Program-made: the position numbers and the translations under genes
The notes under the pieces: model-generated
What the model was told of the DNA's origin: nothing
Databases searched by the model: none
The model's input: the letters and a program-made list of their open reading frames with translations, nothing else
Assembly: GCA_017792445.1 (NCBI GenBank)
Contig: CP051232.1
Span: 1,612,001-1,676,000, forward strand
DNA: 64,000 nt
Reading direction: 5' to 3'
Source: Maritimibacter sp.
GTDB lineage: Bacteria > Pseudomonadota > Alphaproteobacteria > Rhodobacterales > Rhodobacteraceae
In this document: piece by piece, positions 1-64,000 of the stretch
Position numbering within the stretch: position 1 is the stretch's first letter
Layout of the letters: the number at the start of each line of letters is the position of its first letter

Positions 1-2
1 CC

Positions 3-860
3 GGCGACATGCGGGTGCTGGGGGCTTACGTCCTGAATATCTCGATGCCGGCGCTGATGTTCTCGGCTGTCGCGACGCGCGACCTGTCGCAGATCATCGT
101 GCCCGGCTATCTGGGCGCCTATGCGCTGGCCAGTCTGACCACGATGGCCATCGGCTATGCCGTCACAGCGGCTTTGGGCGGCGCTTTCGGCGGCGGCCCG
201 GCGCGGCGCGCGCTGGGGTCTTTGGGCATGGCGATGCCGAACTCTGCCTTCGTAGGCTACCCGGTGCTGTTGCTTTCGCTGCCGGACATCGCGGGCGCGG
301 TGCTGGCAATGAATTTCCTGATCGAGAACTTCGTCGCGCTTCCAATCGCTCTGGCGGTCGCCGAACTGTCGCGCCCGACCGAGGGCAAAAGCCTGTTCCG
401 CATCATCGGGGGCATCCTGTGGCAGGTGCTGACCCGGCCCTTCATCGTCGCGCTGCTGCTTGGGCTGGCCGTGTCCCTGTCGGGCATTCCGATCCCGGAA
501 CCCGTCGCACGCGGGCTGTCGCTGGTGGCGGGCTCTGCCGCCGCCGTCGCGCTGGTGGTGATCGGCGGCACGCTGTTCGGGCTGCCGCTGAAGGGGAACA
601 AGGGGCTTGCCGGGCTGGTCGCCGCGGGCAAGCTGCTGCTGCACCCCGCCATCGCCGCGCTGATCGTCCTGCTGCTGCCGCTGGGCCTGTCGCCCGAACT
701 GGGCACCGCGCTGATCCTCACCTGCGCCATGCCGATGGTCGCGATCTACGCCATCCTCGCCCAGCCGTTCGGCCACGACGGCATGGCCTCGATCGCGCTG
801 CTGCTGGCGACGACAGCGTCCTTCGTGACGATCACCATCCTGCTTGCGCTTCTGCTCTGA
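3..860 (+). CDS. AEC family transporter, 5' end outside window
   Basis: Hydrophobic membrane protein with about eight predicted membrane segments, resembling the auxin-efflux-carrier (AEC) family of secondary exporters of small organic acids. The frame is open to the left edge, and the visible part begins inside a region that in family members follows one more N-terminal helix (motif VLNISMPALMF, usually around residue 40). The ATG at 9 is therefore probably internal and the protein truncated by the window. The helix-breaking segment MAMPNSAFVGYPV, typical of the family core, is present near residue 75. The stop abuts the stop of the convergent PBP gene with no spacer. The substrate cannot be inferred. 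Confidence 0.8.
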   Translation, partial: GDMRVLGAYVLNISMPALMFSAVATRDLSQIIVPGYLGAYALASLTTMAIGYAVTAALGGAFGGGPARRALGSLGMAMPNSAFVGYPVLLLSLPDIAGAVLAMNFLIENFVALPIALAVAELSRPTEGKSLFRIIGGILWQVLTRPFIVALLLGLAVSLSGIPIPEPVARGLSLVAGSAAAVALVVIGGTLFGLPLKGNKGLAGLVAAGKLLLHPAIAALIVLLLPLGLSPELGTALILTCAMPMVAIYAILAQPFGHDGMASIALLLATTASFVTITILLALLL

Positions 861-2795
861 TCACCGTTCGCACAGCTGGCGGGGACGGTTGCCGTAGGGC
901 TGGAACGTGCAGTCCGACGCGCGGAACGAACGGTATGCCTCGCTGCAGGCCTGAACGTTGCAGGTGCCGCCAACCGTCTCTGTAATGGTGTTTAGGGACG
1001 TTTCATCCGTGGACGGGGCGGCTGTCAGGAACTTCGCCCAGATCTGCGCCGGGAACCCGCCGCCGGTGACGCCCTGCATCGGCGAGTTGTCGTCATTCCC
1101 GACCCAGACGCCAACGGTGTAATCGTCGTTCCAGCCAACGAACAACGCGTCGCGCGATTCCTGGCTGGTGCCCGTCTTGCCAACCGCGCCCGGCACACCC
1201 GCCACGGCGCGGCCGGTGCCAGAGGTGACGACGGCCCGCAGCAGCTGCGTCATCTCCGGCGCATGGGCCAGCAACCGCCGCGCCTCGTCGCTGCTTTCGG
1301 GCTTGGTCCGTGCGATGTCCTGTTCGGTGCCGTCGGGAAGTGTCATCGAGGTCAGGCCCCACGCTTCGACCGGCCCTTCGCCCTCGGCAATCGCGGCATA
1401 GGCCTCTGTCAGGTCCAGCAGCGTGACGCCGGATGCGCCAAGCGCCAGCGACGGCGTCTCCATCAGGTCCGCCTCGATCCCCAGCGCGCGCGCTGCGGCC
1501 GCGACCTTCTCGAAACCGATGTAATAGGCCAGCGTCACCGTCGCCGCGTTCAGCGACCGCACGAAGGACTGGTGCATGGTGACGATGCCGTTGAAGCCGC
1601 CGCCGTAGTTTTCGGGGCTGTAGCCGTCCAGATCAATCGGCTGGTCGGTGATGGTGCGGTCCGGGGTGATGCCTTCAGCCAGCGCGGCGAGGTAGACGAA
1701 GGTCTTGAAGGTCGAACCGGGCTGGCGCACCGCATCGACCGCGCGGTTGAACTGGCTGTCGGAATAGTCGCGGCCACCGACCATCGCGGCGACGCTGCCA
1801 TCGGGGCGCAGCGCGACCAGCGCGGCCTGCATCGGGCGGTCGCCAAGCACCTCGGCGATCGCGGCTTCGGCCTGCATCTGCAGTTCGGGATCCAGCGTCG
1901 TGCGCACCGTGACGGGCCGCCCGCCGGCCTGCTCGGCGGCTTCTGCCGCGACCCAGTCGGAAAACCAGCCGCCATAGGCCGGCGCGCTGCGGGTGAACGC
2001 GCGCGTTTCGATTTCCTGACGCGCGGCGTCGGCCTCGTCGGCGGTGATGCTGTCCGTCCATTCCATGTTGACGATGGCCTGCAACGCGCGGACCCGCAGA
2101 CGGTCGGTATCGCCGTAGGGGTTCACGATGGAAGGGATCTGGATCGACGCGGCCAGCAACGCGCTTTCCGCCAGAGACAGGTCTTGCACCGGCTTGCCGA
2201 AATACACCCGCGACGCGGCGCCTACGCCCCTTGCGCCGCTGCCAAGGTAGACGCGGTTCAGGTACCGTTCGAGGATTTCATCCTTGGAGTATTTCGCTTC
2301 GATCTCACGAGCCAGAAGCGCCTCGTGGATCTTGCGGGTGTAGGTCCGCTCGGGGGTCAGGTAACTGATCTTCACCAACTGCTGCGTGATGGTGCTGCCG
2401 CCCTCGACAATGCCGCCGGCCCGCAAGTTAGAGACGAAAGCCCGCCCGATAGACCGCATATCCAGCCCGCCATGCTCGCGGAAGCGTACGTCTTCCAGCG
2501 CGATGACCGCCTCGGTCAGCGTTTCGGGCATCTCGGCATAGGGGATGTATTCTGACGTTGTGCCCCCCGCCATAACAAGCGCCGCGCCGTCCTGCGTCTG
2601 CATGAAGGGCGACGCCTCGGCCTCCATCTCTTCGAGATCGGGAAGCTTGGTCAGCCACAAAAGCCCCGCACCGCTGCCGCCCGCGCCAACAAGAAGCACC
2701 AGCACGAAAAGCCCCGCCCAGAGCTTCCAGCGCCGGCGGGGTTTGGTTTTTGCGGTCATGTCGGTTCGGTCGGCCAGCGTGCCTTGTTCGCCCAT
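861..2795 (-). CDS. Bifunctional penicillin-binding protein 1A-type (transglycosylase/transpeptidase)
   Basis: Class A PBP, 644 aa, polymerising and cross-linking peptidoglycan in the periplasm. A single membrane anchor lies at about 25-48. The GT51 domain shows EDVRFREHGG (catalytic Glu 101) and GGSTITQQLVK (132-142). The transpeptidase domain shows STFK (361-364), SLN (414-416) and KTGT (540-543). The start at 2795 is chosen because AGGAG lies 10 nt upstream; the open frame reaches further up to 3032 but that part has no PBP character, and ATG 2759 is a possible alternative. Oddity: a C-terminal tail after residue 605 holds four cysteines (612, 617, 629, 642), suggesting periplasmic disulfides. 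It lies downstream of the thioredoxin/CcdA genes on the same strand. Confidence 0.93.
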   Translation of the reverse strand: MGEQGTLADRTDMTAKTKPRRRWKLWAGLFVLVLLVGAGGSGAGLLWLTKLPDLEEMEAEASPFMQTQDGAALVMAGGTTSEYIPYAEMPETLTEAVIALEDVRFREHGGLDMRSIGRAFVSNLRAGGIVEGGSTITQQLVKISYLTPERTYTRKIHEALLAREIEAKYSKDEILERYLNRVYLGSGARGVGAASRVYFGKPVQDLSLAESALLAASIQIPSIVNPYGDTDRLRVRALQAIVNMEWTDSITADEADAARQEIETRAFTRSAPAYGGWFSDWVAAEAAEQAGGRPVTVRTTLDPELQMQAEAAIAEVLGDRPMQAALVALRPDGSVAAMVGGRDYSDSQFNRAVDAVRQPGSTFKTFVYLAALAEGITPDRTITDQPIDLDGYSPENYGGGFNGIVTMHQSFVRSLNAATVTLAYYIGFEKVAAAARALGIEADLMETPSLALGASGVTLLDLTEAYAAIAEGEGPVEAWGLTSMTLPDGTEQDIARTKPESSDEARRLLAHAPEMTQLLRAVVTSGTGRAVAGVPGAVGKTGTSQESRDALFVGWNDDYTVGVWVGNDDNSPMQGVTGGGFPAQIWAKFLTAAPSTDETSLNTITETVGGTCNVQACSEAYRSFRASDCTFQPYGNRPRQLCER

Positions 2796-2860
2796 CGCGC
2801 GCGGTCTCCTTTCAAAAAGAACGCGCGCGACGAGGCAGAGGTTCCAACCTCGCGGAAAGA

Positions 2861-3277
2861 TCAGGCGGAGGTCGCGGCCTGAAGCGCGGTGTCCATCAGC
2901 GCCTTGATCTCGTCCCGTCCGGTGCCTGCGACGATGCGGCCAAGCTCCATGTCGCCCTTCAGCACCACCAGCGTCGACCGGCGCGGGATCTTCAGCGACT
3001 TGGTCAGGTCGGCGTTGGAATAGGTGTCCCAATCCACGTTGATGAAGCTGATCGCCTGTTCATAGGCCGGGTTCTCGGCCTTCAGCGCGCTGATCACCCG
3101 CTCTTGCGCGGCGCAGGTGGTGCACCAGCTGGCCTTGAAGTCGAGGAACACGGTCTTGCCCTCGGCCAGTTCCTGCTGGACGAGGCCGGGGGTGTATTCG
3201 GTCAGCGCGAGAGCCGGCCCGGCAGCCACCAGCGCGGCAGCGGACAGGATGAAATCGCGGCGGTTCAGTCGGGTCAT
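2861..3277 (-). CDS. Thioredoxin-fold protein with Tat-type signal
   Basis: 138 aa. The N-terminus carries a twin-arginine-like signal (NRRDFI followed by an Ala/Leu-rich stretch ending ALA near residue 25). The mature part is a short thioredoxin fold with active site WCTTC (51-55), resembling the C-terminal domain of DsbD and related periplasmic thiol reductases. It lies 12 nt downstream of ccdA on the same strand, so the two probably form a split DsbD-like relay: CcdA carries electrons across the membrane and this protein reduces periplasmic disulfides. The target is unknown; the cysteine-tailed PBP encoded just downstream is a candidate by position only. Confidence 0.85.
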   Translation of the reverse strand: MTRLNRRDFILSAAALVAAGPALALTEYTPGLVQQELAEGKTVFLDFKASWCTTCAAQERVISALKAENPAYEQAISFINVDWDTYSNADLTKSLKIPRRSTLVVLKGDMELGRIVAGTGRDEIKALMDTALQAATSA

Positions 3278-3289
3278 GCGGGGTCCTCC

Positions 3290-4003
3290 CTAAAGCGATA
3301 CGGACAGGTCGATCAGCCAGGGCGGCAGGGTCTGCAACGCCCAGTATTCAAGGTAATGATGGACGCGCAGCAAAAGCCCCACGCCCACAAGAACGAAGAC
3401 CACGCCAAGGATCGGCCGCGCCTTCGTCGCGACGGCACGCATCCACGCCTGCCGTCTTTGGATCACGCTGCGGGCGCCGTAGCCCAGCGCAAGGATGATG
3501 GTCGACACACCGGCGGCGAAGGCGACCATGACAAGGCCCGCGCGGAACAGGCTTTGACCCTGGCTGGCCAGCGAGATCGCGCCGCCCAGCGTCGGGCCGA
3601 TGCAGGGGCTCCAGACCGCGCCCAGCAGCATGCCGCCAAGGAACTGCCCGCGCGCGCCGGTACGGTCGAGCCCGTCGATACCGGCATCCGCGCGCGCGGC
3701 GACACCGGCGGTCGCGGTCTCGAACCGGGCGCCGAACTGCGGCACCAGCAGGACCAGCCCGAAACCGATCATCAGAACCGCGCCCGCGTCCGCCACCATC
3801 TCGGGGGTCAGGCCGACCAGATGCCCCAGCGCGGTCACCGCAAGCCCCAGCACGACGAAAGACAGGCTCATCCCCGCCGCGACCAGCGCCGGTCCATGCC
3901 GGCCCGCCTGCAGGGCGGTCGCCAGCACGATCGGCAGGATCGGCAGAACGCACGGGTTGATCAGCGTCAGCAGCCCCGCGCCATATGCGAAGATCAGTTC
4001 CAT
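3290..4003 (-). CDS. ccdA: CcdA-type cytochrome c biogenesis/thiol transport protein
   Basis: 237 aa, six predicted membrane helices, DsbD transmembrane-domain family. The paired conserved cysteines are visible in NPCVLP (near residue 17) and WSPCIGPTLGG (near residue 132). CcdA proteins accept electrons from cytoplasmic thioredoxin and pass them to periplasmic thioredoxin-like proteins. The neighbouring Tat-signalled thioredoxin is the likely partner. The central loop is Ala/Gly/Asp-rich with little conservation. A role in cytochrome c maturation is possible, but no ccm genes are nearby. Confidence 0.9.
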   Translation of the reverse strand: MELIFAYGAGLLTLINPCVLPILPIVLATALQAGRHGPALVAAGMSLSFVVLGLAVTALGHLVGLTPEMVADAGAVLMIGFGLVLLVPQFGARFETATAGVAARADAGIDGLDRTGARGQFLGGMLLGAVWSPCIGPTLGGAISLASQGQSLFRAGLVMVAFAAGVSTIILALGYGARSVIQRRQAWMRAVATKARPILGVVFVLVGVGLLLRVHHYLEYWALQTLPPWLIDLSVSL

Positions 4004-4073
4004 TGCGGCGAAGATGCCTTGCCGCAGCGTCGCCTGTCACCCGACAACCTTGTTTCAACCGTTCAAATAGGCG

Positions 4074-4943
4074 TCAGGTCGTCCGCCGCCGCGCCACCTG
4101 CACCGCCCAGATCCCCAGCATCACCACCGCGACCCCCAGCAGATCCAGCAGGCTCAGCCGTTCGCCCAGCAACAGCGCGGCGATGGTCACGCCGAAGAAG
4201 GGTGACAGAAAGTGATACGTCGCCGCCCGCACCGCGCCGATCCGGTTGACCAGCCGGAACCAGACGAAGGTCGCCGCCAGCCCCGGCACCAGCGTCGTAT
4301 AGGCAAAGGCCAGCACCATCTTCAGCGACCACGTGACCTGCCAGTCCTCGAGGATTGCGGCCGTCACCGCCAGCGCCGCGCTGCCCACCAGCATCTGAAG
4401 CCCCACGATCATTAGTACGTTGCCACCCGACGACGCGCCGCGCACCGCCATCGTCGCGACGGTCAACGACAGCACGCCCAGCGCCGCCATGCCGACGCCG
4501 AACAGATCGACGCCGCCCGACAGCCGCGCGCCCATGATGATCGCGACGCCCAGCATCCCGGTGACCAGACCGCCCACACCCAGCGGCGTCACCCGTTCGC
4601 CGAACACCAGCAACCCGCCCAGCGCCACCAGCAAAGGCATGGTCGACGCGATGATCGCGGCCAGCGATGCCTCGATGGTCTGGAGCGCGACGAAGGTCAG
4701 CCCGAGATACAGCGCGTTCTGGCAGATTCCGAACACCACCGTCGCCCGCCACTGGGCCCGCGTCAGCCGGGCCGACTGGCCCAGCCATGTCGCGATGCCA
4801 ACGCCGATCAGGCCCGAGCACAGGAACCGCAGCGCCAGCGCCGTCAGTGGCGGCGCGTCCGCCACGATGATCCGCGCCGAGGTAAAGGCCGAGGCCCACA
4901 TCACCGCGAAGGCCACGCCCATCGCGATTGCCCGAAGGTCCAT
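4074..4943 (-). CDS. EamA/DMT family transporter
   Basis: 289 aa, ten hydrophobic segments arranged as two EamA repeats (about residues 4-135 and 145-283), typical of drug/metabolite exporters of the inner membrane. The start at 4943 is chosen because its ATG overlaps the stop of the upstream WYL regulator (TAATG), which implies translational coupling; the open frame extends upstream only through the regulator gene. The substrate is unknown. Co-transcription with the regulator suggests that the regulator senses the exported compound or a related signal. Confidence 0.9.
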   Translation of the reverse strand: MDLRAIAMGVAFAVMWASAFTSARIIVADAPPLTALALRFLCSGLIGVGIATWLGQSARLTRAQWRATVVFGICQNALYLGLTFVALQTIEASLAAIIASTMPLLVALGGLLVFGERVTPLGVGGLVTGMLGVAIIMGARLSGGVDLFGVGMAALGVLSLTVATMAVRGASSGGNVLMIVGLQMLVGSAALAVTAAILEDWQVTWSLKMVLAFAYTTLVPGLAATFVWFRLVNRIGAVRAATYHFLSPFFGVTIAALLLGERLSLLDLLGVAVVMLGIWAVQVARRRTT

Positions 4944-5632
4944 TATGTCCGCGCCTCCCTGCGCATCCGGTCGAGGTAGTCGCGCAGTAGCGCAGCGCGC
5001 CTCGGGCGAAAACTCTCTTCGGTCACGTCCGCATGCCCGATCCGGCCGATGACGAATTGCCGGAAGTCCTGCCGCAGGCAGCACCACGCAAGGATGACCT
5101 GCGCATTGTCCACGAACACCGTCGCAAGCGGATAGATCCGGCGCGTCGTCTCGCGGCCGAACGCGTCGGCATAAGCAATGTCGACGGCGCGCTCGTCCCA
5201 TGACGCACGGCGGATCAGGTCAAGGTGCTCGGGCGCGCGTTTGTCTTCCCAACGCCGCACCATAGAGACTGCATGCACCGCCTGCTGCGCCACCCGGTCG
5301 GGCAGCCGCGCGACGATCTTGTCCAGCGCCGCGGCGGCGGCGGCAGCCAGCGCCGGGTCGCCCGTTGCCTGTACCTCGGCCAGCCCCAGCACCAACGCCT
5401 CGACCTCCAGCCGTTCGAACATTTGCGGGGGCAGCGCGGGATCTTCCGTCAGGCGATAGCCATAACCCGCCTCTCCATCGATCAGCGCCCCCGCTGCACG
5501 CAGGGCGTCGATGTCGCGATACAGGGTACGTTCCGAAACGCCGGTTTCCTCCGCCAGCCGGGTGGCGGTGACGGGAGGCGGCAACCTGCGCAGAAGATCC
5601 AGCAGGCGGAACAGGCGGTCGGTGCGGGGCAT
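4943..5632 (-). CDS. YafY-type HTH/WYL transcriptional regulator
   Basis: 229 aa. The N-terminal winged helix is clear (LLDLLRRLPPPVTATRLAEE, then SERTLYRDIDALRAAG). The C-terminal region matches a WYL sensor domain, with the family's aromatic cluster replaced by versions such as AWCCLRQDFRQF near residue 180. It is encoded head-to-tail with a DMT exporter (1-nt overlap) and divergently from a glutathione S-transferase at 5706, with a 73-bp shared intergenic region. This is the usual arrangement for an autoregulated repressor controlling both flanks. Confidence 0.88.
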   Translation of the reverse strand: MPRTDRLFRLLDLLRRLPPPVTATRLAEETGVSERTLYRDIDALRAAGALIDGEAGYGYRLTEDPALPPQMFERLEVEALVLGLAEVQATGDPALAAAAAAALDKIVARLPDRVAQQAVHAVSMVRRWEDKRAPEHLDLIRRASWDERAVDIAYADAFGRETTRRIYPLATVFVDNAQVILAWCCLRQDFRQFVIGRIGHADVTEESFRPRRAALLRDYLDRMRREART

Positions 5633-5639
5633 TCTCCTC

Positions 5640-5665
5640 CTGACGGAAACTGACAGGATGGCTGC
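5640..5665. promoter_or_regulatory. Candidate operator between WYL regulator and GST genes
   Basis: A direct repeat CTGAC(G/A)G with a 10-bp period starts at 5640 and 5650 (one helical turn apart) and is followed by GCTGCA. It sits in the only intergenic space between the divergent WYL-regulator and GST genes. Position and helical phasing suggest a regulator-binding site; no experimental motif is claimed. Confidence 0.35.
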
Positions 5666-5705
5666 ACCATAGTGGGTTCAGCACAGACCGCCAAGGAGGC
5701 CCCAA

Positions 5706-6326
5706 ATGCTGACGCTTTATCATTCGCCCCGCACCCGCTCGACCCGCATCGTCGCCCTGATTGAAGAACTCGGCGCGCAGGACAAGATCACCATCGACCC
5801 CGTTTCGGTGACCCGCCAGGATGGCAGCGGCGCGCGCGACACCCGCAACCCGCACCCCGAAGGCAAGGTGCCGTTGCTGGTCCACGACGACGCGGTGATC
5901 TGGGAATCGACCGCCATCGCGCTGTACCTCACCGAACTGTTCCCCGCGGCCGGGCTGGGCCGCCCCGTCGGCGCGCCAGACCGGGGCGTGCTGCTGTCGT
6001 GGCTGGCGTGGTACGGCGATGTGCTGGAACCGGTGATCGTGCTGAAGTTCGCCGAGATCGAGCATCCCGTCGTGCACACCACCTTCCGAGGCATGGACGA
6101 GGTCACAGCCCGCCTGTCGAACGCGCTGAAGGACCGGCCCTATCTGATGGGCGACACGTTCTCGGTCGCCGACCTTGTCTGCGCCTCGGCCTTCCACTTC
6201 GCAGAGGGGTTCACCCCCGACGTGCCGCACATCAGGGACTGGGTCGACCGGTGCGCCGGGCGGCCGGCGCTGAAGAACGCCAACGCGTTCGACACCCGCC
6301 TGCTGGAGACCGCAGGCGCGGATTGA
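5706..6326 (+). CDS. Glutathione S-transferase family protein
   Basis: 206 aa, the usual GST length. The N-terminal thioredoxin-like domain begins MLTLYHSPRTRSTR, with the Ser-containing glutathione-site region at residues 7-12 and the cis-Pro loop EGKVPLL near 54-60, followed by the WESTAIALYL helix. The all-alpha C-terminal domain contains GDTFSVADLVCASAF, the conserved N-capping/hydrophobic-staple region. It is divergent from a WYL regulator, so expression is probably controlled by it. Detoxification by glutathione conjugation is the family role; the substrate is unknown. Confidence 0.88.
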   Translation: MLTLYHSPRTRSTRIVALIEELGAQDKITIDPVSVTRQDGSGARDTRNPHPEGKVPLLVHDDAVIWESTAIALYLTELFPAAGLGRPVGAPDRGVLLSWLAWYGDVLEPVIVLKFAEIEHPVVHTTFRGMDEVTARLSNALKDRPYLMGDTFSVADLVCASAFHFAEGFTPDVPHIRDWVDRCAGRPALKNANAFDTRLLETAGAD

Positions 6327-6374
6327 CCCCGCCCGGCAGCGCGGCGACAGTGACGCCATGTCGGAATTGTCCTC

Positions 6375-7811
6375 ATGAGTTCGCTGCCGTTCTGGTTCGT
6401 CGTCGCGCACGTTCTGGTGCAGGCCGGATTTATCACGCGCGCACTGCTTCGGCCGCACCGCGGCCCGTCGTCCCGGCTGGCGTGGGTACTGGTGATCCTG
6501 TCCGCCCCGGTGGTCGGGATCATCGCCTATCTGCTGTTCGGCGAGACCAACATCGGCACCGACCGCGAAGAGCGCTATCGCGAGACGGCAGGCAAGGCGG
6601 ACAGCATCTTCGACCCGGCGCCAGAGGCGGATTTCGAGCATGTCACCGAACGGCGGCGGCACATTTTCCGCACCGGCGAGTCGATCAGCGGCCTTGCCCC
6701 GGTGAATGGAAACCGCGCGCTGTTGCTTGGGGAAGGCACCGCGCCGGTCGATGCGCTGATCGCCGATATCGACGCGGCGACGGATCACGTCCACCTGCTG
6801 TTCTACATCTGGCTGGGCGACACCACCGGTACGCGGGTGGCCGAGGCCGCGATGCGGGCCGCCCAGCGCGGCGTCACGGTGCGGGCAATGGCGGACGATC
6901 TGGGGTCGCGCCGCATCATCCGGTCGCCGCTGTGGCAGGCGATGAAAGACGCGGGCGTACAGCTTGCCCGCGCGCTGCCCTTGGACAACCCGCTGCTGCA
7001 CACGCTGAAGGGCCGGGTGGATTTGCGCAACCACCGCAAGATCGTGGTCATCGACAACCGCATTACCTACTGCGGCAGCCAGAACTGCGCCGACCCCGAA
7101 TTCCTTGTGAAAGAGAAATACGCGCCGTGGGTCGATCTGATGGTGCGGTTCGAGGGGCCCATCGCGCGGCAGAACCAATGGCTGTTCGCGCAGGACTGGA
7201 TGGCGCATGTCGACGAGGATCTGCACCCGCTTCTGTCCGGCGACGCCGCCTCTGCCGACGGGACCGTCGTGGCGCAGGTCAACGGAAGCGGTCCCACGGT
7301 GCGCGACAGCGCGATGCCCGAGATGTTTGAAACGCTGCTGCATGCCGCGCGCAACGACCTGACCCTGACCACGCCCTACTACGTCCCGACCGAGTCGATG
7401 CAGTCCGCGCTGTGCGCCGCCGGTCATCGTGGCGTCCGCACGCGAATGGTGGTGCCCGCGCAGAACGACTCGTGGGTCGTCGCCGCAGCCAGCCGCAGCT
7501 ATTATCCCGAACTGCTGTCCGCCGGCGTGCGTATTTTCGAGCATGCGCCCGGACTGTTGCACGCCAAGTCGCTGACCCTTGATGGCGAGATCGCGATGAT
7601 TGGGTCCGCGAACCTCGACCGGCGCAGTTTCGAACTGAATTACGAAAACAACATCCTGCTTCAGGACCACGGCCTGACCGCCGACCTGATGGCCCGGCAG
7701 GAAAGCTATATCGCGCAATCGACCGAGATCACCGCCGCCGATGTCGCCGCGTGGACCATGCCACGCCGCGTCTGGAACAACACCATCGCGATGATGGGCC
7801 CCATTCTCTGA
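6375..7811 (+). CDS. cls: Cardiolipin synthase (phospholipase D superfamily)
   Basis: 478 aa. Two N-terminal membrane helices (about 5-22 and 34-55) are followed by two PLD catalytic domains. HKD motif 1 is HRKIVVID (His220, Lys222, Asp227) with GSQN following; motif 2 is HAKSLTLD (His396, Lys398, Asp403) with GSANLD following. The enzyme condenses two phosphatidylglycerols, or PG with another phospholipid, to cardiolipin at the inner membrane. Length and domain order match bacterial ClsA-type enzymes. It starts 48 nt after the GST gene and could be read through from it. Confidence 0.92.
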   Translation: MSSLPFWFVVAHVLVQAGFITRALLRPHRGPSSRLAWVLVILSAPVVGIIAYLLFGETNIGTDREERYRETAGKADSIFDPAPEADFEHVTERRRHIFRTGESISGLAPVNGNRALLLGEGTAPVDALIADIDAATDHVHLLFYIWLGDTTGTRVAEAAMRAAQRGVTVRAMADDLGSRRIIRSPLWQAMKDAGVQLARALPLDNPLLHTLKGRVDLRNHRKIVVIDNRITYCGSQNCADPEFLVKEKYAPWVDLMVRFEGPIARQNQWLFAQDWMAHVDEDLHPLLSGDAASADGTVVAQVNGSGPTVRDSAMPEMFETLLHAARNDLTLTTPYYVPTESMQSALCAAGHRGVRTRMVVPAQNDSWVVAAASRSYYPELLSAGVRIFEHAPGLLHAKSLTLDGEIAMIGSANLDRRSFELNYENNILLQDHGLTADLMARQESYIAQSTEITAADVAAWTMPRRVWNNTIAMMGPIL

Positions 7812-7854
7812 ATTGCTTCTCAGGGACTGTTTTTGGCGTTGCACCGGCATCGAA

Positions 7855-7934
7855 GGACCGTCGGTCCGAGGGCCTGTCGCAGACCCAGCGACAGGGCACT
7901 GGCGGCGTCCATCCGCCGTCAGGGGTTGCGCCCC
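7855..7934 (+). promoter_or_regulatory. Cluster of four short hairpins in the adenine deaminase leader
   Basis: The 148-bp gap before ade contains consecutive perfect inverted repeats: GGACC/GGTCC (7855-7867), CCTGTCGC/GCGACAGG (7873-7880 with 7888-7895), GGCGG/CCGCC (7901-7917) and GGGG/CCCC (7922-7934). They may form a cls terminator, a structured ade leader or a dispersed repeat. The canonical purine-riboswitch core was looked for and not seen. Confidence 0.4.
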
Positions 7935-7959
7935 ATCGCGATCTGACGATTATCGGCAC

Positions 7960-9777
7960 ATGAAAGCATCAGATTCCCCAACACGCATTAAGACCTGGGC
8001 CGAGGCCGCACCGAGACTGGTTGCCGTCGCCGCTGGCCGGGAACCCGCCGACCGCGTGATCCGTGGCGGCAAGGTCGTCAACGTCCATACCCGCGAAGTC
8101 CTCGACGGCTGGCAGGTCGCCATTGCCGATGGCCGGTTCGCTTATGTCGGCCCCGACGCCTCTCACTGTATCGGCGACGCGACCGAGGTGATCGAGGCCG
8201 AGGGCCGCTATCTTGTCCCCGGCCTGTGCGACGCGCACATGCACATCGAAAGCGGCATGCTGACCCCTGCCGAGTTCGCGCGCGCCGTCACGCCGCACGG
8301 CACGACCACGATGTTCACCGACCCGCACGAGATCGCCAACGTCATGGGGCTGGAAGGCGTCCGGCTTATGCATGACGAGGCGCTGCTGCAGCCGGTGAAC
8401 ATCTACACCCAGATGCCGTCCTGCGCGCCCTCGGCGCCGGGGCTGGAAACCACCGGCTACGAGATCGGGCCCGAAGACGTCGCCGAGGCGATGACATGGC
8501 CCGGCATCATCGGGCTGGGCGAGATGATGAACTATCCCGGCGTCGTCGCCGGTGACGCCAAGATGCTGGCCGAGATCGCAGAGACCCAGAAGGCCGGCAA
8601 GACGGTCGGCGGTCACTATGCCTCGCCCGACCTGACCGACTTCCATGCCTACGCCGCTGGCGGCCCCGCCGACGATCACGAAGGCACGCAGGAATCTGAC
8701 GCCATCATGCGCGTGCGTCAGGGGATGCGCGCGATGATGCGGCTTGGGTCTGCGTGGTACGACGTGAAGGCGCAGATCACCGCCGTGACCGAAAAGGGTC
8801 TGGACCCGCGCGGGTTCATCCTGTGCACCGACGACTGCCATTCCGGCACGCTGGTACACGACGGACATATGAACCGCGTCGTGCGTCATGCGATCGACTG
8901 CGGCTGCGATCCGCTGATCGCGTTGCAGATGGCCACGATCAACACCGCCACGCATTTCGGGCTGGAACGAGAGCTTGGCTCTATCGCGCCCGGCCGTCGC
9001 GCCGATGTGATCCTGACCTCGGACCTGACCACCCTGCCGATCGACGCGGTCTATGCCCGCGGCGAACTGGTCGCGCAGGACGGCAAGGTCACCGTCGACT
9101 TCCCCCATGGCGACTGGCCGCCGCATGCGCGGGACTCGGTGAACATGGGGGCCGACAAGGTGGCCTCTGACTTCATCGTCGCGGCGCCGGATGGCGCGAA
9201 CCGCGTGAAGGCGAAGGTTATCGGCGTGGTCGAGAACCAGGCACCGACGAAGGCGCTGACCGCCGAGCTTGAGGTGACAGACGGCACCGTCGAGGGTGAT
9301 CCTGCGCAGGACGTCTGCCAGATCGCGCTGGTCGAACGCCACCGCGCCACTGGAAAGGTCGTGAACGGCTTCGTGTCCGGCTTTGGCTATACCGGCGATA
9401 TGGCGATTGCTTCGACCGTCGCGCATGACAGCCACCACATGATCGTAGTCGGCACCTCGCGCGAGGATATGGCAAAAGCCGCGAACCGGCTGGCCGAGGT
9501 CGGCGGCGGCGTCACCGTCTGGAAAGACGGCGCGGAACTGGCGTTGGTCGAACTGCCCATCGCCGGGCTGATGTCCGACAGCCCCGCCGAAGACGTCGCC
9601 CGCACCGCACAGGCCATGGTCGAGGCGATGGCCGCCTGCGGATGCACCCTGAACAACGCCTACATGCAGCATTCCCTGCTGGCGCTGGTTGTCATCCCCG
9701 AGTTGCGGATCTCCGATATGGGTCTGGTCGATGTGACCACCTTTACCACCACTGACGTTTTCGAGGCCACCACGTGA
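7960..9777 (+). CDS. ade: Adenine deaminase
   Basis: 605 aa amidohydrolase converting adenine to hypoxanthine and ammonia. The N-terminal beta-sandwich part carries VIRGGKVVNV; the metal-binding HxH lies in CDAHMHIESGM; later landmarks are CTDDCHSGTLVHDGHMN and GSIAPGRRADVIL. The C-terminal domain with VSGFGYTGDMAIAST is typical of the Ade family. The start at ATG 7960 is chosen because the protein then begins like family members; the frame is open upstream to 7813, but that part is hairpin-rich intergenic DNA. The stop overlaps the GTG start of the AMP nucleosidase gene (GTGA), forming a two-gene purine salvage operon. Confidence 0.95.
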   Translation: MKASDSPTRIKTWAEAAPRLVAVAAGREPADRVIRGGKVVNVHTREVLDGWQVAIADGRFAYVGPDASHCIGDATEVIEAEGRYLVPGLCDAHMHIESGMLTPAEFARAVTPHGTTTMFTDPHEIANVMGLEGVRLMHDEALLQPVNIYTQMPSCAPSAPGLETTGYEIGPEDVAEAMTWPGIIGLGEMMNYPGVVAGDAKMLAEIAETQKAGKTVGGHYASPDLTDFHAYAAGGPADDHEGTQESDAIMRVRQGMRAMMRLGSAWYDVKAQITAVTEKGLDPRGFILCTDDCHSGTLVHDGHMNRVVRHAIDCGCDPLIALQMATINTATHFGLERELGSIAPGRRADVILTSDLTTLPIDAVYARGELVAQDGKVTVDFPHGDWPPHARDSVNMGADKVASDFIVAAPDGANRVKAKVIGVVENQAPTKALTAELEVTDGTVEGDPAQDVCQIALVERHRATGKVVNGFVSGFGYTGDMAIASTVAHDSHHMIVVGTSREDMAKAANRLAEVGGGVTVWKDGAELALVELPIAGLMSDSPAEDVARTAQAMVEAMAACGCTLNNAYMQHSLLALVVIPELRISDMGLVDVTTFTTTDVFEATT

Positions 9778-11258
9778 CGATTTCCCACCGACAGATGCCC
9801 GTTCAGACCCCCGACCTTTCCGGCCCAGAACGTTTTGACAATGCCGTCGCCGCGGTGGACCGGCTGACCGAGTTGTACGAAGGCGCGGTTCTGTTCCTGC
9901 GCGAGAAGTTCTCGGAAACCATCGGCGGCGGGATGCCCGCCAGCCGGTATCGCGCCTATTACCCCGAGGTGCGCTTCACCACCTCGAGCTATGCCCAGAT
10001 CGACAGCCGCCTGTCCTTCGGCCATGTCGCCGAGCCGGGCACCTATGTCACCACCGTCACCCGGCCCGACCTGTTCCGGAACTACCTGATCCAGCAGATC
10101 GGCCTTCTGATCGAGAACCACGGCCTGCCGGTGTCGGTCGGCCCCTCGGCAACGCCGATCCCGGTGCATTTCGCGATGGACGGCGCGTCGGGCGTGACCG
10201 TGCCGCAGGATGGCGTGATGGATTTCAGCCTGCGTGACGTGTTCGACGTGCCGGACCTTGGCACCACGAACGACGACATCGTCAACGGCTACGGTTTTCC
10301 CTACGGCGAGGGCGCGGCGCCGCTGGCGCCGTTCACCGCCCAGCGCATCGACTATTCGCTGGCGCGGCTGTCGCACTATACCGCGACCGATCCCGAGCAC
10401 TTCCAGAACCACGTGCTGTTCACGAACTACCAGTTCTACATCGAGGAGTTCGAAACCGTCGCGCGGCGCATGCTGGACGATCCCGACAGCGGCTACACCT
10501 CGTTCGTCGGCCCCGGCAATCAAGAGATCACGTCAGGCGATCAGCCTTTGGAGGTTCCCGCGAAACTGCCGCAGATGCCGACCTATCACCTGAAGCGCGA
10601 GGGCAGCGCAGGCATCACGCTGGTGAACATCGGCGTCGGTCCGTCGAACGCGAAGACCGCGACCGACCACATCGCCGTGCTGCGCCCGCATGCGTGGCTG
10701 ATGGTTGGCCACTGTGCCGGTCTGCGCAACTCGCAGCGGCTGGGCGACTTCGTGCTGGCCCACGCCTATCTGCGCGAGGATCACGTGCTGGACGACGACC
10801 TGCCGGTCTGGACCCCGATCCCGCCGCTGGCCGAGATCCAGACCTCGCTGGAACAGGCGGTCGAGGATGTCACCAAGCTGGAAGGCTACGAGTTGAAGCG
10901 CATCATGCGCACCGGCACCGTCGCCACCATCGACAACCGCAACTGGGAACTGCGCGACCAGTCCGGTCCGGTGCAGCGGCTGTCGCAATCCCGCGCGGTG
11001 GCGCTGGACATGGAAAGCGCGACCATCGCGGCGAACGGATTCCGGTTCCGCGTGCCCTATGGCACCCTCTTGTGCGTGTCCGACAAACCGCTTCACGGAG
11101 AGCTGAAACTGCCGGGCATGGCGACCGATTTCTACCGCACTCAGGTCGCCTCTCACCTGTTGATCGGCATCCGGGCGATGGAGCTGATACGCGAAATGCC
11201 GCTTGAGCGGATCCACTCGCGGAAGCTCAGAAGCTTCGAAGAGACCGCTTTCCTCTAG
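9774..11258 (+). CDS. amn: AMP nucleosidase
   Basis: 494 aa, hydrolysing AMP to adenine and ribose 5-phosphate. The length matches E. coli Amn. The N-terminal regulatory domain (about 1-180) precedes a nucleoside-phosphorylase-like catalytic domain with MVGHCAGLRNSQRLGDFVLA and the nucleoside-site segment ALDMESATIAANGFRFRVPYG. The start is GTG 9774, which overlaps the ade stop by 4 nt. The pair acts in sequence: Amn releases adenine from AMP and Ade deaminates it to hypoxanthine, so the operon adjusts the adenylate pool. Confidence 0.95.
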   Translation: MTISHRQMPVQTPDLSGPERFDNAVAAVDRLTELYEGAVLFLREKFSETIGGGMPASRYRAYYPEVRFTTSSYAQIDSRLSFGHVAEPGTYVTTVTRPDLFRNYLIQQIGLLIENHGLPVSVGPSATPIPVHFAMDGASGVTVPQDGVMDFSLRDVFDVPDLGTTNDDIVNGYGFPYGEGAAPLAPFTAQRIDYSLARLSHYTATDPEHFQNHVLFTNYQFYIEEFETVARRMLDDPDSGYTSFVGPGNQEITSGDQPLEVPAKLPQMPTYHLKREGSAGITLVNIGVGPSNAKTATDHIAVLRPHAWLMVGHCAGLRNSQRLGDFVLAHAYLREDHVLDDDLPVWTPIPPLAEIQTSLEQAVEDVTKLEGYELKRIMRTGTVATIDNRNWELRDQSGPVQRLSQSRAVALDMESATIAANGFRFRVPYGTLLCVSDKPLHGELKLPGMATDFYRTQVASHLLIGIRAMELIREMPLERIHSRKLRSFEETAFL

Positions 11259-11304
11259 GAAAACCGGCAAAAAAGCACCACAAAATGCAGGAAAACAGGG
11301 CTTC

Positions 11305-11348
11305 GAGGCGCACAAATGGTTGTGCGCCTCCCATATATTCCGATAAAT
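11305..11348 (+). promoter_or_regulatory. Probable HU promoter with overlapping 10-bp dyad
   Basis: A perfect inverted repeat GAGGCGCACA/TGTGCGCCTC (11305-11314 and 11321-11330, 6-nt loop) lies between amn and the HU gene. TTGTGC (11320-11325) and ATAAAT (11343-11348), 17 bp apart, resemble a -35/-10 pair, so the dyad overlaps the -35 region. It may act as an operator or as an amn terminator; no T-run follows, which favours a DNA-binding role. Confidence 0.45.
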
Positions 11349-11393
11349 TCTGCCGAGAACCCGCTAGGACGGGGAAGTTTGAGGAGACCATAC

Positions 11394-11681
11394 ATGGCCA
11401 AACCTATGACCAAGACCCAGCTCGTCGCCGCCCTCGCGGAAGAGATGGACAGCGACAAGAAATCCGCGACCGCTGCGCTGGACGCGATCACCTCGGTGAT
11501 CACCAAAGAAGTCGCTGGCGGCGGCGCCGTGACCCTGCCGGGCGTCGGCAAGATCTATTGCCGTGAGCGCCCCGAGCGCATGGTCCGCAACCCGGCCACC
11601 GGCGAGCAGATCAAGAAGGAAGCCGACAAGGTGGTGAAAATGACCATCGCGAAGGCCCTGAAGGACAGCGTCAACGGCTGA
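11394..11681 (+). CDS. HU family DNA-binding protein
   Basis: 95 aa nucleoid protein. The start at ATG 11394 follows GAGGAG at 11381; the open frame extends upstream without an RBS. The fold begins with the usual helix (TKTQLVAALAEE) and contains LPGVGKI, the DNA-binding beta-arm with MVRNPATGEQI (the HU/IHF Arg-Asn-Pro-x-Thr-Gly signature), and a C-terminal amphipathic helix. The arm is somewhat atypical (CRERPERM), so this may be a divergent HU paralogue rather than HupB. It is monocistronic, followed by a strong terminator. Confidence 0.93.
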   Translation: MAKPMTKTQLVAALAEEMDSDKKSATAALDAITSVITKEVAGGGAVTLPGVGKIYCRERPERMVRNPATGEQIKKEADKVVKMTIAKALKDSVNG

Positions 11682-11730
11682 TCCCGGTCGCAGGCGGGGC
11701 CGCATCGCCGGCCCCCTCGCGCCATTTTGA

Positions 11731-11758
11731 AACGCCCGCCGTCGCGGGCGTTTTTCTT
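11731..11758 (+). terminator. Intrinsic terminator after the HU gene
   Basis: AACGCCCGC / GCGGGCGTT stem (11731-11739 and 11744-11752) with a 4-nt loop runs straight into a T-rich tract. It is a textbook rho-independent terminator and may also serve the convergent ABC-F gene. Confidence 0.9.
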
Positions 11759-11788
11759 TTGGCATCTTCGGAAAGCCGCGCAGGGTCG

Positions 11789-13360
11789 CTACCCCAACGC
11801 CACCTCCCGCCCGATCCCCACGGCATCCAGAAACGCGCGGTCGTGGCTGACCACCAGAAGCGCGCCGTCATAGCCGCGCAGGCAGGCTTCCAACGCCTCC
11901 ACCGCCTCGATATCCAGATGGTTGGTCGGCTCGTCCAGGATCAGCAACTCTGGCGGCTCGCCCCCCAACGCGCAGGCCAGCCCGGCGCGCAGCATCTGGC
12001 CGCCGCTCAGCCGCCCCGCCTTCACCAGCGCGGCATCACCCCGGAACAGGAACCGCGCCAGCACCGCCCGCGCCGCATTCACGTCGCAGCCCGGATTGCG
12101 GGCGCGGTAGTTGTCCAGCACCGACCGCTTCGGATCCAGTGCGCCAAGCGACTGGTCGAGCATCGCGAAAGGCACGTGAACCCGCGCCGTGCCGGACAGC
12201 GGCGGCAGCGCCCCGGTCAGGACCTTCAGCAGCGTGCTTTTGCCCGCGCCGTTCGGACCGGTGACAGCCACGCGGTCCGGCCCGACGACCGAGAACGACA
12301 GATCACGCAGCACCGGCGCGCGGTACCCCGCGCTCAGCCCCTGGACTGTCAGCACCTCGCGCCCCGCAGGCAGCCCGCTTGGCGGCAGGTCCATTTTCAC
12401 CGTCTCCAGAACCTCGATCCGCTCCCGCGCGGTGTCGACGGCGCTTTCCGCGTCGGCCATCCGCGCCTCGGCCAGCCGCGCGCTGGCGCCGCCAGTGGCC
12501 TCGCTGCGCTCCTTCGCCTTGTCCATCAGCATCTTGCTTTGACTGCCACTGGCCCTCAGCCGACGCCCGGCGCTGTCTGTCCGCGCCTTCCGCTCTGCCC
12601 GCGCCTGTGCCGCGCGGCGCACCTCTTCCCGTTGCCGTTCCGCGGTGTCGAGGTCATGCGCCGCCGCCGCCAGTTCGCGGGCCTTCTGCGCCCGGTACAG
12701 GCTCCAGCCGCCACCATAGCGCGTGGCGCCCAGCGAGGTCAGTTCAACGATGGCATCCATCGTCTCGAGCAATTCACGGTCGTGGCTCACCACCACCGCT
12801 CCCCCGCGCCAACCGGCAAGGAGGTCCAGCACGGCGGCGCGCCCGTCGCGGTCGAGGTTGTTGGTGGGCTCGTCCAGAAGCAGGACGTCCGGCGCATCGA
12901 ACACCAGCGCCGCCAGTCCGGCCCGCGTCCGCTGACCGCCGGACAGGGCGGCCAGCCGGGCGTCGGGCGATGCGTCCAGTCCGACCCGGACCAGCGCGGC
13001 GGCGAGGCGGTCTTCCAGTGTCCAGTCGGCACTGGCGAGTTCATCCACCGTCGCGTCGCCGGTCTCGGCGCGGGACAGTACGGCCAAGGCACCGGTCACG
13101 CCGAACAGATCCGCCACGGTGTCCTCGGGCGCGACCTGCACCTCTTGCCGCAACATGCCGATGCGTCCGGAGACGGACACCGAACCGGCAGCGGGCGACG
13201 CCTTGCCAGAGATCAATCGCAGCAGGGTGCTTTTGCCGACACCGTTGCGTCCGACCAGCCCGGTGCGTTCCGGGCCAAGCGTCAGCGACAGGCCGTTGAA
13301 AAGGGAATGTCCGTCAGGCGCGGACCACGAGATATCGGACAGGGTTATGGAGGTCGGCAT
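11789..13360 (-). CDS. ABC-F family ATP-binding protein
   Basis: 523 aa with two ABC ATPase domains and no membrane segment, as in ABC-F translation factors acting at the ribosomal E site. Domain 1: Walker A GRNGVGKST, signature LSGGQRTRAG, Walker B LLLDEPTNNLD. Domain 2: Walker A GPNGAGKST, signature LSGGQMLRAG, Walker B LILDEPTNHLD. The inter-domain linker (about 240-300) is rich in Arg/Ala/Lys. The ATG at 13360 is preferred over an upstream in-frame TTG (13375). The subfamily (housekeeping or antibiotic-protection) cannot be settled by eye. A short upstream reading frame overlaps its start. Confidence 0.9.
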   Translation of the reverse strand: MPTSITLSDISWSAPDGHSLFNGLSLTLGPERTGLVGRNGVGKSTLLRLISGKASPAAGSVSVSGRIGMLRQEVQVAPEDTVADLFGVTGALAVLSRAETGDATVDELASADWTLEDRLAAALVRVGLDASPDARLAALSGGQRTRAGLAALVFDAPDVLLLDEPTNNLDRDGRAAVLDLLAGWRGGAVVVSHDRELLETMDAIVELTSLGATRYGGGWSLYRAQKARELAAAAHDLDTAERQREEVRRAAQARAERKARTDSAGRRLRASGSQSKMLMDKAKERSEATGGASARLAEARMADAESAVDTARERIEVLETVKMDLPPSGLPAGREVLTVQGLSAGYRAPVLRDLSFSVVGPDRVAVTGPNGAGKSTLLKVLTGALPPLSGTARVHVPFAMLDQSLGALDPKRSVLDNYRARNPGCDVNAARAVLARFLFRGDAALVKAGRLSGGQMLRAGLACALGGEPPELLILDEPTNHLDIEAVEALEACLRGYDGALLVVSHDRAFLDAVGIGREVALG

Positions 13361-13415
13361 GGAGTTTCTCCGCAAGGCAGTTCGGCAGGGCGACGGCGGT
13401 GCGGTTCATGTCCAT
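13314..13415 (-). CDS. Possible 33-aa leader peptide overlapping the ABC-F start
   Basis: An ATG at 13415 opens a 33-codon frame beginning MDMNRTAVALPN, ending at TGA 13314, 47 nt inside the ABC-F gene in another frame. A GGAG lies 10 nt upstream. Some ABC-F resistance genes are controlled by translated leader peptides, which makes the position interesting, but coding evidence is only the start signal and length. It could be chance. Confidence 0.22.
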   Translation of the reverse strand: MDMNRTAVALPNCLAEKLHADLHNPVRYLVVRA

Positions 13416-13567
13416 GTCTTCAGTACTCCATCAGGTGCCGTTGCGGCACGCGCCTGACCTAAAGGTCCGTCCGCCGCATTGCAAGTCTTGCGCGCCCGAT
13501 CCCGCCGCCCCCCTTTCTCACCGGGGTTCGACCCGATAGGTTCGCCGCGAACACGAAAGGACTTCCG

Positions 13568-14320
13568 ATGGACACCGCCCGCATCCCGAACATCGACAAC
13601 TGGACCGAGCGCTGCGACCTCGCCGCCGCCTTCCGCTGGACCGTGCGTCTGAACATGCACGAGGGCGTGGCGAACCACTTCTCGCTCGCTGTGAACGACG
13701 ATGGCACCAAGTTCCTGATGAACCCGAACCAGAAGCATTTCAGCCGGGTCCGCGCGTCGGATTTGCTGATGATCGACGCGAACGATCCCGAGACCCTGAA
13801 AGGCCCCGATGCGCCCGACCCCACCGCGTGGGGTCTGCACGGCGCGATCCACCGCCACTGTCCGCACGCCCGCTGCGCGATGCACGTGCATTCGATCCAC
13901 GCGACCGTTCTGGCGATCCTGAAAGATTCGATCCTGCCGCCGGTGGACCAGAACGCGGCGATGTTCTTTGGCCGTCAGGTGGTCGACGAGGACTACGGCG
14001 GGCTGGCCTTCGAGGAAGAAGGCGAACGCTGCGCGCAGCTGTTCGCGGACCCGAAGAAATCGGTGATGATCATGGGCAACCATGGCGTCATGGTGATCGG
14101 CCAGACCGTCGCCGAGACCTTCACCCGCCTCTACTATTTCGAGCGCGCCGCCGAGACCTATGTCCGGGCGTTGCAGACCGGCAAGGAACTGCGCGTGCTG
14201 TCCGACGAGATCGCGGCCAAGACCGCCGACGAAATCGAAGAGTACCCCGAGCAGAACGACCGGCACCTGTCGGAGCTTCGGGCGATCCTCGACGAAGAAG
14301 GCTCTAACTACGCCACATGA
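13568..14320 (+). CDS. Class II aldolase/adducin family protein
   Basis: 250 aa zinc-dependent aldolase fold. Metal-site landmarks are MHVHSIHATV (near 107-116, two histidines) and a later His in GNHGVMVIG (near 175). The N-terminal segment MHEGVANHFSLAV resembles the substrate loop of fuculose-phosphate aldolase relatives. Family members cleave or epimerise sugar phosphates or decarboxylate small hydroxyacids; no specific substrate can be assigned. An AAAGGA sits 6 nt before the ATG. The stop overlaps the next gene (ATGA), implying a common operon with the nucleotide-sugar-epimerase-like protein. Confidence 0.85.
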   Translation: MDTARIPNIDNWTERCDLAAAFRWTVRLNMHEGVANHFSLAVNDDGTKFLMNPNQKHFSRVRASDLLMIDANDPETLKGPDAPDPTAWGLHGAIHRHCPHARCAMHVHSIHATVLAILKDSILPPVDQNAAMFFGRQVVDEDYGGLAFEEEGERCAQLFADPKKSVMIMGNHGVMVIGQTVAETFTRLYYFERAAETYVRALQTGKELRVLSDEIAAKTADEIEEYPEQNDRHLSELRAILDEEGSNYAT

Positions 14321-15183
14321 CCGGAACGCTCCTTTCCATCGGCCACGGCTATTCCGCCCGCGCGCTCGCCCGCCTTCTGATCCCGCAGGGCTGGACCGTC
14401 CTGGGGACCACCCGCTCGGCCGAGAAGGCCGGCGGGCCGGACGAGGTGACAGAGGCTTTGGTGTGGCCGGGGGATGATCTTGCCCCTGCCTTCGCGCGCG
14501 CCACGCATCTGCTGATCTCTGCCGCACCGGGAGACGACGGCGACCCGCTGCTGGCGGCGCATCGCGATCTGGTGGCGGACGCCGCACCGCATCTTGCGTG
14601 GGCGGGCTACCTTTCGACCACCGGCGTCTACGGTGATCACGACGGCGGCTGGGTGGACGAGGATACGCCGCTGACCCCGTCGACGCGGCGCGGCCGCATG
14701 CGGGTCGAGGCGGAAACGGCGTGGCGCGCGCTGGCGGACAAGACAGGCCTGCCGCTGCACATCTTCCGGCTGGCGGGGATCTACGGGCCGGGGCGCGGGC
14801 CGTTCGCCAAGGTGCGGGCGGGGACGGCGCGGCGGATCATCAAGAAGGGTCAGGTGTTCAGCCGCATCCATGTCGAGGACATCGCGCAGGTGCTTGCCGC
14901 GTCCATCGCGCAGCCGAACCCCCGCGCGGCCTACAACCTGTGCGACGACGACCCCGCCCCGCCCGAGGACGTGATCGGCCACGCCGCCGAACTGCTTGGC
15001 CTGCCGCTGCCGCCTGCCGAGGATTTCGAGACTGCGGAAATGACGCCGATGGCCCGCAGCTTTTATGCGGAATCGAAGCGGGTCAGGAACGACCGGATCA
15101 AGGACGAGCTTGGCGTGGTCCTGAAGTATCCGGATTACCGGGCCGGTCTGGCGGAGTTGTTGCGTCTCGAAGAGGCGGATTAG
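14317..15183 (+). CDS. NAD-dependent epimerase/SDR-like protein (YeeZ-type)
   Basis: 288 aa atypical short-chain dehydrogenase. The nucleotide-binding loop is GHGYSARALARLL (near residues 9-21), a variant of the GxxGxxG Rossmann motif, and the family segment LSTTGVYGDHDGGWVDE follows at about 105, then RLAGIYGPGRGP near 148. The usual YxxxK motif is not evident, as in YeeZ/YbjS-like proteins, whose reactions are uncharacterised. It is coupled to the class II aldolase gene by a 4-nt overlap. The gene ends just before the hairpin repeat at 15214. Confidence 0.78.
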   Translation: MTGTLLSIGHGYSARALARLLIPQGWTVLGTTRSAEKAGGPDEVTEALVWPGDDLAPAFARATHLLISAAPGDDGDPLLAAHRDLVADAAPHLAWAGYLSTTGVYGDHDGGWVDEDTPLTPSTRRGRMRVEAETAWRALADKTGLPLHIFRLAGIYGPGRGPFAKVRAGTARRIIKKGQVFSRIHVEDIAQVLAASIAQPNPRAAYNLCDDDPAPPEDVIGHAAELLGLPLPPAEDFETAEMTPMARSFYAESKRVRNDRIKDELGVVLKYPDYRAGLAELLRLEEAD

Positions 15184-15213
15184 GGACGCAATTCGACGCG
15201 ATCAGGGCAGCAT

Positions 15214-15343
15214 AGACCCGCGGGGTGGCGCGAAAGCGCCGCCCCATGGGGGCGGGTCTCTCGGGCATCGCCGCGCGATGCCCTGCCGACAGGCGATTGC
15301 ACGCAATCGCCGTGAGGCGGCGCTGCCCGGCGTGCCGCCGGGC
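15214..15343. repeat. Four-hairpin intergenic repeat element
   Basis: The convergent gap holds four inverted repeats in a row. (1) Outer stem 15214-15221/15252-15259 enclosing a perfect 10-bp stem 15222-15231/15236-15245 capped by a GAAA tetraloop. (2) GGGCATCG/CGATGCCC at 15263-15283. (3) GGCGATTG/CAATCGCC at 15292-15311. (4) GCCCGGCG/CGCCGGGC at 15325-15343. The density and GNRA cap suggest a REP-like dispersed element or a bidirectional terminator cluster between the epimerase-like gene and dxs. Confidence 0.75.
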
Positions 15344-15367
15344 GGGACATATAACTGAAGACAGCCC

Positions 15368-17296
15368 TCAGGCCCGCTTCGTCTCCAGCTTCGCCACGCC
15401 CATCACTTCCAGCACCTTCGCCTCGATGTCCTCGGCGTTCATCTTCGCCTCGGCGTACATCGCCTTGGGGCTCGCCTGATCGATGAACGTGTCGGGCAGC
15501 ACCATCGACCGATAGGCCAGCCCCCGGTCGAACACGCCTTCCTCGGCCAGAAGCTGCGCGACGTGGCTGCCGAACCCGCCGACCGCACCCTCTTCGATGG
15601 TGATCAACGCCGAGTGATCCTCGGCCAGCTTCAGGATCAGGTCGCGGTCCAGCGGCTTGGCGAAGCGGGCGTCGGCGACGGTGGGGGTGATGCCCCGCGC
15701 GGCCAGCGCATCGGCGGCCTCCAGCACTTCCTTCAGGCGGGCGCCGAAGGACAGGATGGCGACACCCTTGCCCTCGCGGATCATGCGGCCCTTGCCGATT
15801 TCCAGCACCTCGCCGCGCTCCGGCATCTCGACGCCGACACCCTCGCCACGCGGGAAGCGGAAGGCGATGGGGCCTTCGTCATGCGCGACCGAGGTGGCGA
15901 CCATGTGCTTCAGTTCCGCCTCGTCGGCGGCTGCCATCACCACGAACCCCGGCAGGTTCGCAAGGAACGCGATATCGAACGATCCGGCATGGGTCGCGCC
16001 GTCGGCGCCGACAAGACCGGCGCGGTCGATGGCAAAGCGCACCGGCAGACGCTGGATCGCGACGTCGTGCACCACCTGATCGTAGCCGCGCTGCAGGAAG
16101 GTCGAGTACATCGCGCAGAACGGCTTCATCCCGCCCGCGGCCAAGGCGGCAGAGAAGGTCACGCCATGCTGTTCCGCGATGCCCACGTCGAAGCACCGGC
16201 GCGGGAAGCGTTCGGCGAACAGGTTCAGACCGGTGCCGTCCGGCATCGCGGCGGTCACGGCGCAGACCTTGGAGTCGCGCTCGGCTTCGTCCATCAGAGC
16301 TTGTGCGAAGACCTTTGTGTAGGACGGCGCGTTCGACGCGGCTTTCTTCTGCTTGCCGGTCACCATGTCGAAGGTCGACACGCCGTGGCCCTTGTCGGCG
16401 GCGTGTTCGGCGGGCGCATAGCCCTTGCCCTTCTTGGTGATCACGTGGATCAGGACCGGCCCGGTGGACCGCGCCTTGACCGTGCGCAGCACCGGCAGAA
16501 GCTGGTCAAGGTCGTGGCCGTCGATCGGCCCGATGTAGCTGAAGCCCAGTTCCTCGAACAGGGTGCCGCCAACGGCCATGCCCTTCAGCATCTCCTTCGC
16601 CCGGCGCGCGCCTTCCTGGAACGGTTCGGGCAGGAAGCCGACCGCGCCTTTCGCGACAGCCTTCAGTTCCTGAAACGGGCCTTCGGTATAAAGGCGCGTC
16701 AGGTAGGACGACATGGCGCCCACGGGCGGCGCGATGCTCATCTCGTTGTCGTTCAGGATCACGAACAGCCGCTTGCCAAGGTGGCCCGCGTTGTTCATCG
16801 CCTCGTAGGCCATGCCGGCGCTCATCGCGCCGTCACCGATCACCGCGATGGCGTCGCCCAGCCCGGGCTCGGGCGCACCGCCAAGATCGCGCGCGACGGC
16901 AAAGCCCAGCGCGGCGGAAATCGAGGTGGACGAATGCGCCGCGCCGAACGGGTCGTAGGGCGACTCGGACCGTTTGGTGAATCCCGACAGCCCGTCCTTC
17001 TGGCGTAACGTCCGGATGCGGTCGCGACGGCCGGTGAGGATCTTGTGCGGATAGCACTGGTGCGAGACGTCCCAGATCAGCCGGTCGCGCGGGGTGTCGA
17101 AGACCGAGTGTATCGCGACCGTCAGTTCGACCACGCCCAGACCCGCGCCAAGGTGCCCGCCGGTTTCGGACACGGCAGAGATCGTCTCTTGCCGCAGTTC
17201 GTCGGCGACGCGATGCAGTTCGGCATCGCTCAGCGCCTTCAGGTCCGAAGGCAGGTGCACGCGGTCCAGCGTCGGGGTCTCGGGTCGGTTCGACAT
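15368..17296 (-). CDS. dxs: 1-deoxy-D-xylulose-5-phosphate synthase
   Basis: 642 aa, standard length. Thiamine-diphosphate enzyme condensing pyruvate and glyceraldehyde 3-phosphate, the first step of the MEP isoprenoid pathway. The ThDP-binding [18 protein letters not shown] (near 155) and the transketolase-type pyrimidine domain with [18 protein letters not shown] are visible. The start is ATG 17296, in line with homologues; upstream frame is overlap with ispA. It is last in the operon HDAC-like - xseB - ispA - dxs, 29 nt after ispA, so supply of C5 units and chain elongation are co-expressed. Confidence 0.96.
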
Positions 17297-17325
17297 CAGT
17301 TCACTGGCCCTCCGGGGCCGTTCGC

Positions 17326-18195
17326 CTAGCTCTGGCGGGCGATAACGAAACGGGCCGCCTGCCGCAAGTTCTCTGCCGCCGCACCGAAAGGTTCCAGCGC
17401 CGCCTCGCCGTCCTCGACCAACGCTTTCGCGCGGGCTTTGGCCCCGTCGAGCCCAAGTAGCGAGACGAACGTGGCCTTGCCGGCATCCGCGTCCTTGCCG
17501 ACGCGCTTGCCGGTGGCGGCGGCATCGCCCTCGACATCCAAAATGTCGTCGGCGATCTGGAAGGCAAGGCCGATGGCGCGCGCATAGCGTCGCAGGGGTT
17601 CGGGATCGGACTGACCAAGAATCGCGCCCGCCTCGCAGGACCATTCGATCAGCGCGCCGGTCTTGTTGCCCTGAAGCTCGATGATCTGGTCCAGCGTCAG
17701 CGGAGCCGCGGCGGTCTCGGCGGCAATGTCCTGCGCCTGCCCCAGCACCATGCCGCACGCCCCGGCGGCACGTGCCAGCGTGCCCGTCAGCGCGATGCGC
17801 ACCCAGGCCCCGCCCAGCGCGTCACGCGCCAGCAGTTCGAACGCCAGCGACTGCAACGCATCGCCGACCAGAACGGCGGTCGCCTCGTCCCACTTCACGT
17901 GGACGGTCGGCTGACCGCGCCGCAGGTCGTCGTCATCCATGCAGGGCAGGTCGTCGTGGACAAGGCTGTAAGCGTGCAGCGCCTCGATCGCGGCGGCGGC
18001 GTGGACCGACTGCGCATCGGGGATGCCGAACAGCGACGCGGTCTCCATCACGAGGAAGCCGCGCAAGCCCTTTCCGCCACCAATGGTGTACCGCATGCCG
18101 TTGACGACGGGCATATCCGCCCAGCCGTCCATGGCCGCGCCGAGGCAGGCGTTCACCTGCCGGGCGCATTCCTTCAGCCTGTCGTCGAAACTCAT
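17326..18195 (-). CDS. ispA: Polyprenyl diphosphate synthase (farnesyl/geranyl type)
   Basis: 289 aa, trans-prenyltransferase. The first aspartate-rich motif is [14 protein letters not shown] (near 84-97) and the second is DDILDVEGD (near 222), both required for Mg-diphosphate binding. The length and the position upstream of dxs fit IspA, which condenses IPP with DMAPP/GPP to give FPP; a geranylgeranyl product cannot be excluded from the sequence. The start codon overlaps the xseB stop by 4 nt. Confidence 0.93.
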
Positions 18196-18434
18196 TGCGG
18201 GTCGAACGGAGCCGTCCCCTTCGGCGCGCCGGTCTCATCCAACGTGATGGCCGCGACCTTCTCCTCGGCTTCCTTGAGCTTTTCCTCGCACCGCTTCTTC
18301 AGCGCCGCGCCGCGTTCGTACAAAGCGATGGATTTCTCAAGCTCGACGTCGCCGGATTCCAACTGCCCGACCACGCCTTCGAGTTCGCGCATGGCTTCTT
18401 CGAAACTCATCTCGGAAACGGGCTTGTCGGTCAC
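18192..18434 (-). CDS. xseB: Exodeoxyribonuclease VII small subunit
   Basis: 80 aa. The sequence SFEEAMRELEGVVGQLESGD, followed by VELEKSIALYERGAALKKRCEEKL, is the diagnostic XseB coiled-coil. It partners XseA (not in this window) to degrade single-stranded DNA. It overlaps both neighbours by 4 nt, so translation of the HDAC-like gene, xseB and ispA is coupled. Co-location with ispA and dxs is a common bacterial arrangement. Confidence 0.95.
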   Translation of the reverse strand: MTDKPVSEMSFEEAMRELEGVVGQLESGDVELEKSIALYERGAALKKRCEEKLKEAEEKVAAITLDETGAPKGTAPFDPQ

Positions 18435-19366
18435 TGCGAAAACTCCATCAGGCCATCCACATGCGCCGCCACCCCGGCGGCCAGCGCCTGAAGATCATAT
18501 CCCCCTTCGAGAGTCGAGACCACGCGCCCCCCGGCGACCTGTGCCGCCGTCTCGCAGATTGCCCGCGTGACCCACGCGAAATCCTCGGTCGTCCATTCAA
18601 GCTGCGCCAGCGGATCGGCGGCATCGGCGTCGAAACCGGCCGAGATTATGATCAGCTCGGGCGCGAAACTGCGGACAGCGGGCAGGATCACGTCCCCCCA
18701 GGCGCGGCGCATCTCGGCCCCGCCGCTTCCGGGCGCCAGCGGCACGTTCATCACGTTGCCGGACGCCCCCGTTTCAGAGGCGTCGCCGGTGCCGGGGTAC
18801 AATGGCATTTGGTGGCTGGACGCGAAGAAGGCACGCGGTTCATCCCACAGCAGGTCCTGCGTGCCGTTGCCGTGGTGTACATCGAAATCCAGCACCGCAA
18901 CGCGGGCCAGCCCGTGATGATCCAGCGCCCGCTTGGCCGCGATGGCGGCGTTGCCGAACAGGCAGAAGCCCATCGACCGTGCGGTCTCGGCATGGTGGCC
19001 GGGCGGGCGCATGGCGACGAAGGCGTTGCCAACCTCGCCCGCCAGCACCGCGTCGACCGCAGCGCAGATGCCGCCGACACCGCGCAAGGCAGGCTCTAAA
19101 GAGCCCGCAGAGACATGCGTGTCCGGGTCCAGCGACCGCAGCCCCTTGGCCGGGATCGCCGCCTCGATACCGGCGATGTAGTCTTCGGGATGGCAGCGAA
19201 GGATCTCGGCCCTGTCACCCACCGCCGCCTCGCGCCGGTCGAGCGCGTCGAAGCGGTCGGCGTCCAGCGCCTGCATCACCGCCTCATACCGGGCCACCCG
19301 TTCGGGGTGGCCCGGCGGCGTGTCGTGATCGAGGGATGACGCGTGAGTGAAAAGCGCGGTAACCAT
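18431..19366 (-). CDS. Histone deacetylase superfamily protein (acetylpolyamine/acetoin-type hydrolase)
   Basis: 311 aa zinc amidohydrolase of the HDAC fold. Visible are HPERVARYEAVM at the N-terminus, the active-site pair in RPPGHHAE (near 136-142), the metal ligands in DFDVHHGNGTQ (near 173-183) and a Gly-rich loop LEGGYDLQAL near the C-terminus. Bacterial members hydrolyse acetylated amines such as acetylpolyamines; the substrate here is unknown. The start ATG 19366 is chosen because it gives the family N-terminus. It is the first gene of the operon leading to xseB, ispA and dxs, and is divergent from a secreted protein gene only 28 nt away. Confidence 0.9.
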   Translation of the reverse strand: MVTALFTHASSLDHDTPPGHPERVARYEAVMQALDADRFDALDRREAAVGDRAEILRCHPEDYIAGIEAAIPAKGLRSLDPDTHVSAGSLEPALRGVGGICAAVDAVLAGEVGNAFVAMRPPGHHAETARSMGFCLFGNAAIAAKRALDHHGLARVAVLDFDVHHGNGTQDLLWDEPRAFFASSHQMPLYPGTGDASETGASGNVMNVPLAPGSGGAEMRRAWGDVILPAVRSFAPELIIISAGFDADAADPLAQLEWTTEDFAWVTRAICETAAQVAGGRVVSTLEGGYDLQALAAGVAAHVDGLMEFSQ

Positions 19367-19394
19367 GCTGTGCCCCCAAAGAGAGTGTTCCCCG

Positions 19395-19946
19395 ATGAAA
19401 ACCAGAATTGCCGCCGTCCTTCTAGCCCTTGCCTGTGCCGGCCCCACCGTGGCGCAGGACGTGGTCGACAGCGCGCTGTCCGATCTGAACGGCGACGGGC
19501 TGCGCGAGCGGTTCACGCTGCTGCACTATCCCGGCGCGGATACCGCCGACCTGATCATCGAGGACACCGGCACCGGCCGCATCACCGCGCATGACCTCGT
19601 TCACTCGCCGGATGTTCCGGGCCGCATCGCGTCTGTCGACGTCGCGCCGAACGGGTCGATCCGGGTGCTGTCGATGAACGAGAGCATCGGGCGCAACCGC
19701 TGGCACCAGACGCTGACCATCGCATTTCGCAACGGCGACTACCGGATCGCGGGGCTGACGTTCGAGTATTACGACACGCTGGACATGGATGTGTTCGGCG
19801 GTTGCGATCTGAACTTTCTGAACGGCAAGGGGTTCGCGTGGCACGGGACCCGGAAAAAGACCGCGATCACCCATGACCAGCAGCCGGTCCGCATGGTGGA
19901 CTGGACCGACAGCACCGAGCTTCCGAAGGTCTGCTTCGCGCCCTGA
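19395..19946 (+). CDS. Secreted protein of unknown function
   Basis: 183 aa. A clear Sec signal peptide (MKTRIAAVLLALACAGPTVA, cleavage near 21-22). The mature part reads as a small beta-rich domain; the stretch SALSDLNGDGLRERFTLL looks like an EF-hand/VCBS-type calcium loop (DLNGDG). Two cysteines near the C-terminus could pair. It is divergently transcribed from the HDAC-like operon with only 28 bp between start codons, so their promoters must overlap or lie inside the genes. No specific function is recognised. Confidence 0.75.
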   Translation: MKTRIAAVLLALACAGPTVAQDVVDSALSDLNGDGLRERFTLLHYPGADTADLIIEDTGTGRITAHDLVHSPDVPGRIASVDVAPNGSIRVLSMNESIGRNRWHQTLTIAFRNGDYRIAGLTFEYYDTLDMDVFGGCDLNFLNGKGFAWHGTRKKTAITHDQQPVRMVDWTDSTELPKVCFAP

Positions 19947-20083
19947 CGGGCGTGCCGCACAAATTCTGTGCAGGCGCGCCCCTTCGCCTGTTCGTCGCAA
20001 CCCCGTGACAACGCCTTGATAATCCCCGCGTTGTAAAACGCAGGCGCAGACCGCAACGTGACCGAAAACGCGGGGGACAAGTG

Positions 20084-21487
20084 ATGGCGAACGTCGACAT
20101 GCTGGTGATCGGCTCGGGACCGGCCGGGCGCCGCGCCGCCGTGCAGTCCGCCAAGCTGGGGAAATCCGTGCTTGTGGTGGACAAGGGTCGGCGGCTGGGC
20201 GGCGTGTCGGTCCATACCGGTACGATCCCGTCGAAGACCCTTCGCGAAACGGTGCTGAACCTGTCCGGCTGGCGTGAACGCGGCTTCTACGGGCGCGGGT
20301 ACCGGGTCAAGCAGGACATCACCGCCGGCGACCTGATGCAGCGGCTGCACAAGACGCTGGATCACGAAGTCGAAGTGCTTCAACACCAGTTCATGCGCAA
20401 CATGGTGCAGTCCGCCAGTGGCGAGGCGAAGTTCATCGACCGCAACCGCGTCGAACTGACGGATGACGACGGCGATATCTCTCACGTCTCCTTCGACAAG
20501 GCGCTGATCGCCACCGGCACGCATCCCTTCCGGCCCGATCACGTCCCGTTCGATGAAACCCGCGTGTTCGACAGCGACTCGATCCTCGAGATTCCGCATC
20601 TGCCGCGCAGCATGACCGTGATCGGCGGCGGCGTGATCGGGGTGGAATACGCAACCATCTTCTCGGCGCTCGACGTGCCGGTCACGCTGATCGAGTCGCG
20701 GGAGTCGATCCTGAACTTCGTCGACACAGAAATCGTCGACGATTTCATTCACCAGATGCGGGACCGGGGCATCGTGATCCGGCTGGGCGCGACCGTGGAT
20801 CACATCGAAAAGTCCGACACCGGGATCACCGTCGCGCTGACCGATGGCCGCAAGGTCCGGTCAGAGGTGCTGCTGTTCGCCGCCGGCCGGTCGGGGAGTG
20901 TCGAGGCGCTGAACCTGCCCGCCATCGGGGTCGAACCGGACAAGCGCGGGCGGATCAAGGTGGACCCGAAGACGTTCCAGACCTCGGCCCCGAACATCTA
21001 TGCCGCGGGCGACATCATCGGATTCCCGTCGCTCGCCTCGACCTCGATGGAACAGGGCCGCGTCGCCGCGTGCCACGCCTTCGACGTCGCACCGCCTCCG
21101 GCGCCCGCGACCTTTCCCTATGGCATCTACGCCGTCCCCGAGATTTCCACCGTTGGCCAGTCCGAGGACGAGGTGCGCGCGTCCGGCGTGCCCTATGAAT
21201 GCGGCATCGCCCGCTTCCGCGAAACGTCGCGCGGGCACATCATGGGGGTCGATACCGGATTTCTGAAACTGATCTTCGCGCTCGACACCCGCCGCCTGCT
21301 GGGTGCGCATATCGTGGGTGAGGGCGCGACCGAGCTGATCCATATCGGTCAGGCGGTCATCAACCTTGGCGGCGGCGTCGATTTCTTCGTCGAGAACACG
21401 TTCAACTATCCGACCCTCGCAGAGGCTTACAAGGTCGCGGGGCTGGATGCGTGGAACCGCATGGGACAGCCCGAACCGGGACAGTAA
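20084..21487 (+). CDS. sthA: Si-specific NAD(P)+ transhydrogenase (soluble)
   Basis: 467 aa flavoprotein balancing NADPH and NADH. The N-terminal FAD site is IGSGPAGRRAA and the NAD site IGGGVIGVEYA (near 182). At the position of the redox disulfide of related lipoamide dehydrogenases it has GTIPSKTLRE without cysteines, the diagnostic feature of SthA. GRSGSVEALNL and the C-terminal dimerisation domain with ENTFNYPTLAEAYK follow. The ATG at 20084 is preferred over GTG 20081 because GGGGGAC then sits at normal spacing. It is convergent with a Hint gene. Confidence 0.93.
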   Translation: MANVDMLVIGSGPAGRRAAVQSAKLGKSVLVVDKGRRLGGVSVHTGTIPSKTLRETVLNLSGWRERGFYGRGYRVKQDITAGDLMQRLHKTLDHEVEVLQHQFMRNMVQSASGEAKFIDRNRVELTDDDGDISHVSFDKALIATGTHPFRPDHVPFDETRVFDSDSILEIPHLPRSMTVIGGGVIGVEYATIFSALDVPVTLIESRESILNFVDTEIVDDFIHQMRDRGIVIRLGATVDHIEKSDTGITVALTDGRKVRSEVLLFAAGRSGSVEALNLPAIGVEPDKRGRIKVDPKTFQTSAPNIYAAGDIIGFPSLASTSMEQGRVAACHAFDVAPPPAPATFPYGIYAVPEISTVGQSEDEVRASGVPYECGIARFRETSRGHIMGVDTGFLKLIFALDTRRLLGAHIVGEGATELIHIGQAVINLGGGVDFFVENTFNYPTLAEAYKVAGLDAWNRMGQPEPGQ

Positions 21488-21497
21488 CCGGCCAAGG

Positions 21498-21525
21498 GGC
21501 CGGGCGCCGCTTAGGGCACCCGGCC
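21498..21525. terminator. Bidirectional hairpin between sthA and first Hint gene
   Basis: An 11-bp stem GGCCGGGCGCC / GGCACCCGGCC (21498-21508, 21515-21525; one G-T pair) with a 6-nt loop lies between the convergent stops. Neither side has a strong T-tract, so efficiency is uncertain. A related but imperfect hairpin follows the second Hint gene near 22633-22656. Confidence 0.6.
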
Positions 21526-21531
21526 GAAGTC

Positions 21532-22425
21532 TCAGGCGAACGCCACGTCGGCGGCGTCGAGGCCAAGGCGCGAACGCACCGAAGCCGGCAGCAGGCGCGC
21601 GGAAGAGATGCGCGGCAAGTCGAGTTCGGCGATCGCCGGCTCGTCGCCGTACAGCGCAAGGTATTCGCCGTAGTTGTCGAACGACCGGCGGGCGACGTGG
21701 TCGACGTAGCTTTCGGCCTCGGCACCCTCGGCCAGCAGGATTTCCTGACGGTCCAACTCGATGTGGTAGAACGTGGTGCGCTCTTCCATCTCGGCGACGG
21801 GGACGAAGTCGATATCCGCACCGTTCACCAGCGTCGAAGCGTTGCACAGCGCGCCGTCCAACAGCATCGCGTGATCCGCGGTCACGGTCAGGTCGCGCGC
21901 CGGAACATTATCACCCAGCGAACCGGCACGGAACCGCACCGGGGTCAGGCGTTCGGCGGGGGCGAAGGTCTTGTGAATGGTCGTGTGGCCAACCCATTTC
22001 ACCGCAACGTCGCGGCCGTCCGCCGTGCGCACCATGTCGCCGGTCTTCAGGTCTTCGACGGCGCGCTCGCCTTCGGGCGTCGCGATCATTGTGCAGGCAC
22101 CAAAGCAGGTCACGTCGTAGGTGTAGGGGGACGTGGTGTCGACGGTGAACTCTTGGCCGGGCGTCAGGTCATCTCTGTCTGTGAACAGGTAGTTGTTGCC
22201 GCTGTACTGGGCAACAACGCCGTAATTCGGGATCGTGCCCATCACCGTCCAGCCAGAGACACCCACACCCGCGTCTTCCATGTTGTCGCCAACGGCAGTG
22301 AAATCATCATTGGTGCCGTCTTGCGTATCGGCAAACGTCATATTTATTGAGGCCGAGGAACTGCTAACCGTGAAGGTTCCGCCGCTCAGGGTTCCAGTAA
22401 CGTAGTAGGCTAAAGTCTGAGGCAT
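21532..22425 (-). CDS. Hint (hedgehog/intein)-domain protein, copy 1
   Basis: 297 aa. Residues 1-100 form a variable beta-rich region (VDTTSPYTYDV at its end); from Cys107 (TCFGACTMIATPEGERAVED) starts a Hint_2 module with TGDMVRTADG, the block-B-like TVTADHAMLLDGALCN and a C-terminal extension ending LGLDAADVAFA. Such proteins are abundant in Rhodobacterales and are often linked to secreted or surface proteins; self-processing at Cys107 is possible but unproven. No Sec signal is evident, so a type I route is possible. It has an unusual extra Cys at 111, where copy 2 has Gly. GGAGCAG precedes the ATG. It is a tandem duplicate of 22671-23564. Confidence 0.88.
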   Translation of the reverse strand: MPQTLAYYVTGTLSGGTFTVSSSSASINMTFADTQDGTNDDFTAVGDNMEDAGVGVSGWTVMGTIPNYGVVAQYSGNNYLFTDRDDLTPGQEFTVDTTSPYTYDVTCFGACTMIATPEGERAVEDLKTGDMVRTADGRDVAVKWVGHTTIHKTFAPAERLTPVRFRAGSLGDNVPARDLTVTADHAMLLDGALCNASTLVNGADIDFVPVAEMEERTTFYHIELDRQEILLAEGAEAESYVDHVARRSFDNYGEYLALYGDEPAIAELDLPRISSARLLPASVRSRLGLDAADVAFA

Positions 22426-22670
22426 TATCTCTGCTCCGTGTTATGCTCGCAAGATTCTTGCTAAACACGGCAAACACTTTAACAAGATAAATTTAATGAA
22501 CTTCCCTGAGGTCATCGCCCAGATTGCTTCCAACACGCTTTTGCCGAGGAAAAATCTGGCAAAGCTGGACCGAAACTGCGCGACGAAATCGATCCGGACG
22601 CACACGACGCCTTCCACACTCCAAATGATGAAATGACCGGGCGCCATTCAAGGCACCGGGTCTGAGCATC
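22426..22670. other. AT-rich spacer between the Hint genes
   Basis: The 245-bp gap is distinctly lower in GC than the surroundings, especially at 22441-22510. It holds the promoter/RBS region of copy 1 and the imperfect terminator of copy 2. A 68-codon minus-strand frame crosses it (22441-22647) but has no RBS and no recognisable features. Confidence 0.5.
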
Positions 22671-23564
22671 TCAGGCGAACGCCACGTCGGCGGCGTCGAG
22701 GCCAAGGCGCGAACGCACCGAAGCCGGCAGCAGCCGCGCGGAAGAGATGCGCGGCAGGTCGAGTTCGGCGATCGCCGGCTCGTCGCCGTACAGGGCAAGA
22801 TATTCGCCGTAGTTGTCGAACGTCCGGCGGGCGACGTGGTCGACGTAGCTTTCGGCCTCGGCGCCCTCGGCAAGCAGGATTTCCTGACGCTCAAGCTCGA
22901 CGTGGTAGAACGTGGTGCGCTCTTCCATCTCGGCGACGGGGACGAAGTCGATATCCGCGCCGTTCACCAGCGTCGAAGCGTTGCACAGCGCGCCGTCCAG
23001 CAGCATCGCGTGATCCGCGGTCACGGTCAGGTCGCGCGCCGGGACGTTCTCGCCCAGCGAACCGGCACGGAACCGCACCGGGGTCAGGCGTTCGGCGGGG
23101 GCGAAGGTCTTGTGAATGGTCGTGTGGCCGACCCATTTCACCGCAACGTCGCGACCGTCCGCCGTGCGCACCATGTCGCCGGTCTTCAGGTCTTCAACGG
23201 CGCGCTCGCCGTCGGGCGTCGCGATCATTGTGCCGGCACCAAAGCAGGTCACGTCGTAGGTGTAGGGCGTAACAGTATCGACGGTGAAAGACTGCCCGTC
23301 GGTCAGGCTGTCATTTGCCGAGAAAAGATAGTCAGTGCCGGAAAATTGAAGAACGATACCTACATTCGGAATAGTGCCGACAACTATCCAAGTTTCGATA
23401 CCGGACAGATAGTCTTCAAGCGGGTCACCCACATCGGTAATAAAATCTCCGGCGCCGTCTTGGGTATCGCCGAAGTTATGGTTCTGGGTATTGAAAGTAC
23501 CGGATAGGGTGTATGACGTACCGTCAAAGGTACCGGTATAGTAACCCGGGAAAAGTTGCGACAT
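22671..23564 (-). CDS. Hint (hedgehog/intein)-domain protein, copy 2
   Basis: 297 aa, same length and architecture as copy 1: N-terminal beta-rich segment 1-100 followed by Hint_2 from Cys107 (CFGAGTMIATPDGER). Over residues 101-297 the two proteins differ at only six positions, whereas the first 100 residues are only distantly similar. The 5' third of the gene has visibly lower GC than the Hint part. This copy keeps the usual Gly four residues after the Hint Cys. It is separated from copy 1 by a 245-bp AT-rich gap that contains no convincing gene. Confidence 0.88.
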   Translation of the reverse strand: MSQLFPGYYTGTFDGTSYTLSGTFNTQNHNFGDTQDGAGDFITDVGDPLEDYLSGIETWIVVGTIPNVGIVLQFSGTDYLFSANDSLTDGQSFTVDTVTPYTYDVTCFGAGTMIATPDGERAVEDLKTGDMVRTADGRDVAVKWVGHTTIHKTFAPAERLTPVRFRAGSLGENVPARDLTVTADHAMLLDGALCNASTLVNGADIDFVPVAEMEERTTFYHVELERQEILLAEGAEAESYVDHVARRTFDNYGEYLALYGDEPAIAELDLPRISSARLLPASVRSRLGLDAADVAFA

Positions 23565-23682
23565 TTCTTCTGCTCCTTGTCGTGCAGGGAGCGAACTATT
23601 TCAGTGCTCCCCGCCATGCAAGGCGGGACCTAGCGTGGTTTGATCCATTACAAACGGAATGCCGCAAAACGTGATCGGCGCG

Positions 23683-24387
23683 TCAGTCCGGCGCCAGCAT
23701 GTATCCCGCGCCGCGCACCGTCTGAAGGTATCGCGGCTGTTTCGGGTCTGCCTCCAGCTTGCGGCGCAGACGGGTGATCTGGACGTCCACAGCACGCTCC
23801 TGCGCCTGACCGCGGTCGCGGCCAAGGTCTTCGACCAGCTTGGCGCGGCTGACGGGCTCGCCCGGCTGGGTCGAGAAGATCTTCATCAACTGCGCCTCGG
23901 TCGCGGTCAGGCGGATCGCCTCTTCGCCACGCCACATCTCGCCCCGGTCCACGTCATAGCGGATGTCGCCCAGCTTCAGGAACTTCGGCCCGTCGCCGTT
24001 CTCGGTCGGCGCCGCAGGAACACGGCGCAGGATCGCGTTGATCCGCAACAGCAGTTCCTTGGGCTCGAACGGCTTGGCGAGGTAGTCATCCGCCCCCGCT
24101 TCCAGCCCCGCGATCCGGTCTTCGGTCTCGCCCTTGGCCGTCAGCAGCAGGATCGGAGTGGTGAGGGTCTCTCGCAACGCCCGGGTCAGGGACACGCCGT
24201 CCTCTCCGGGCATCATCACGTCCAGCACCAGCATGTCGAATTCCAGCCCGGCCAGCAGCCGCCGCGCCTGCGCGGCGTCGCGAGCGGCAGACACAAGGAA
24301 GCCGTGCCGTATCAGGAACTTTTGCAACAGGTTCCGTATCCGCTCGTCGTCATCGACGATCAGCAGGTGCGCGTCGGGCGCCGTCAT
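23683..24387 (-). CDS. petR: OmpR-family response regulator (PetR-like)
   Basis: 234 aa. Receiver domain with LLIVDDDERIR at the N-terminus, phospho-acceptor Asp in LVLDVMMPGEDG (near 55), the Thr/Ser switch in ILLLTAKGE and Lys in AKPFEPKELL (near 108). A winged-helix output domain follows from about 130 (LTATEAQLMKIF, AVDVQITRLRRKLE, LQTVRGAGYML). In Rhodobacter capsulatus PetR and PetP regulate growth and bc1 expression; here the gene overlaps the MarR-type petP by 4 nt. No histidine kinase is adjacent, and no petABC genes are in this window. Confidence 0.87.
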   Translation of the reverse strand: MTAPDAHLLIVDDDERIRNLLQKFLIRHGFLVSAARDAAQARRLLAGLEFDMLVLDVMMPGEDGVSLTRALRETLTTPILLLTAKGETEDRIAGLEAGADDYLAKPFEPKELLLRINAILRRVPAAPTENGDGPKFLKLGDIRYDVDRGEMWRGEEAIRLTATEAQLMKIFSTQPGEPVSRAKLVEDLGRDRGQAQERAVDVQITRLRRKLEADPKQPRYLQTVRGAGYMLAPD

Positions 24388-24896
24388 GCGCCAGAGTCCT
24401 TCAGCCGGTTGAAGTGTCGCCGCATATCGGGATCCATCATCGCCTCCAGCACCGTGCGGAAACCTGCGACCGCTTCCGGCCCCGCGTGCCGGAAAGCGTC
24501 GCGCATCCGCGCCCTCTGCGCCGTCGACAGTTCCGCCTCCAGCGCCTCGCCCTTCTCGGTGAGGTACAGGTGCCGCTCGCGCTTGTCACGTGCGCCGATC
24601 CTGCTTTCGACAAGCCCGTCCTCGATCAGCGTCCGAAGCACCCGGTTCAGAGACTGTTTCGTGACCCCCAGAATATGCAGCAGGTTGTTCACCGTGGTTC
24701 CCGGCGCGCGGTTGATGAAGTGGATCGCCCGATGGTGCGCGCGCCCGTATTCCAGATCGTCCAGGATGCGGTCCGGGTCGGCGGTAAAGCCGCGATAGGC
24801 GAAATACATCGCCTCGATCCCTTTGCGAAGCTGTTCGTCCGTCAGGAAAAGGAGACTTTCGCCCCCGGGCGCCGCTGCGCCACCGCCTTCTGCCAT
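24384..24896 (-). CDS. petP: MarR-family regulator (PetP-like)
   Basis: 170 aa winged-helix protein: NNLLHILGVTKQSLNRVLRT is the recognition region, and RIGARDKRERHLYLTEKG the wing. An in-frame ATG exists at 24938, but a convincing promoter (-35 TTGGAA, -10 TAAAAT ending at 24937) overlaps it, so transcription would begin downstream; ATG 24896 is therefore preferred. The gene is coupled to petR by ATGA. MarR proteins usually repress their own promoter through inverted repeats; one lies exactly in the promoter spacer. Confidence 0.83.
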   Translation of the reverse strand: MAEGGGAAAPGGESLLFLTDEQLRKGIEAMYFAYRGFTADPDRILDDLEYGRAHHRAIHFINRAPGTTVNNLLHILGVTKQSLNRVLRTLIEDGLVESRIGARDKRERHLYLTEKGEALEAELSTAQRARMRDAFRHAGPEAVAGFRTVLEAMMDPDMRRHFNRLKDSGA

Positions 24897-24936
24897 AGGT
24901 CCCGTCCGTCGTTCACAATCTGCTCTGTGACTGAGC

Positions 24937-24965
24937 ATTTTATGTCAGCCTTGTTGACATTCCAA
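24937..24965 (-). promoter_or_regulatory. petP promoter with inverted-repeat spacer
   Basis: On the minus strand TTGGAA (24965-24960) and TAAAAT (24942-24937) are separated by exactly 17 bp, and that spacer is the inverted repeat TGTCA-N7-TGACA (ATGTCA/TGACAT when extended, 24942-24960). On the plus strand the same DNA supplies TTGACA (24954-24959) 17 bp before TACCGA, a possible ilvE promoter. A regulator bound here would cover both promoters. Confidence 0.62.
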
Positions 24966-25067
24966 GAGCCGACTGGTACCGAATCGCAGATTTTGCGCAA
25001 CTTTATGTCCGATGCGGACGTATCCAGCGCAATTTCCGAACCGACAGCGCAATGGAAGGATAGAACA

Positions 25068-25937
25068 ATGGCTGGCGCTTACGACGACCGCGATGGCTTC
25101 ATCTGGATGGACGGCAAGCTTGTGCCGTGGCGCGACGCGAACGTACACATTCTGACCCACGCGCTGCACTACGCCTCTTCCGTGTTCGAGGGCGAGCGCT
25201 GCTATAACGGCAAGATTTTCCTTGGCCGCAAGCACTCCGAGCGCCTGATCTTCTCCGGCAGCGAGCTGGACATGCAGATCCCCTACACGGTCGACCAGAT
25301 CGAGGAAGCCAAGTACGCGGTGCTGAAGGCCAATGGCCTGACCGACGCCTACGTGCGCGCCGTCGCATGGCGTGGCGCGGGCGAGGACATGGGCGTGAGC
25401 TCGGCGAAGAACCCGGTCCGCATGGCGGTGGCCGCGTGGGAATGGGGCGCCTACTATGGCGACTCCAAGTTCAAGGGCGCGAAGCTGGACATCTCGAAGT
25501 GGAAGCGTCCCTCGGCCGAGACGATCCCGGTGCATGCGAAAGCGGCGGGTCTGTACATGATCTGCACCGCGTCCAAGCACGCGGCCGAAGCCAAGGGCTG
25601 CTCGGACGCGCTGTTCATGGACTACCGCAACTACGTGGCCGAGGCGACCGGCGCCAACATCTTCTTCGTGAAGGACGGCGAGGTTCACACGCCGCTGGCC
25701 GATTGCTTTCTGAACGGCCTGACCCGCCAGACGGTCATCGGCATGCTGAAGGATCGCCAGGTCAAGGTTCACGAACGGCATATCGAGCCGGGTGAGATGG
25801 AAAGCTTCCAGCAGTGCTGGCTGACAGGCACCGCCGCCGAGGTCACCCCAGTCGGCCAGATCGGCGACTACAACTTTGAAGTCGGCGAACTGACCAAGTC
25901 GATCGCGACGGATTACGAAAAGCTGGTCCGCACCTAA
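25068..25937 (+). CDS. ilvE: Branched-chain amino acid aminotransferase
   Basis: 289 aa PLP enzyme, fold type IV, transaminating valine, leucine and isoleucine with 2-oxoglutarate. Landmarks: HALHYASSVFEGERCYNG at about 28-45, the PLP lysine expected in AETIPVHAKAAGLYM (near 155), and EATGANIFFVKDG followed by LNGLTRQTVIGML, the usual class-IV signature. AAGGA stands 8 nt before ATG 25068; longer in-frame starts upstream would reach into the petP promoter. It is divergent from petP/petR and closed by a strong terminator. Confidence 0.94.
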   Translation: MAGAYDDRDGFIWMDGKLVPWRDANVHILTHALHYASSVFEGERCYNGKIFLGRKHSERLIFSGSELDMQIPYTVDQIEEAKYAVLKANGLTDAYVRAVAWRGAGEDMGVSSAKNPVRMAVAAWEWGAYYGDSKFKGAKLDISKWKRPSAETIPVHAKAAGLYMICTASKHAAEAKGCSDALFMDYRNYVAEATGANIFFVKDGEVHTPLADCFLNGLTRQTVIGMLKDRQVKVHERHIEPGEMESFQQCWLTGTAAEVTPVGQIGDYNFEVGELTKSIATDYEKLVRT

Positions 25938-25962
25938 AACACTGAAGTTTTTACGAAAACAG

Positions 25963-26003
25963 GGCCCCGGCTGCGCGTGACGCCGCCGGGGCCTTGTCAT
26001 TTT
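25963..26003 (+). terminator. Intrinsic terminator of ilvE
   Basis: Stem GGCCCCGGC / GCCGGGGCC (25963-25971, 25985-25993) with a 13-nt loop, followed by TTGTCATTTT. Confidence 0.8.
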
Positions 26004-26121
26004 CAGGACATCCGTAAAACTCTTGCCGCGTGTCAAGAAAACACGCCGACCCCGCCAGATTGTCGCCCGATTGAGAACTTAGCGCTGTTCGGCAAAGGGT
26101 GATTTTCAGGGGTTCGACGCA

Positions 26122-27279
26122 ATGTCGCCGACACAATTGTTTCTGGCATTTGCCGCCATGCTGGGTGCGGTCGTTTTTCTTTCCTTCACCGGCGAAACCG
26201 GTCTGTCCGCCGCCGACGACAGCGGCGTCGAGAACAGCAGCGGGTTTTCCTTGAGCCAGATATTCGGCGGGCCGGTCGACCTGATGGGCGAAGCGCCTGA
26301 CAAAGTCAGCGACCCCGAGAAACTGCGCCGCCCCGAATTCTACGGCTGGAAGGCCAAGCACCCCGGCGTCGCCGCCTATGGCGACCGGATCCTTCTGCTG
26401 CGGGACATCGTCAGCAACTATCCGCGCGAGGTGCAGTACCCGGCCAGCTACCGCGTCGCCAGCTTCGATCCCACCTGCACGCCGCGCCCGCTGGGCGACG
26501 GCGAGGCGCTTGCGAATGTCAGCGTCGGACGCGCCGATCTGGAATCCGGCATGCTCGCCTTCAGCACCGCCACTCTGGTGAAGGCGAACCTCTATTGGCT
26601 GGAACAGAACTACAAGAAATCCGCCTACATCGACGACGAGGATATCATCGGCGACCACAAGGGCCTGCCCATCGTCAACGTGATCGTGACGGACACCAGC
26701 GCGCCGCAATACCTTGTGCTGCAGCACTGGCTGGGCAAGGTCTTGTGGAACGTCGTGCCGGCCCCCGGTGTCGAGATCGCGCATATCGCCGTCATCGGAC
26801 CCGGCGCCGCACTCAGCCCGCCGCCGGGCGACTATGACGTCCAGTTCCTGTCGACCCGCGGCAGCGATTGCGTACCGGTCGTCGCGCGCAATCCGCGCCA
26901 GACGTGGGAGATGTTCCTGCGCATGGATGGCGTCGACAAATCCGAGTACGAGCAGAAGGCCCGCACCGCGTTCACGACCTATGACTTCTGGTTCCGCCAG
27001 CACTTCAAGCGCAGCGCCGAGTTCGACGTCGTAGGCTTCGACACGACCCAGCACGCGCTGGTCGGCCCCGTGCCCGAAACACCGATCCCCTATCGCCCCC
27101 TGACCGGCGCCGACGTGCTGGTGACCGAGTTCGACTATATTTTCGTGGCTCCGCCGGACGTCCGGGACCCGTTCCTGATGCAGGCGCAACTGGACATGCT
27201 GACCGTGGCCGCCGGTGGTGATCTTGGCCTGCTGACGCCGGAACCGATGCTGCGCGAGACCGAGGAGGCCGTGCAATGA
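26122..27279 (+). CDS. Membrane-anchored protein of unknown function
   Basis: 385 aa. An N-terminal hydrophobic segment (about residues 5-24) is a membrane anchor or uncleaved signal; the rest is soluble and probably periplasmic. Motif-like stretches without family assignment are RPEFYGWKAKHPGVAAYGDR (about 70-89) and QYLVLQHWLGKVLWNVV (about 195). Four cysteines are not arranged as a metal site. The stop overlaps the start of the next gene by 4 nt, and the next protein has the same topology, so the two probably act together. No function is recognised. Confidence 0.75.
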   Translation: MSPTQLFLAFAAMLGAVVFLSFTGETGLSAADDSGVENSSGFSLSQIFGGPVDLMGEAPDKVSDPEKLRRPEFYGWKAKHPGVAAYGDRILLLRDIVSNYPREVQYPASYRVASFDPTCTPRPLGDGEALANVSVGRADLESGMLAFSTATLVKANLYWLEQNYKKSAYIDDEDIIGDHKGLPIVNVIVTDTSAPQYLVLQHWLGKVLWNVVPAPGVEIAHIAVIGPGAALSPPPGDYDVQFLSTRGSDCVPVVARNPRQTWEMFLRMDGVDKSEYEQKARTAFTTYDFWFRQHFKRSAEFDVVGFDTTQHALVGPVPETPIPYRPLTGADVLVTEFDYIFVAPPDVRDPFLMQAQLDMLTVAAGGDLGLLTPEPMLRETEEAVQ

Positions 27280-28274
27280 AAAGCCGCCTGATCGTTTCGC
27301 TTGTGGTGTCGGTGATCGTCGGCATCCCGATCCTGCTGATCAACCTCTATGCCCTTGGTTCGTGGGAGAAGTTCTCGCGCATCATGGAACCCTTCTCGGA
27401 CGGAAACCCGGCCGCCGCCGGACCTCCGGGCCCGCTGGGGGACGTCGGGCTGTCATTCTACGACATGGTGGAAGGCCACAAGGAAGCGCGCGAGATCGAC
27501 ATGATCTTCGACGCCGACACGCCGACGAAGCACCGCCGCGTGACCTGGTCCCTCTATGTCACCATCGACGATGTGCTGGCCGATTTCGAACCGCGCCCCG
27601 AGCCGGAACTCGAGCCGCTTTACATCCTCGCCCGCGCGCCGCGGCTTGCCATGCAGGCCTGCGCCGAAATGCTCGAGGATATGGCCAAGGGCTGTGGCTT
27701 CGCCGGGGCAGAGATCGACCCGAAGGACGACGGGATCTACCGGCTTGATATGAAGATCGGTTTCCTGCCGTCCGACCCGGTGGGCGACCTGACCAACGCC
27801 GAGGGCGCGACGCTGGAACGCGAATATGCCACGTCGTCCGGCGTGGCCTCGCTTGACCTCACCAGCGTCGCCGAAACCAGTCGTGCCGACGTTCGCCGGA
27901 AACTGCGCCGACTGGCGCGCGAGTACTGCAACGAGCTGCGCGACCGCACCGGAACCTGCGTCATCACCAGCCTGTCGATCACCGAACGCCGGAACACCAA
28001 CGCTGCCTTCACCTACAGGGTCGACCTGCGTGCAAGCTTCGCATGGCTGAAGAAGGATCCGACGCTGTCGTCTGGCATGACCGCCTCGCTAGAGACCGAG
28101 TCCGCCGCCACCGGTGTGACCGGGTTCTTCAAGTCGATGGCGTCGAATTTCTCGGGCAACGGCGCCGCGGCGGCGGCAGAAGATCCCAAGCCCGACGCCC
28201 CGGTAATCCGCAACGGCGGCGGCGCCTTCAAGGACGCCAGTGGCAACAACAGGTTCCAGAAGGTCGGAGAGTAG
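27276..28274 (+). CDS. Membrane-anchored protein of unknown function, partner of upstream gene
   Basis: 332 aa. One N-terminal membrane segment (about 4-27), then a soluble domain to about residue 265. The region RADVRRKLRRLAREYCNELR (about 205) is a basic amphipathic helix followed by a Cys-containing beta stretch. The C-terminal 60 residues are low-complexity (Ala, Gly, Asp, Asn) and probably disordered. It is coupled to the upstream gene by an ATGA overlap. The pair looks like a two-subunit envelope module; it lies alone between ilvE and a DMT gene, giving no pathway clue. Confidence 0.75.
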   Translation: MKSRLIVSLVVSVIVGIPILLINLYALGSWEKFSRIMEPFSDGNPAAAGPPGPLGDVGLSFYDMVEGHKEAREIDMIFDADTPTKHRRVTWSLYVTIDDVLADFEPRPEPELEPLYILARAPRLAMQACAEMLEDMAKGCGFAGAEIDPKDDGIYRLDMKIGFLPSDPVGDLTNAEGATLEREYATSSGVASLDLTSVAETSRADVRRKLRRLAREYCNELRDRTGTCVITSLSITERRNTNAAFTYRVDLRASFAWLKKDPTLSSGMTASLETESAATGVTGFFKSMASNFSGNGAAAAAEDPKPDAPVIRNGGGAFKDASGNNRFQKVGE

Positions 28275-28283
28275 GACCGCGTC

Positions 28284-29198
28284 TCAGCGGTCCTTCATCA
28301 TGCTGCGCAGTTTGCCCTCGGATGCGCTTCCGCGTCCAAGTTGCCGTTCACGGAACACGATGGCGACACCCGCCGCAATGACCAGCACGGCCCCGCCCAG
28401 CATCCCAAGCGTCGGCAGTTCGTCGAAAATGAAATAACCGATGATCAGCGCCCAGATCATCGAAAGATAGGTAAACGGCGCCAGCGTCCCCGCGTCGGCA
28501 AAGCGATAGCTGGACGTCAGCAGGATCTGTCCGGCCCCGCCCACCAGCCCGGCGCCGATCAGCCAGACCCATTCCATGCCCACGGGCATTATCCAGCCGA
28601 AGGGGATCGTGGTCAGCGCGAACAGGCTGGCCGTGCCCGAGAACCAGAACACGATGGCTTCCGTCCGCTCGGTGCCCGCCATCGCCTTGATGAAGATCTG
28701 CGCGAAGGCGGCCAGCGTCGCCGAGGCCAGCGTGACCAGCGCGCCCAGACGCACCGCGCTGTCGCTCTCGAAGGTCAGTTGCGGCCACATGATGATGCTG
28801 ACCCCCACCAGCCCGACCGCGACTGCGGTAATACGGAACAGGCGCACACGTTCGCCAAGGAAGATCGCGGCGAAAATGACGATCAGGATCGGCGTGACGA
28901 AGCGGATCGCGGTGGCTTCGGGCAGCGGGATGTACTTGAGCCCCAGAAAGCCTAGGCCCATCGCCATCGACCCCGCGATGCCCCGCACAAGGTGCCCGGT
29001 GATCGAGTTGACCCGCAGCCCCGAAGGCAATTCGCCCTTCAGAAACAGCCACAGTGCAATGACGGGGAGCGCGCAAAAGGCGCGGAAAAAGACGGTCTCA
29101 CCCGTCGGGATGCGGTCGGCCGCCTTCACGAACGCGGCCATCGCGGCAAAACACGAGATTGCCGAGACCATCAGTAGGATGCCGCGCAGAGGGTGCAT
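28284..29198 (-). CDS. EamA/DMT family transporter
   Basis: 304 aa, ten hydrophobic segments in two EamA halves, N-terminus MHPLRGILLMVSAISCFAAM. The conserved glycine/proline pattern of the family is seen in PLPEATAIRFVTPILIVIF (first repeat) and ADAGTLAPFTYLSMIWAL (second). The tail from about 280 is cytoplasmic and basic. It is not closely similar to the DMT protein at 4074-4943. The substrate is unknown. It converges on the unknown gene pair, stop to stop across 9 nt. Confidence 0.88.
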   Translation of the reverse strand: MHPLRGILLMVSAISCFAAMAAFVKAADRIPTGETVFFRAFCALPVIALWLFLKGELPSGLRVNSITGHLVRGIAGSMAMGLGFLGLKYIPLPEATAIRFVTPILIVIFAAIFLGERVRLFRITAVAVGLVGVSIIMWPQLTFESDSAVRLGALVTLASATLAAFAQIFIKAMAGTERTEAIVFWFSGTASLFALTTIPFGWIMPVGMEWVWLIGAGLVGGAGQILLTSSYRFADAGTLAPFTYLSMIWALIIGYFIFDELPTLGMLGGAVLVIAAGVAIVFRERQLGRGSASEGKLRSMMKDR

Positions 29199-29299
29199 AG
29201 GGACCGAAAAATGCCAAGTCCCGGCCTAGCTAGCAGACGCCCTCCGGAATGCCCATAGCGTCCCGCCCGGTCGCGCTCCGGGCGGTCGGCAACAGGGCC

Positions 29300-29497
29300 T
29301 CAGGCGAGGTAGCCGCGGTCGATCCGCAGGAACTGCTTCACGATCGACGCGTCGGTGCGTCCCTTGCGACCCCGGCGCGTCAGCAGCCTGATGTTCGGAT
29401 GCGACGCCTCGCCGGCGCGAATGCGGTCCAGCCGGGTGAATGCCTTCATCCGGCCGGGTGTCTGAACCCGTTCGTGGTCAAGTTGTTTCCTGGACAT
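29300..29497 (-). CDS. Small basic protein, 65 aa, unknown
   Basis: Starts MSRKQLDHERVQ at ATG 29497, preceded by AAGGAGGAG at ideal spacing, one of the strongest RBSs here. It is rich in Arg/Lys (pI clearly basic), with a central RLLTRRGRKGRTDASIVKQF. No membrane segment and no cysteines; possibly nucleic-acid or ribosome associated, but no family is recognised. It lies 77 nt downstream of queG on the same strand with a perfect palindrome in between, so it may have its own regulated promoter. Confidence 0.6.
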   Translation of the reverse strand: MSRKQLDHERVQTPGRMKAFTRLDRIRAGEASHPNIRLLTRRGRKGRTDASIVKQFLRIDRGYLA

Positions 29498-29530
29498 GCG
29501 AGTCTCCTCCTTTTCGCCTTGCCCATGATG

Positions 29531-29548
29531 TAAGGTCTCATGACCTTA
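29531..29548. promoter_or_regulatory. Palindrome upstream of the 65-aa gene
   Basis: A perfect inverted repeat TAAGGTC-TCAT-GACCTTA lies 34 bp upstream of the start of the small basic protein gene and just after the queG stop. Its symmetry and position fit an operator; as RNA it would be a weak hairpin with little terminator character. Confidence 0.4.
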
Positions 29549-29574
29549 GGAAAACCACCCCCCGCGGCGCAAAC

Positions 29575-30618
29575 TCAAACTTTGTGCAAACGCCTAATCG
29601 CCCAGCGGGCGGCATTGCGGACAGTCTCGTCCGGGTCTTCAACCAGTGCCCGCGCCGACGGGATTAGCCGGGTAAGGCCGGAATTCCCGATCGCATACAG
29701 CACGTTGCGGATGAAACGGTCGCGCCCGATCCGCTTGATCGGCGAACCGGAAAACCGCTCGCGAAAGCCCGCTTCATCCAGTTTTGCCAGTTCGGCTAGG
29801 TCGGGCGCGACAAGATCGTCCCGCGCCGCCAGCTTCGCGTCCCGCCCTGTCCGCGCGAACTTGTTCCACGGACAGACCGCAAGGCAGTCGTCGCAGCCAT
29901 AGATCCGATTGCCCATCCGTTCGCGCAGATCCTCGGGCACCGGGCCCTTGTGCTCGATCGTCAGGTAGGAAATGCAGCGCCGCGCATCCAGCCGGAACGG
30001 CGCCGGAAAGGCGTCGGTCGGGCAGATGTCGAGACAGGCGGTACAACTGCCGCACTTCTCTTCCTCGGGCGCGTCGGGGGGCAACTCGGCGGTTGTGAAG
30101 ATCGCGCCAAGGAAGAACCAGTTGCCAAGATCGCGCGCCAGCAGGTTGGTGTGTTTGCCCTGCCAGCCCAGCCCGGCCGCCTGCCCCAGCGGCTTTTCCA
30201 TGACCGGTGCGGTGTCGACGAAGACCTTGATCTCGGGCGCACCGCCGCCCGCCTCGATCAGCCAGCGCCCCAACCGTTTCAGCCGCTTCTTGACCACGTC
30301 ATGATAGTCGCGCCCCTGCGCATAGACCGACACCGCGCCCCGGTCCGGGCGCTGCAACACCTCAAGCGGATCGGTCTCGGGAGTGTAGGGCTCTGCCAGC
30401 ATCACGATGGACCGCGCCTCGGGCCAAAGCGCCGCCGGATCGCCACGCCAGTTCATTCGCTCGGCCATCCACTCCATCTGCCCGTGGTAGCCGGCGTCGA
30501 CGAAGTCCGCCAGCCGCGCCGCAATCCCGGGCATCGCGTCCGGCGTCGTGATCCGGCACTTCGCGAAGCCCTCGGACCGCGCCTGCACCAACAGCCGCGT
30601 TTTCAGATCGGGGGACAC
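29575..30618 (-). CDS. queG: Epoxyqueuosine reductase
   Basis: About 347 aa, the last step of queuosine tRNA modification, reducing epoxyqueuosine with cobalamin and two [4Fe-4S] clusters. Both cluster sets are visible: [16 protein letters not shown] (about 185-200) and [14 protein letters not shown] (about 233-246), with a lone Cys in ARRCISYL between. The C-terminal part is a HEAT-like repeat. The start is uncertain: GTG 30618 ([11 protein letters not shown]) is preferred because further upstream in-frame codons run through a hairpin-containing intergenic region; ATG 30663 lies inside that hairpin. A queuosine-precursor transporter lies at 43642-44277. Confidence 0.9.
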
Positions 30619-30654
30619 GCCTGCGCTTCTTCTCTTTCCAAATACCTCGGGGGA

Positions 30655-30688
30655 GTCGCCCATGGGGCGACGGGGGCAGAGCCCCCTT
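30655..30688. terminator. Double hairpin between GST and queG
   Basis: GTCGCCC/GGGCGAC (30655-30661, 30665-30671) abuts GGGGGC/GCCCCC (30672-30677, 30681-30686). Read on the minus strand this follows the GST gene and precedes queG, and a conserved-looking CCGAGGTATTTGG lies just beyond. It probably terminates or attenuates the GST transcript. Confidence 0.5.
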
Positions 30689-30700
30689 CCTCCGACCCTA

Positions 30701-31366
30701 TCAGAAATCCAGGTCGGCGTAATGCTGCGGCGGCGGGAAGCCCGGCACCTGGTCGGCAAGGATCGAACGGAAGGCGGGGCGCGACTTGATCTTCGCGTAC
30801 CAGTCCTTGACGCTTGCGTTCCGGTTCCAGTCGACGTCGCTGATGTAGTCCAGCGACGACAGGTGCGCGGCGGCGGCAAAATCGGCCAGCGTCATCGAGT
30901 CGCCCGCCAGCCAGCGCCGCTGATCCAGCAGCCACCCCATGTAGTCGAGGTGATACTTGATCTTCTGGGCGCCCATCTTGACGTTCTTCGATTCCGGATA
31001 GCCCAGCCCCATCAGCTTCTTGTTCACCCGCTCGTACAGCAGCTTCGAGGTGACCTCGTTGTGGAACTTGTCGTCGAACCACATCACCAGCCGCCGCACC
31101 TCGTGGCGCTGGCGCGGGTCGCGCGGCATCAGCGGGGGTTCCGGGTTGGTTTCCTCGATGTATTCGCAGATCGGCCCGCTTTCGGCGAGCGTCAGGCTGC
31201 CCATCTTCAGCACCGGCACCTTCCCGGCGGGGTTGCGGCGCAAGAAGTCCGCTTCCTGTTCCCAGTATCGCTCTTCGACCAGCTCGACCTCGATCTTCTT
31301 CTCGGCGAGCGACAGCCGCACCTTGCGGCAGAACGGCGACAGGGGCACGTGAAACAGGCGGTTCAT
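30701..31366 (-). CDS. Glutathione S-transferase family protein
   Basis: 221 aa. Thioredoxin-like N-domain starting [17 protein letters not shown]: the SPFC motif around residue 10-13 suggests a cysteine-type or omega/zeta-like active site. The cis-Pro loop is NPAGKVPVL (about 50) with [12 protein letters not shown] following. The helical C-domain contains [24 protein letters not shown] 31366 is chosen over an in-frame TTG at 31387. It is unrelated in close sequence to the GST at 5706. Substrate unknown. Confidence 0.88.
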
Positions 31367-31422
31367 TGGAGTATCGGTCCGGGTCAAGGCACCGGCATGA
31401 ATGCCGCGTTAACGGCGTGAAT

Positions 31423-32139
31423 TCAACTCTCGAAACAATCGTCCCGCCCATCTGCGCGGATGGTCGCGGCCCCAGAGCGGATCGCAGAGGCCCTGCGCTG
31501 TACGAAAGCCGAGGGGTTAGAGGCGGATCTTTCCTTCGGATTGGGCAGGATCGCGGCCAGCAGCGCGGCTTGCTGGTCGGACAGATTCAGTGCCGAAACA
31601 CCGAAATAGTGACGCGCGGCGGCCTCGACCCCGAACACCCCGGCATCGAACTCGACGACATTCAGGTAGATCTCCAGCAGGCGGCGCTTGGACCAGATGG
31701 CCTCGACCGCCGGGGTGATGCCTGCCTCCAACGCCTTTCGCAGCCACGACCGCCCGTGCCATAGGAACACGTTCTTCACGACCTGCTGGCTGATCGTCGA
31801 CGCCCCGCGATTGCTGCCTTCCTCGATGGCGGCGCGGATCGCGTTCATGTCGAAGCCCCAGTGCAGGCAATAGTTGGCGTCTTCCGCCGCGACCACCGAG
31901 CGGGCCATCGCGGGCGCGATCTGGTCCATGTCGACCCATTCGCGTTCGACCCCGCCAAGGCGGCGGCCCTCGCCGACGATGTAGGGCGTCGTCGGCGGAT
32001 TGACGAAGGCGTATAGCGCGATGACCACGACCAGCAGCATGACGATGCCCCCGAGTATGACGACGGCCCGGCGCAGAACCCAACGGCCCGGCCGGATTGG
32101 CTTCTTCTTCTTTTTCGCCGCCGGTTTGCGCTTTGCCAT
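31423..32139 (-). CDS. mtgA: Monofunctional biosynthetic peptidoglycan transglycosylase
   Basis: 238 aa GT51 enzyme polymerising lipid II without a transpeptidase domain. A lysine-rich cytoplasmic tail (AKKKKKPIRPGR) precedes one membrane helix (about 25-46). The catalytic motifs EDANYCLHWGFD (Glu near 86) and RGASTISQQVVKN (near 111-123), RRLLEIYLNVVEF and LLAAILPNP are all present. It complements the class A PBP at 861-2795. It is downstream of gltB on the same strand but separated from it by a terminator. Confidence 0.94.
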   Translation of the reverse strand: MAKRKPAAKKKKKPIRPGRWVLRRAVVILGGIVMLLVVVIALYAFVNPPTTPYIVGEGRRLGGVEREWVDMDQIAPAMARSVVAAEDANYCLHWGFDMNAIRAAIEEGSNRGASTISQQVVKNVFLWHGRSWLRKALEAGITPAVEAIWSKRRLLEIYLNVVEFDAGVFGVEAAARHYFGVSALNLSDQQAALLAAILPNPKERSASNPSAFVQRRASAIRSGAATIRADGRDDCFES

Positions 32140-32236
32140 GACAGTCCAAAAGCACGGGGCGCGGGACCGGTCAAGCGGGCGCGAGGATGACGTGGCCAGC
32201 CTGTGACAGACCCGTCCCGAGCCCCCGTAAACGAAA

Positions 32237-32266
32237 GAACCCGCCGCGATTGCGCGCGGCGGGTTC
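32237..32266 (-). terminator. Intrinsic terminator of gltB
   Basis: A perfect 12-bp stem GAACCCGCCGCG / CGCGGCGGGTTC (32237-32248, 32255-32266) with a 6-nt loop, followed on the minus strand by TTTCGTTT. It separates gltB from mtgA. Confidence 0.88.
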
Positions 32267-32287
32267 CTGTTTTGGCATGGGCAAGGC

Positions 32288-35200
32288 TTACTCGGCGGGG
32301 ACGCGCACGTCCTCGATGCCCAGCGGGTGCTTCAGCTTGTTCAGCATCTCCCTCGGCACGACCTGCACGAAATGCTCGCGCGAAGCTTCCCAGTGCTGAA
32401 GGATCTCCTGCGCCTTCTGGCTCATCGTCTCGGCGGCGTGCCGCCCGATCAGGTTCAGCAGCTGCTCTTCCCAGTACTCGCCTTCGACAGCGCAGGTCAC
32501 GAGAGTCTCCATGTTCATGAAGTTCTTCGCGACGCCTTCCGGGTCGTACAGATAGGCCATTCCGCCGGTCATCCCGGCACCGAAGTTCGCGCCGATGGAT
32601 CCGAGGATCACGGCGACGCCGCCGGTCATGTACTCGCACCCGTTCGAGCCACAGCCCTCGATCACGACCTGCGCGCCCGAGTTCCGCACCGCAAAGCGCT
32701 CGCCCGCGCGGCCTGCCGCGAACAGGTAGCCGTCGGTCGCGCCGTACAGCACGGTGTTGCCGATGATCGTGTTGTCGGACGCGATCAGCGGGCTTGCCAT
32801 GGTCGGGCGCACCACGATGGTGCCGCCGGACAGGCCCTTGCCGACATAGTCGTTGGCGTCGCCCGCGACTTCCAGCTTCAGGCCCGGCGCCGCGAAGGCG
32901 CCCAGCGACTGACCGGCGGACCCCGCCAGCTTCACCGTCAGGTGATCCGACTGCAGGTCGTTGCGCATGCCGAACCGCTTCACGATGTGGCTGGAGGTGC
33001 GGGTGCCGATGGTGCGGTGGGTGTTCCGCACCGCGTAGGACAACTGCATCTTCTCGCCTTCTTCGAGGAAACGCGCGGCGTCCGCGACGATCTCGGCATC
33101 CAGCGTGTCCGGCACCGCGTTGCGCGGGCGGGTCCGGTCGTACTTGATGTCCTCTGCCCCATCCACCGTGATAAGCAGCGGGTTGAGGTCCAGATCGTCC
33201 AGATGCGCAGCACCGCGGCTGACCTGGCTTAGCAGGTCGGCACGGCCGATCACTTCCTCCAGCGACCGGGCGCCGATCTTGGCAAGGATCTCGCGAACCT
33301 CCTGCGCGTAGAAGGTGATGAGGTTCACCACCTTGTCCGCGTTGCCGGTGAACTTGTCACGCAGCGCCGGGTCCTGGGTGCAGACGCCCACCGGGCAGGT
33401 GTTCGACTGGCACTGGCGGACCATGATGCAGCCCATCGCGATCAGCGCGGCGGTGCCGATACCGTATTCCTCGGCGCCCAGCATCGCGGCCATGACGATG
33501 TCACGGCCGGTCCGCAGACCGCCGTCGGTCCGCAGGGTGACGCGGCCGCGTAGGTTGTTCATCGACAGCACCTGGTGCGCCTCGGTCAGGCCCATCTCCC
33601 ACGGAAGACCCGCGTATTTGATGGACGTGGCCGGCGATGCGCCGGTGCCGCCGTTGTGGCCCGAGATCAGGATGACGTCGGCCTTCGCCTTCGCCACGCC
33701 CGCCGCGATGGTGCCGACGCCCGAGGACGCCACCAGCTTCACCGTGACCTTGGCCCGCGGGTTGATCTGCTTGAGGTCGTAGATCAGCTGCGCGAGGTCC
33801 TCGATCGAGTAGATGTCGTGGTGCGGCGGCGGCGAGATCAGCGTCACGCCGGGCGTCGAGTGACGCAGGCGCGCGATCAGCTCGGTCACCTTCATGCCGG
33901 GCAGCTGGCCCCCCTCGCCGGGCTTGGCGCCCTGCGCGACCTTGATTTCAAGCTCTTCGCACTGGTTCAGGTACTCGGCGGTGACGCCGAAGCGGCCCGA
34001 GGCGACCTGCTTGATCTTGGCCGACGGGTTGTCGCCGTTGGGTTCCGGCACGAAATGCGCCGGATCCTCGCCGCCCTCGCCAGAGTCGGACTTGGCGCCG
34101 ATCCGGTTCATCGCGACGTTCAGCGTCTTGTGCGCCTCGGGCGACAGCGCGCCCAGCGACATGCCCGGGGTCACGAACCGCTTGCGGATCGAGGTGATGC
34201 TTTCCACCTCTTCCAGCGGGATCGCCTTGCCCAGCGGCTTGATGTCCAGCAGGTCGCGCAGATGGATCGGCGGCATCGCCTTCATCTTGGTCGAGTACTG
34301 CTTCCACAACTCGTAGGACGCGCGGTTGCACGCGGCTTGCAGCATGTGCATCGCCTGCGCTTCCCACGCGTGGGTCTCGCCCGACTTCCGGGCCTTGTAG
34401 AACCCGCCGATCGGCAGCACGTCGCGGCCACCCATCCAACCGGCCTTATGCACCTCGATCAGCTTCTTCTGGATACCCGAGACGCCGATGCCCGAGATGC
34501 GGCTGTGCATGCCGGGGAAAAACTCGGCCACCATCGCACGGGACAGGCCCACGGCCTCGAAGTTGAGACCGCCGCGATAGGACGAGATCACCGAGATGCC
34601 CATCTTGGACATGATCTTCAGCAGGCCGGCATCGACGGCGGCGCGGTAGTTCATCATTGCCTCGGTCAGAGACATGTCGAACAGGCCCCGCTCGATGCGG
34701 TCGGCGATGCTGTCCTCGGCGAGATAGGCGTTCACCACGGTGGCGCCGCAGCCGATGAGCACGGCGAAGTAATGCGGGTCGACGCATTCCGCCGAGCGCA
34801 CGTTCAGCGAGCAGAAGGTCCGCAGGCCCTTGCGGGTCAGCCACGAATGCACCGCGCTGGTCGCAAGGATCATCGGCATCGCGACCTTGTCCTCGTTCTG
34901 ATGCATGTCGCTCAGCACAAGATGGCCGGCGCCAGAGCGCACGGCGTCTTCGGCCTCGGCGCGGATGCGCGTCAGCTCGGCACGCAGCACGCCCTCGTCA
35001 CCGTCCTTCGGGAAGGTACAGTCGATCTCGACCATCGGCGCGTTGAAGTTCTTCACCAGAATGTCGAACTGCGCGTTGGCGACGAAGGGGCTGTCCAGAA
35101 CGATGATCTCGGTCTGGCTGCTGTCCTCGTCCAGCACGTTCTTCAGGTTTCCGAACCGCGTCTTCAGCGACATCACGCGATATTCGCGCAGGCTGTCGAT

Positions 35201-36826
35201 CGGCGGGTTGGTCACCTGGCTGAAGTTCTGGCGGAAGAAGTGCGACAGCGGCCGGTACTTCTCGGACAGGACGGCGGACGGCGTGTCGTCGCCCATCGAC
35301 GCGACAAGCTCTTTCCCGTCTTCCACCATGGGCGACAGGATCGTTTCCATCTCTTCAAGGCTGAAGCCCGCCGCGATCTGGCGCTTGCGCAGCTCGCCGC
35401 CGGTGTACAGCGGCACCTCGTTCGCCTGCGACAGCTCTGCGTCCAGTTCGTTGATCTTGCCGACCCAGTCGCCGAACGGCTGGCTGTTGGCCAGACGGTC
35501 CTTGATCTCGGAATCGTGGAACAGCTTGCCTTCCTGCATGTCGACGGCCAGCAGCTGACCCGGGCCAAGCGCGCCCTTCTCGATCACGGTGCTTTCGTCG
35601 ACCGGCACCATGCCGGCCTCGGAGCCCGCGATGACAAGGTTGTCACCGGTCACGACATATCGCATCGGGCGCAGGCCGTTCCGGTCGAGACCGGCGCAGA
35701 CCCAGCGGCCATCGGTCATCGCCAGAGCGGCGGGGCCGTCCCACGGTTCCATGACCGAGTTGCAATAGCTGTACATGTCGCGCCACGACTGCGGCAGCTC
35801 GATCGCCTGCTGCGACCAGCTTTCCGGGACCAGCATCGTTTTGGCCATCGGCGCGGACCGACCGGCGCGCACCAGCACCTCGAACACCGAGTCAAGCGCC
35901 GCCGAGTCCGACGATCCCTGCGGGATGATCGGTTTGATGTCCTCGGCCATGTCTCCGAACGTGCCCGAAGCCATGCGGATCTCGTGGCTCTTCATCCAGT
36001 TGGTGTTGCCCTTGATCGTGTTGATCTCGCCGTTGTGCGCAAGCATGCGGAACGGCTGGGCCAGCCACCATTGCGGGAAGGTGTTGGTCGAATAGCGCTG
36101 GTGATAGATCGCAAAGGCGCTCTCGAACCGCTCGTCCTTCAGGTCCGGGTAGAACTCGGCGACCTGCTCGGCCAGCATCATGCCCTTGTAGATGATCGAC
36201 CGGCAGGACAGCGACGCGATGTACAGCTGGCCGACGCCGGCGGCGGCCGATGCCTTCTCGATCCGGCGGCGGATGACGTACAGCTCGCGCTCGAAGGTCT
36301 CTTCGTCGACGCCTTTCGAGTTCGAGATCAGGATCTGCTCGATCTCGGGACGGGTCGCGTTCGCCTTCTCGCCCAGCACCTCGACGTTCACCGGAACGTG
36401 GCGCCAGCCGTAGATGTAATAGCCCATCCGCAGGACTTCGGTCTCGACGATCGTGCGGCAGGTCTCTTGCGCGCCGAAATCAGTGCGGGGAAGGAACACC
36501 TGACCGATGGCGATCAGGCGATCTTCCTTCGGCTTGTGGCCGGTGCGCTCGATCTGCTCGAAGAAGAACGCAGGCGGGATCTGGACGTGAATGCCCGCAC
36601 CGTCGCCGGTCTTGCCGTCGGCATCGACCGCGCCGCGGTGCCAGATCGCCTTCAGCGCATCAATGCCCGCCTCGACGACCTTGCGGCTTTTCTTGCCGTC
36701 GATCGACACCACGAGTCCGACGCCGCAGGACGACTTCTCGTCATCGTCGCGGTACAGGCTGTTCTCGGCCATCCACGCCCGACGCGCTTCTTCACGCGCC
36801 GCCCAGGCTTCATCATAGGTCGTCAT
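32288..36826 (-). CDS. gltB: Glutamate synthase (NADPH) large subunit
   Basis: 1512 aa. The N-terminal 33 residues are probably a propeptide removed to expose Cys34 (SSCGVGLV), the nucleophile of the class II glutaminase domain. Then come the central domain, the FMN-binding synthase domain (LISGHNGGTGASPATSIKYAG) with the [3Fe-4S] cysteines in CIMVRQCQSNTCPVGVC, and the C-terminal beta-helix (GXXG repeats such as GGTIVVRPTM). It makes two glutamates from glutamine and 2-oxoglutarate with GltD. A strong RBS (AAGGAGG) precedes the ATG. It is the last gene of a run that starts with gltD at 39663. Confidence 0.97.
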   Translation of the reverse strand: MTTYDEAWAAREEARRAWMAENSLYRDDDEKSSCGVGLVVSIDGKKSRKVVEAGIDALKAIWHRGAVDADGKTGDGAGIHVQIPPAFFFEQIERTGHKPKEDRLIAIGQVFLPRTDFGAQETCRTIVETEVLRMGYYIYGWRHVPVNVEVLGEKANATRPEIEQILISNSKGVDEETFERELYVIRRRIEKASAAAGVGQLYIASLSCRSIIYKGMMLAEQVAEFYPDLKDERFESAFAIYHQRYSTNTFPQWWLAQPFRMLAHNGEINTIKGNTNWMKSHEIRMASGTFGDMAEDIKPIIPQGSSDSAALDSVFEVLVRAGRSAPMAKTMLVPESWSQQAIELPQSWRDMYSYCNSVMEPWDGPAALAMTDGRWVCAGLDRNGLRPMRYVVTGDNLVIAGSEAGMVPVDESTVIEKGALGPGQLLAVDMQEGKLFHDSEIKDRLANSQPFGDWVGKINELDAELSQANEVPLYTGGELRKRQIAAGFSLEEMETILSPMVEDGKELVASMGDDTPSAVLSEKYRPLSHFFRQNFSQVTNPPIDSLREYRVMSLKTRFGNLKNVLDEDSSQTEIIVLDSPFVANAQFDILVKNFNAPMVEIDCTFPKDGDEGVLRAELTRIRAEAEDAVRSGAGHLVLSDMHQNEDKVAMPMILATSAVHSWLTRKGLRTFCSLNVRSAECVDPHYFAVLIGCGATVVNAYLAEDSIADRIERGLFDMSLTEAMMNYRAAVDAGLLKIMSKMGISVISSYRGGLNFEAVGLSRAMVAEFFPGMHSRISGIGVSGIQKKLIEVHKAGWMGGRDVLPIGGFYKARKSGETHAWEAQAMHMLQAACNRASYELWKQYSTKMKAMPPIHLRDLLDIKPLGKAIPLEEVESITSIRKRFVTPGMSLGALSPEAHKTLNVAMNRIGAKSDSGEGGEDPAHFVPEPNGDNPSAKIKQVASGRFGVTAEYLNQCEELEIKVAQGAKPGEGGQLPGMKVTELIARLRHSTPGVTLISPPPHHDIYSIEDLAQLIYDLKQINPRAKVTVKLVASSGVGTIAAGVAKAKADVILISGHNGGTGASPATSIKYAGLPWEMGLTEAHQVLSMNNLRGRVTLRTDGGLRTGRDIVMAAMLGAEEYGIGTAALIAMGCIMVRQCQSNTCPVGVCTQDPALRDKFTGNADKVVNLITFYAQEVREILAKIGARSLEEVIGRADLLSQVSRGAAHLDDLDLNPLLITVDGAEDIKYDRTRPRNAVPDTLDAEIVADAARFLEEGEKMQLSYAVRNTHRTIGTRTSSHIVKRFGMRNDLQSDHLTVKLAGSAGQSLGAFAAPGLKLEVAGDANDYVGKGLSGGTIVVRPTMASPLIASDNTIIGNTVLYGATDGYLFAAGRAGERFAVRNSGAQVVIEGCGSNGCEYMTGGVAVILGSIGANFGAGMTGGMAYLYDPEGVAKNFMNMETLVTCAVEGEYWEEQLLNLIGRHAAETMSQKAQEILQHWEASREHFVQVVPREMLNKLKHPLGIEDVRVPAE

Positions 36827-36838
36827 CTGGCGTCCTCC

Positions 36839-36946
36839 TTACTGGCTGCCACCGCCGGGCCCACCCGGCAGGGTCGCTCCGCCCGCGGCGCCCCGCGAAC
36901 GGCTGTAGATCCATAGTCCGGTCCGGACATCGGCAGGTTCGTTCAT
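36839..36946 (-). CDS. Possible 35-aa protein between GFA gene and gltB
   Basis: A 35-codon frame (MNEPADVRTGLWIYSRSRGA, then a Gly/Pro-rich tail) whose ATG overlaps the GFA stop as ATGA and whose stop lies 12 nt before the gltB start, with the gltB RBS directly after it. The tight packing suggests it is translated and couples translation through to gltB. It may instead be only a coupling device. No homology is recognised. Confidence 0.42.
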   Translation of the reverse strand: MNEPADVRTGLWIYSRSRGAAGGATLPGGPGGGSQ

Positions 36947-37395
36947 CCTGCCCGATTCTCCGGTTCCGTGTTCAGTGCGCCGAACCGCTCGATGCAGTCC
37001 TGGCGTGTCATCAGTGTCCGGTCGCTGCCTTCGAAGGCATAACTGTCCGGTTTGTGGTCGATGAATATCTCGTTCACCAACCGAAAGCCGTTCGCGTCGT
37101 CGAACAGGCCAAGCGGCATTTCCGTGTTCACCTGATCGTCCGCCGTCATCCGGTAGAACAGGTTCGACCCACATTCATTGCACCAGGCGCGTTCCGCCCA
37201 GCCGCTGGTCTGCGCGCGCCGGATATGCCCGGCGCCCGACCATTCGATATTCGCCGTCGGCACCGTCACCGCAACAAAGGCCGAGCCGGTCCAGCGGCGG
37301 CACATCTCGCAGTGGCAGATCCCGGCATTGACCTGGACCTCGCGCGCGACGAAGCGAACCGCTCCGCACAGGCACCCGCCCGCGCGCGTTCTCAC
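36943..37395 (-). CDS. GFA-family zinc protein (glutathione-dependent formaldehyde-activating-like)
   Basis: 150 aa. The two zinc sites of the GFA/CENP-V fold are complete: CLCGAVRF with CHCEMCRRWTGSAF, and CNECGSNLFYR. The start is GTG 37395, which overlaps the hydrolase stop (GTGA) and places the first CxC at residues 8-10 as in homologues; the frame extends further upstream only antisense-like through the hydrolase. Family members bind glutathione adducts, but many have no known reaction. It sits inside the gltD-gltB run. Confidence 0.86.
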   Translation of the reverse strand: MRTRAGGCLCGAVRFVAREVQVNAGICHCEMCRRWTGSAFVAVTVPTANIEWSGAGHIRRAQTSGWAERAWCNECGSNLFYRMTADDQVNTEMPLGLFDDANGFRLVNEIFIDHKPDSYAFEGSDRTLMTRQDCIERFGALNTEPENRAG

Positions 37396-38207
37396 GCCGC
37401 GCCCTCGATCGGGGGCACGACCATCGGCGCGCCGCCGGTCACCACCAGCCCGGGATGCGCCGCCTGATAGGCCGCGCGCCGCTGCACCAGCAGCGACCGC
37501 CCCAGAAAGCTTTTTTCCAGCGCCAGCCGCACCGCGCGCGACTTCTGCCCGATCGCCTGCGCGACCACGTTGCCCAGCATCCGCCGCTTCGCCAGAACCC
37601 GGACGAGGTTGTGCGCCTGTCCGGCGAGGATGAAATGCTCGAACCCCTCGCGCCGCCACGGGAACCGCAGCCAGTGCCACGCCTCCCACGGGTTATCGCC
37701 GTGGAAGATGAAATACCGCGTGCCCTCGGCCTTCAGGTCTCCCACATCGCGGAACCGCGCGTCGGGACCGATCTGCGCATCCGGCCAGCGGCCTTCGTCC
37801 GGAACCAGTTCCGGATCCAGCGAGAACTGTGGCGCGAACGCGATGACGGTGTTCACCGGCATCAGCTGCGCCAGAACCATGGCCGCGAAACCGCCCATCG
37901 AATGGCCCAGCGTCACGATCTCCTCGATGCCGTTGGCATCGCGGTATTCCGTGATCAGCCGCACCATCTCGTCCGCGACGCCCGGGCCGTTCATCCAGCT
38001 TCGGCTGTCGTCCTGCACGAACATCGCGTGGTTCTCGCCGGACGAGACCGCCTGACCGTAGAACGCCGGATCGAAACCGCCTTGGGCGCTGCCCGCCAGC
38101 ACCACCACCAGACGCCGGTTCCGGCCGGGGACGACATACGCGCGCACCGGTTCGGCCGCCTCGACGGGCAGCGGATCTGAAAGGATCAGTCCCGGTTCCA
38201 CGCTCAT
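37392..38207 (-). CDS. Alpha/beta hydrolase
   Basis: 271 aa. Nucleophile elbow GHSMGG (Ser near 115) and the following FAAMVLAQLMP helix; an acid/base pair is expected from HGDNPWEAWHW (Asp near 168) and AGQAHNLVRVL (His near 196). No signal peptide. Similarity to serine esterases/thioesterases is general and no substrate can be given. It lies 22 nt after gltD and overlaps the GFA gene by 4 nt, so it is co-transcribed with glutamate synthase. Confidence 0.82.
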   Translation of the reverse strand: MSVEPGLILSDPLPVEAAEPVRAYVVPGRNRRLVVVLAGSAQGGFDPAFYGQAVSSGENHAMFVQDDSRSWMNGPGVADEMVRLITEYRDANGIEEIVTLGHSMGGFAAMVLAQLMPVNTVIAFAPQFSLDPELVPDEGRWPDAQIGPDARFRDVGDLKAEGTRYFIFHGDNPWEAWHWLRFPWRREGFEHFILAGQAHNLVRVLAKRRMLGNVVAQAIGQKSRAVRLALEKSFLGRSLLVQRRAAYQAAHPGLVVTGGAPMVVPPIEGAA

Positions 38208-38229
38208 GTCACCCTCCGGCCCTGGCCGG

Positions 38230-39663
38230 TTACTCCGCCGCGACCTGCGCCGGGGCGTTCAGGTAGTCGAGGATCGACTCCGCCGCCTCGCGCCCGTCAC
38301 GGATCGCCCAGACCACAAGGGACGCGCCCCGCACGATGTCGCCGACGGCATAGACGCCATCGAGGTTCGTCGCGTGGGTGCGGAAGTCGGCCTTCACCGT
38401 ACCCCAGCGGGTCACTTCCAGCCCGTCGACGCCCCAAAGTTTCGGCAGATCCTCGGGCTCGAAGCCCAGCGCCATGACGACAAGATCCGCCTCTTCCAGA
38501 TAGTCGGCGCCCTCGATCACCTCGGGGCTGCGACGGCCCGACGCGTCCGGCGCGCCAAGACGCATCTTCTGGATCATCACGCCTTCGACGGTCTCGCCGC
38601 TGAAGCCCTTGGGCGCGGTCAGCCAGACGAACTCGACACCTTCTTCCTCGGCGTTCGCCACCTCGCGCTGCGAGCCGGGCATGTTGGCCCGGTCACGGCG
38701 ATAGAGACACTTCACGCTTTCGGCGCCCTGACGGATCGCGGTCCGCACGCAGTCCATCGCGGTATCGCCACCGCCGATCACGACAACGCGCTTGCCCGCG
38801 GCGTTCAGCTCGCCCGAGTCGTATTCTTCGACCTCGTCCCCGAAGCTGACCTTGTTCGAGCAGGTAAGATAGTCGATCGCCCGAACGATGCCCTGCGCGC
38901 CGACGCCCGGGGCCTGAAGCCCGCGGCTTTTGTACACGCCCGTCGCGATCAGAACGGCGTCATGCTTGCCGCGGATCGCCTCGAACGAGATGTCCTCGCC
39001 CACGTTGCAGTTCAGCACGAACTCGACGCCCGATTCTTCCAGCTGGGCGACGCGGGCCATGACCACGTCCTTCTCCAGCTTGAAACCGGGGATGCCATAG
39101 GTCAGCAGACCGCCGGCGCGGTCGTAGCGGTCGTAGACCGTGACCTGCACGCCCTGACGGCGCAGCGCGTCCGCAGCGGCAAGCCCGCCCGGTCCGGCGC
39201 CGATGATGCCCACGGATTCGGGACGGTCCTCGGACGGCTTGATCGGCTTGACCCAGCCCATCTCCCAGGCGGTGTCGGTGATGTACTTCTCGATCGACCC
39301 GATGGTGACGGTGCCGTGGCCCGACTGCTCGATCACGCAGTTGCCTTCGCACAGACGGTCCTGCGGGCAGATACGGCCGCAGATCTCTGGGAAGGTGTTG
39401 GTGGCCTGCGAGACCTCGTAGGCCTCTTGCAGACGGCCTTCCGCCGTCAGCTTCAGCCAGTCGGGAATGTTGTTGTGCAACGGGCAGTGCGACTGGCAGT
39501 AGGGCACGCCGCATTGGCTGCACCGGCTCGACTGCTGCTGTGCCTTTTCGTGCGCGTATTCCGCGTAGATTTCCTGAAAGTCCTGACGGCGCAGATCGGG
39601 CGCACGCTTCTCAGGCATGTCCCGCTCGACCGACACGAACTTCAGCATCATCTGTTTCGCCAT
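38230..39663 (-). CDS. gltD: Glutamate synthase small subunit
   Basis: 477 aa FAD/NADPH-dependent iron-sulfur protein feeding electrons to GltB. N-terminal [4Fe-4S] cysteines are in CSQCGVPYCQSHCPLHN and CGRICPQDRLCEGNC; the FAD site is GAGPGGLAAADAL (near 153) and the NADPH site is IGGGDTAMDCVRTA (near 290). First gene of the run gltD - hydrolase - GFA - small ORF - gltB, an order opposite to the common gltB-gltD operon. The divergent region with uppP carries repeated GGTCAG motifs. Confidence 0.96.
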   Translation of the reverse strand: MAKQMMLKFVSVERDMPEKRAPDLRRQDFQEIYAEYAHEKAQQQSSRCSQCGVPYCQSHCPLHNNIPDWLKLTAEGRLQEAYEVSQATNTFPEICGRICPQDRLCEGNCVIEQSGHGTVTIGSIEKYITDTAWEMGWVKPIKPSEDRPESVGIIGAGPGGLAAADALRRQGVQVTVYDRYDRAGGLLTYGIPGFKLEKDVVMARVAQLEESGVEFVLNCNVGEDISFEAIRGKHDAVLIATGVYKSRGLQAPGVGAQGIVRAIDYLTCSNKVSFGDEVEEYDSGELNAAGKRVVVIGGGDTAMDCVRTAIRQGAESVKCLYRRDRANMPGSQREVANAEEEGVEFVWLTAPKGFSGETVEGVMIQKMRLGAPDASGRRSPEVIEGADYLEEADLVVMALGFEPEDLPKLWGVDGLEVTRWGTVKADFRTHATNLDGVYAVGDIVRGASLVVWAIRDGREAAESILDYLNAPAQVAAE

Positions 39664-39732
39664 CTAGGCAGACCTCCACGAATGGGTGTTGGCGGTGCTA
39701 TAAAAGAGGTTGAACCGGAAATAAAGTCAAAA

Positions 39733-39808
39733 GTACTGACCCTTTTTTGCTGCATCGCGGCTTTGGTGGTCGCTTTTGACCCGCCGGTCAGAATTTTTAG
39801 GTCAGTAC
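39733..39808. promoter_or_regulatory. GGTCAG repeats in the gltD-uppP divergent region
   Basis: GTACTGACC (39733-39741) and GGTCAGTAC (39800-39808) are a perfect 9-bp inverted repeat 58 bp apart, and a third GGTCAG (39786-39791) lies 14 bp before the last copy. They occupy the AT-rich divergent promoter region between gltD and uppP. Multiple phased copies suggest a transcription-factor site, possibly with looping; the factor is unknown. Confidence 0.45.
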
Positions 39809-39884
39809 ACCTTACCTTTAATGGTCCTTTCAATTGGATGACAAGCGGTTAGCTTCGAGTCCACGAATCATGAACGTGTAATCC

Positions 39885-40688
39885 ATGTCGCTTCTTCATC
39901 TCCTACTTGTTGCATTGATACAGGGCCTGACCGAGTTCCTTCCGGTTTCTTCCTCAGGGCACCTGATTCTCTTACCGAATCTTACCGGTCTTCAAGATCA
40001 GGGACAGGTCATAGATGTTGCCGTACATATCGGGACACTGGGCGCTGTCGTGCTGTATTTCTGGCAAGACGTGAAGCTTGCGGTGGCCGGAATCCCGCAC
40101 CTTCTGCGCGGGCGCATCGACTTTCCCGGCGCCGGTCTGGCCCTTTGCCTTGTCATCGCGACGGTCCCGGTCGTCATCATTGGCCTGATCCTGAACCTGA
40201 CCGGTCTGGACGACATGATGCGGTCAACCGCGGTGATCGGGTGGACCATGCTGATCTTCGGCCTCGTCCTGTACTGGGCCGACAAATACAGCCCCGAGCG
40301 GCGGCCCGCAGAGTTCTGGAACATCCGCGACGCCATCATCATGGGGCTGTGGCAGGCCATCGCGCTGATTCCCGGCACCTCGCGCTCGGGCATCACCATC
40401 ACCGCCGCGCGGCGGTTGGGCTACAACCGGCGCGGCGCGGCGAAGCTGGCGATGCTGATGTCGATCCCCACCATCCTCGCCTCGGGCGTGCTGCTTGGGG
40501 CCGAGGTCGCGGTTACCGCCGATGCGGCCGCCGCGCGCGACGGGGCCATCGCCGCCGTCTTCGCCTTCGGCGCGGCGCTGTTCGCGCTGTGGTTCATGAT
40601 GAAGCTGCTGAAATCGGTCAGCTTCACGCCCTACGTGATTTACCGGGTCATCCTTGGCGTCATTCTGCTGGTCATCGCCTATAGCTAG
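39885..40688 (+). CDS. uppP: Undecaprenyl-diphosphatase
   Basis: 267 aa polytopic membrane enzyme recycling undecaprenyl diphosphate for peptidoglycan and polysaccharide synthesis (BacA type). Catalytic motifs are GLTEFLPVSSSGHL (near 14-27) and PGTSRSGITI (near 165-174), containing the conserved Glu, Ser and Arg. Length and helix pattern match UppP. It is divergent from gltD across 221 bp and convergent with the NDUFA9-like gene. Confidence 0.95.
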   Translation: MSLLHLLLVALIQGLTEFLPVSSSGHLILLPNLTGLQDQGQVIDVAVHIGTLGAVVLYFWQDVKLAVAGIPHLLRGRIDFPGAGLALCLVIATVPVVIIGLILNLTGLDDMMRSTAVIGWTMLIFGLVLYWADKYSPERRPAEFWNIRDAIIMGLWQAIALIPGTSRSGITITAARRLGYNRRGAAKLAMLMSIPTILASGVLLGAEVAVTADAAAARDGAIAAVFAFGAALFALWFMMKLLKSVSFTPYVIYRVILGVILLVIAYS

Positions 40689-40708
40689 GCGACGACCCCG
40701 GACCGACG

Positions 40709-41689
40709 TCAGACCTTCAGGTTGCGCGCCGATTCCTTGATGGCCGCGTACTGGCCCGAGGGACGGTAGGCCCACAGGTATTCGGGCAGCACCGCCTCCA
40801 TCGAAGTGGGCGTGATGCCAAGATCGGCCAGCCCCTTCGCGTCTTCCGCGACGACGTTGTCGACCTTCAGCTGTTTCACCTGATCGCTGGTCAGCGGACC
40901 CTTCACCAGTCCGCCGGTGATGGTGCTGACGATGCCGGACACGCTTGCGATCAGCCCCGCCACCCAGAACGGCAGGTTCAGCACAAGGCGGCGGCGGCGG
41001 ATCACGCGCAGCATCTCGTGCATCAGCTCTGAAAAGCTGGCGACCTCGGGCCCGCCCAGTTCATAGATGCCGGGCGCGGCCTGACCCAGAACGCCCTTCA
41101 CGGCGGCCTGCGCCACGTCGTCGACATAGACCGGCTGGAATTTCGTATCGCCGCCCGCCACGGGCAGCACGGGCCCCATGCGGGCCATCTTGCCGAAGCG
41201 GTTGAAGAAGTCGTCCTCGGGGCCGAACACCACCGAAGGACGCAGGATCACCGCCTGCGGCTGGTGGTCCAGCACCGCAGCCTCTCCGCCGGCTTTCGAC
41301 TGGGCGTATTCGCTTTCGCCCTCGGCATCCGCACCGATGGCCGAGATGTGGACCATGCGGCTGATGCCTTCGGCCTTGGCAAGGCGGGCGATGCGTTCAG
41401 CGCCCTCTGTCTGCACGGCCGAGAAGTTGTTCTTGCCCTTCGCGTCGAAGGTGCCCACGCAGTTCACCACTGCGTCCGCCGAATGCAGCGCCGCGCGGAC
41501 GCTGGCGTCATCGCGGATGTTGCACAGGATCGGCTCGACCTGCCCGACCACACCGTAGGGCCGGACGAATCCCGCAAGCTCGGGCCGGCGGCACGCGACG
41601 CGGACCCGCCACCCCTCCTTGGCCATCCGCCGCGCGATATAGCGCCCCACGAACCCAGATCCGCCAAAGATTGTCACGAGTTTCGACAT
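40709..41689 (-). CDS. Complex I NDUFA9-type NAD(P)-binding protein
   Basis: 326 aa Rossmann-fold atypical SDR. The dinucleotide loop GGSGFVGRYIARRM is at residues 9-22; the region SADAVVNCVGTF and the VHISAIGAD/SKAGGEAAV segments replace a catalytic YxxxK, as in NDUFA9-like supernumerary complex I subunits and NAD-dependent stress proteins. A hydrophobic stretch near 240-260 (LPFWVAGLIASVSGIV) could associate with membrane. In alphaproteobacteria such a protein may belong to complex I; no nuo genes are nearby. Confidence 0.85.
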   Translation of the reverse strand: MSKLVTIFGGSGFVGRYIARRMAKEGWRVRVACRRPELAGFVRPYGVVGQVEPILCNIRDDASVRAALHSADAVVNCVGTFDAKGKNNFSAVQTEGAERIARLAKAEGISRMVHISAIGADAEGESEYAQSKAGGEAAVLDHQPQAVILRPSVVFGPEDDFFNRFGKMARMGPVLPVAGGDTKFQPVYVDDVAQAAVKGVLGQAAPGIYELGGPEVASFSELMHEMLRVIRRRRLVLNLPFWVAGLIASVSGIVSTITGGLVKGPLTSDQVKQLKVDNVVAEDAKGLADLGITPTSMEAVLPEYLWAYRPSGQYAAIKESARNLKV

Positions 41690-41782
41690 GGCCAGCCTCC
41701 GCTTTAGCTGTGTTTTTCCTTAGCCTTGGCGCTCCGCCAGAACAACCCGCCATTGCGTCGCGTTTTATCTGTCGATCCCGTG

Positions 41783-41810
41783 TTGACACCCGTCCGCACC
41801 CTGTATAAAT
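41783..41810 (+). promoter_or_regulatory. Promoter of tRNA-Leu
   Basis: TTGACA (41783-41788) and TATAAAT (41804-41810), 15-16 bp apart, close to consensus and about 20 bp before the mature tRNA 5' end. Confidence 0.72.
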
Positions 41811-41828
41811 CCGCCTCTCACGACACCG

Positions 41829-41915
41829 GCCCAGGTGGCGGAATTGGTAGACGCGCTAGCTTCAGGTGCTAGTGTCCGTATGGACGTGGAGGTTCGAGTC
41901 CTCTCCTGGGCACCA
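41829..41915 (+). tRNA. tRNA-Leu (anticodon CAG)
   Basis: 87 nt with encoded CCA. Acceptor arms GCCCAGG/CCTGGGC pair; the D-arm has GGTAGA; anticodon stem CTAGC/GCTAG encloses loop TTCAGGT, giving anticodon CAG (codon CTG); a long variable arm typical of leucine tRNA and the T-arm GGTTCGAGTCC follow. Its strong promoter lies just upstream. Confidence 0.97.
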
Positions 41916-42184
41916 TTCCATAGACATCGGTAATCACCTCTGTCGCAACAGGCGAATGGCGTTTGCCTGGCCGGTTGATCTGCCAGCGGCGACGCTTCGA
42001 GAGAGACGCCCGTGCGGGCGAGTCTGGGCTTGAGCGCCGCCCTTTCCTGCCCGACCATCACGCCATCTGTGGAAAAGTAACGCTGCTCGAAAACGGGTGA
42101 ATTTTCTTATCTGCCCCCGCCTTCCTTGCTAGAATTTGAGTATAGCTTGCTGCGATCTGGTACCAATATAGGGGGGATGGAACC
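41916..42184. other. Gene-free segment after tRNA-Leu
   Basis: 269 bp with no supported gene. It holds a short CGCCCG/CGGGCG hairpin (42007-42020, 2-nt loop; at most a 4-bp stem with 6-nt loop) and turns AT-rich after about 42070, where the promoter of the VPLPA-CTERM gene must lie. A minus-strand frame across the tRNA (41765-42061) is an artefact of the tRNA complement. Confidence 0.5.
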
Positions 42185-42823
42185 GTGCGGACAATACTCG
42201 CGTCTTTGGTGTTTCTGCTTTACTCACAAACTTATGCACAGGCCACGACGATAGACTTTCGGGACTATCCGGTTTCATTTCCGCCGGTTACCCAGACCCA
42301 AGCCGGATTTGATGTGGACGTCCGTGCCCCGGTTTCAACTTCGGTGGGTGTCCACCTTGACCAACCGGATGTCGTCACGATTTCTCGAAACGGGCTGTTC
42401 AACCTGTCGCAAATCGTTGTTTACGGAATTGAAACATACTTTGGCATTTACGACGACAATAATCAGTTCGGCCAATATGTGGACAAAACCTTCCAGCGGA
42501 TCGACTTTCCGAACGTGCGCATTCTGGGCTACCGGAACGGGTCTCTGATCGCCGATCTGGCATATGCCGCCGGTCTGGGGCCGAAAACGATCAACGTCGG
42601 GCTGGAAGGCGTCGACAAGATCTCGATCATGACGAAGGCGGCACAGGCGAATTTATTCCCCGGTGCGACCTGCGTGATCTTCACCTTCAACAACGACTGC
42701 GAGCACTTCAACCTGACCAGCGTCGAGGTTCAGGCGGTGCCGCTGCCTGCGTCCTTCGCGCTGCTTGGGGCTGGGTTGTTCCTGCTTGTGGGCCAGCGCC
42801 GTTTCAGGTCGCGTCGCGCCTGA
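42185..42823 (+). CDS. VPLPA-CTERM sorting-domain protein
   Basis: 212 aa exported protein. Sec signal peptide at 1-20 (ILASLVFLLYSQTYA). The C-terminus has the tripartite VPLPA-CTERM sorting signal: VPLPAS, a hydrophobic helix (FALLGAGLFLLVG) and a basic tail (RRFRSRRA), recognised by alphaproteobacterial exosortases. The middle part is a beta-rich domain of unknown role with two cysteines (TCVIFTFNNDC). The start is GTG 42185 behind GGGGGG. GC is lower than in the neighbours, and it lies next to a tRNA, which hints at acquisition. No exosortase gene is in the window. Confidence 0.82.
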   Translation: MRTILASLVFLLYSQTYAQATTIDFRDYPVSFPPVTQTQAGFDVDVRAPVSTSVGVHLDQPDVVTISRNGLFNLSQIVVYGIETYFGIYDDNNQFGQYVDKTFQRIDFPNVRILGYRNGSLIADLAYAAGLGPKTINVGLEGVDKISIMTKAAQANLFPGATCVIFTFNNDCEHFNLTSVEVQAVPLPASFALLGAGLFLLVGQRRFRSRRA

Positions 42824-42832
42824 AACGTCACG

Positions 42833-43255
42833 TCAGCTGTCGCGGTCGACCGGGCCGCGCAGCGCCTTGACCTCTCCGCGCTGCTTTTTCGCGTCGAGAC
42901 GGCGGCGTTTCGAGCCCAGCGTGGGCCGCGTGGGGATGCGGCGGCGGGGGCGTTCCAGCGCCTTGCGGATCAGGTCCGCCAGACGCTCTTTTGCGATCTC
43001 GCGGTTGCGCGACTGGTGCCGCGTCTCGTCCACCTTCAGCACGAGGGCGCCGTCCGTGGTCCAGCGGCGCCCGGCGAGCCGTTTCAGCCGGGACTTCACA
43101 GCGTCGGGCAGGTTCGGCGAGCGCTGCGCCTCGAACCGCAGTTCGACCGCCGTCGCCACCTTGTTGACGTTCTGGCCCCCCGGACCGCTGGAGCGAACGA
43201 ACTGTTCCGTCAGCTCCCAGTCCTCGATGGTGATGGAGTCGTTGATCCTCAGCAT
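42833..43255 (-). CDS. arfB: Alternative ribosome-rescue peptidyl-tRNA hydrolase ArfB
   Basis: 140 aa. The GGQ catalytic motif is in SSGPGGQNVNK (near 21-31), and the basic C-terminal tail (RRRLDAKKQRGEVKAL) is the part that enters the empty mRNA channel of stalled ribosomes. It releases peptides from non-stop complexes. ATG 43255 is chosen to give the homologue-like N-terminus; a longer frame to 43318 overlaps a terminator region. Confidence 0.93.
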   Translation of the reverse strand: MLRINDSITIEDWELTEQFVRSSGPGGQNVNKVATAVELRFEAQRSPNLPDAVKSRLKRLAGRRWTTDGALVLKVDETRHQSRNREIAKERLADLIRKALERPRRRIPTRPTLGSKRRRLDAKKQRGEVKALRGPVDRDS

Positions 43256-43319
43256 GATGGGCCAACTGATGCCGCAGAACGGAACGTCAAGCAACGCCCG
43301 CCTCGGGTTGCGGAACACG

Positions 43320-43344
43320 AAAAGGGCCGCCCTTGCGGCGGCCC
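43320..43344 (-). terminator. Terminator of the small transcript
   Basis: Stem GGGCCGCC/GGCGGCCC (43324-43331, 43337-43344) with 5-nt loop, followed on the minus strand by TTTT. It lies upstream of arfB and so insulates that gene. Confidence 0.8.
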
Positions 43345-43422
43345 CTCGAGTCCTTTGGAGATTAGTTCGGTTAGGACCTTCCGCGGCCCAATCGAAAGGA
43401 GGATTCCCCTGTGGGGCTGCCC

Positions 43423-43479
43423 TCAGACGGAATTCCCTCCGACTGTTCCGACACCTCTCTCCAACATCGCTCTAGACAC
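43423..43479 (-). CDS. 18-aa peptide ORF behind an extended Shine-Dalgarno
   Basis: GTG 43479 starts the peptide MSRAMLERGVGTVGGNSV, ending at TGA 43423. The SD is the maximal complement to 16S rRNA, with AGGAGG 7 nt before the start, so ribosome loading should be very strong if the SD is exposed. The peptide has no recognised relatives to my knowledge; translation itself may be the function. Confidence 0.45.
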   Translation of the reverse strand: MSRAMLERGVGTVGGNSV

Positions 43480-43641
43480 TGGATCACCTCCTTTCACTGG
43501 GTTTCGATAGGGTCAGCGTTGCACAGATTTTGTGTATGTCAAAAACTTTTCCTCAAGCACTGGCGTTTTTCGCCAGCGCTTGGGGATGTGTGCCAAAACT
43601 GCCCGTAAATTGGTCGGAGCGTGAATCCGACCGTTCCAACC

Positions 43642-44277
43642 CTATGCCGGCTGGCGTCCCAGAAGGCTGGAGACCACCATGCGGAAGGGGATCAGCGCGA
43701 CCAGCGCCAGCGCCAGCTTCACACCCCAGTCGGCGACAGCCAGCGAGACCCACAGCGGCACCACCGGGCCGGCGCCCAGAAGCGGCACCGCCTCGTTCGC
43801 CCACGAGACGTCGTTGGCGGGTTCGATGAAGGACAGGCCGGTCGAGAAAGCGATCGAGAAGAACAGCACGGTATCGACGGCCGAGCCGACCAGCGTGGAC
43901 GCCAGCGGGGCGCGCCACCACTGGCCACCGCGCAGGCGGTCGAAGATCGCAACGTCCAGAAGCTGCGCCGTCAGGAAGGCGAGCCCCGAGCCGATGGCGA
44001 CGCGCAGCGTCACGGCGGGATAGGTATAGCCGTCGCCCTGCAGCATGATCTGCGTACCGATCAGCGAGCAGACGACGCCGGTCAGGAAGCCAGCGAAGAC
44101 GACCTTGCGCGCGGTCGCGACGCCGTAGACACGGTTCATCACGTCGGTGACGAGGAAGGCGAAGGGATAGGTGAAGGCACCCCAGGTCAGCCAGTCGCCC
44201 AGAAGGAACTGCACCAGGATGTTCGAGGCCACCACGACGATGGCCATGGCGATTACGCCGGGAAGAAGACGGGTCAT
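43642..44277 (-). CDS. Queuosine precursor transporter (VUT/YhhQ family)
   Basis: 211 aa, about six membrane helices. Family landmarks: the acidic helix YPFAFLVTDVMNRVYG (about 35-50), FLTAQLLDVAIFDRLR (about 100) and LVGSAVDTVLFFSIAF (about 132). It imports queuine/preQ0/preQ1 for tRNA modification, matching the queG gene at 29575-30618. The ATG at 44277 is chosen since it opens directly on the first helix; GTG/ATG codons further up run through a hairpin. No preQ1 riboswitch is evident upstream. Confidence 0.9.
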   Translation of the reverse strand: MTRLLPGVIAMAIVVVASNILVQFLLGDWLTWGAFTYPFAFLVTDVMNRVYGVATARKVVFAGFLTGVVCSLIGTQIMLQGDGYTYPAVTLRVAIGSGLAFLTAQLLDVAIFDRLRGGQWWRAPLASTLVGSAVDTVLFFSIAFSTGLSFIEPANDVSWANEAVPLLGAGPVVPLWVSLAVADWGVKLALALVALIPFRMVVSSLLGRQPA

Positions 44278-44315
44278 GTATATGGTCCGTTTTGACAAGG
44301 TAGCGGAGACTTGGC

Positions 44316-44330
44316 CCCCGACCATCGGGG
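44316..44330 (-). terminator. Hairpin between phytase-like gene and transporter
   Basis: CCCCGA/TCGGGG with a 3-nt loop just after the phytase-like gene; no T-run, so a weak terminator at best. Confidence 0.4.
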
Positions 44331-44340
44331 ACGCGGGGCA

Positions 44341-45258
44341 CTACCGCCGCGCGCGCGGCCCGTCAAGCCCGTCGGACAGGCGATATTCCACGAATTCGGT
44401 AATCTGGAACGGGCGGAAATTGTCGTCCGAGATCATCGTCAGCCGGACGTAGCCGTCCGCATCGCGCCACACGGACAGCCCTTCCAGGTTGTCGTGCCGG
44501 CCCGTGGGCGTCTCAAGCTCCAACCGCTCGTCGGACAGGATGTCGCCGGACAGGGCGAAGCTTCGGACTCGGCTGCGGAAGCCGAAGATGCCGGTCAGGT
44601 AGCGCTCGAGGACATAAAGCCGGTCGTCGGGCCCGAAATCGGCGCCGACCATCAGGAACTCGCCCCGGCGCGGAATGCTGAATGGGATCGACCACGCGCC
44701 GTCTTTCCATCGGTAGACCGGGAAGGGGCGCGATTTCAGGCCGGACCGCTCTGGCATCGTGTACAGCGCGCCGTCCCCACCGATCGCCAACGCTTCAAGC
44801 GAGGAATTGATCTGCATCTCCGGAAAGTCCGGGTGCTGCGGCAGCGCCACGGGCGTTTCGGAAGGAAACCGATAGACAAGCACCTCGTGCCGGTTCTCAA
44901 ACGACACGAAGATCCGCCCGTCCTGCGCCAGCGCCAGCCCTTCGGCGTCGTTCATGTAGCGGCCGACCGGTTTGCCGCCGGTGTCGCGCAAGCGGAACAC
45001 CGGCGCGGCCTCTACCCCCGTGATCAGCTCGTCTTCGCGCAGAAACCGGCCTTGTATCACCCCGCCGCGATCCGACACCGCGATGAAGGCGGCGCCGTCG
45101 TCATAGACCTCAAGCCCCGAAAAGCCGCCGAACCGGTCTTCGGGCATGGTCCATGTGTATTCGCCCATCAGCTCGGCCGCGCGTGTCGGCCCGAACGTGC
45201 CGGGACCGCAGGCCGCGAGCGCAAACAGGGCTACTGCGACGCGATGACGGAGGCGCAT
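44341..45258 (-). CDS. Esterase-like activity of phytase family lipoprotein
   Basis: 305 aa. Lipoprotein signal with lipobox LAAC near residue 17. The rest matches the phytase-like beta-propeller domain (PF13449 type): [59 protein letters not shown] and DNLEGLSVW. Metal-dependent phosphoesterase/esterase activity is proposed for the family. Its start overlaps the end of mepA by 28 nt, so the two envelope proteins are co-expressed. Confidence 0.85.
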
Positions 45259-46157
45259 TGAGCGGGCAGATCAGCCAGAACGGTTTCACGCTTCGGGATG
45301 GGCGGGGGCGCGTTGGGGTCAGGCGGCGGCGGGTTCTGGATGTTACGCACCCACTGTTCCGCCTCTGCGCACCCGTCGCCAGCAGGCGGCGGCGCTTGAT
45401 CGACGCAACCATTCGCGCCCTTCGGGCAATTCAGGCGCACGTGGAAGTGATAGTGGTGGCCGTACCACGGACGGATCTTGCGCAGCCAGTCGCGGTCGCC
45501 CGTGGCATCCTTGCACATCTGCACCTTCGCACCGGCAAAGACGAAGATCCGCGCAACCGCCGGATCACTGGCCGCCGCTTTCAGAACGGCCATGTGCTGC
45601 GGCGTCCAGCTGGAGTTTACCGCGACGCCCGCGTCGCGCTGCATCGAGATGGACGAGATGTTCTCGCGTTGGGTCACCGACAGGTCCAGCCGCTTGGGCG
45701 GCAGCATCCAGATATCGGCGTCCAGCCCGATCTGGTGGCTGGAATGCCCGGTCAGCATCGGCCCGCCGCGCGGTTGCGACAGGTCGCCGACATACAGCCC
45801 TGCCCAGCCCGGCTGTGTCGCGGCAAAGGCGGACAACCGTTTGATGAAGGCCACCGTCTCGGGCTGCGCCCAGTTGCGGTTCCGGCTAAGGCGCATCGCC
45901 TGCCAAGTCGGGCCGGTCTCGGGCAACTGCACCCCGCCGGCCATGCACCCCTTGGCATAGCTTCCATAGGGCGCCGGCGACTGGGCCGACGCGACCTTGG
46001 CCGCCCCGAAAACGCGCTTGGCGATGGAATTCGGATCAAGGTTGGCCGCCGCGAAGGTCAGCGCGGCATCGGCGGAATTACCTTCGTTGCTGTCGACGCG
46101 GTCGCCGCAGGCGGCAAGCGACAGGATCAGGCCAGCGAGGGCGAGCTTTCGGACCAT
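45231..46157 (-). CDS. mepA: Penicillin-insensitive murein endopeptidase
   Basis: 308 aa, M74 zinc endopeptidase cleaving D-Ala-mDAP cross-links. Lipoprotein-type signal (LILSLAAC). Zinc ligands are seen in [13 protein letters not shown] (His and Asp) and in [14 protein letters not shown] (His); several cysteines typical of MepA are present. A proline-rich C-terminus ([12 protein letters not shown]) is unusual. ATG 46157 has GGAG 9 nt upstream. It overlaps the MFS gene by 31 nt and the phytase-like gene by 28 nt: a compact operon. Confidence 0.93.
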
Positions 46158-47524
46158 TCGGCGCGGTCTCCATCCGGTTTGACCCATGCTAACAGCACAA
46201 GCCCGGCCAGAAAAAGGCCGATAAGCGGGGTCACGCCAAGTTGCTGGCTTCCCGTCAGGTCGGTGACGATGGCGATCAGCGCGGGGGCGAGGAACGTGGT
46301 GGCCTTCCCGGCCAGCGCGAACAGGCCGAACGCCTCGGTCATGCGGGCGGGGTTGGCCTGCCGCACCATCATCGTGCGGCTGGCGGATTGCAACGCGCCG
46401 CCGGCAGCGCCGATCAGTGCGCCGCAGATGTAATAGGCGATATCGGGCAGCGCCGATCCCTCGGCCACGACGATGCCCAGAACCGACGTGCGCGAGATCG
46501 TGGCGATGGTCACGGCAACCAGCAGCAGGACCACGATGCAGACCCTGATCACCGGTTTCGGGCCGAACCTGCGGTCAGCCCGACCGCCGAACCACGCGAA
46601 GATCGCGCCGGTGATCGCGGCGACGATGCCGAAGACGCCGATGTCGACCACCGACCAGCCCAGCACGCCCAGCGCGTAGACGCCGCCGAAGGTATACATC
46701 CCGTTCAGCGCGTCCCGGTACAGCATCGACGACCCGAGGTACGACGACAAAGAGGTGTTCCCCGGCAGCGCGCGGACGGTCTGCACAAGGTCGCGCAGCC
46801 CTTCGCGCACCGACGCGCCGCGCACGACGGCGTCTTTGGGTTCGCGGACCCACAGGAAGAACGGGATCATGAAGACGATGAACCACAGCGCGGTGAACGG
46901 CCCGACAAAGCGGGTGCCTTCGCGCGCCACGGGATCAAGGCCCAGCACGGGCTGGATCCCGATCAGGGTCACGCCGGTCGCGTTCTCGGCGAACAGCAGA
47001 AGCATCAGCGCAAGCGCGACGACGCCGCCGACATAGCCCCACGCCCAGCCAGAGCCGGAGATCGCGCCGATCTGGTCGCGCGAGCCAAGGCTGGGCAGCA
47101 TGGCGTTGGTGAAGATCGTGGCGAATTCGGTGCCGATCAGACCGATCCCGAAGAACACCAGCAGCAACGGGATGCTGAAGCTGACCGGGTCGGCCAGCCA
47201 AAGACCCGCCGCGCCGATCACGTACAGCGCCGAGAACAGCCAGACATAGGGCAGACGGCGGCCACGGCTGTCGGCGATGGCGCCAAGCACCGGGGCAAGG
47301 ACGGCGATGATGACGCCCGCGAAGGTCAGTCCGTAGCCCCACAGGGCCTGCGCCTCTGCCCGCGCGGCCTCGGGCGCCAGCCCGCCGTCCAGCAGGCGGC
47401 CGGCCGTGATTTCCGCGAAATAGGGACCGAAAATGAAAGTGAGAAGCAGCGTGTTGTACGGCTGGCTTGCCCAGTCGAACATCATCCAGCCCCAAATCCG
47501 CTTGCGCGCGCTGACGTCCGCCAT
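46127..47524 (-). CDS. MFS transporter, UMF1/Atg22-like
   Basis: About 465 aa, twelve membrane helices. The N-terminal MMFDWASQPYNTLLLTFIFGPYF is diagnostic for the UMF1 (Atg22-like) family; GAIADSRGRRLPYV is the MFS loop 2-3 motif and GGRADRRFGPKPVI its second-half counterpart. Some relatives export amino acids, but the substrate is unknown. Start alternatives are ATG 47533 and GTG 47545. First gene of the run MFS - mepA - phytase-like. Confidence 0.88.
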   Translation of the reverse strand: MADVSARKRIWGWMMFDWASQPYNTLLLTFIFGPYFAEITAGRLLDGGLAPEAARAEAQALWGYGLTFAGVIIAVLAPVLGAIADSRGRRLPYVWLFSALYVIGAAGLWLADPVSFSIPLLLVFFGIGLIGTEFATIFTNAMLPSLGSRDQIGAISGSGWAWGYVGGVVALALMLLLFAENATGVTLIGIQPVLGLDPVAREGTRFVGPFTALWFIVFMIPFFLWVREPKDAVVRGASVREGLRDLVQTVRALPGNTSLSSYLGSSMLYRDALNGMYTFGGVYALGVLGWSVVDIGVFGIVAAITGAIFAWFGGRADRRFGPKPVIRVCIVVLLLVAVTIATISRTSVLGIVVAEGSALPDIAYYICGALIGAAGGALQSASRTMMVRQANPARMTEAFGLFALAGKATTFLAPALIAIVTDLTGSQQLGVTPLIGLFLAGLVLLAWVKPDGDRAEWSESSPSLA

Positions 47525-47698
47525 GCCTGTCATCCCCGCTTTCACGGGCGATATGACAGCTTAACAGTGCAACGTGCAATAGGGCAGGACAGTGGAATTC
47601 AACCCACGCATCATGTCGCGGCGGGGCGGCTTCTTCTTGTCAGGCCCCGTCCGAGGCCATAACTAGCCTGCGTACCTGCACAGGGAGAGCGGCCTGCA

Positions 47699-47983
47699 AT
47701 GACCTCGATCTTTCAAATCCTTCTTCTGATCCTCGACGTGGTCTGGTTCATCATGATCCTCCACATAATCATGTCGTGGCTTCTGAGTTTCGAGGTCCTG
47801 AACCGCCGACAGCCGATCGTCGACCAGATCTGGGTCGGGCTGAACCGGTTGCTGGAACCGATCTATGGGCCGATCCGCCGGATCATGCCCGACACGCGCC
47901 CGCTGGACCTGGCGCCGTTGGTGGCACTGATCGCGATATATGCGCTGCGGATCATCATCCGGAACAACATGTACGCCTTCTGA
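47699..47983 (+). CDS. YggT family membrane protein
   Basis: 94 aa with two hydrophobic segments separated by RLLEPIYGPIRRIMPDTRPLDLAP, the YggT signature (Leu-Glu-Pro...Pro-x-Arg). Family members are implicated in osmotic/division-related membrane functions without a defined activity. Monocistronic, starting 83 nt before the recQ start. Confidence 0.9.
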   Translation: MTSIFQILLLILDVVWFIMILHIIMSWLLSFEVLNRRQPIVDQIWVGLNRLLEPIYGPIRRIMPDTRPLDLAPLVALIAIYALRIIIRNNMYAF

Positions 47984-48065
47984 CCCGGCTTCCGGGTTGT
48001 TAAGCCGATTTTCATCTGCGATGTTTCTGGTGAAACGAGCAGTTTGAAGAATAATCGGCACACAC

Positions 48066-50105
48066 ATGGACCGCGCGGCACAGCTTCTCGGCACCGTTTT
48101 CGGATTCGATGATTTCCGCCCCGGGCAGGCAGAAATCGTGCAGGCGGTCACCGAGGGCCGCAATGTTCTGGCGATCATGCCCACCGGCGGCGGCAAGTCG
48201 CTGTGCTATCAGCTTCCCGCCCTGTGCCGCGACGGCGTGACCGTCGTCATCTCTCCGCTTATCGCCCTGATGCGTGATCAGGTCCGCGCGCTGCGCGAGG
48301 CGGGCGTCGAAGCCGGCGCGCTGACCTCGGGCAATACGCAGGACGAGAACGACGAGGTGTTCCGCGCGCTGGACGAGGGGCGGCTGAAGCTTCTTTACAT
48401 GGCGCCGGAACGGCTGGCCTCGGGCGGAACGCAGTCTTTGCTGCGGCGGATCGGAACGTCGATGATCGCGGTGGACGAGGCGCATTGCGTCAGCCAATGG
48501 GGTCACGATTTCCGCCCCGACTACCTTGCCATCGGCGAATTGCGCCGCAGCCTGAACGTACCGCTGGCCGCCTTCACCGCCACCGCGGACGAGGAGACGC
48601 GCACCGAGATCGTCGCGCGCCTGTTCGACGGCGAAGCGCCGCAAAGTTTCCTGCGCGGGTTCGACCGTCCGAACATTCACCTTGCCTTCACGCCCAAGAA
48701 CGGCCCGCGCCAGCAGATCCTGTCGTTTGCCGCCGCGCGCAAGGGGCAGTCGGGCATCGTCTATTGCGGCACCCGTGCCAAGACGGAAACCCTGTCCGGC
48801 GCGCTGAACGGGGCCGGGCACACCGCCTGTCACTATCACGGCGGCATGGACCCTGACGCGCGGCGCGCGGTCGAGACCCGGTTCAGCCGCGAGGACGGGC
48901 TGATCGTCGTTGCGACGGTTGCCTTCGGGATGGGCATCGACAAGCCCGACATCCGCTGGGTCGCGCATGCCGACCTGCCCAAGTCGATCGAGGCGTATTA
49001 TCAGGAAATCGGCCGCGCCGGTCGCGACGGGGCCCCCGCCGAAACGTTGACGCTGTACGGCGCCGACGACATCCGCCTGCGCCGCGCGCAGATCGACGAA
49101 AGCCTTGCGCCCGAGGACCGGAAAGCTGCCGACCACGCCCGGCTGAACGCGCTTTTGGGTCTGGCCGAGGCGCTGAAATGCCGGCGGCAGCAGCTGCTTG
49201 GCTATTTCGGTGAAACCGCAGAGCCTTGCGGATACTGCGACCTGTGCGACACCCCGCCCGAGGTGTTCGACGGGACCGAGTCGGTGCGCAAGGCGTTGTC
49301 GGCGATGCTGCGCACCGGCGAGAGCTTTGGCGCTGGGCACCTGATCGACATTCTTACCGGGAACGAGACCGACAAGGTCCGCCAGCGTGGTCATCAGGAC
49401 CTGCCGACCTTCGGCGTCGGCCGCGATCTGTCCAAGGGCCAGTGGCAGGCAGTGTACCGGCAGATGATGGGGCGCGATCTTGTCCGCCCCGACCCCACCC
49501 GCCACGGCGCCTTCCGTATGACCGAGGCCGCGCGCCCGATCCTGCGGGGCGAGGCGTCCATCGACCTGCGCCGCGACACGATCCAGACCGCGACCACCCG
49601 CCCCGCCGTGAAGACCTTGGTCAGCGAGGAGGACGCGCCGCTGTTGTCCGCCCTGAAGGCCAAGCGCCGCGCGCTGGCCGAAGACGCGCGCGTGCCCGCA
49701 TACGTGATCTTCACCGACCGCACCCTGATCGAGATGGCCGAGAAGCGCCCCGAAACGCTGGACCAGATGGCCCGCATCAGTGGCGTCGGCGCGAAGAAGC
49801 TGGACCGATACGGCAACGACTTCCTGCAGATCATCGCCGGAGAGGCCGCCGCCCCCGTCCATCCAGCCCGCATGAAGCTGGCGGGCCGGGCAGAGGGCGA
49901 GGTGTATGACCGCCTGTTGCAGGTGCAGGCCGAGCTTGCCTATGGCGAGGAAGGCACCGACAAGCCGATGAGCTGCTCTGCCTCGCTTCTGGCGAAGGTG
50001 GCGGCGTTGCGGTCGCCCGACCTCCGCGCGCTGGAAGGCATCCTTGGCGAACGCCGCGCGGAACGCTTCGGCCCTGCCTTCCTGACGGTGCTGCACGACG
50101 CCTGA
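48066..50105 (+). CDS. recQ: ATP-dependent DNA helicase RecQ
   Basis: 679 aa superfamily-2 3'-5' helicase. Walker A PTGGGKSLCYQLPA (near 39-52), DEAH box VDEAHCVSQWGHDFRPDY (near 137-154), motif VI QEIGRAGRDG (near 313). The RQC zinc site is CRRQQLLGYFGE and CGYCDLC, and the C-terminal HRDC domain has LDQMARISGVGAKKLDRYG. It acts in recombination and fork repair. Usual bacterial RecQ is about 610 aa, so this one has a longer C-terminus after the HRDC domain, beginning around residue 615. Confidence 0.95.
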   Translation: MDRAAQLLGTVFGFDDFRPGQAEIVQAVTEGRNVLAIMPTGGGKSLCYQLPALCRDGVTVVISPLIALMRDQVRALREAGVEAGALTSGNTQDENDEVFRALDEGRLKLLYMAPERLASGGTQSLLRRIGTSMIAVDEAHCVSQWGHDFRPDYLAIGELRRSLNVPLAAFTATADEETRTEIVARLFDGEAPQSFLRGFDRPNIHLAFTPKNGPRQQILSFAAARKGQSGIVYCGTRAKTETLSGALNGAGHTACHYHGGMDPDARRAVETRFSREDGLIVVATVAFGMGIDKPDIRWVAHADLPKSIEAYYQEIGRAGRDGAPAETLTLYGADDIRLRRAQIDESLAPEDRKAADHARLNALLGLAEALKCRRQQLLGYFGETAEPCGYCDLCDTPPEVFDGTESVRKALSAMLRTGESFGAGHLIDILTGNETDKVRQRGHQDLPTFGVGRDLSKGQWQAVYRQMMGRDLVRPDPTRHGAFRMTEAARPILRGEASIDLRRDTIQTATTRPAVKTLVSEEDAPLLSALKAKRRALAEDARVPAYVIFTDRTLIEMAEKRPETLDQMARISGVGAKKLDRYGNDFLQIIAGEAAAPVHPARMKLAGRAEGEVYDRLLQVQAELAYGEEGTDKPMSCSASLLAKVAALRSPDLRALEGILGERRAERFGPAFLTVLHDA

Positions 50106-50163
50106 GTGCGATTGAATGGCCCTGCGCCAGCCGATAGAGACGTTTCAAACGAAAGGACCTGCC

Positions 50164-50955
50164 ATGCTTGCCGTGATTTCTCCCGCAAAGCGTCTCGACG
50201 AAACGCCGATGGACCTGACCGGCGCGACAAGTCCGATGTTCCCGAAGGAAGCGGCCCGGCTGGCAAGCCACATGCGGCAGCTGACGCTGGGCGATCTCAA
50301 GGGGCTGATGGACCTGTCCGACGATCTTGCCCGGCTGAACCGCGACCGCTTTCGCGACTTTGCCGCCGCGCCGGAACCGCAAGTGACCAAGCCCGCCGTC
50401 TTCCTGTACTCGGGCGACACCTACACCGGACTGGAGGCCGCGACGCTGGACGCCGACGCGCTGGACTATGCCCAGCGCCACCTGCGCATCCTCAGCGGTC
50501 TGTATGGCTTGCTGCGCCCGATGGACGCGATTCAGCCGCACCGTCTGGAGATGGGCAGCCGCCTGAAGACCCGGCGCGGCGGCAACCTTTATGACTTCTG
50601 GCGCGACTTGCCCGCGAAGGCGCTGAATGAGGCGGCGGAAGAGGCGGGGACCGACATGCTGGTGAACTGCGCCAGTCAGGAATATTTCGGCGCGGTCGAC
50701 CGCAAGGCGCTGAAACTGCGGGTGGTGACGCCGACGTTCTTCGAACTGAAGAAGGGCGAGCCGAAGATCGTCAGCTTCTTCGCCAAGAAGGCGCGCGGGG
50801 CGATGGCGCGGTTCGTGATGGAACGCCGCATCGACCGGGCCGAGGGGCTGGCCGATTTCGACACCGGCGGCTACCGCTTCGACGCCGAACGCAGCACGCC
50901 CGATCAGCCGGTGTTCATCCGTGCCGAGGCCGACGAAGCCGACCGCGCCGCCTGA
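50164..50955 (+). CDS. yaaA: Peroxide stress protein YaaA
   Basis: 263 aa. The start MLAVISPAKRLDE and the segments FLYSGDTYTGLEA, HLRILSGLYGLLRPMD, VNCASQEYFGAVD and VSFFAKKARGAMARFV are all diagnostic of the YaaA (DUF328) family, which limits free iron and protects DNA under hydrogen peroxide. AAAGGA precedes ATG 50164. It follows recQ by 58 nt, so DNA repair and oxidative protection may share a transcript. Its stop abuts the trhO stop. Confidence 0.93.
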   Translation: MLAVISPAKRLDETPMDLTGATSPMFPKEAARLASHMRQLTLGDLKGLMDLSDDLARLNRDRFRDFAAAPEPQVTKPAVFLYSGDTYTGLEAATLDADALDYAQRHLRILSGLYGLLRPMDAIQPHRLEMGSRLKTRRGGNLYDFWRDLPAKALNEAAEEAGTDMLVNCASQEYFGAVDRKALKLRVVTPTFFELKKGEPKIVSFFAKKARGAMARFVMERRIDRAEGLADFDTGGYRFDAERSTPDQPVFIRAEADEADRAA

Positions 50956-51873
50956 TCACTTGGACGGCTCGCGGGCGCCAAGGTGTTCTTCGCCCCGTGC
51001 ACGCGCCAGCGCGATCTGCTTCTGACGTTCCCGGAACCGCGCGCGGTCGGCGTCGCTGATCTCTGAGATACACCGATGGCAGGACACGCCGGGTTCGTAC
51101 TCGGGCCGCTGTGTATCCTCTGGCAAAAGCGGGCGGCGGCAGGCGTGGCACAAAACGTGCCCGCCCTCGCGCAGCCCGTGTTCCAGACTGACCCGCTGGT
51201 CGAACACGAAACAGGCGCCGTGCCACTTGCTGTCCTGCTCGGGCACCTCTTCGAGGTATTTCAGGATGCCGCCCTTCAGGTGATAAACCTCGTCCACGCC
51301 CTGCTCGACCAGCCAGCTTGTCGCCTTCTCGCAGCGGATGCCGCCGGTGCAGAACATCGCAAGGCGCTTGTTGTGGAACCGGTGCTTGTTGGCTTCCCAC
51401 CACGCGGGGAACTCTCCGAAGCTGGTGGTTTCGGGGTCGACGGCATTCTCGAACGTCCCGATTTCGACCTCATAGTCGTTTCGGGTGTCGATGACGGCGA
51501 CGTCGGGGGCCGAGATCAGGTCGTTCCACTCGGACGGATCGACATAGCGCCCGACCGAGGCGGTCGGGTCGACGTCGGGCTGGCCCATCGTCACGATCTC
51601 TTTCTTCAGCCGCACCTTCATGCGGCCAAAGGGCATCTCGTCGGCGGTGCTTTCCTTCCATTCGAGATCGGAACAGCCCGGCAGGCCTCGGATGTGGCCC
51701 AGCACCGCGTCGATCCCTTCGCGGGTGCCCGCGATGGTGCCGTTGATCCCCTCGCGCGCCAGCAGAAGCGAACCGCGCACGCCGGTCTGGCAACACAGCT
51801 TCGCCAGCCCCGGCTTCAGGGCGGCGGGGTCGGGGAAGGACGTGAACTTGTACAGTGCGGCAACGATCAGCAT
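50956..51873 (-). CDS. trhO: tRNA uridine-34 hydroxylase (rhodanese family)
   Basis: About 305 aa. An N-terminal ferredoxin-like domain ([15 protein letters not shown]) is followed by a rhodanese domain with active Cys in [15 protein letters not shown] (near 190) and a C-terminal zinc-like Cys cluster ([13 protein letters not shown]). TrhO introduces 5-hydroxyuridine at the tRNA wobble position in an oxygen-dependent way. Start ATG 51873 ([10 protein letters not shown]) is preferred to 51882 by similarity to homologues. Confidence 0.93.
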
Positions 51874-52037
51874 GGGGCGCATTAAGGGCTGGGACGGGCG
51901 CAGCACAAGGGGCGAAACCGACGCGGTCCGCCCCATGATCCGCCAAGCGGCGGAAAAGTCCGGGTTTCAGCGCGTCGGGTCCGATTGATTCTTGCCGGTG
52001 CATCGCTACTGTTCAGCCGAAACCTACGGAGATCCGC

Positions 52038-52634
52038 ATGACCGAAGCCCTGATCGTCATCGACGTGCAGAACGATTTTTGCCCCGGCGGCGCGCTGGCG
52101 GTGGCGGGCGGCGACGAGATCGTGCCCGGCATCAACACGCTGATGACCGAGTTCGACGCGGTGATCCTGACGCAGGACTGGCATCCGGCGGGGCATTCCT
52201 CTTTCGCGTCCCAGCACGAGGGCCGTGCGCCGCTGGAACTGATCGAGATGCCCTATGGCCCCCAGGTCCTGTGGCCCGATCACTGCATTCAGGGCAGCCC
52301 CGGCGCCGCGTTTCACCCCGACCTTGAAACCGACCGCGCCGACCTGATCATCCGCAAGGGCTATAACCCGGCGATCGACAGCTATTCCGCCTTGTTCGAG
52401 AATGATCACTCTACGCCCACCGGCCTAGAGGGCTATCTGCGGACGCGGGGCATCGACACGGTCACGATGGTCGGGCTGGCCACCGATTTCTGCGTCAACT
52501 TCTCGGCCGTGGACGCCGCGCGGCTTGGCTTCGGCGTGACCGTCCGGCTGGACCTGTGCCGCGCTATCGACCATGCCGGATCGCTGACCGCGGCCTGCGA
52601 CGGCATGACCGAGGCGGGCGTCACGCTTGCCTGA
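52038..52634 (+). CDS. pncA: Nicotinamidase
   Basis: 198 aa isochorismatase-fold hydrolase converting nicotinamide to nicotinate. Catalytic Asp in VIDVQNDFCPGGALAV, metal site in QDWHPAGHSSFAS (Asp and two His), Lys in IRKGYNP and the nucleophile Cys in GLATDFCVNFSA are all present. It is followed 96 nt later by pncB, forming a Preiss-Handler salvage unit for NAD. Confidence 0.95.
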   Translation: MTEALIVIDVQNDFCPGGALAVAGGDEIVPGINTLMTEFDAVILTQDWHPAGHSSFASQHEGRAPLELIEMPYGPQVLWPDHCIQGSPGAAFHPDLETDRADLIIRKGYNPAIDSYSALFENDHSTPTGLEGYLRTRGIDTVTMVGLATDFCVNFSAVDAARLGFGVTVRLDLCRAIDHAGSLTAACDGMTEAGVTLA

Positions 52635-52730
52635 TCGCGGCGTCGCGCCTGTTCCGGGCCCGTCGGCGGCCTAGTCTTTGACATCCATGGTCCCGCTTGC
52701 TCTAACGGGATGCCGAACAGGGAGCCGGAC

Positions 52731-54023
52731 ATGGTCGACATCGCCACGCGGGTCTACAATCACAAATGGAAGATCGACCCGATCGTCCGTTCGCTGATCG
52801 ATACCGATTTTTACAAGCTTCTCATGTGCCAGTCGGTGTTCCGCAACAACCGGGACACAGAGGTGACGTTCTCGCTGATCAACCGCAGCAAGGACATCAA
52901 ACTGGCGGAACTGATCGACGAGGGCGAGTTGCGCCAGCAGCTTGACCATATCCGATCGCTATCTCTGACGCGCGGCGAAAGCACGTGGATGCGGGGCAAC
53001 ACGTTCTACGGCAAGCGCCAGATGTTCCGTCCGGACTTCATGGAGTGGTTCGAGAACCTGCACCTGCCGCCCTACGAGCTGGAAAAGAAGGACGGCCAGT
53101 ACGAGCTGACCTTCAAGGGCAAGTGGCCCGAGGTCATGCTGTGGGAGATCCCGGCGCTGGCCGTGCTGATGGAACTGCGCGGCCGCGCGGTGCTGGCGCA
53201 GATGAAGCGGTTCGAGCTTGAGGTGCTGTACGCCCGCGCGATGGCGAAGCTGTGGGAGAAGATCGAGCGGCTGCAAAAAATCGACGGCCTGAAGATCGCC
53301 GATTTCGGCACCCGCCGACGCCACAGCTTCCTGTGGCAGGACTGGTGCGTGCAGGCGATGCTGGAAGGGCTGGGCGACAGCTTCAGCGGCACGTCGAACT
53401 GCCTGATCGCCATGCGCCGCGACCTTGAAGCCGTGGGCACCAACGCGCACGAACTGCCGATGGTCTATTCCGCGCTGGCCGACAGCGACGAAGACCTGCG
53501 CCGCGCGCCTTACCGGGTGCTGGAGGACTGGCAAGAAGAGCACGACGGCAACCTGTTGATCATCCTGCCCGACACCTATGGCACCAAGGGCTTTCTTGAG
53601 AACGCCCCGGACTGGCTGGCGAACTGGACCGGCATCCGCATCGATTCTGGCGATCCGGCCGAAGGGGCCGAGACCGCAATCGCGTGGTGGAAGTCGCGCG
53701 GCGAGGACCCCCGCAAGAAACTGGTGATCTTCTCGGACGGGCTGGACGAGCAGAAGATCGAAGAGCTGCACGCGCAGTTCGCCGGTCGCGTCCGGGTGTC
53801 CTTCGGCTGGGGCACCCTGCTGACCAACGATTTTCGCGGGCTGGTGCCAAACGACGCGCTGGCGCCGTTCTCGCTGGTGTGCAAGGCCACCTCGGCGGAC
53901 GGGCGCCCGACGGTCAAACTGTCGGACAACCCGCGCAAGGCGATGGGACCGGCGGACGAGATCGAGCGCTACAAGCGCGTGTTCGGTGTCGGCCAGCAAG
54001 AAGCGCTGGACGTTGTCGTCTGA
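52731..54023 (+). CDS. pncB: Nicotinate phosphoribosyltransferase
   Basis: 430 aa. Ligates nicotinate to PRPP giving nicotinate mononucleotide. N-terminal [13 protein letters not shown], the [10 protein letters not shown] motif (near 185), GTSNCLIA and [13 protein letters not shown] (the phospho-regulated His region), and [13 protein letters not shown] are characteristic of PncB. GGGAGCC precedes ATG 52731. It uses the product of the adjacent PncA. Confidence 0.95.
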
Positions 54024-54041
54024 CCGTCCAGCGTCCCTAAT

Positions 54042-54737
54042 TCAGGCTTTTGGGCCTATTTTCGTGGTCACCGCGCCCAGACCTTCGATGCTGACCGTGC
54101 AGGTGTCGCCCACCTGAAGCGCGCCGACACCGGCGGGCGTCCCGGTCATGATCAGGTCGCCGGGGCGGATCTCGATGGACTTGGTGAGATACGCGATGAT
54201 CTCGGGCACGGCCCAGATCATGTCGGACAGGTCGGCGTCCTGCCGGACCTCGCCGTTCACCTCGGTCCGGATGAAACCCTTCGACGGGTGCCCGACCTCG
54301 GACGCCGGGTACAGCGCGCCGATGACGGCGGCGCGGTCGAAGCCCTTCGACCAGTCCCACGGACGCCCCGCCTTCTTCGCGGCCCATTGCAGGTCGCGGC
54401 GGGTCAGGTCGTTGCCGGTGCCGTAGCCCCAGATGTAACCCAGCGCATCGGCCTCGGACACGTTGAAGCCCGCCTTGCCGATGGCGACGATGAACTCGCC
54501 CTCGAAATGCAGGTCCTCGGTTTCGGGTGGGTAGGGCACCGTCGCGCCGTCATCCACGACCGAGTCGGGGGCCTTGGTGAAGAAGAACGGCGGCTCGCGG
54601 TCGGGATCGTTGCCCATTTCGCGCGCGTGCTCGGCATAGTTACGTCCCACGCAAAAGATGCGCCGCACCGGGAAGCGGTCAGCGGTGCCGGCCACGGCGG
54701 CCGAAGGTGTGGGGGCGGGGTCGAACACGAAAGCCAT
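54042..54737 (-). CDS. Fumarylacetoacetate hydrolase family protein
   Basis: 231 aa. Metal ligands in LHFEGEFIVAIGK (two Glu) and a downstream Asp, CVGRNYAEHAREMG at the N-terminus and IMTGTPAGVGALQVGD near the C-terminus define the FAH fold. Members include fumarylpyruvate hydrolases and oxaloacetate tautomerases; the length and motifs are closest to the acylpyruvase/fumarylpyruvase type. Start ATG 54737 has AAGGAG. Convergent with pncB. Confidence 0.88.
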   Translation of the reverse strand: MAFVFDPAPTPSAAVAGTADRFPVRRIFCVGRNYAEHAREMGNDPDREPPFFFTKAPDSVVDDGATVPYPPETEDLHFEGEFIVAIGKAGFNVSEADALGYIWGYGTGNDLTRRDLQWAAKKAGRPWDWSKGFDRAAVIGALYPASEVGHPSKGFIRTEVNGEVRQDADLSDMIWAVPEIIAYLTKSIEIRPGDLIMTGTPAGVGALQVGDTCTVSIEGLGAVTTKIGPKA

Positions 54738-54911
54738 ACCGGGATCTCCTTGGTTGCGGCGCGCCGACACTCCGACAAACGCGCGGCAAAGACCAGTCCC
54801 GAACCCGCCGCTCTGGCCGACGCCTACCTTCGAACTATTCTAATCCGTCGGGAGAAGGGTGGCGCGGGATGCGCGCCGCCTTTCGTGGTTGGGTAAGGGT
54901 ATCGCAAGGCT

Positions 54912-55766
54912 ATGAACAGGCACGAGGAAGAACTGGCCGAAGAAGAGGCCGACAAGATCGCGGTCGAGGAAGCCACCCCGCTGGCGCCACGCCTGATCTA
55001 CGAGGTGATCCGCCGCGATGGCGAGGAAGAGCTTGAACGCCCGAAAAGCTCGTTGATCTGGTCGGGTCTCGCCGCCGGTTCGCTGATCAGCTTCTCATTG
55101 ATTGCCGAAGCCATCCTGCGCAGCGAGTTGCGCGGGTTCCAGGGCCGCTACCTGATCGAGAACCTCGGCTATTCCTTCGGCTTCCTTGTCGTGATCATGG
55201 GTAAGATGCAGCTGTTCACCGAGAACACCATCACCACCGTTCTGCCGATCCTTGCGAACCCGACGAAGTTCAAGTTCCGCCGGACCGCGACCCTGTGGTC
55301 GATCGTGCTGGCGGCGAACGTGGTGGGCGCACTGGCCGCCGCGCTGTTTTTCAGTCTGACAAGCGCCCTGCCCGATCAGGTTCTGGCCGCCGCGCTGGAG
55401 ATTTCCGAGCACGCGATGAGCTTCGACCCGCTCGTGGCCTTCGCCCGCGCGATCCCCGCGGGCATCCTTGTCGCCGCAATCGTGTGGATGCTGCCGCAGG
55501 CGGAGAAGTCGGGCTTTCTGCTGATCTTCACCTTCACCTGGCTGATCGCCGCCGGGGATTTCACACACATCATCGTCGGCTCGGTCGAGATGTGGATGGT
55601 CCTGCTTTCGGGTGAGATCACACCTGGTCATGCGCTGACCCATTTCTTCCTTCCGGTGCTTGCCGGGAACGTCTTTGGCGGCACCGCGATCTTCGCCGCC
55701 CTCGCATGGGGGCAGGTGAAAGAGGAGCTCGCGCCAAGCGGACGGGCGACGGAGGACGCCGGATGA
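54912..55766 (+). CDS. Formate/nitrite transporter (FNT) family protein
   Basis: 284 aa. Six membrane helices from about residue 50, after a highly acidic N-terminal tail (EEELAEEEADKIAVEEA). FNT landmarks include MGKMQLFTENTITTVLPIL and TFTWLIAAGDFTHIIVGSVE, but the central pore motif differs from FocA/NirC, so the substrate (formate, nitrite, hydrosulfide or another small anion) is open. It overlaps the next MFS gene by ATGA, so both are translated together. Confidence 0.85.
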   Translation: MNRHEEELAEEEADKIAVEEATPLAPRLIYEVIRRDGEEELERPKSSLIWSGLAAGSLISFSLIAEAILRSELRGFQGRYLIENLGYSFGFLVVIMGKMQLFTENTITTVLPILANPTKFKFRRTATLWSIVLAANVVGALAAALFFSLTSALPDQVLAAALEISEHAMSFDPLVAFARAIPAGILVAAIVWMLPQAEKSGFLLIFTFTWLIAAGDFTHIIVGSVEMWMVLLSGEITPGHALTHFFLPVLAGNVFGGTAIFAALAWGQVKEELAPSGRATEDAG

Positions 55767-57034
55767 TCAGCGACCGTATCTACGACACCGTGACGGACGA
55801 CGACGCCGACACTGTCGACGCGGGCCGCAAACGCAACTTCGCGATCCACTTCCTGTCGCTGGGCGCAACGAAGACGGCGGACGGACTGTTGGACCCGAAG
55901 CTGGTGCTGGCTTGGCTGCTGTCGGCGGCCGGTGCGCCCGGCTACCTTGTCGGCGCGCTGGTGCCGGTGCGGGAATCCGGAGCGCTGTTGCCGCAGGTGG
56001 CACTGGCCGAGTGGATCCAGCGCAGCCGCCAGCGTCGGTGGTTCTGGGTCGTCGGCTCTCTGATTCAGGGCATCGCGGCCCTTGGCATCGCCGCCGCCGC
56101 CGTCTGGCTTCAGGGTGTTGCGGCTGGCGTCGTCGTGCTTGCGCTGCTTGCCGTTCTCGCCGTCGCCCGCTCGGCCTGCAGCGCCAGTTACAAGGATGTT
56201 CTGGCCCGCACGGTCGAGAAAGGCACGCGCGGCACCGTCAAGGGCGCCGCCGGTAGCATTGCTTCCGTGGTGGTTTTCGCCTTTGCAGTCTCTGTTGCGG
56301 TTGGGATCATCCCATTGGAGCCATGGGCGATTGCGCTGGCCGTCGCCGTCGCCGGCATCCTGTGGACCATCGCGGCGCTGGTCTTTTCGACGCTGAAGGA
56401 ACCGGATGCGGATACGTCGGAAGATGCAGGGTTCTCGTTGTCCCAGATCACGCGTCCCCTGCGCGGCGATCCCGAGTTCCGGCGTTATGTGGCCTCACGC
56501 GCGCTGCTGATCGCCACCGCGCTTGCGCCGCCGTTCATCGTTATGCTCAGCCATGAAACAGACGATGGCGGGCTTGGAAACCTTGGCGTCCTGATCATCG
56601 GATCCTCTGCAGCCGCAATCGCGTCGTCCTATATCTGGGGCCGCCTGTCGGATCGGTCGAGCCGCTGGACGCTGGCCTTGTCCGGCATCTCGGCCGCCGT
56701 CGCGCTTGGCGCGGTCGCGGCGACGGGCTTTTTTTATGGCGGTATCGGGCCGGGATGGCTGGCGGCGGTGTTCATCTTCTTCGCCCAGATCGGGTATCAG
56801 GGCGTTCGCGCGGGCCGCAGCACGCATCTTGCCGATATGGATACGCACGGTCGCAAGGCCGCCTATACCGCGCTGTCCAACACGTTGATCGGAGTACTGC
56901 TTCTTGCGGGTGGCGCCTTCGGACTGGTCGCCGACGTCGCCGGACCTTCGGTGGTGCTGGCGATCTTCGCAGCGATGAGCCTTGCGTCGGTGCCGGTCTC
57001 TCTTGCCCTGTCCGAAGTCCAGCAGGAGGATTGA
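55763..57034 (+). CDS. MFS-type membrane protein
   Basis: 423 aa, about twelve helices. The N-terminal half has a family-like LLDPKLVLAWLLSAAGAPG and an MFS-type loop DVLARTVEKGTRGTVKGAAG; the second half has IWGRLSDRSSRWTL. No characterised family is recognised with confidence. The start ATG 55763 overlaps the FNT stop and has GGAGGACG upstream. Transport direction and substrate are unknown; it may work on the same small anion as the FNT protein, which is inference from coupling alone. Confidence 0.72.
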   Translation: MISDRIYDTVTDDDADTVDAGRKRNFAIHFLSLGATKTADGLLDPKLVLAWLLSAAGAPGYLVGALVPVRESGALLPQVALAEWIQRSRQRRWFWVVGSLIQGIAALGIAAAAVWLQGVAAGVVVLALLAVLAVARSACSASYKDVLARTVEKGTRGTVKGAAGSIASVVVFAFAVSVAVGIIPLEPWAIALAVAVAGILWTIAALVFSTLKEPDADTSEDAGFSLSQITRPLRGDPEFRRYVASRALLIATALAPPFIVMLSHETDDGGLGNLGVLIIGSSAAAIASSYIWGRLSDRSSRWTLALSGISAAVALGAVAATGFFYGGIGPGWLAAVFIFFAQIGYQGVRAGRSTHLADMDTHGRKAAYTALSNTLIGVLLLAGGAFGLVADVAGPSVVLAIFAAMSLASVPVSLALSEVQQED

Positions 57035-57048
57035 CGAGAGGTCAATCT

Positions 57049-57117
57049 GTATACGGTTGCTGCGTCGCAGAAGGGCCCAGCAATTCATTTGACCGCGAAC
57101 AGTATACCGGTTAACCC
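57049..57117 (+). promoter_or_regulatory. GntR promoter with two GTATAC sites
   Basis: GTATAC occurs at 57049-57054 and 57102-57107. The second copy lies inside the spacer between TTGACC (57089-57094) and TAACCC (57112-57117), 17 bp apart. FadR-type GntR regulators often bind short palindromes with a GT...AC core, so autoregulation by the following gene is plausible. Confidence 0.5.
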
Positions 57118-57146
57118 TCACCAGGCCTGCAGCTTTGGGAGGAGTG

Positions 57147-57902
57147 ATGGGTGATTCTGGCAAAATTCAACTGGTGGACCGCGCGGTGCGCGAGCTACGC
57201 GCACGCATTCTCGCGGGCGAGTTGAAGCCGGATACTCATATTTCCGAAGCCGCCGCGGCCGAGATGATGGGCGTGTCCCGCACCCCCGCGCGCGAGGCGC
57301 TGGCCATCCTCGTCGACGAGGGGCTGATGCTGCGCAGCCCGTCGGGCCGCTGCACCGTTCGTCTGTTTACCCGCGATGACGCGAAGGACGCGATCGTGCT
57401 GCGCGGCGTGCTGGAAGGCACCGTGCTGCGGCTGGCGGTCGAGCGCGGGCCCGACGCGATGGTGCTGGAGCGCTGCGAGACGATCCTGTGCCGGATCGAC
57501 ACCGCGCTGAACAGCCGGGACACCACGCGGGTCTTCGAGGACTACGCGCGCCTGAACAAGGAATTCCACGTCGAACTGTCGCGCGTCGCCGGTTCCGACA
57601 CGCTGCAACGGGAACTGCACCGGGCGATCCGCCTGCCTTTCGCGTCTCCGGGCGCGTTCCCTCCGCACCGCTACAACACCCCCAAGGTCCGCAACACGTT
57701 CCACCGGGCGCAGGAACAGCACCGCGCCATGATCGGCGCAGTCCGCGCCGGCGAGGGATCGCGGGTCGAAGCGCTGGCCCGGGAACACGCCCGGCTGGCC
57801 TGGGAAGATTACGAAGCCGTGATGTACGAAGAACGCGCGTCCGTTGAAAACGCGCCCGGCTTTGCCATGATCGCCGCCGCGGAAGCTACTCCGGCGGTTT
57901 AG
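57147..57902 (+). CDS. GntR/FadR-family transcriptional regulator
   Basis: 251 aa. N-terminal winged helix with ELRARILAGELKPDTHISE and MGVSRTPAREALAILVDEGL, then an all-helical FCD ligand domain from about 80 with acid/His metal-site residues (DYARLNKEFHVELSRVA, HRAQEQHRAMIGAV, REHARLAWEDY). Such regulators sense small carboxylates. ATG 57147 has GGGAGGAG. It lies 25 nt before the TRAP operon and is most likely its controller. Confidence 0.92.
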   Translation: MGDSGKIQLVDRAVRELRARILAGELKPDTHISEAAAAEMMGVSRTPAREALAILVDEGLMLRSPSGRCTVRLFTRDDAKDAIVLRGVLEGTVLRLAVERGPDAMVLERCETILCRIDTALNSRDTTRVFEDYARLNKEFHVELSRVAGSDTLQRELHRAIRLPFASPGAFPPHRYNTPKVRNTFHRAQEQHRAMIGAVRAGEGSRVEALAREHARLAWEDYEAVMYEERASVENAPGFAMIAAAEATPAV

Positions 57903-57927
57903 CTCTGTCTCATCAAGGGAGGTTACC

Positions 57928-58968
57928 ATGAGACTCAAGACTCTGCTTACCACGATCGCAGCCAGCGCCGTGTCGGTCGCGATGGCCGGCTCGGTCGCCG
58001 CGCAGGAATACACGTTCAAACTGCACCACATGCTGGGCGCTCAGGCCCCGGCACAGACCAACATGCTCGAGCCCTGGGCCAAGCAGGTCGAAGAGAACTC
58101 CGGCGGCCGCGTGAAGATCGAGATCTTCCCGGCGATGACCCTCGGCGGCACCCCGCCCGAGCTGGTGCAGCAGGCCCGTGACGGCGTGGTCGACATCATC
58201 TGGACCGTCAACGGCTATACCCCGGGTCAGTTCCCGCGCACCGAAGTGTTCGAACTGCCGGGCGTCTACCTGAACGACATCTCGGCCGCCAACAAGGCGA
58301 TGTACGACATGTTCGACGACTACCTCGCCGAAGACTACAAAGGTCTCGAGGTGATGTGGCTGCACGTGCACGCCGGTCAGGCGATCATGTCGGTCGACAC
58401 CGAGATCCGCAGCCCCGACGACATGTCGGGCATGAAGGTCCGCATCCCGTCGCGGACCGGCGGCTGGGTCATCGAAGCCCTGGGCGCGTCGCCGCTGGCC
58501 ATGCCGGTGCCGGAAGTTCCCGCCGCTCTGTCGAAGAAGGTCGTCGAAGCCACCTTCCTGCCGTGGGAGATCATTCCGCCGCTCAAGCTGCAGAACCAGA
58601 TCGAGTACTTCATCGAAGGCGCCAACGAGACCCGTTTCGGCACCACCACCTTCCAGGTTTCGATGAACCAGGCCAAGTGGGACAGCCTGCCGGACGACAT
58701 CAAGGCCGCCTTCAAGGACGCCTCGGGCCGTGACTGGTGGGACGAGGTCGGCAACGTCTGGCGCGCCGGCGACGACTTCGGCATCAAGATGGCCGAAGAC
58801 GCGGGCAAGACCCACGTGATGCTGAACGAAGACGAGACGGCGGCCTTCATCACCGCGCTCGAGCCGGTGCAGGATCGCTGGATCGAAGAAGTCACCGCCA
58901 AAGGCATCGACGGTGCAGGCCTTGTCCAGACGGCCAAGGACATGATCGCCGAGAATACCGACAAGTAA
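57928..58968 (+). CDS. TRAP transporter substrate-binding protein (DctP family)
   Basis: 346 aa periplasmic protein with Sec signal (AGSVAAQ cleavage near 28). Landmarks: YTFKLHHMLGAQAPAQTNML, the DctP-type organic-acid arginine region KVRIPSRTGGWVIEALGASP, and WNTxxx-like ATFLPWEII. Probably binds a carboxylate or methylated osmolyte; the ligand is not predictable. First gene of the TRAP operon; TAATG overlap with the small permease. Confidence 0.93.
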   Translation: MRLKTLLTTIAASAVSVAMAGSVAAQEYTFKLHHMLGAQAPAQTNMLEPWAKQVEENSGGRVKIEIFPAMTLGGTPPELVQQARDGVVDIIWTVNGYTPGQFPRTEVFELPGVYLNDISAANKAMYDMFDDYLAEDYKGLEVMWLHVHAGQAIMSVDTEIRSPDDMSGMKVRIPSRTGGWVIEALGASPLAMPVPEVPAALSKKVVEATFLPWEIIPPLKLQNQIEYFIEGANETRFGTTTFQVSMNQAKWDSLPDDIKAAFKDASGRDWWDEVGNVWRAGDDFGIKMAEDAGKTHVMLNEDETAAFITALEPVQDRWIEEVTAKGIDGAGLVQTAKDMIAENTDK

Positions 58969-59483
58969 TGGCGGTCGATTTCGCATCCGGGACGAGGCTT
59001 CACGGCCTCGTCCTCCGCATCTGCACCGGCTGGGCGATCCTGGGCGGTGTGGTGCTTTTGGCCGTGGTGGCGGTAAACGTCGCCTCGGTGGTCGGAGCCA
59101 TGGCGTTCAACGCAGCGGTGCCCGGCGACTTCGAACTGACCGAGCTGGGCGTCGCCATCGCCGCCTTCTCCTTCCTCCCCTACTGCCAGATCGCTGGGCT
59201 GAACGTGTCGGCCGACATCTTCACCGCCCGCGCTTCGAAATTCTGGCTTTCCGTGTTTTCCCTGCTGGGCGCCCTGATCGCGCTTGGCTTCGGCGCCGTC
59301 CTTTTGTGGCGCATGTATTACGGCATGATCGACCAGCGCACCTACGACTCGACCACCGCGATCCTCTCGATTCCGATGTGGTGGGGTTACGCCGGCTGCC
59401 TGCTGTCGCTCGCCCTGCTTGTCGTCGCCAGCTTCGCGTCTGTCGTCGACTCTCTTCACGCCATGACCAAAGGGGCGCGCTGA
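58968..59483 (+). CDS. TRAP transporter small permease (DctQ)
   Basis: 171 aa, four membrane helices, DctQ family. Landmarks: FELTELGVAIAAFSFLPYCQ and the conserved helix pair. It stabilises the large subunit DctM. The ATG is fused with the previous stop (TAATG) and the stop is 1 nt before the dctM start. Confidence 0.9.
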   Translation: MAVDFASGTRLHGLVLRICTGWAILGGVVLLAVVAVNVASVVGAMAFNAAVPGDFELTELGVAIAAFSFLPYCQIAGLNVSADIFTARASKFWLSVFSLLGALIALGFGAVLLWRMYYGMIDQRTYDSTTAILSIPMWWGYAGCLLSLALLVVASFASVVDSLHAMTKGAR

Positions 59484-59484
59484 C

Positions 59485-60843
59485 ATGGATCCGATCACCC
59501 TTGGCGTCCTCAGCCTTGTCATCCTTGTCGCGCTGATCGCGATCCGGATTCCGATCGGCTATTCGATGATCGTTGTCGGCGGCGTCGGCATCATGATCGT
59601 GAACGGGCCGCTGATCCTGATGTCCCAGCTCAAGACGCTGGGCTGGGGCGTGTTCTCGAACTACGGCCTGTCGGTCGTGCCGATGTTCATCCTAATGGGC
59701 GCGCTGGCCTCGCGCGCGGGGCTAAGTCAGGCGCTGTTCCGGGGCGCGAACGCGTGGCTGGGCTGGATGCGCGGCGGCACCGCCATGGCGGCCATCGCCG
59801 GCTGTGCGGGCTTCGGCGCCGTCTGCGGTTCCTCGCTGGCCACCGCGTCGACCATGGGCAAGGTCGCCCTGCCGGAACTGAAGCGGTACAATTACTCGGG
59901 CGCGCTGGCGACGGGCTCGCTGGCCGCGGGCGGCGTGCTGGGCATCCTGATTCCGCCGTCGGTCGTGCTGATCATCTACGCCATCATCGTCGAGGCAAAC
60001 ATCGTCACGATGTTCGCCGCCGCGATGATCCCCGGCCTGCTTGCCGTGGTCCTGTTCATCCTGACCATCGCGATCTACGTCTGGATCAAACCCGAAGCGG
60101 GTCCGCGCCACAGCGGCGTCGACCTCAAGGAATGGCGCGACGCCACCATCGGGATGATCCCGGTCGCGGTGATCTTCGGCCTCGTCCTCGGCGGCATCTA
60201 TGGCGGGTTCTTCAACCCGACTCCCGCCGCCGCAGTCGGTGCGGCGCTGGTCTGGATCTACGGCACCATCAAAGGCCGTCTGAACCTTGCGGCGCTGTTC
60301 GATTCGCTGAAGGAAACCGCGGGCACCACCGGCATGATCTACCTGATCCTCATCGGCGCCGAGCTGATGAAGATCTTCATGTCGCGCATCGGTCTGCCGC
60401 AGGCCACCGCCGAATGGATCGCCAACTCGGGGCTTGCGCCCTTCGTGGTCGTGGCGATCCTGCTGGTGGCGCTGATCCTGCTGGGTTGCCTGATGGACTC
60501 GCTGTCGATGATCCTGCTGGTGATCCCGTTCTTCTGGCCGGTGCTGGTCGAGATCAACGGCGGCCTGTACATGGGCGCCGAAGGCTCTGGCTTTGGCATG
60601 TCGACCGAGGATCTGAAGATCTGGTTCGGGATCCTGGCGTTGATCGTCGTGGAACTCGGATTGATCACGCCACCTGTGGGGATGAACGTGTTCGTCATCT
60701 CGGCACTGGCGAAGGACACGCCCATGTCCGAGACGTTCAAGGGCGTCCTGCCCTTCTTCGGGGCCGAACTGGTCCGCGTGACCATCCTGTTCGCCTTCCC
60801 CGCCATCACCCTGTGGCTGCCGCAAGTCATCGGCGCCTGGTGA
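59485..60843 (+). CDS. TRAP transporter large permease (DctM)
   Basis: 452 aa, about twelve helices, ion-coupled channel. Landmarks: GCAGFGAVCGSSLATASTMG, LGILIPPSVVLIIYAI, PTPAAAVGAALVWIYG and ELGLITPPVGMNVFVIS are all diagnostic for DctM. It works with the two preceding gene products for sodium-driven uptake. Confidence 0.95.
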   Translation: MDPITLGVLSLVILVALIAIRIPIGYSMIVVGGVGIMIVNGPLILMSQLKTLGWGVFSNYGLSVVPMFILMGALASRAGLSQALFRGANAWLGWMRGGTAMAAIAGCAGFGAVCGSSLATASTMGKVALPELKRYNYSGALATGSLAAGGVLGILIPPSVVLIIYAIIVEANIVTMFAAAMIPGLLAVVLFILTIAIYVWIKPEAGPRHSGVDLKEWRDATIGMIPVAVIFGLVLGGIYGGFFNPTPAAAVGAALVWIYGTIKGRLNLAALFDSLKETAGTTGMIYLILIGAELMKIFMSRIGLPQATAEWIANSGLAPFVVVAILLVALILLGCLMDSLSMILLVIPFFWPVLVEINGGLYMGAEGSGFGMSTEDLKIWFGILALIVVELGLITPPVGMNVFVISALAKDTPMSETFKGVLPFFGAELVRVTILFAFPAITLWLPQVIGAW

Positions 60844-60851
60844 AGAAATTG

Positions 60852-60880
60852 CCGGCGGCGCGCGTCCTGCGTGCCGCCGG
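60852..60880 (+). terminator. Hairpin between dctM and MetE-like gene
   Basis: CCGGCGGC / GCCGCCGG (60852-60859, 60873-60880) followed by TCTTCTG. The T-tract is weak, so it may partially terminate and reduce expression of the MetE-like gene. Confidence 0.55.
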
Positions 60881-60955
60881 TCTTCTGCGCTTGTGTCCCT
60901 GAACGCGTGCGCAGAGCCTGTGCCGGTCCCGGCACGAACCGCAACGGAGCATTCA

Positions 60956-62071
60956 ATGACCGATCTCAAACCGCCTTTCCGCGCCGACCACGTGGGCAGC
61001 CTTCTGCGCCCCGCGTCCATCGTCGCCGCGCGCAAGAAATTCTATGAAGAGAAATCCATCGACGCCGCCGAACTGAAGGCCGTCGAAGACGCCGCGATCC
61101 CCGACCTGATCAAGATGCAGGAAGACGTGGGCCTGAAAGCCGTGACCGATGGCGAGGCGCGCCGGTCGTTCTGGCACTATGACTTCATGGGGATGCTGAC
61201 CGGCCTCGATCTGGACGAACGCGACGAAGGCGTGCAGTTCGCCGGCGTCAAGCTGCGCCCGATCTTCCCGACGATCACCGGAAAGCTCGACTTCCCGGAA
61301 GATCACCCGATGATCGAGCACTTCAAGTTCGTGGCCGCCAACACCAAGGTCGTGCCGAAGATCTCGATCCCGGGTCCATCCTGCTGTCACTTCCGCACCG
61401 CTCTCGAAGACATTCACGTCCCCGAGTACAAGGATGACCCGCAGGCGCTGTTCGCGGATCTTGCCGCGACGTACAAGAAAGCGGTCGACACCTTCTATAA
61501 GGCCGGCTGCCGCTATCTGCAGATGGACGACATCTTCTTCGCCTACCTCTGCGACCCCAAGCACCGCGCCGAGAAAAAGGCCAACGGGCAGGACCCCGAC
61601 TGGCTGATCGAGCGCTATTCGTGGATGCTGCGCGAAGCGATCAAGGACCGCCCGTCCGACATGTACATCGGCATGCACATGTGCCGCGGCAACTTCCGGT
61701 CGACCCATGCCGCCGAGGGCGCCTATGACCTTGCGGCCGAGTCGATCTTCTCGACCGGCGTCGATATCTTCTTCATGGAGTACGACACCGATCGCGCCGG
61801 CGGGCTGGAACCGCTCAAGCTGCTGCCGAAGGGCAACCAGCGCGTTCTGCCGGGCTTCATCACCACCAAGACGGCCGAGCTGGAAGACATCGACTGGCTG
61901 AAGTCCAAGTTCGACGAGGCGTCCAAATACGTCGACATCGATCAGCTGGGCATCGCGCCCCAGTGCGGCTTCGCCTCGACCGAGGAAGGCAACGCGATCA
62001 CGCCGGACGACCAGAAGCGCAAGCTGGAACTGGTCGTGAAGACCGCCGAAGCGATCTGGGGCGGCGTCTGA
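60956..62071 (+). CDS. Cobalamin-independent methionine synthase-like (MetE C-terminal domain) protein
   Basis: 371 aa, only the catalytic barrel of MetE, without its N-terminal half. The N-terminus PPFRADHVGSLLRPASI and the zinc ligands in GMHMCRGNF (His and Cys), FFMEYD (Glu) and APQCGFAS (Cys) are conserved, so it can activate a thiol. Such short proteins transfer methyl groups from small donors or act on other thiols; the natural pair is unknown. Location after a GntR regulator and TRAP transporter suggests metabolism of the imported compound. AACGGAG precedes the ATG at 60956. Confidence 0.88.
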   Translation: MTDLKPPFRADHVGSLLRPASIVAARKKFYEEKSIDAAELKAVEDAAIPDLIKMQEDVGLKAVTDGEARRSFWHYDFMGMLTGLDLDERDEGVQFAGVKLRPIFPTITGKLDFPEDHPMIEHFKFVAANTKVVPKISIPGPSCCHFRTALEDIHVPEYKDDPQALFADLAATYKKAVDTFYKAGCRYLQMDDIFFAYLCDPKHRAEKKANGQDPDWLIERYSWMLREAIKDRPSDMYIGMHMCRGNFRSTHAAEGAYDLAAESIFSTGVDIFFMEYDTDRAGGLEPLKLLPKGNQRVLPGFITTKTAELEDIDWLKSKFDEASKYVDIDQLGIAPQCGFASTEEGNAITPDDQKRKLELVVKTAEAIWGGV

Positions 62072-62079
62072 GCCACTCG

Positions 62080-62103
62080 GCGGGGCCGCTTCCCCGGCCC
62101 CGC
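62080..62103 (+). terminator. Terminator after MetE-like gene
   Basis: GCGGGGCC/GGCCCCGC (62080-62087, 62096-62103) with an 8-nt loop, followed by TTC. Confidence 0.65.
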
Positions 62104-62141
62104 TTCACGGTCCGTCCCTCAGGGCGCGAACCGGACGCCCC

Positions 62142-62172
62142 TTGACCTTCCAGTGACTGGAAGCCTTATATC
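62142..62172 (+). promoter_or_regulatory. CueR-type promoter of copA
   Basis: TTGACC (-35, 62142-62147) and TATATC (-10, 62167-62172) are 19 bp apart, the overlong spacing used by MerR-family activators, and the spacer contains the dyad CTTCCAG-TGA-CTGGAAG (62147-62163). This matches the known CueR operator pattern upstream of copper-exporting ATPases. Confidence 0.9.
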
Positions 62173-62202
62173 CCTGGCCGAACCAGAAAACGGCAGGGCG
62201 TC

Positions 62203-64000
62203 ATGACCGATCTCACACTCAACATTCAGGGCCTGCATTGCGCCTCGTGCGTCGGACGCGTCGAGAAGACGCTGCGCGCCGTGCCCGGTGTGCGCGAGGC
62301 GAACGTCAACCTTGCCACGGAACAGGGGCGCGTCAGCTTCGACGACCCCGCGACGGCGGACGACATCCTGTCCGCGCTGATCAAGACGGGAAACCCCGCC
62401 TCGGTCGAAGAAGTCACGCTGGACATCGGCGGGATGCACTGTGCGTCCTGCGTGGGCCGGGTCGAGAAGGCCCTGCGCGCCGCTCCCGGCGTGGTCGAGG
62501 CCAACGTGAACCTCGCCACCGAGTCCGCGCTGGTGCGCTATCTCCCCGGTGCCGTGACGCCTCAGGCGCTGGCGGGCTTCGGGTCGGACAGCGGATACGA
62601 GACGAAGGTGCGGGCCGGTGACGATCATTCGCACCACAACCACATGGCCCACACCAAGGCCGAGGACGCCGCTCGCCTGAAGCGCGCGACACTGCTGGCG
62701 GCGATGCTGGCCGCGCCGGTCTTCGTGATCGAGATGGGCAGCCACGTGATCCCTGGGATGCACGCGCTGGTGATGAACACCATCGGCATGCAGACCAGCC
62801 GCATCCTTCAGTTCGTCCTGACCACCATCATCCTTGTCGGTCCCGGCCGCGAATTCTATCGCATCGGCATCCCCGCCCTGCTGCGCGGCGCGCCCGAGAT
62901 GAATTCGCTTGTCGCGCTGGGCACGGCGGCGGCCTATCTCTATTCCGTCGCCGCCACCTTCGCGCCGGGGATCTTTCCCGAGGGCGCGGCCAACGTCTAT
63001 TTCGAATCCGCCGCCGTGATCGTGGTGCTGATCCTGCTGGGCCGCTGGCTTGAGGCCCGCGCCAAGGGCCGCACCGGCGCGGCGATCCGCAAGCTGATCG
63101 CGCTGCAACCCGACACCGCCCGCGTCGAGCGGGACGGCAAGACCGTCGACCGCCCCATCGCCGAGATCGTGACCGGCGACATGATCCATGTCCGCCCCGG
63201 CGAACGGATCGCGGTGGACGGCGCGGTCGTGTCCGGCGACAGCCACGTCGACGAAAGCATGATCAGCGGCGAGCCCTTGCCCGTTCACAAGAGCGACGGC
63301 GATCCCGTCACCGGCGGCACGGTGAACGGCGCGGGTGCGCTGGTGTTCCGCGCCACCCATGTCGGCGCCGATACCACGCTGTCGCGCATCGTCGCGATGG
63401 TCGAACAGGCACAGGGCGCCAAGTTGCCGATCCAAAGCGTCGTCGACCGCATCACCGCGTGGTTCGTTCCCGCCGTGATCGCCGCCGCGCTGCTGACGCT
63501 GGCCGCTTGGCTGGTGTTCGGACCCGGCGTCGGCCTCGCGCTTGTCGCCGCCGTCGCGGTTCTTATCATTGCCTGCCCCTGCGCGATGGGTCTGGCCGTG
63601 CCCACCTCGATCATGGTCGGCACCGGTCGCGCCGCCGAACTTGGTGTGCTGTTCCGCAAGGGCGATGCGCTGCAGGCGCTGCAGGGGGTCGGTGTCGTCG
63701 CGCTGGACAAGACCGGCACCGTGACCGAGGGGCGCCCCGAACTGACCGACATCGCCGTGACCGGCGAGATGTCCGAGGACGACGTGCTGAGGTTCGCCGC
63801 CGCTGTAGAGGGCCAGTCCGAACACCCGGTGGCGCAGGCGCTGCTGCGCGCGGCCGAGACGCGCGGGCTGGACCTGCCCAAGGTCGAAGGCTTCCGCTCG
63901 ATCACCGGCTACGGCGTGGAAGGCACGGTCGCGGGGCGCAAGGTCATCGTCGGCGCCCGCCGCCTGATGGAGCGTGACGGCATCGCCGTCGGCGGCGCGA
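62203..64000 (+). CDS. copA: Copper-exporting P1B-type ATPase, 3' end outside window
   Basis: At least 599 aa; the gene continues past the right edge. Two N-terminal heavy-metal-binding domains (GLHCASC near 10 and GMHCASC near 80), a His-rich linker ([13 protein letters not shown]), membrane helices with the CPC motif (IIACPCAMG), and the phosphorylation loop DKTGTVTEG are visible, together with the TGE-like SGEPLPV actuator motif. It pumps Cu(I) out of the cytoplasm. The upstream CueR-type promoter predicts induction by copper; the cueR gene itself is not in view and may follow. Confidence 0.95.

Follow-up and report, generated by a model that had tools for sequence, protein, structure and literature searches.

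We propose that a small unit of about 180 nt, flanked on the minus strand by a yhhQ-like gene and an RF-1-domain gene that we take to be arfB, may act as a ribosome-operated switch that doubles as the arfB leader, and that it may be the Rhodobacteraceae form of a class-wide small structured mRNA related to CC2171 (RF01867). The unit lies in the 64,000-nt stretch of DNA that was analysed (the window). The reading is tentative, and we would put it at somewhat below an even chance. It draws on the Shine-Dalgarno sequence (SD), a short ORF, covarying helices, synteny and spacing, all observed in the sequences compared. The parts of the unit follow one another in the order TTGACA, 47 nt, GAAAGGAGGTGATCCAG, GTG, 18 codons, TGA, hairpin, distal strand and GC-rich terminator (Table 1), and both the ORF and the closing intrinsic terminator described in the initial annotation were borne out. 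A terminator-like hairpin is present in 175 of 179 loci. Upstream, a -35-like hexamer (at most one mismatch) occurs in 43 of 55 regions of the Rhodobacteraceae type, in 40 of these cases at a distance of 47-49 nt upstream of the SD; at the window's locus no sigma-70 consensus pair passed a simple scan. Membership of this type was decided from the peptide and an ORF length of 18 or 12, L140 and L175 being left out, and yhhQ lies upstream in 54 of its 55 loci.

Table 1. Features of the unit and its flanking genes, by position in the window
Feature	Position	Strand	Basis or remark
yhhQ-like (Vut_1) gene, upstream	43642..44277	-	Pfam PF02592
Putative -35 promoter hexamer TTGACA	43537..43542	-	sequence scan
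GAAAGGAGGTGATCCAG, 17-nt perfect complement of the 16S rRNA 3' end (extended SD)	43479..43495	-	extends to first base of GTG
18-codon ORF MSRAMLERGVGTVGGNSV, GTG 43479 to TGA 43425-43423	43423..43479	-	ORF reading
ORF segment TTGGAGA	43458..43464	-	partners start-codon hairpin or distal strand, mutually exclusive
ORF TCGG, arm of long-range helix, partner CCGA 43370-43367	43448..43451	-	alignment
ORF CAGTCGGAGG, 5' arm of covarying internal helix H5	43436..43445	-	alignment covariation
Hairpin H4, GGG-CAGC-CCC, immediately 3' of the stop codon	43413..43422	-	pairing vs shuffles
3' arm of H5, includes CCTCCTTTC (43402-43394)	43389..43402	-	alignment covariation
Distal strand CCGAACTAATCTCC, partner of ORF or SD	43357..43370	-	alignment; CCGRCCCACCTCC or CTGGCCCATCTCC in many relatives
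Intrinsic terminator (approximate ends)	43319..43347	-	2 terminator-like sites vs 0.8 expected
arfB, downstream gene, RF-1 domain	42833..43255	-	Pfam PF00472

The SD is, as first noticed, an exact 17-nt complement of CTGGATCACCTCCTTTC, the 16S 3' end being read from Rhodobacterales rRNA operons by means of a 169-nt query (Tritonibacter, for example, matching at 100% over 165 nt); a scan of the window's own genome found no SSU rRNA, and the 16S end was taken from other Rhodobacterales. At up to two mismatches the 16-nt GAAAGGAGGTGATCCA has a single place in the 4.68 Mb, an exact one at this locus. The same pattern read backwards, however, also has one place in the 4.68 Mb at this tolerance, so that a single inexact place per genome is no more than chance would give, and what counts is solely that the complement is exact and conserved. 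All 17 pairs cannot form while the GTG occupies the P site, because the complement extends into the start codon. The core AGGAGGTG is intact in 91 of 92 places across the class, compared with just 33 of 92 for the full 16 nt, and strict conservation is therefore limited to the SD core. An SD of maximal length is notable in Alphaproteobacteria, given that the available text of PMC4117421 puts the share of Caulobacter CDSs with any SD at all at only 24.6%.

The 21-mer GAAAGGAGGTGATCCANTGTC, which includes the start codon, was found with up to two mismatches at 92 places in 91 of 385 class genomes, whereas its reversed pattern was found at one, and the 21-mer is thus conserved beyond chance; for the 294 genomes without a match, absence and divergence of the element are both possible. 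Each matching genome has one copy except G048, which has two (L034 and G048:C1:2922049-2922069). Across a phylum sample, matches occurred in 53 of 86 alphaproteobacterial genomes against 2 of 213 other Pseudomonadota, and the latter two are chance-like, one being without a start codon and the other having a broken core. Judged by these counts, the element is real, widely conserved in Alphaproteobacteria and normally present once per genome. An exact-match scan of contigs gave at least 120 stretches; among the matches listed (120), three are titled as another phylum (the MAGs L094, L149 and L205), four as Pseudomonadota only, and the remainder as Alphaproteobacteria of several orders. The 179 loci used below are the distinct sequences among 211, with L060 and L066 lacking a match under the matching rule.

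The initial annotation knew of no described element of exactly this form, and the idea that none exists was in part wrong. The Rfam covariance comparison then suggested gives a full-length match of the unit to RF01867 (1-159 of 159, E 1.1e-6), but at 36.9 bits, below the cut-off of 75. This locus is the best place for the model in the whole genome (E 5.9e-6, the next place having 0.64). The SD block and the terminator align and the middle is gapped, with an alignment accuracy of 0.58. Of 18 related loci scanned, 7 score above the RF01867 cut-off, with Rhizobium (MAG), Brevundimonas, Bosea, Microvirga and Methylobacterium among the titles, and because the unit itself falls below the cut-off while these relatives lie above it, we regard it as a diverged relative rather than a certified member of CC2171. 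Within the window's family, 33 of 37 genomes have an RF01867 match with an E-value no higher than 0.0022, and BLAST with the window's sequence matches 29 of 37; Salipiger, Defluviimonas and Gemmobacter are among the named loci that share the Rhodobacteraceae type and the synteny. A scan of the window at Rfam gathering thresholds found only a tRNA (gene at 41829-41912, plus strand).

CC2171, a Caulobacter RNA, resembles the unit in its GAAAGGAGGTGATCCAGTGTCT start and terminal terminator as well as in the full-length model match, and differs in the low score and the poorly aligned middle. It is classed as an sRNA in Rfam, where the description line, the only part compared, mentions no ORF, 16S match or arfB link. 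A limited literature search found no discussion of CC2171 together with Caulobacter; the name does not appear in the available portions of PMC5988900, PMC4117421 or PMC11005374, and neither it nor the peptide letters were found in those of PMC5082802. The accessible part of a Mesorhizobium huakuii study lists MH_s33, annotated as RF01867, as a 215-nt sequencing product (table columns interpreted without their header), and does not place it among the nine blotted sRNAs, which were novel candidates (PMC5596092).

Start and stop codons look to be under selection. The ORF opens with GTG in 138 of the 179 distinct loci, ATG in 37, TTG in 4 and CTG in none, and the first base of the start codon in the 92 class places is A in 48, G in 37, T in 7 and C in none. 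Loci picked solely by an upstream yhhQ have a stop at codon 19 in 53 of 54 cases (codon 13 in the remaining one); in the 55 Rhodobacteraceae-type loci, a group defined partly by ORF length, codon 19 is TGA in 23, TAG in 22, TAA in 9 and the non-stop AGG in 1. The peptide follows MSR..LERGVGT in the Rhodobacteraceae type, MSHC..TW in many Rhizobiales, Caulobacterales and Rhodospirillales, MSxxKRCHLAGIAR in Bradyrhizobium and MSSE..EQP in other lineages, so that little beyond Met-Ser is common to the lineages. Entropy is equal over the three codon positions (0.78, 0.82 and 0.83), the synonymous share of single-base codon differences is 0.40 against 0.29 expected, and several conserved residues fall on paired bases. 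Conservation of the 18 codons, which the initial annotation proposed to check, thus holds for start, frame and stop but not for the peptide between lineages: translation seems to matter, the peptide itself much less. In three Azospirillum loci and one other (L132, L158, L167 and L069) the same SD opens an ORF of 56-59 codons which, by eye, has the look of a small secreted protein with a signal-peptide-like start, and here the element may have grown into a longer gene. Diverged copies were also seen in two genomes of the window's family, L053 with a 31-codon ORF and L060 with an SD-to-start distance one base shorter (by eye).

The initial annotation had proposed that CCTCCTTTC, after the ORF, re-pairs with the SD over 9 bp plus CCCA/TGGG. 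The pairing is possible in the window, but it is not conserved: in 52 Rhodobacteraceae-type sequences 38.2% of cells are paired, no better than slid controls (31-44%), and we rejected this helix as a conserved switch. The two elements singled out at the start differ in this respect, the SD core being conserved and the distal CCTCCTTTC not. Judged by covariation, the CCTCCTTTC strand is instead one arm of a helix with the ORF (H5). In an alignment of 52 of the 55 Rhodobacteraceae-type sequences (A1; L003, L025 and L098 omitted), the combined structure exceeds all slides and 0 of 500 shuffles are as high on all five measures, although the shuffle counts overstate independence because the sequences are related. 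H5 pairs ORF codons 12-15 with the strand containing CCTCCTTTC in 77.3% of cells, against 62% at slide +1, with 57 cells changed on both sides; no shuffle of 500 equals it in cells, covariation score or percentage, and 59 of 500 match its count of pairs changed. A second, five-pair helix joins the ORF to the distal strand (TCGG with CCGA) in 92.2% of cells, against 2-46% for slides, and three of its pairs each show a single both-sided change. The start-codon hairpin is paired in 96.6% of cells (slides 41-51%) and is less strongly supported, being matched by 3-9 of 500 shuffles on four measures and by 148 of 500 on one. For H4, pairs within each of the 55 sequences average 4.44 of 5 versus 3.50 when shuffled (maximum 3.84 in 2000 shuffles), with each hairpin placed at its best-pairing position, a choice in H4's favour.

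The distal strand can also pair with the SD, in 95.9% of cells of A1 against 46-66% for slides. Many changes in this strand retain the pairing through G-U, and covariation cannot be tested for this helix because the SD side never varies. The motif C[AG][CT]CTCC precedes the terminator in 47 of 55 Rhodobacteraceae-type loci (1.6 expected), the window genome deviating with AATCTCC, and CAGCC is found in 34 of 55 (4.2 expected). Folding of 169 of the 179 loci, with shuffled bodies as the control and with loci excluded if no terminator was found or the ORF had at least 40 codons, predicts an openness in the 55 Rhodobacteraceae-type loci of 0.04 for the SD core (0.28 shuffled) and 0.14 for the start codon (0.45 shuffled). 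The best SD duplex ranks within the top 1 of 30 shuffles or better in 21 of 57 loci, against 3.7 expected. The window genome is an exception with a predicted SD openness of 0.45, about half open. Its best fold (-81.0 kcal/mol) leaves much of the SD region open and pairs TTGGAGA over a long range; forcing the SD:CCTCCTTTC helix gives -79.4 kcal/mol with an ensemble probability of about 0.10, and the SD:distal fold has -76.7 kcal/mol and a probability of about 0.004. The SD-sequestering switch suggested initially therefore survives in a changed form, in that SD hiding is predicted across the Rhodobacteraceae type, but through a strand other than CCTCCTTTC and with the window genome standing apart. 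As a candidate antiterminator we considered pairing between the post-stop element and the terminator arm. Its complementarity peak at the stop codon was erased by partner shuffling, and we rejected it; in Rhodobacteraceae-type loci the pairing is -12.72 versus -12.96 shuffled and so is not sequence-specific. What the two elements have in common is hairpin H4.

A similar arrangement, written in different letters, appears in a second lineage. In an alignment of 51 CC2171-type sequences (A2), ORF codons 3-5 (CAUUGUC) and a GACAAUG ahead of the terminator form pairs in 90.2% of cells; slides give 21-54%, and the excess over partner shuffling is slight (0.902 versus 0.879, maximum 0.902). CCGCGGUC and GACCGCGG are paired in 62.7% (slides 18-31%, at most 59.8% in 2000 shuffles). 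The start hairpin CAGUG:CAUUG, which uses the same CAUUG segment, is paired in 94.1%, a value that shuffles equal (0.941 both), and is without covariation. RNAalifold on A2 returned just a 3-pair hairpin in the SD region without variation, plus the terminator, because the middle aligns badly. The two lineages appear to share a common logic in which one ORF segment forms either a local start hairpin or a long-range helix. SD hiding, in contrast, is not class-wide: in 63 CC2171-type sequences both the SD (0.38 versus 0.27 shuffled) and the start codon (0.63 versus 0.38) are more open than in shuffles, and SD openness is no different from shuffled in the 25 SSE-like sequences and in 16 others. 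We therefore rejected class-wide SD hiding, for which support was found just in the Rhodobacteraceae type and in 10 Bradyrhizobium-type loci (above all for the start codon). Outside these two types SD:body duplexes are weak: 15 of the 99 other loci reach the top ranks where 6.4 would be expected, and none of the 6 Azospirillum-type loci does.

In the reading proposed here, these features belong to an RNA that would alternate between two folds sharing one ORF segment. Across Alphaproteobacteria this would be a small structured mRNA in which a promoter-like box lies about 48 nt upstream of a maximal SD, followed by a micro-ORF and a terminator. In one fold a local hairpin would hide the start codon, and the distal CACCUCC-like strand would then be available to mask the SD; in the other, the ORF would form a long-range helix with the strand next to the terminator, so that both the SD and the start codon stay accessible. 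Which of the folds prevails would be settled by a 30S subunit base-paired to the SD and then by a ribosome travelling along the ORF, and in this proposal the RNA would therefore report translation capacity. In Rhodobacteraceae the unit would double as the leader of arfB, whose transcription would probably depend at least in part on passing the unit's terminator. That the unit is transcribed and translated, is controlled by the ribosome and acts on arfB is what we infer from the arrangement. A stronger form would be a bistable class-wide ribosome meter: the RNA would carry the 16S complement together with, in several lineages, a strand partly imitating the 16S 3' end, so that 30S capture would compete with self-pairing, and the resulting state would set ArfB supply in Rhodobacteraceae. 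This form seems to us rather doubtful, though it deserves serious consideration.

The link to arfB was examined through the flanking genes. Where Rhodobacteraceae-type loci offer enough flanking sequence, yhhQ is the immediate upstream neighbour in 52 of 53, and 39 of 50 have arfB on the same strand no more than 700 nt downstream. The distance from the end of the terminator stem to the arfB start, available for 47 loci, is up to 30 nt in 13, 31-50 nt in 10, 51-80 nt in 12, 81-200 nt in 8 and more in 4 (cumulatively, up to 50 nt in 23 and up to 128 nt in 43). The shortest gaps have no room for a normal promoter, and therefore arfB there should need either read-through or a promoter within the unit. 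No such dependence follows from the longer gaps: a separate arfB promoter is possible in the window genome, because its 66-nt gap contains TTGACG and 11 of the 47 gaps exceed 100 nt. Outside the Rhodobacteraceae type, no arfB was found near the loci except in two Hyphomonadaceae (L117 and L160), where it is divergent and upstream of the element (tblastn ends -175 and -1030), a hint that the link may predate Rhodobacteraceae. Clustering of neighbouring genes, which used greedily picked ORFs of at least 90 aa and may miss real genes, found none widely shared outside Rhodobacteraceae, the largest clusters having 5 loci. In five Microvirga loci (L139, L155, L163, L173 and L199) a divergent upstream gene reads, by eye, like prfC (release factor 3).

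The tight synteny with arfB and yhhQ and the short gaps would also be expected if the unit were purely a cis-acting leader (attenuator) of arfB in Rhodobacteraceae, with its likeness to CC2171 being convergent. We think this improbable, since RF01867 has its best match in this genome at this very locus, the SD, the Met-Ser start and the long-range logic are held in common with the CC2171 type, and no antiterminator was found at the post-stop element. The unit does share with ribosome-mediated attenuators of the trpL/rnTrpL type a short leader ORF followed by an intrinsic terminator, and for a downstream gene transcribed by read-through, synteny and short arfB gaps were observed, at the level of sequence; it differs from them in having no run of regulatory codons, no supported antiterminator at the post-stop element and no shared downstream gene outside Rhodobacteraceae. 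A parallel comes from the same family, where the available text of PMC5089854 describes UpsM of Rhodobacter sphaeroides as a terminated mraZ leader with read-through, mraZ having no promoter of its own. UpsM is thus a tested case of an sRNA arising by termination in a gene leader, whereas the arrangement of unit and arfB is known here from sequence. UpsM differs in its gene and sequence, in an sORF that overlaps the terminator and occurs only in R. sphaeroides, and in that the same text mentions no 16S complement. A conventional gene for a small protein, preceded by a very strong SD, would account for the selected start and stop and for the raised synonymous share. This reading gains some interest from SEP1 of Sinorhizobium meliloti, an acidic 23-aa protein conserved in Rhizobiaceae whose translation efficiency is given, in the portion available of PMC10117765, as the highest among 54 non-annotated sORFs; SEP1 might be a homologue. 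We nevertheless consider a plain protein gene quite unlikely, given the divergence of the peptides beyond Met-Ser, the equal codon-position entropy and the coincidence of conserved residues with paired bases.

The unit could also work in trans, as an sRNA whose SD-like and anti-SD-like strands pair with other RNAs, the ORF being secondary or a second function. It has its own terminator and no widely shared neighbour outside Rhodobacteraceae, and 16S-like strands recur, with TGGAT in 26 of 66 CC2171-type ORF regions (4.1 expected) and GCCTC in 31 (11.7 expected). Anti-SD sRNAs exist in Alphaproteobacteria, the SisA family being so described in the accessible part of PMC12559287. SisA-D and alphaR8 resemble the unit as alphaproteobacterial small RNAs with an anti-SD signature, but according to that text they expose an unpaired UUUCCUCCCU and act as sRNAs, whereas the prominent element of the unit is the SD itself with its ORF; the core UUUCCUCCCU is absent from the unit's sequence. 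The anti-SD-like strands of the unit can, moreover, be in helices and differ by lineage, and a pure sRNA would not need the start, frame and stop that are kept. We therefore judge action in trans unlikely. Least probable of the alternatives, in our view, is a decoy that titrates 30S subunits through the 16S complement. The perfect complement and the near-invariant core speak for it, but a sink presupposes an abundance of RNA, conservation is strict only in the core, and most Rhodobacteraceae-type loci are predicted to keep the SD hidden.

Both the means by which a cell gauges its translation capacity and the control of ArfB appear to be open questions, and the proposed switch and arfB leader would be a direct test case for both: it occurs about once per genome, is an 'sRNA' in Rfam, places a micro-ORF behind a maximal SD and usually stands just before arfB in Rhodobacteraceae. 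As far as a limited literature search reached, the link to arfB is new; a phrase search in the available text of the review PMC8012679 gave no passage on ArfB expression or regulation. The element also serves as a warning that small mRNAs can be concealed among the 'sRNA' entries of Rfam.

Two minor observations concern other DNA. The exact 21-mer occurs in six IMG/VR contigs (L212-L217), where in five it opens ORFs of known types (three Bradyrhizobium-like, one Methylobacterium-like and one Brevundimonas-like), and these contigs are probably host DNA in proviral contigs. Within the window, a small protein encoded at 42185-42823 (plus strand) ends in VPLPASFALLGAGLFLLVGQRR and a basic tail, which we take to resemble a VPLPA-CTERM sorting signal.
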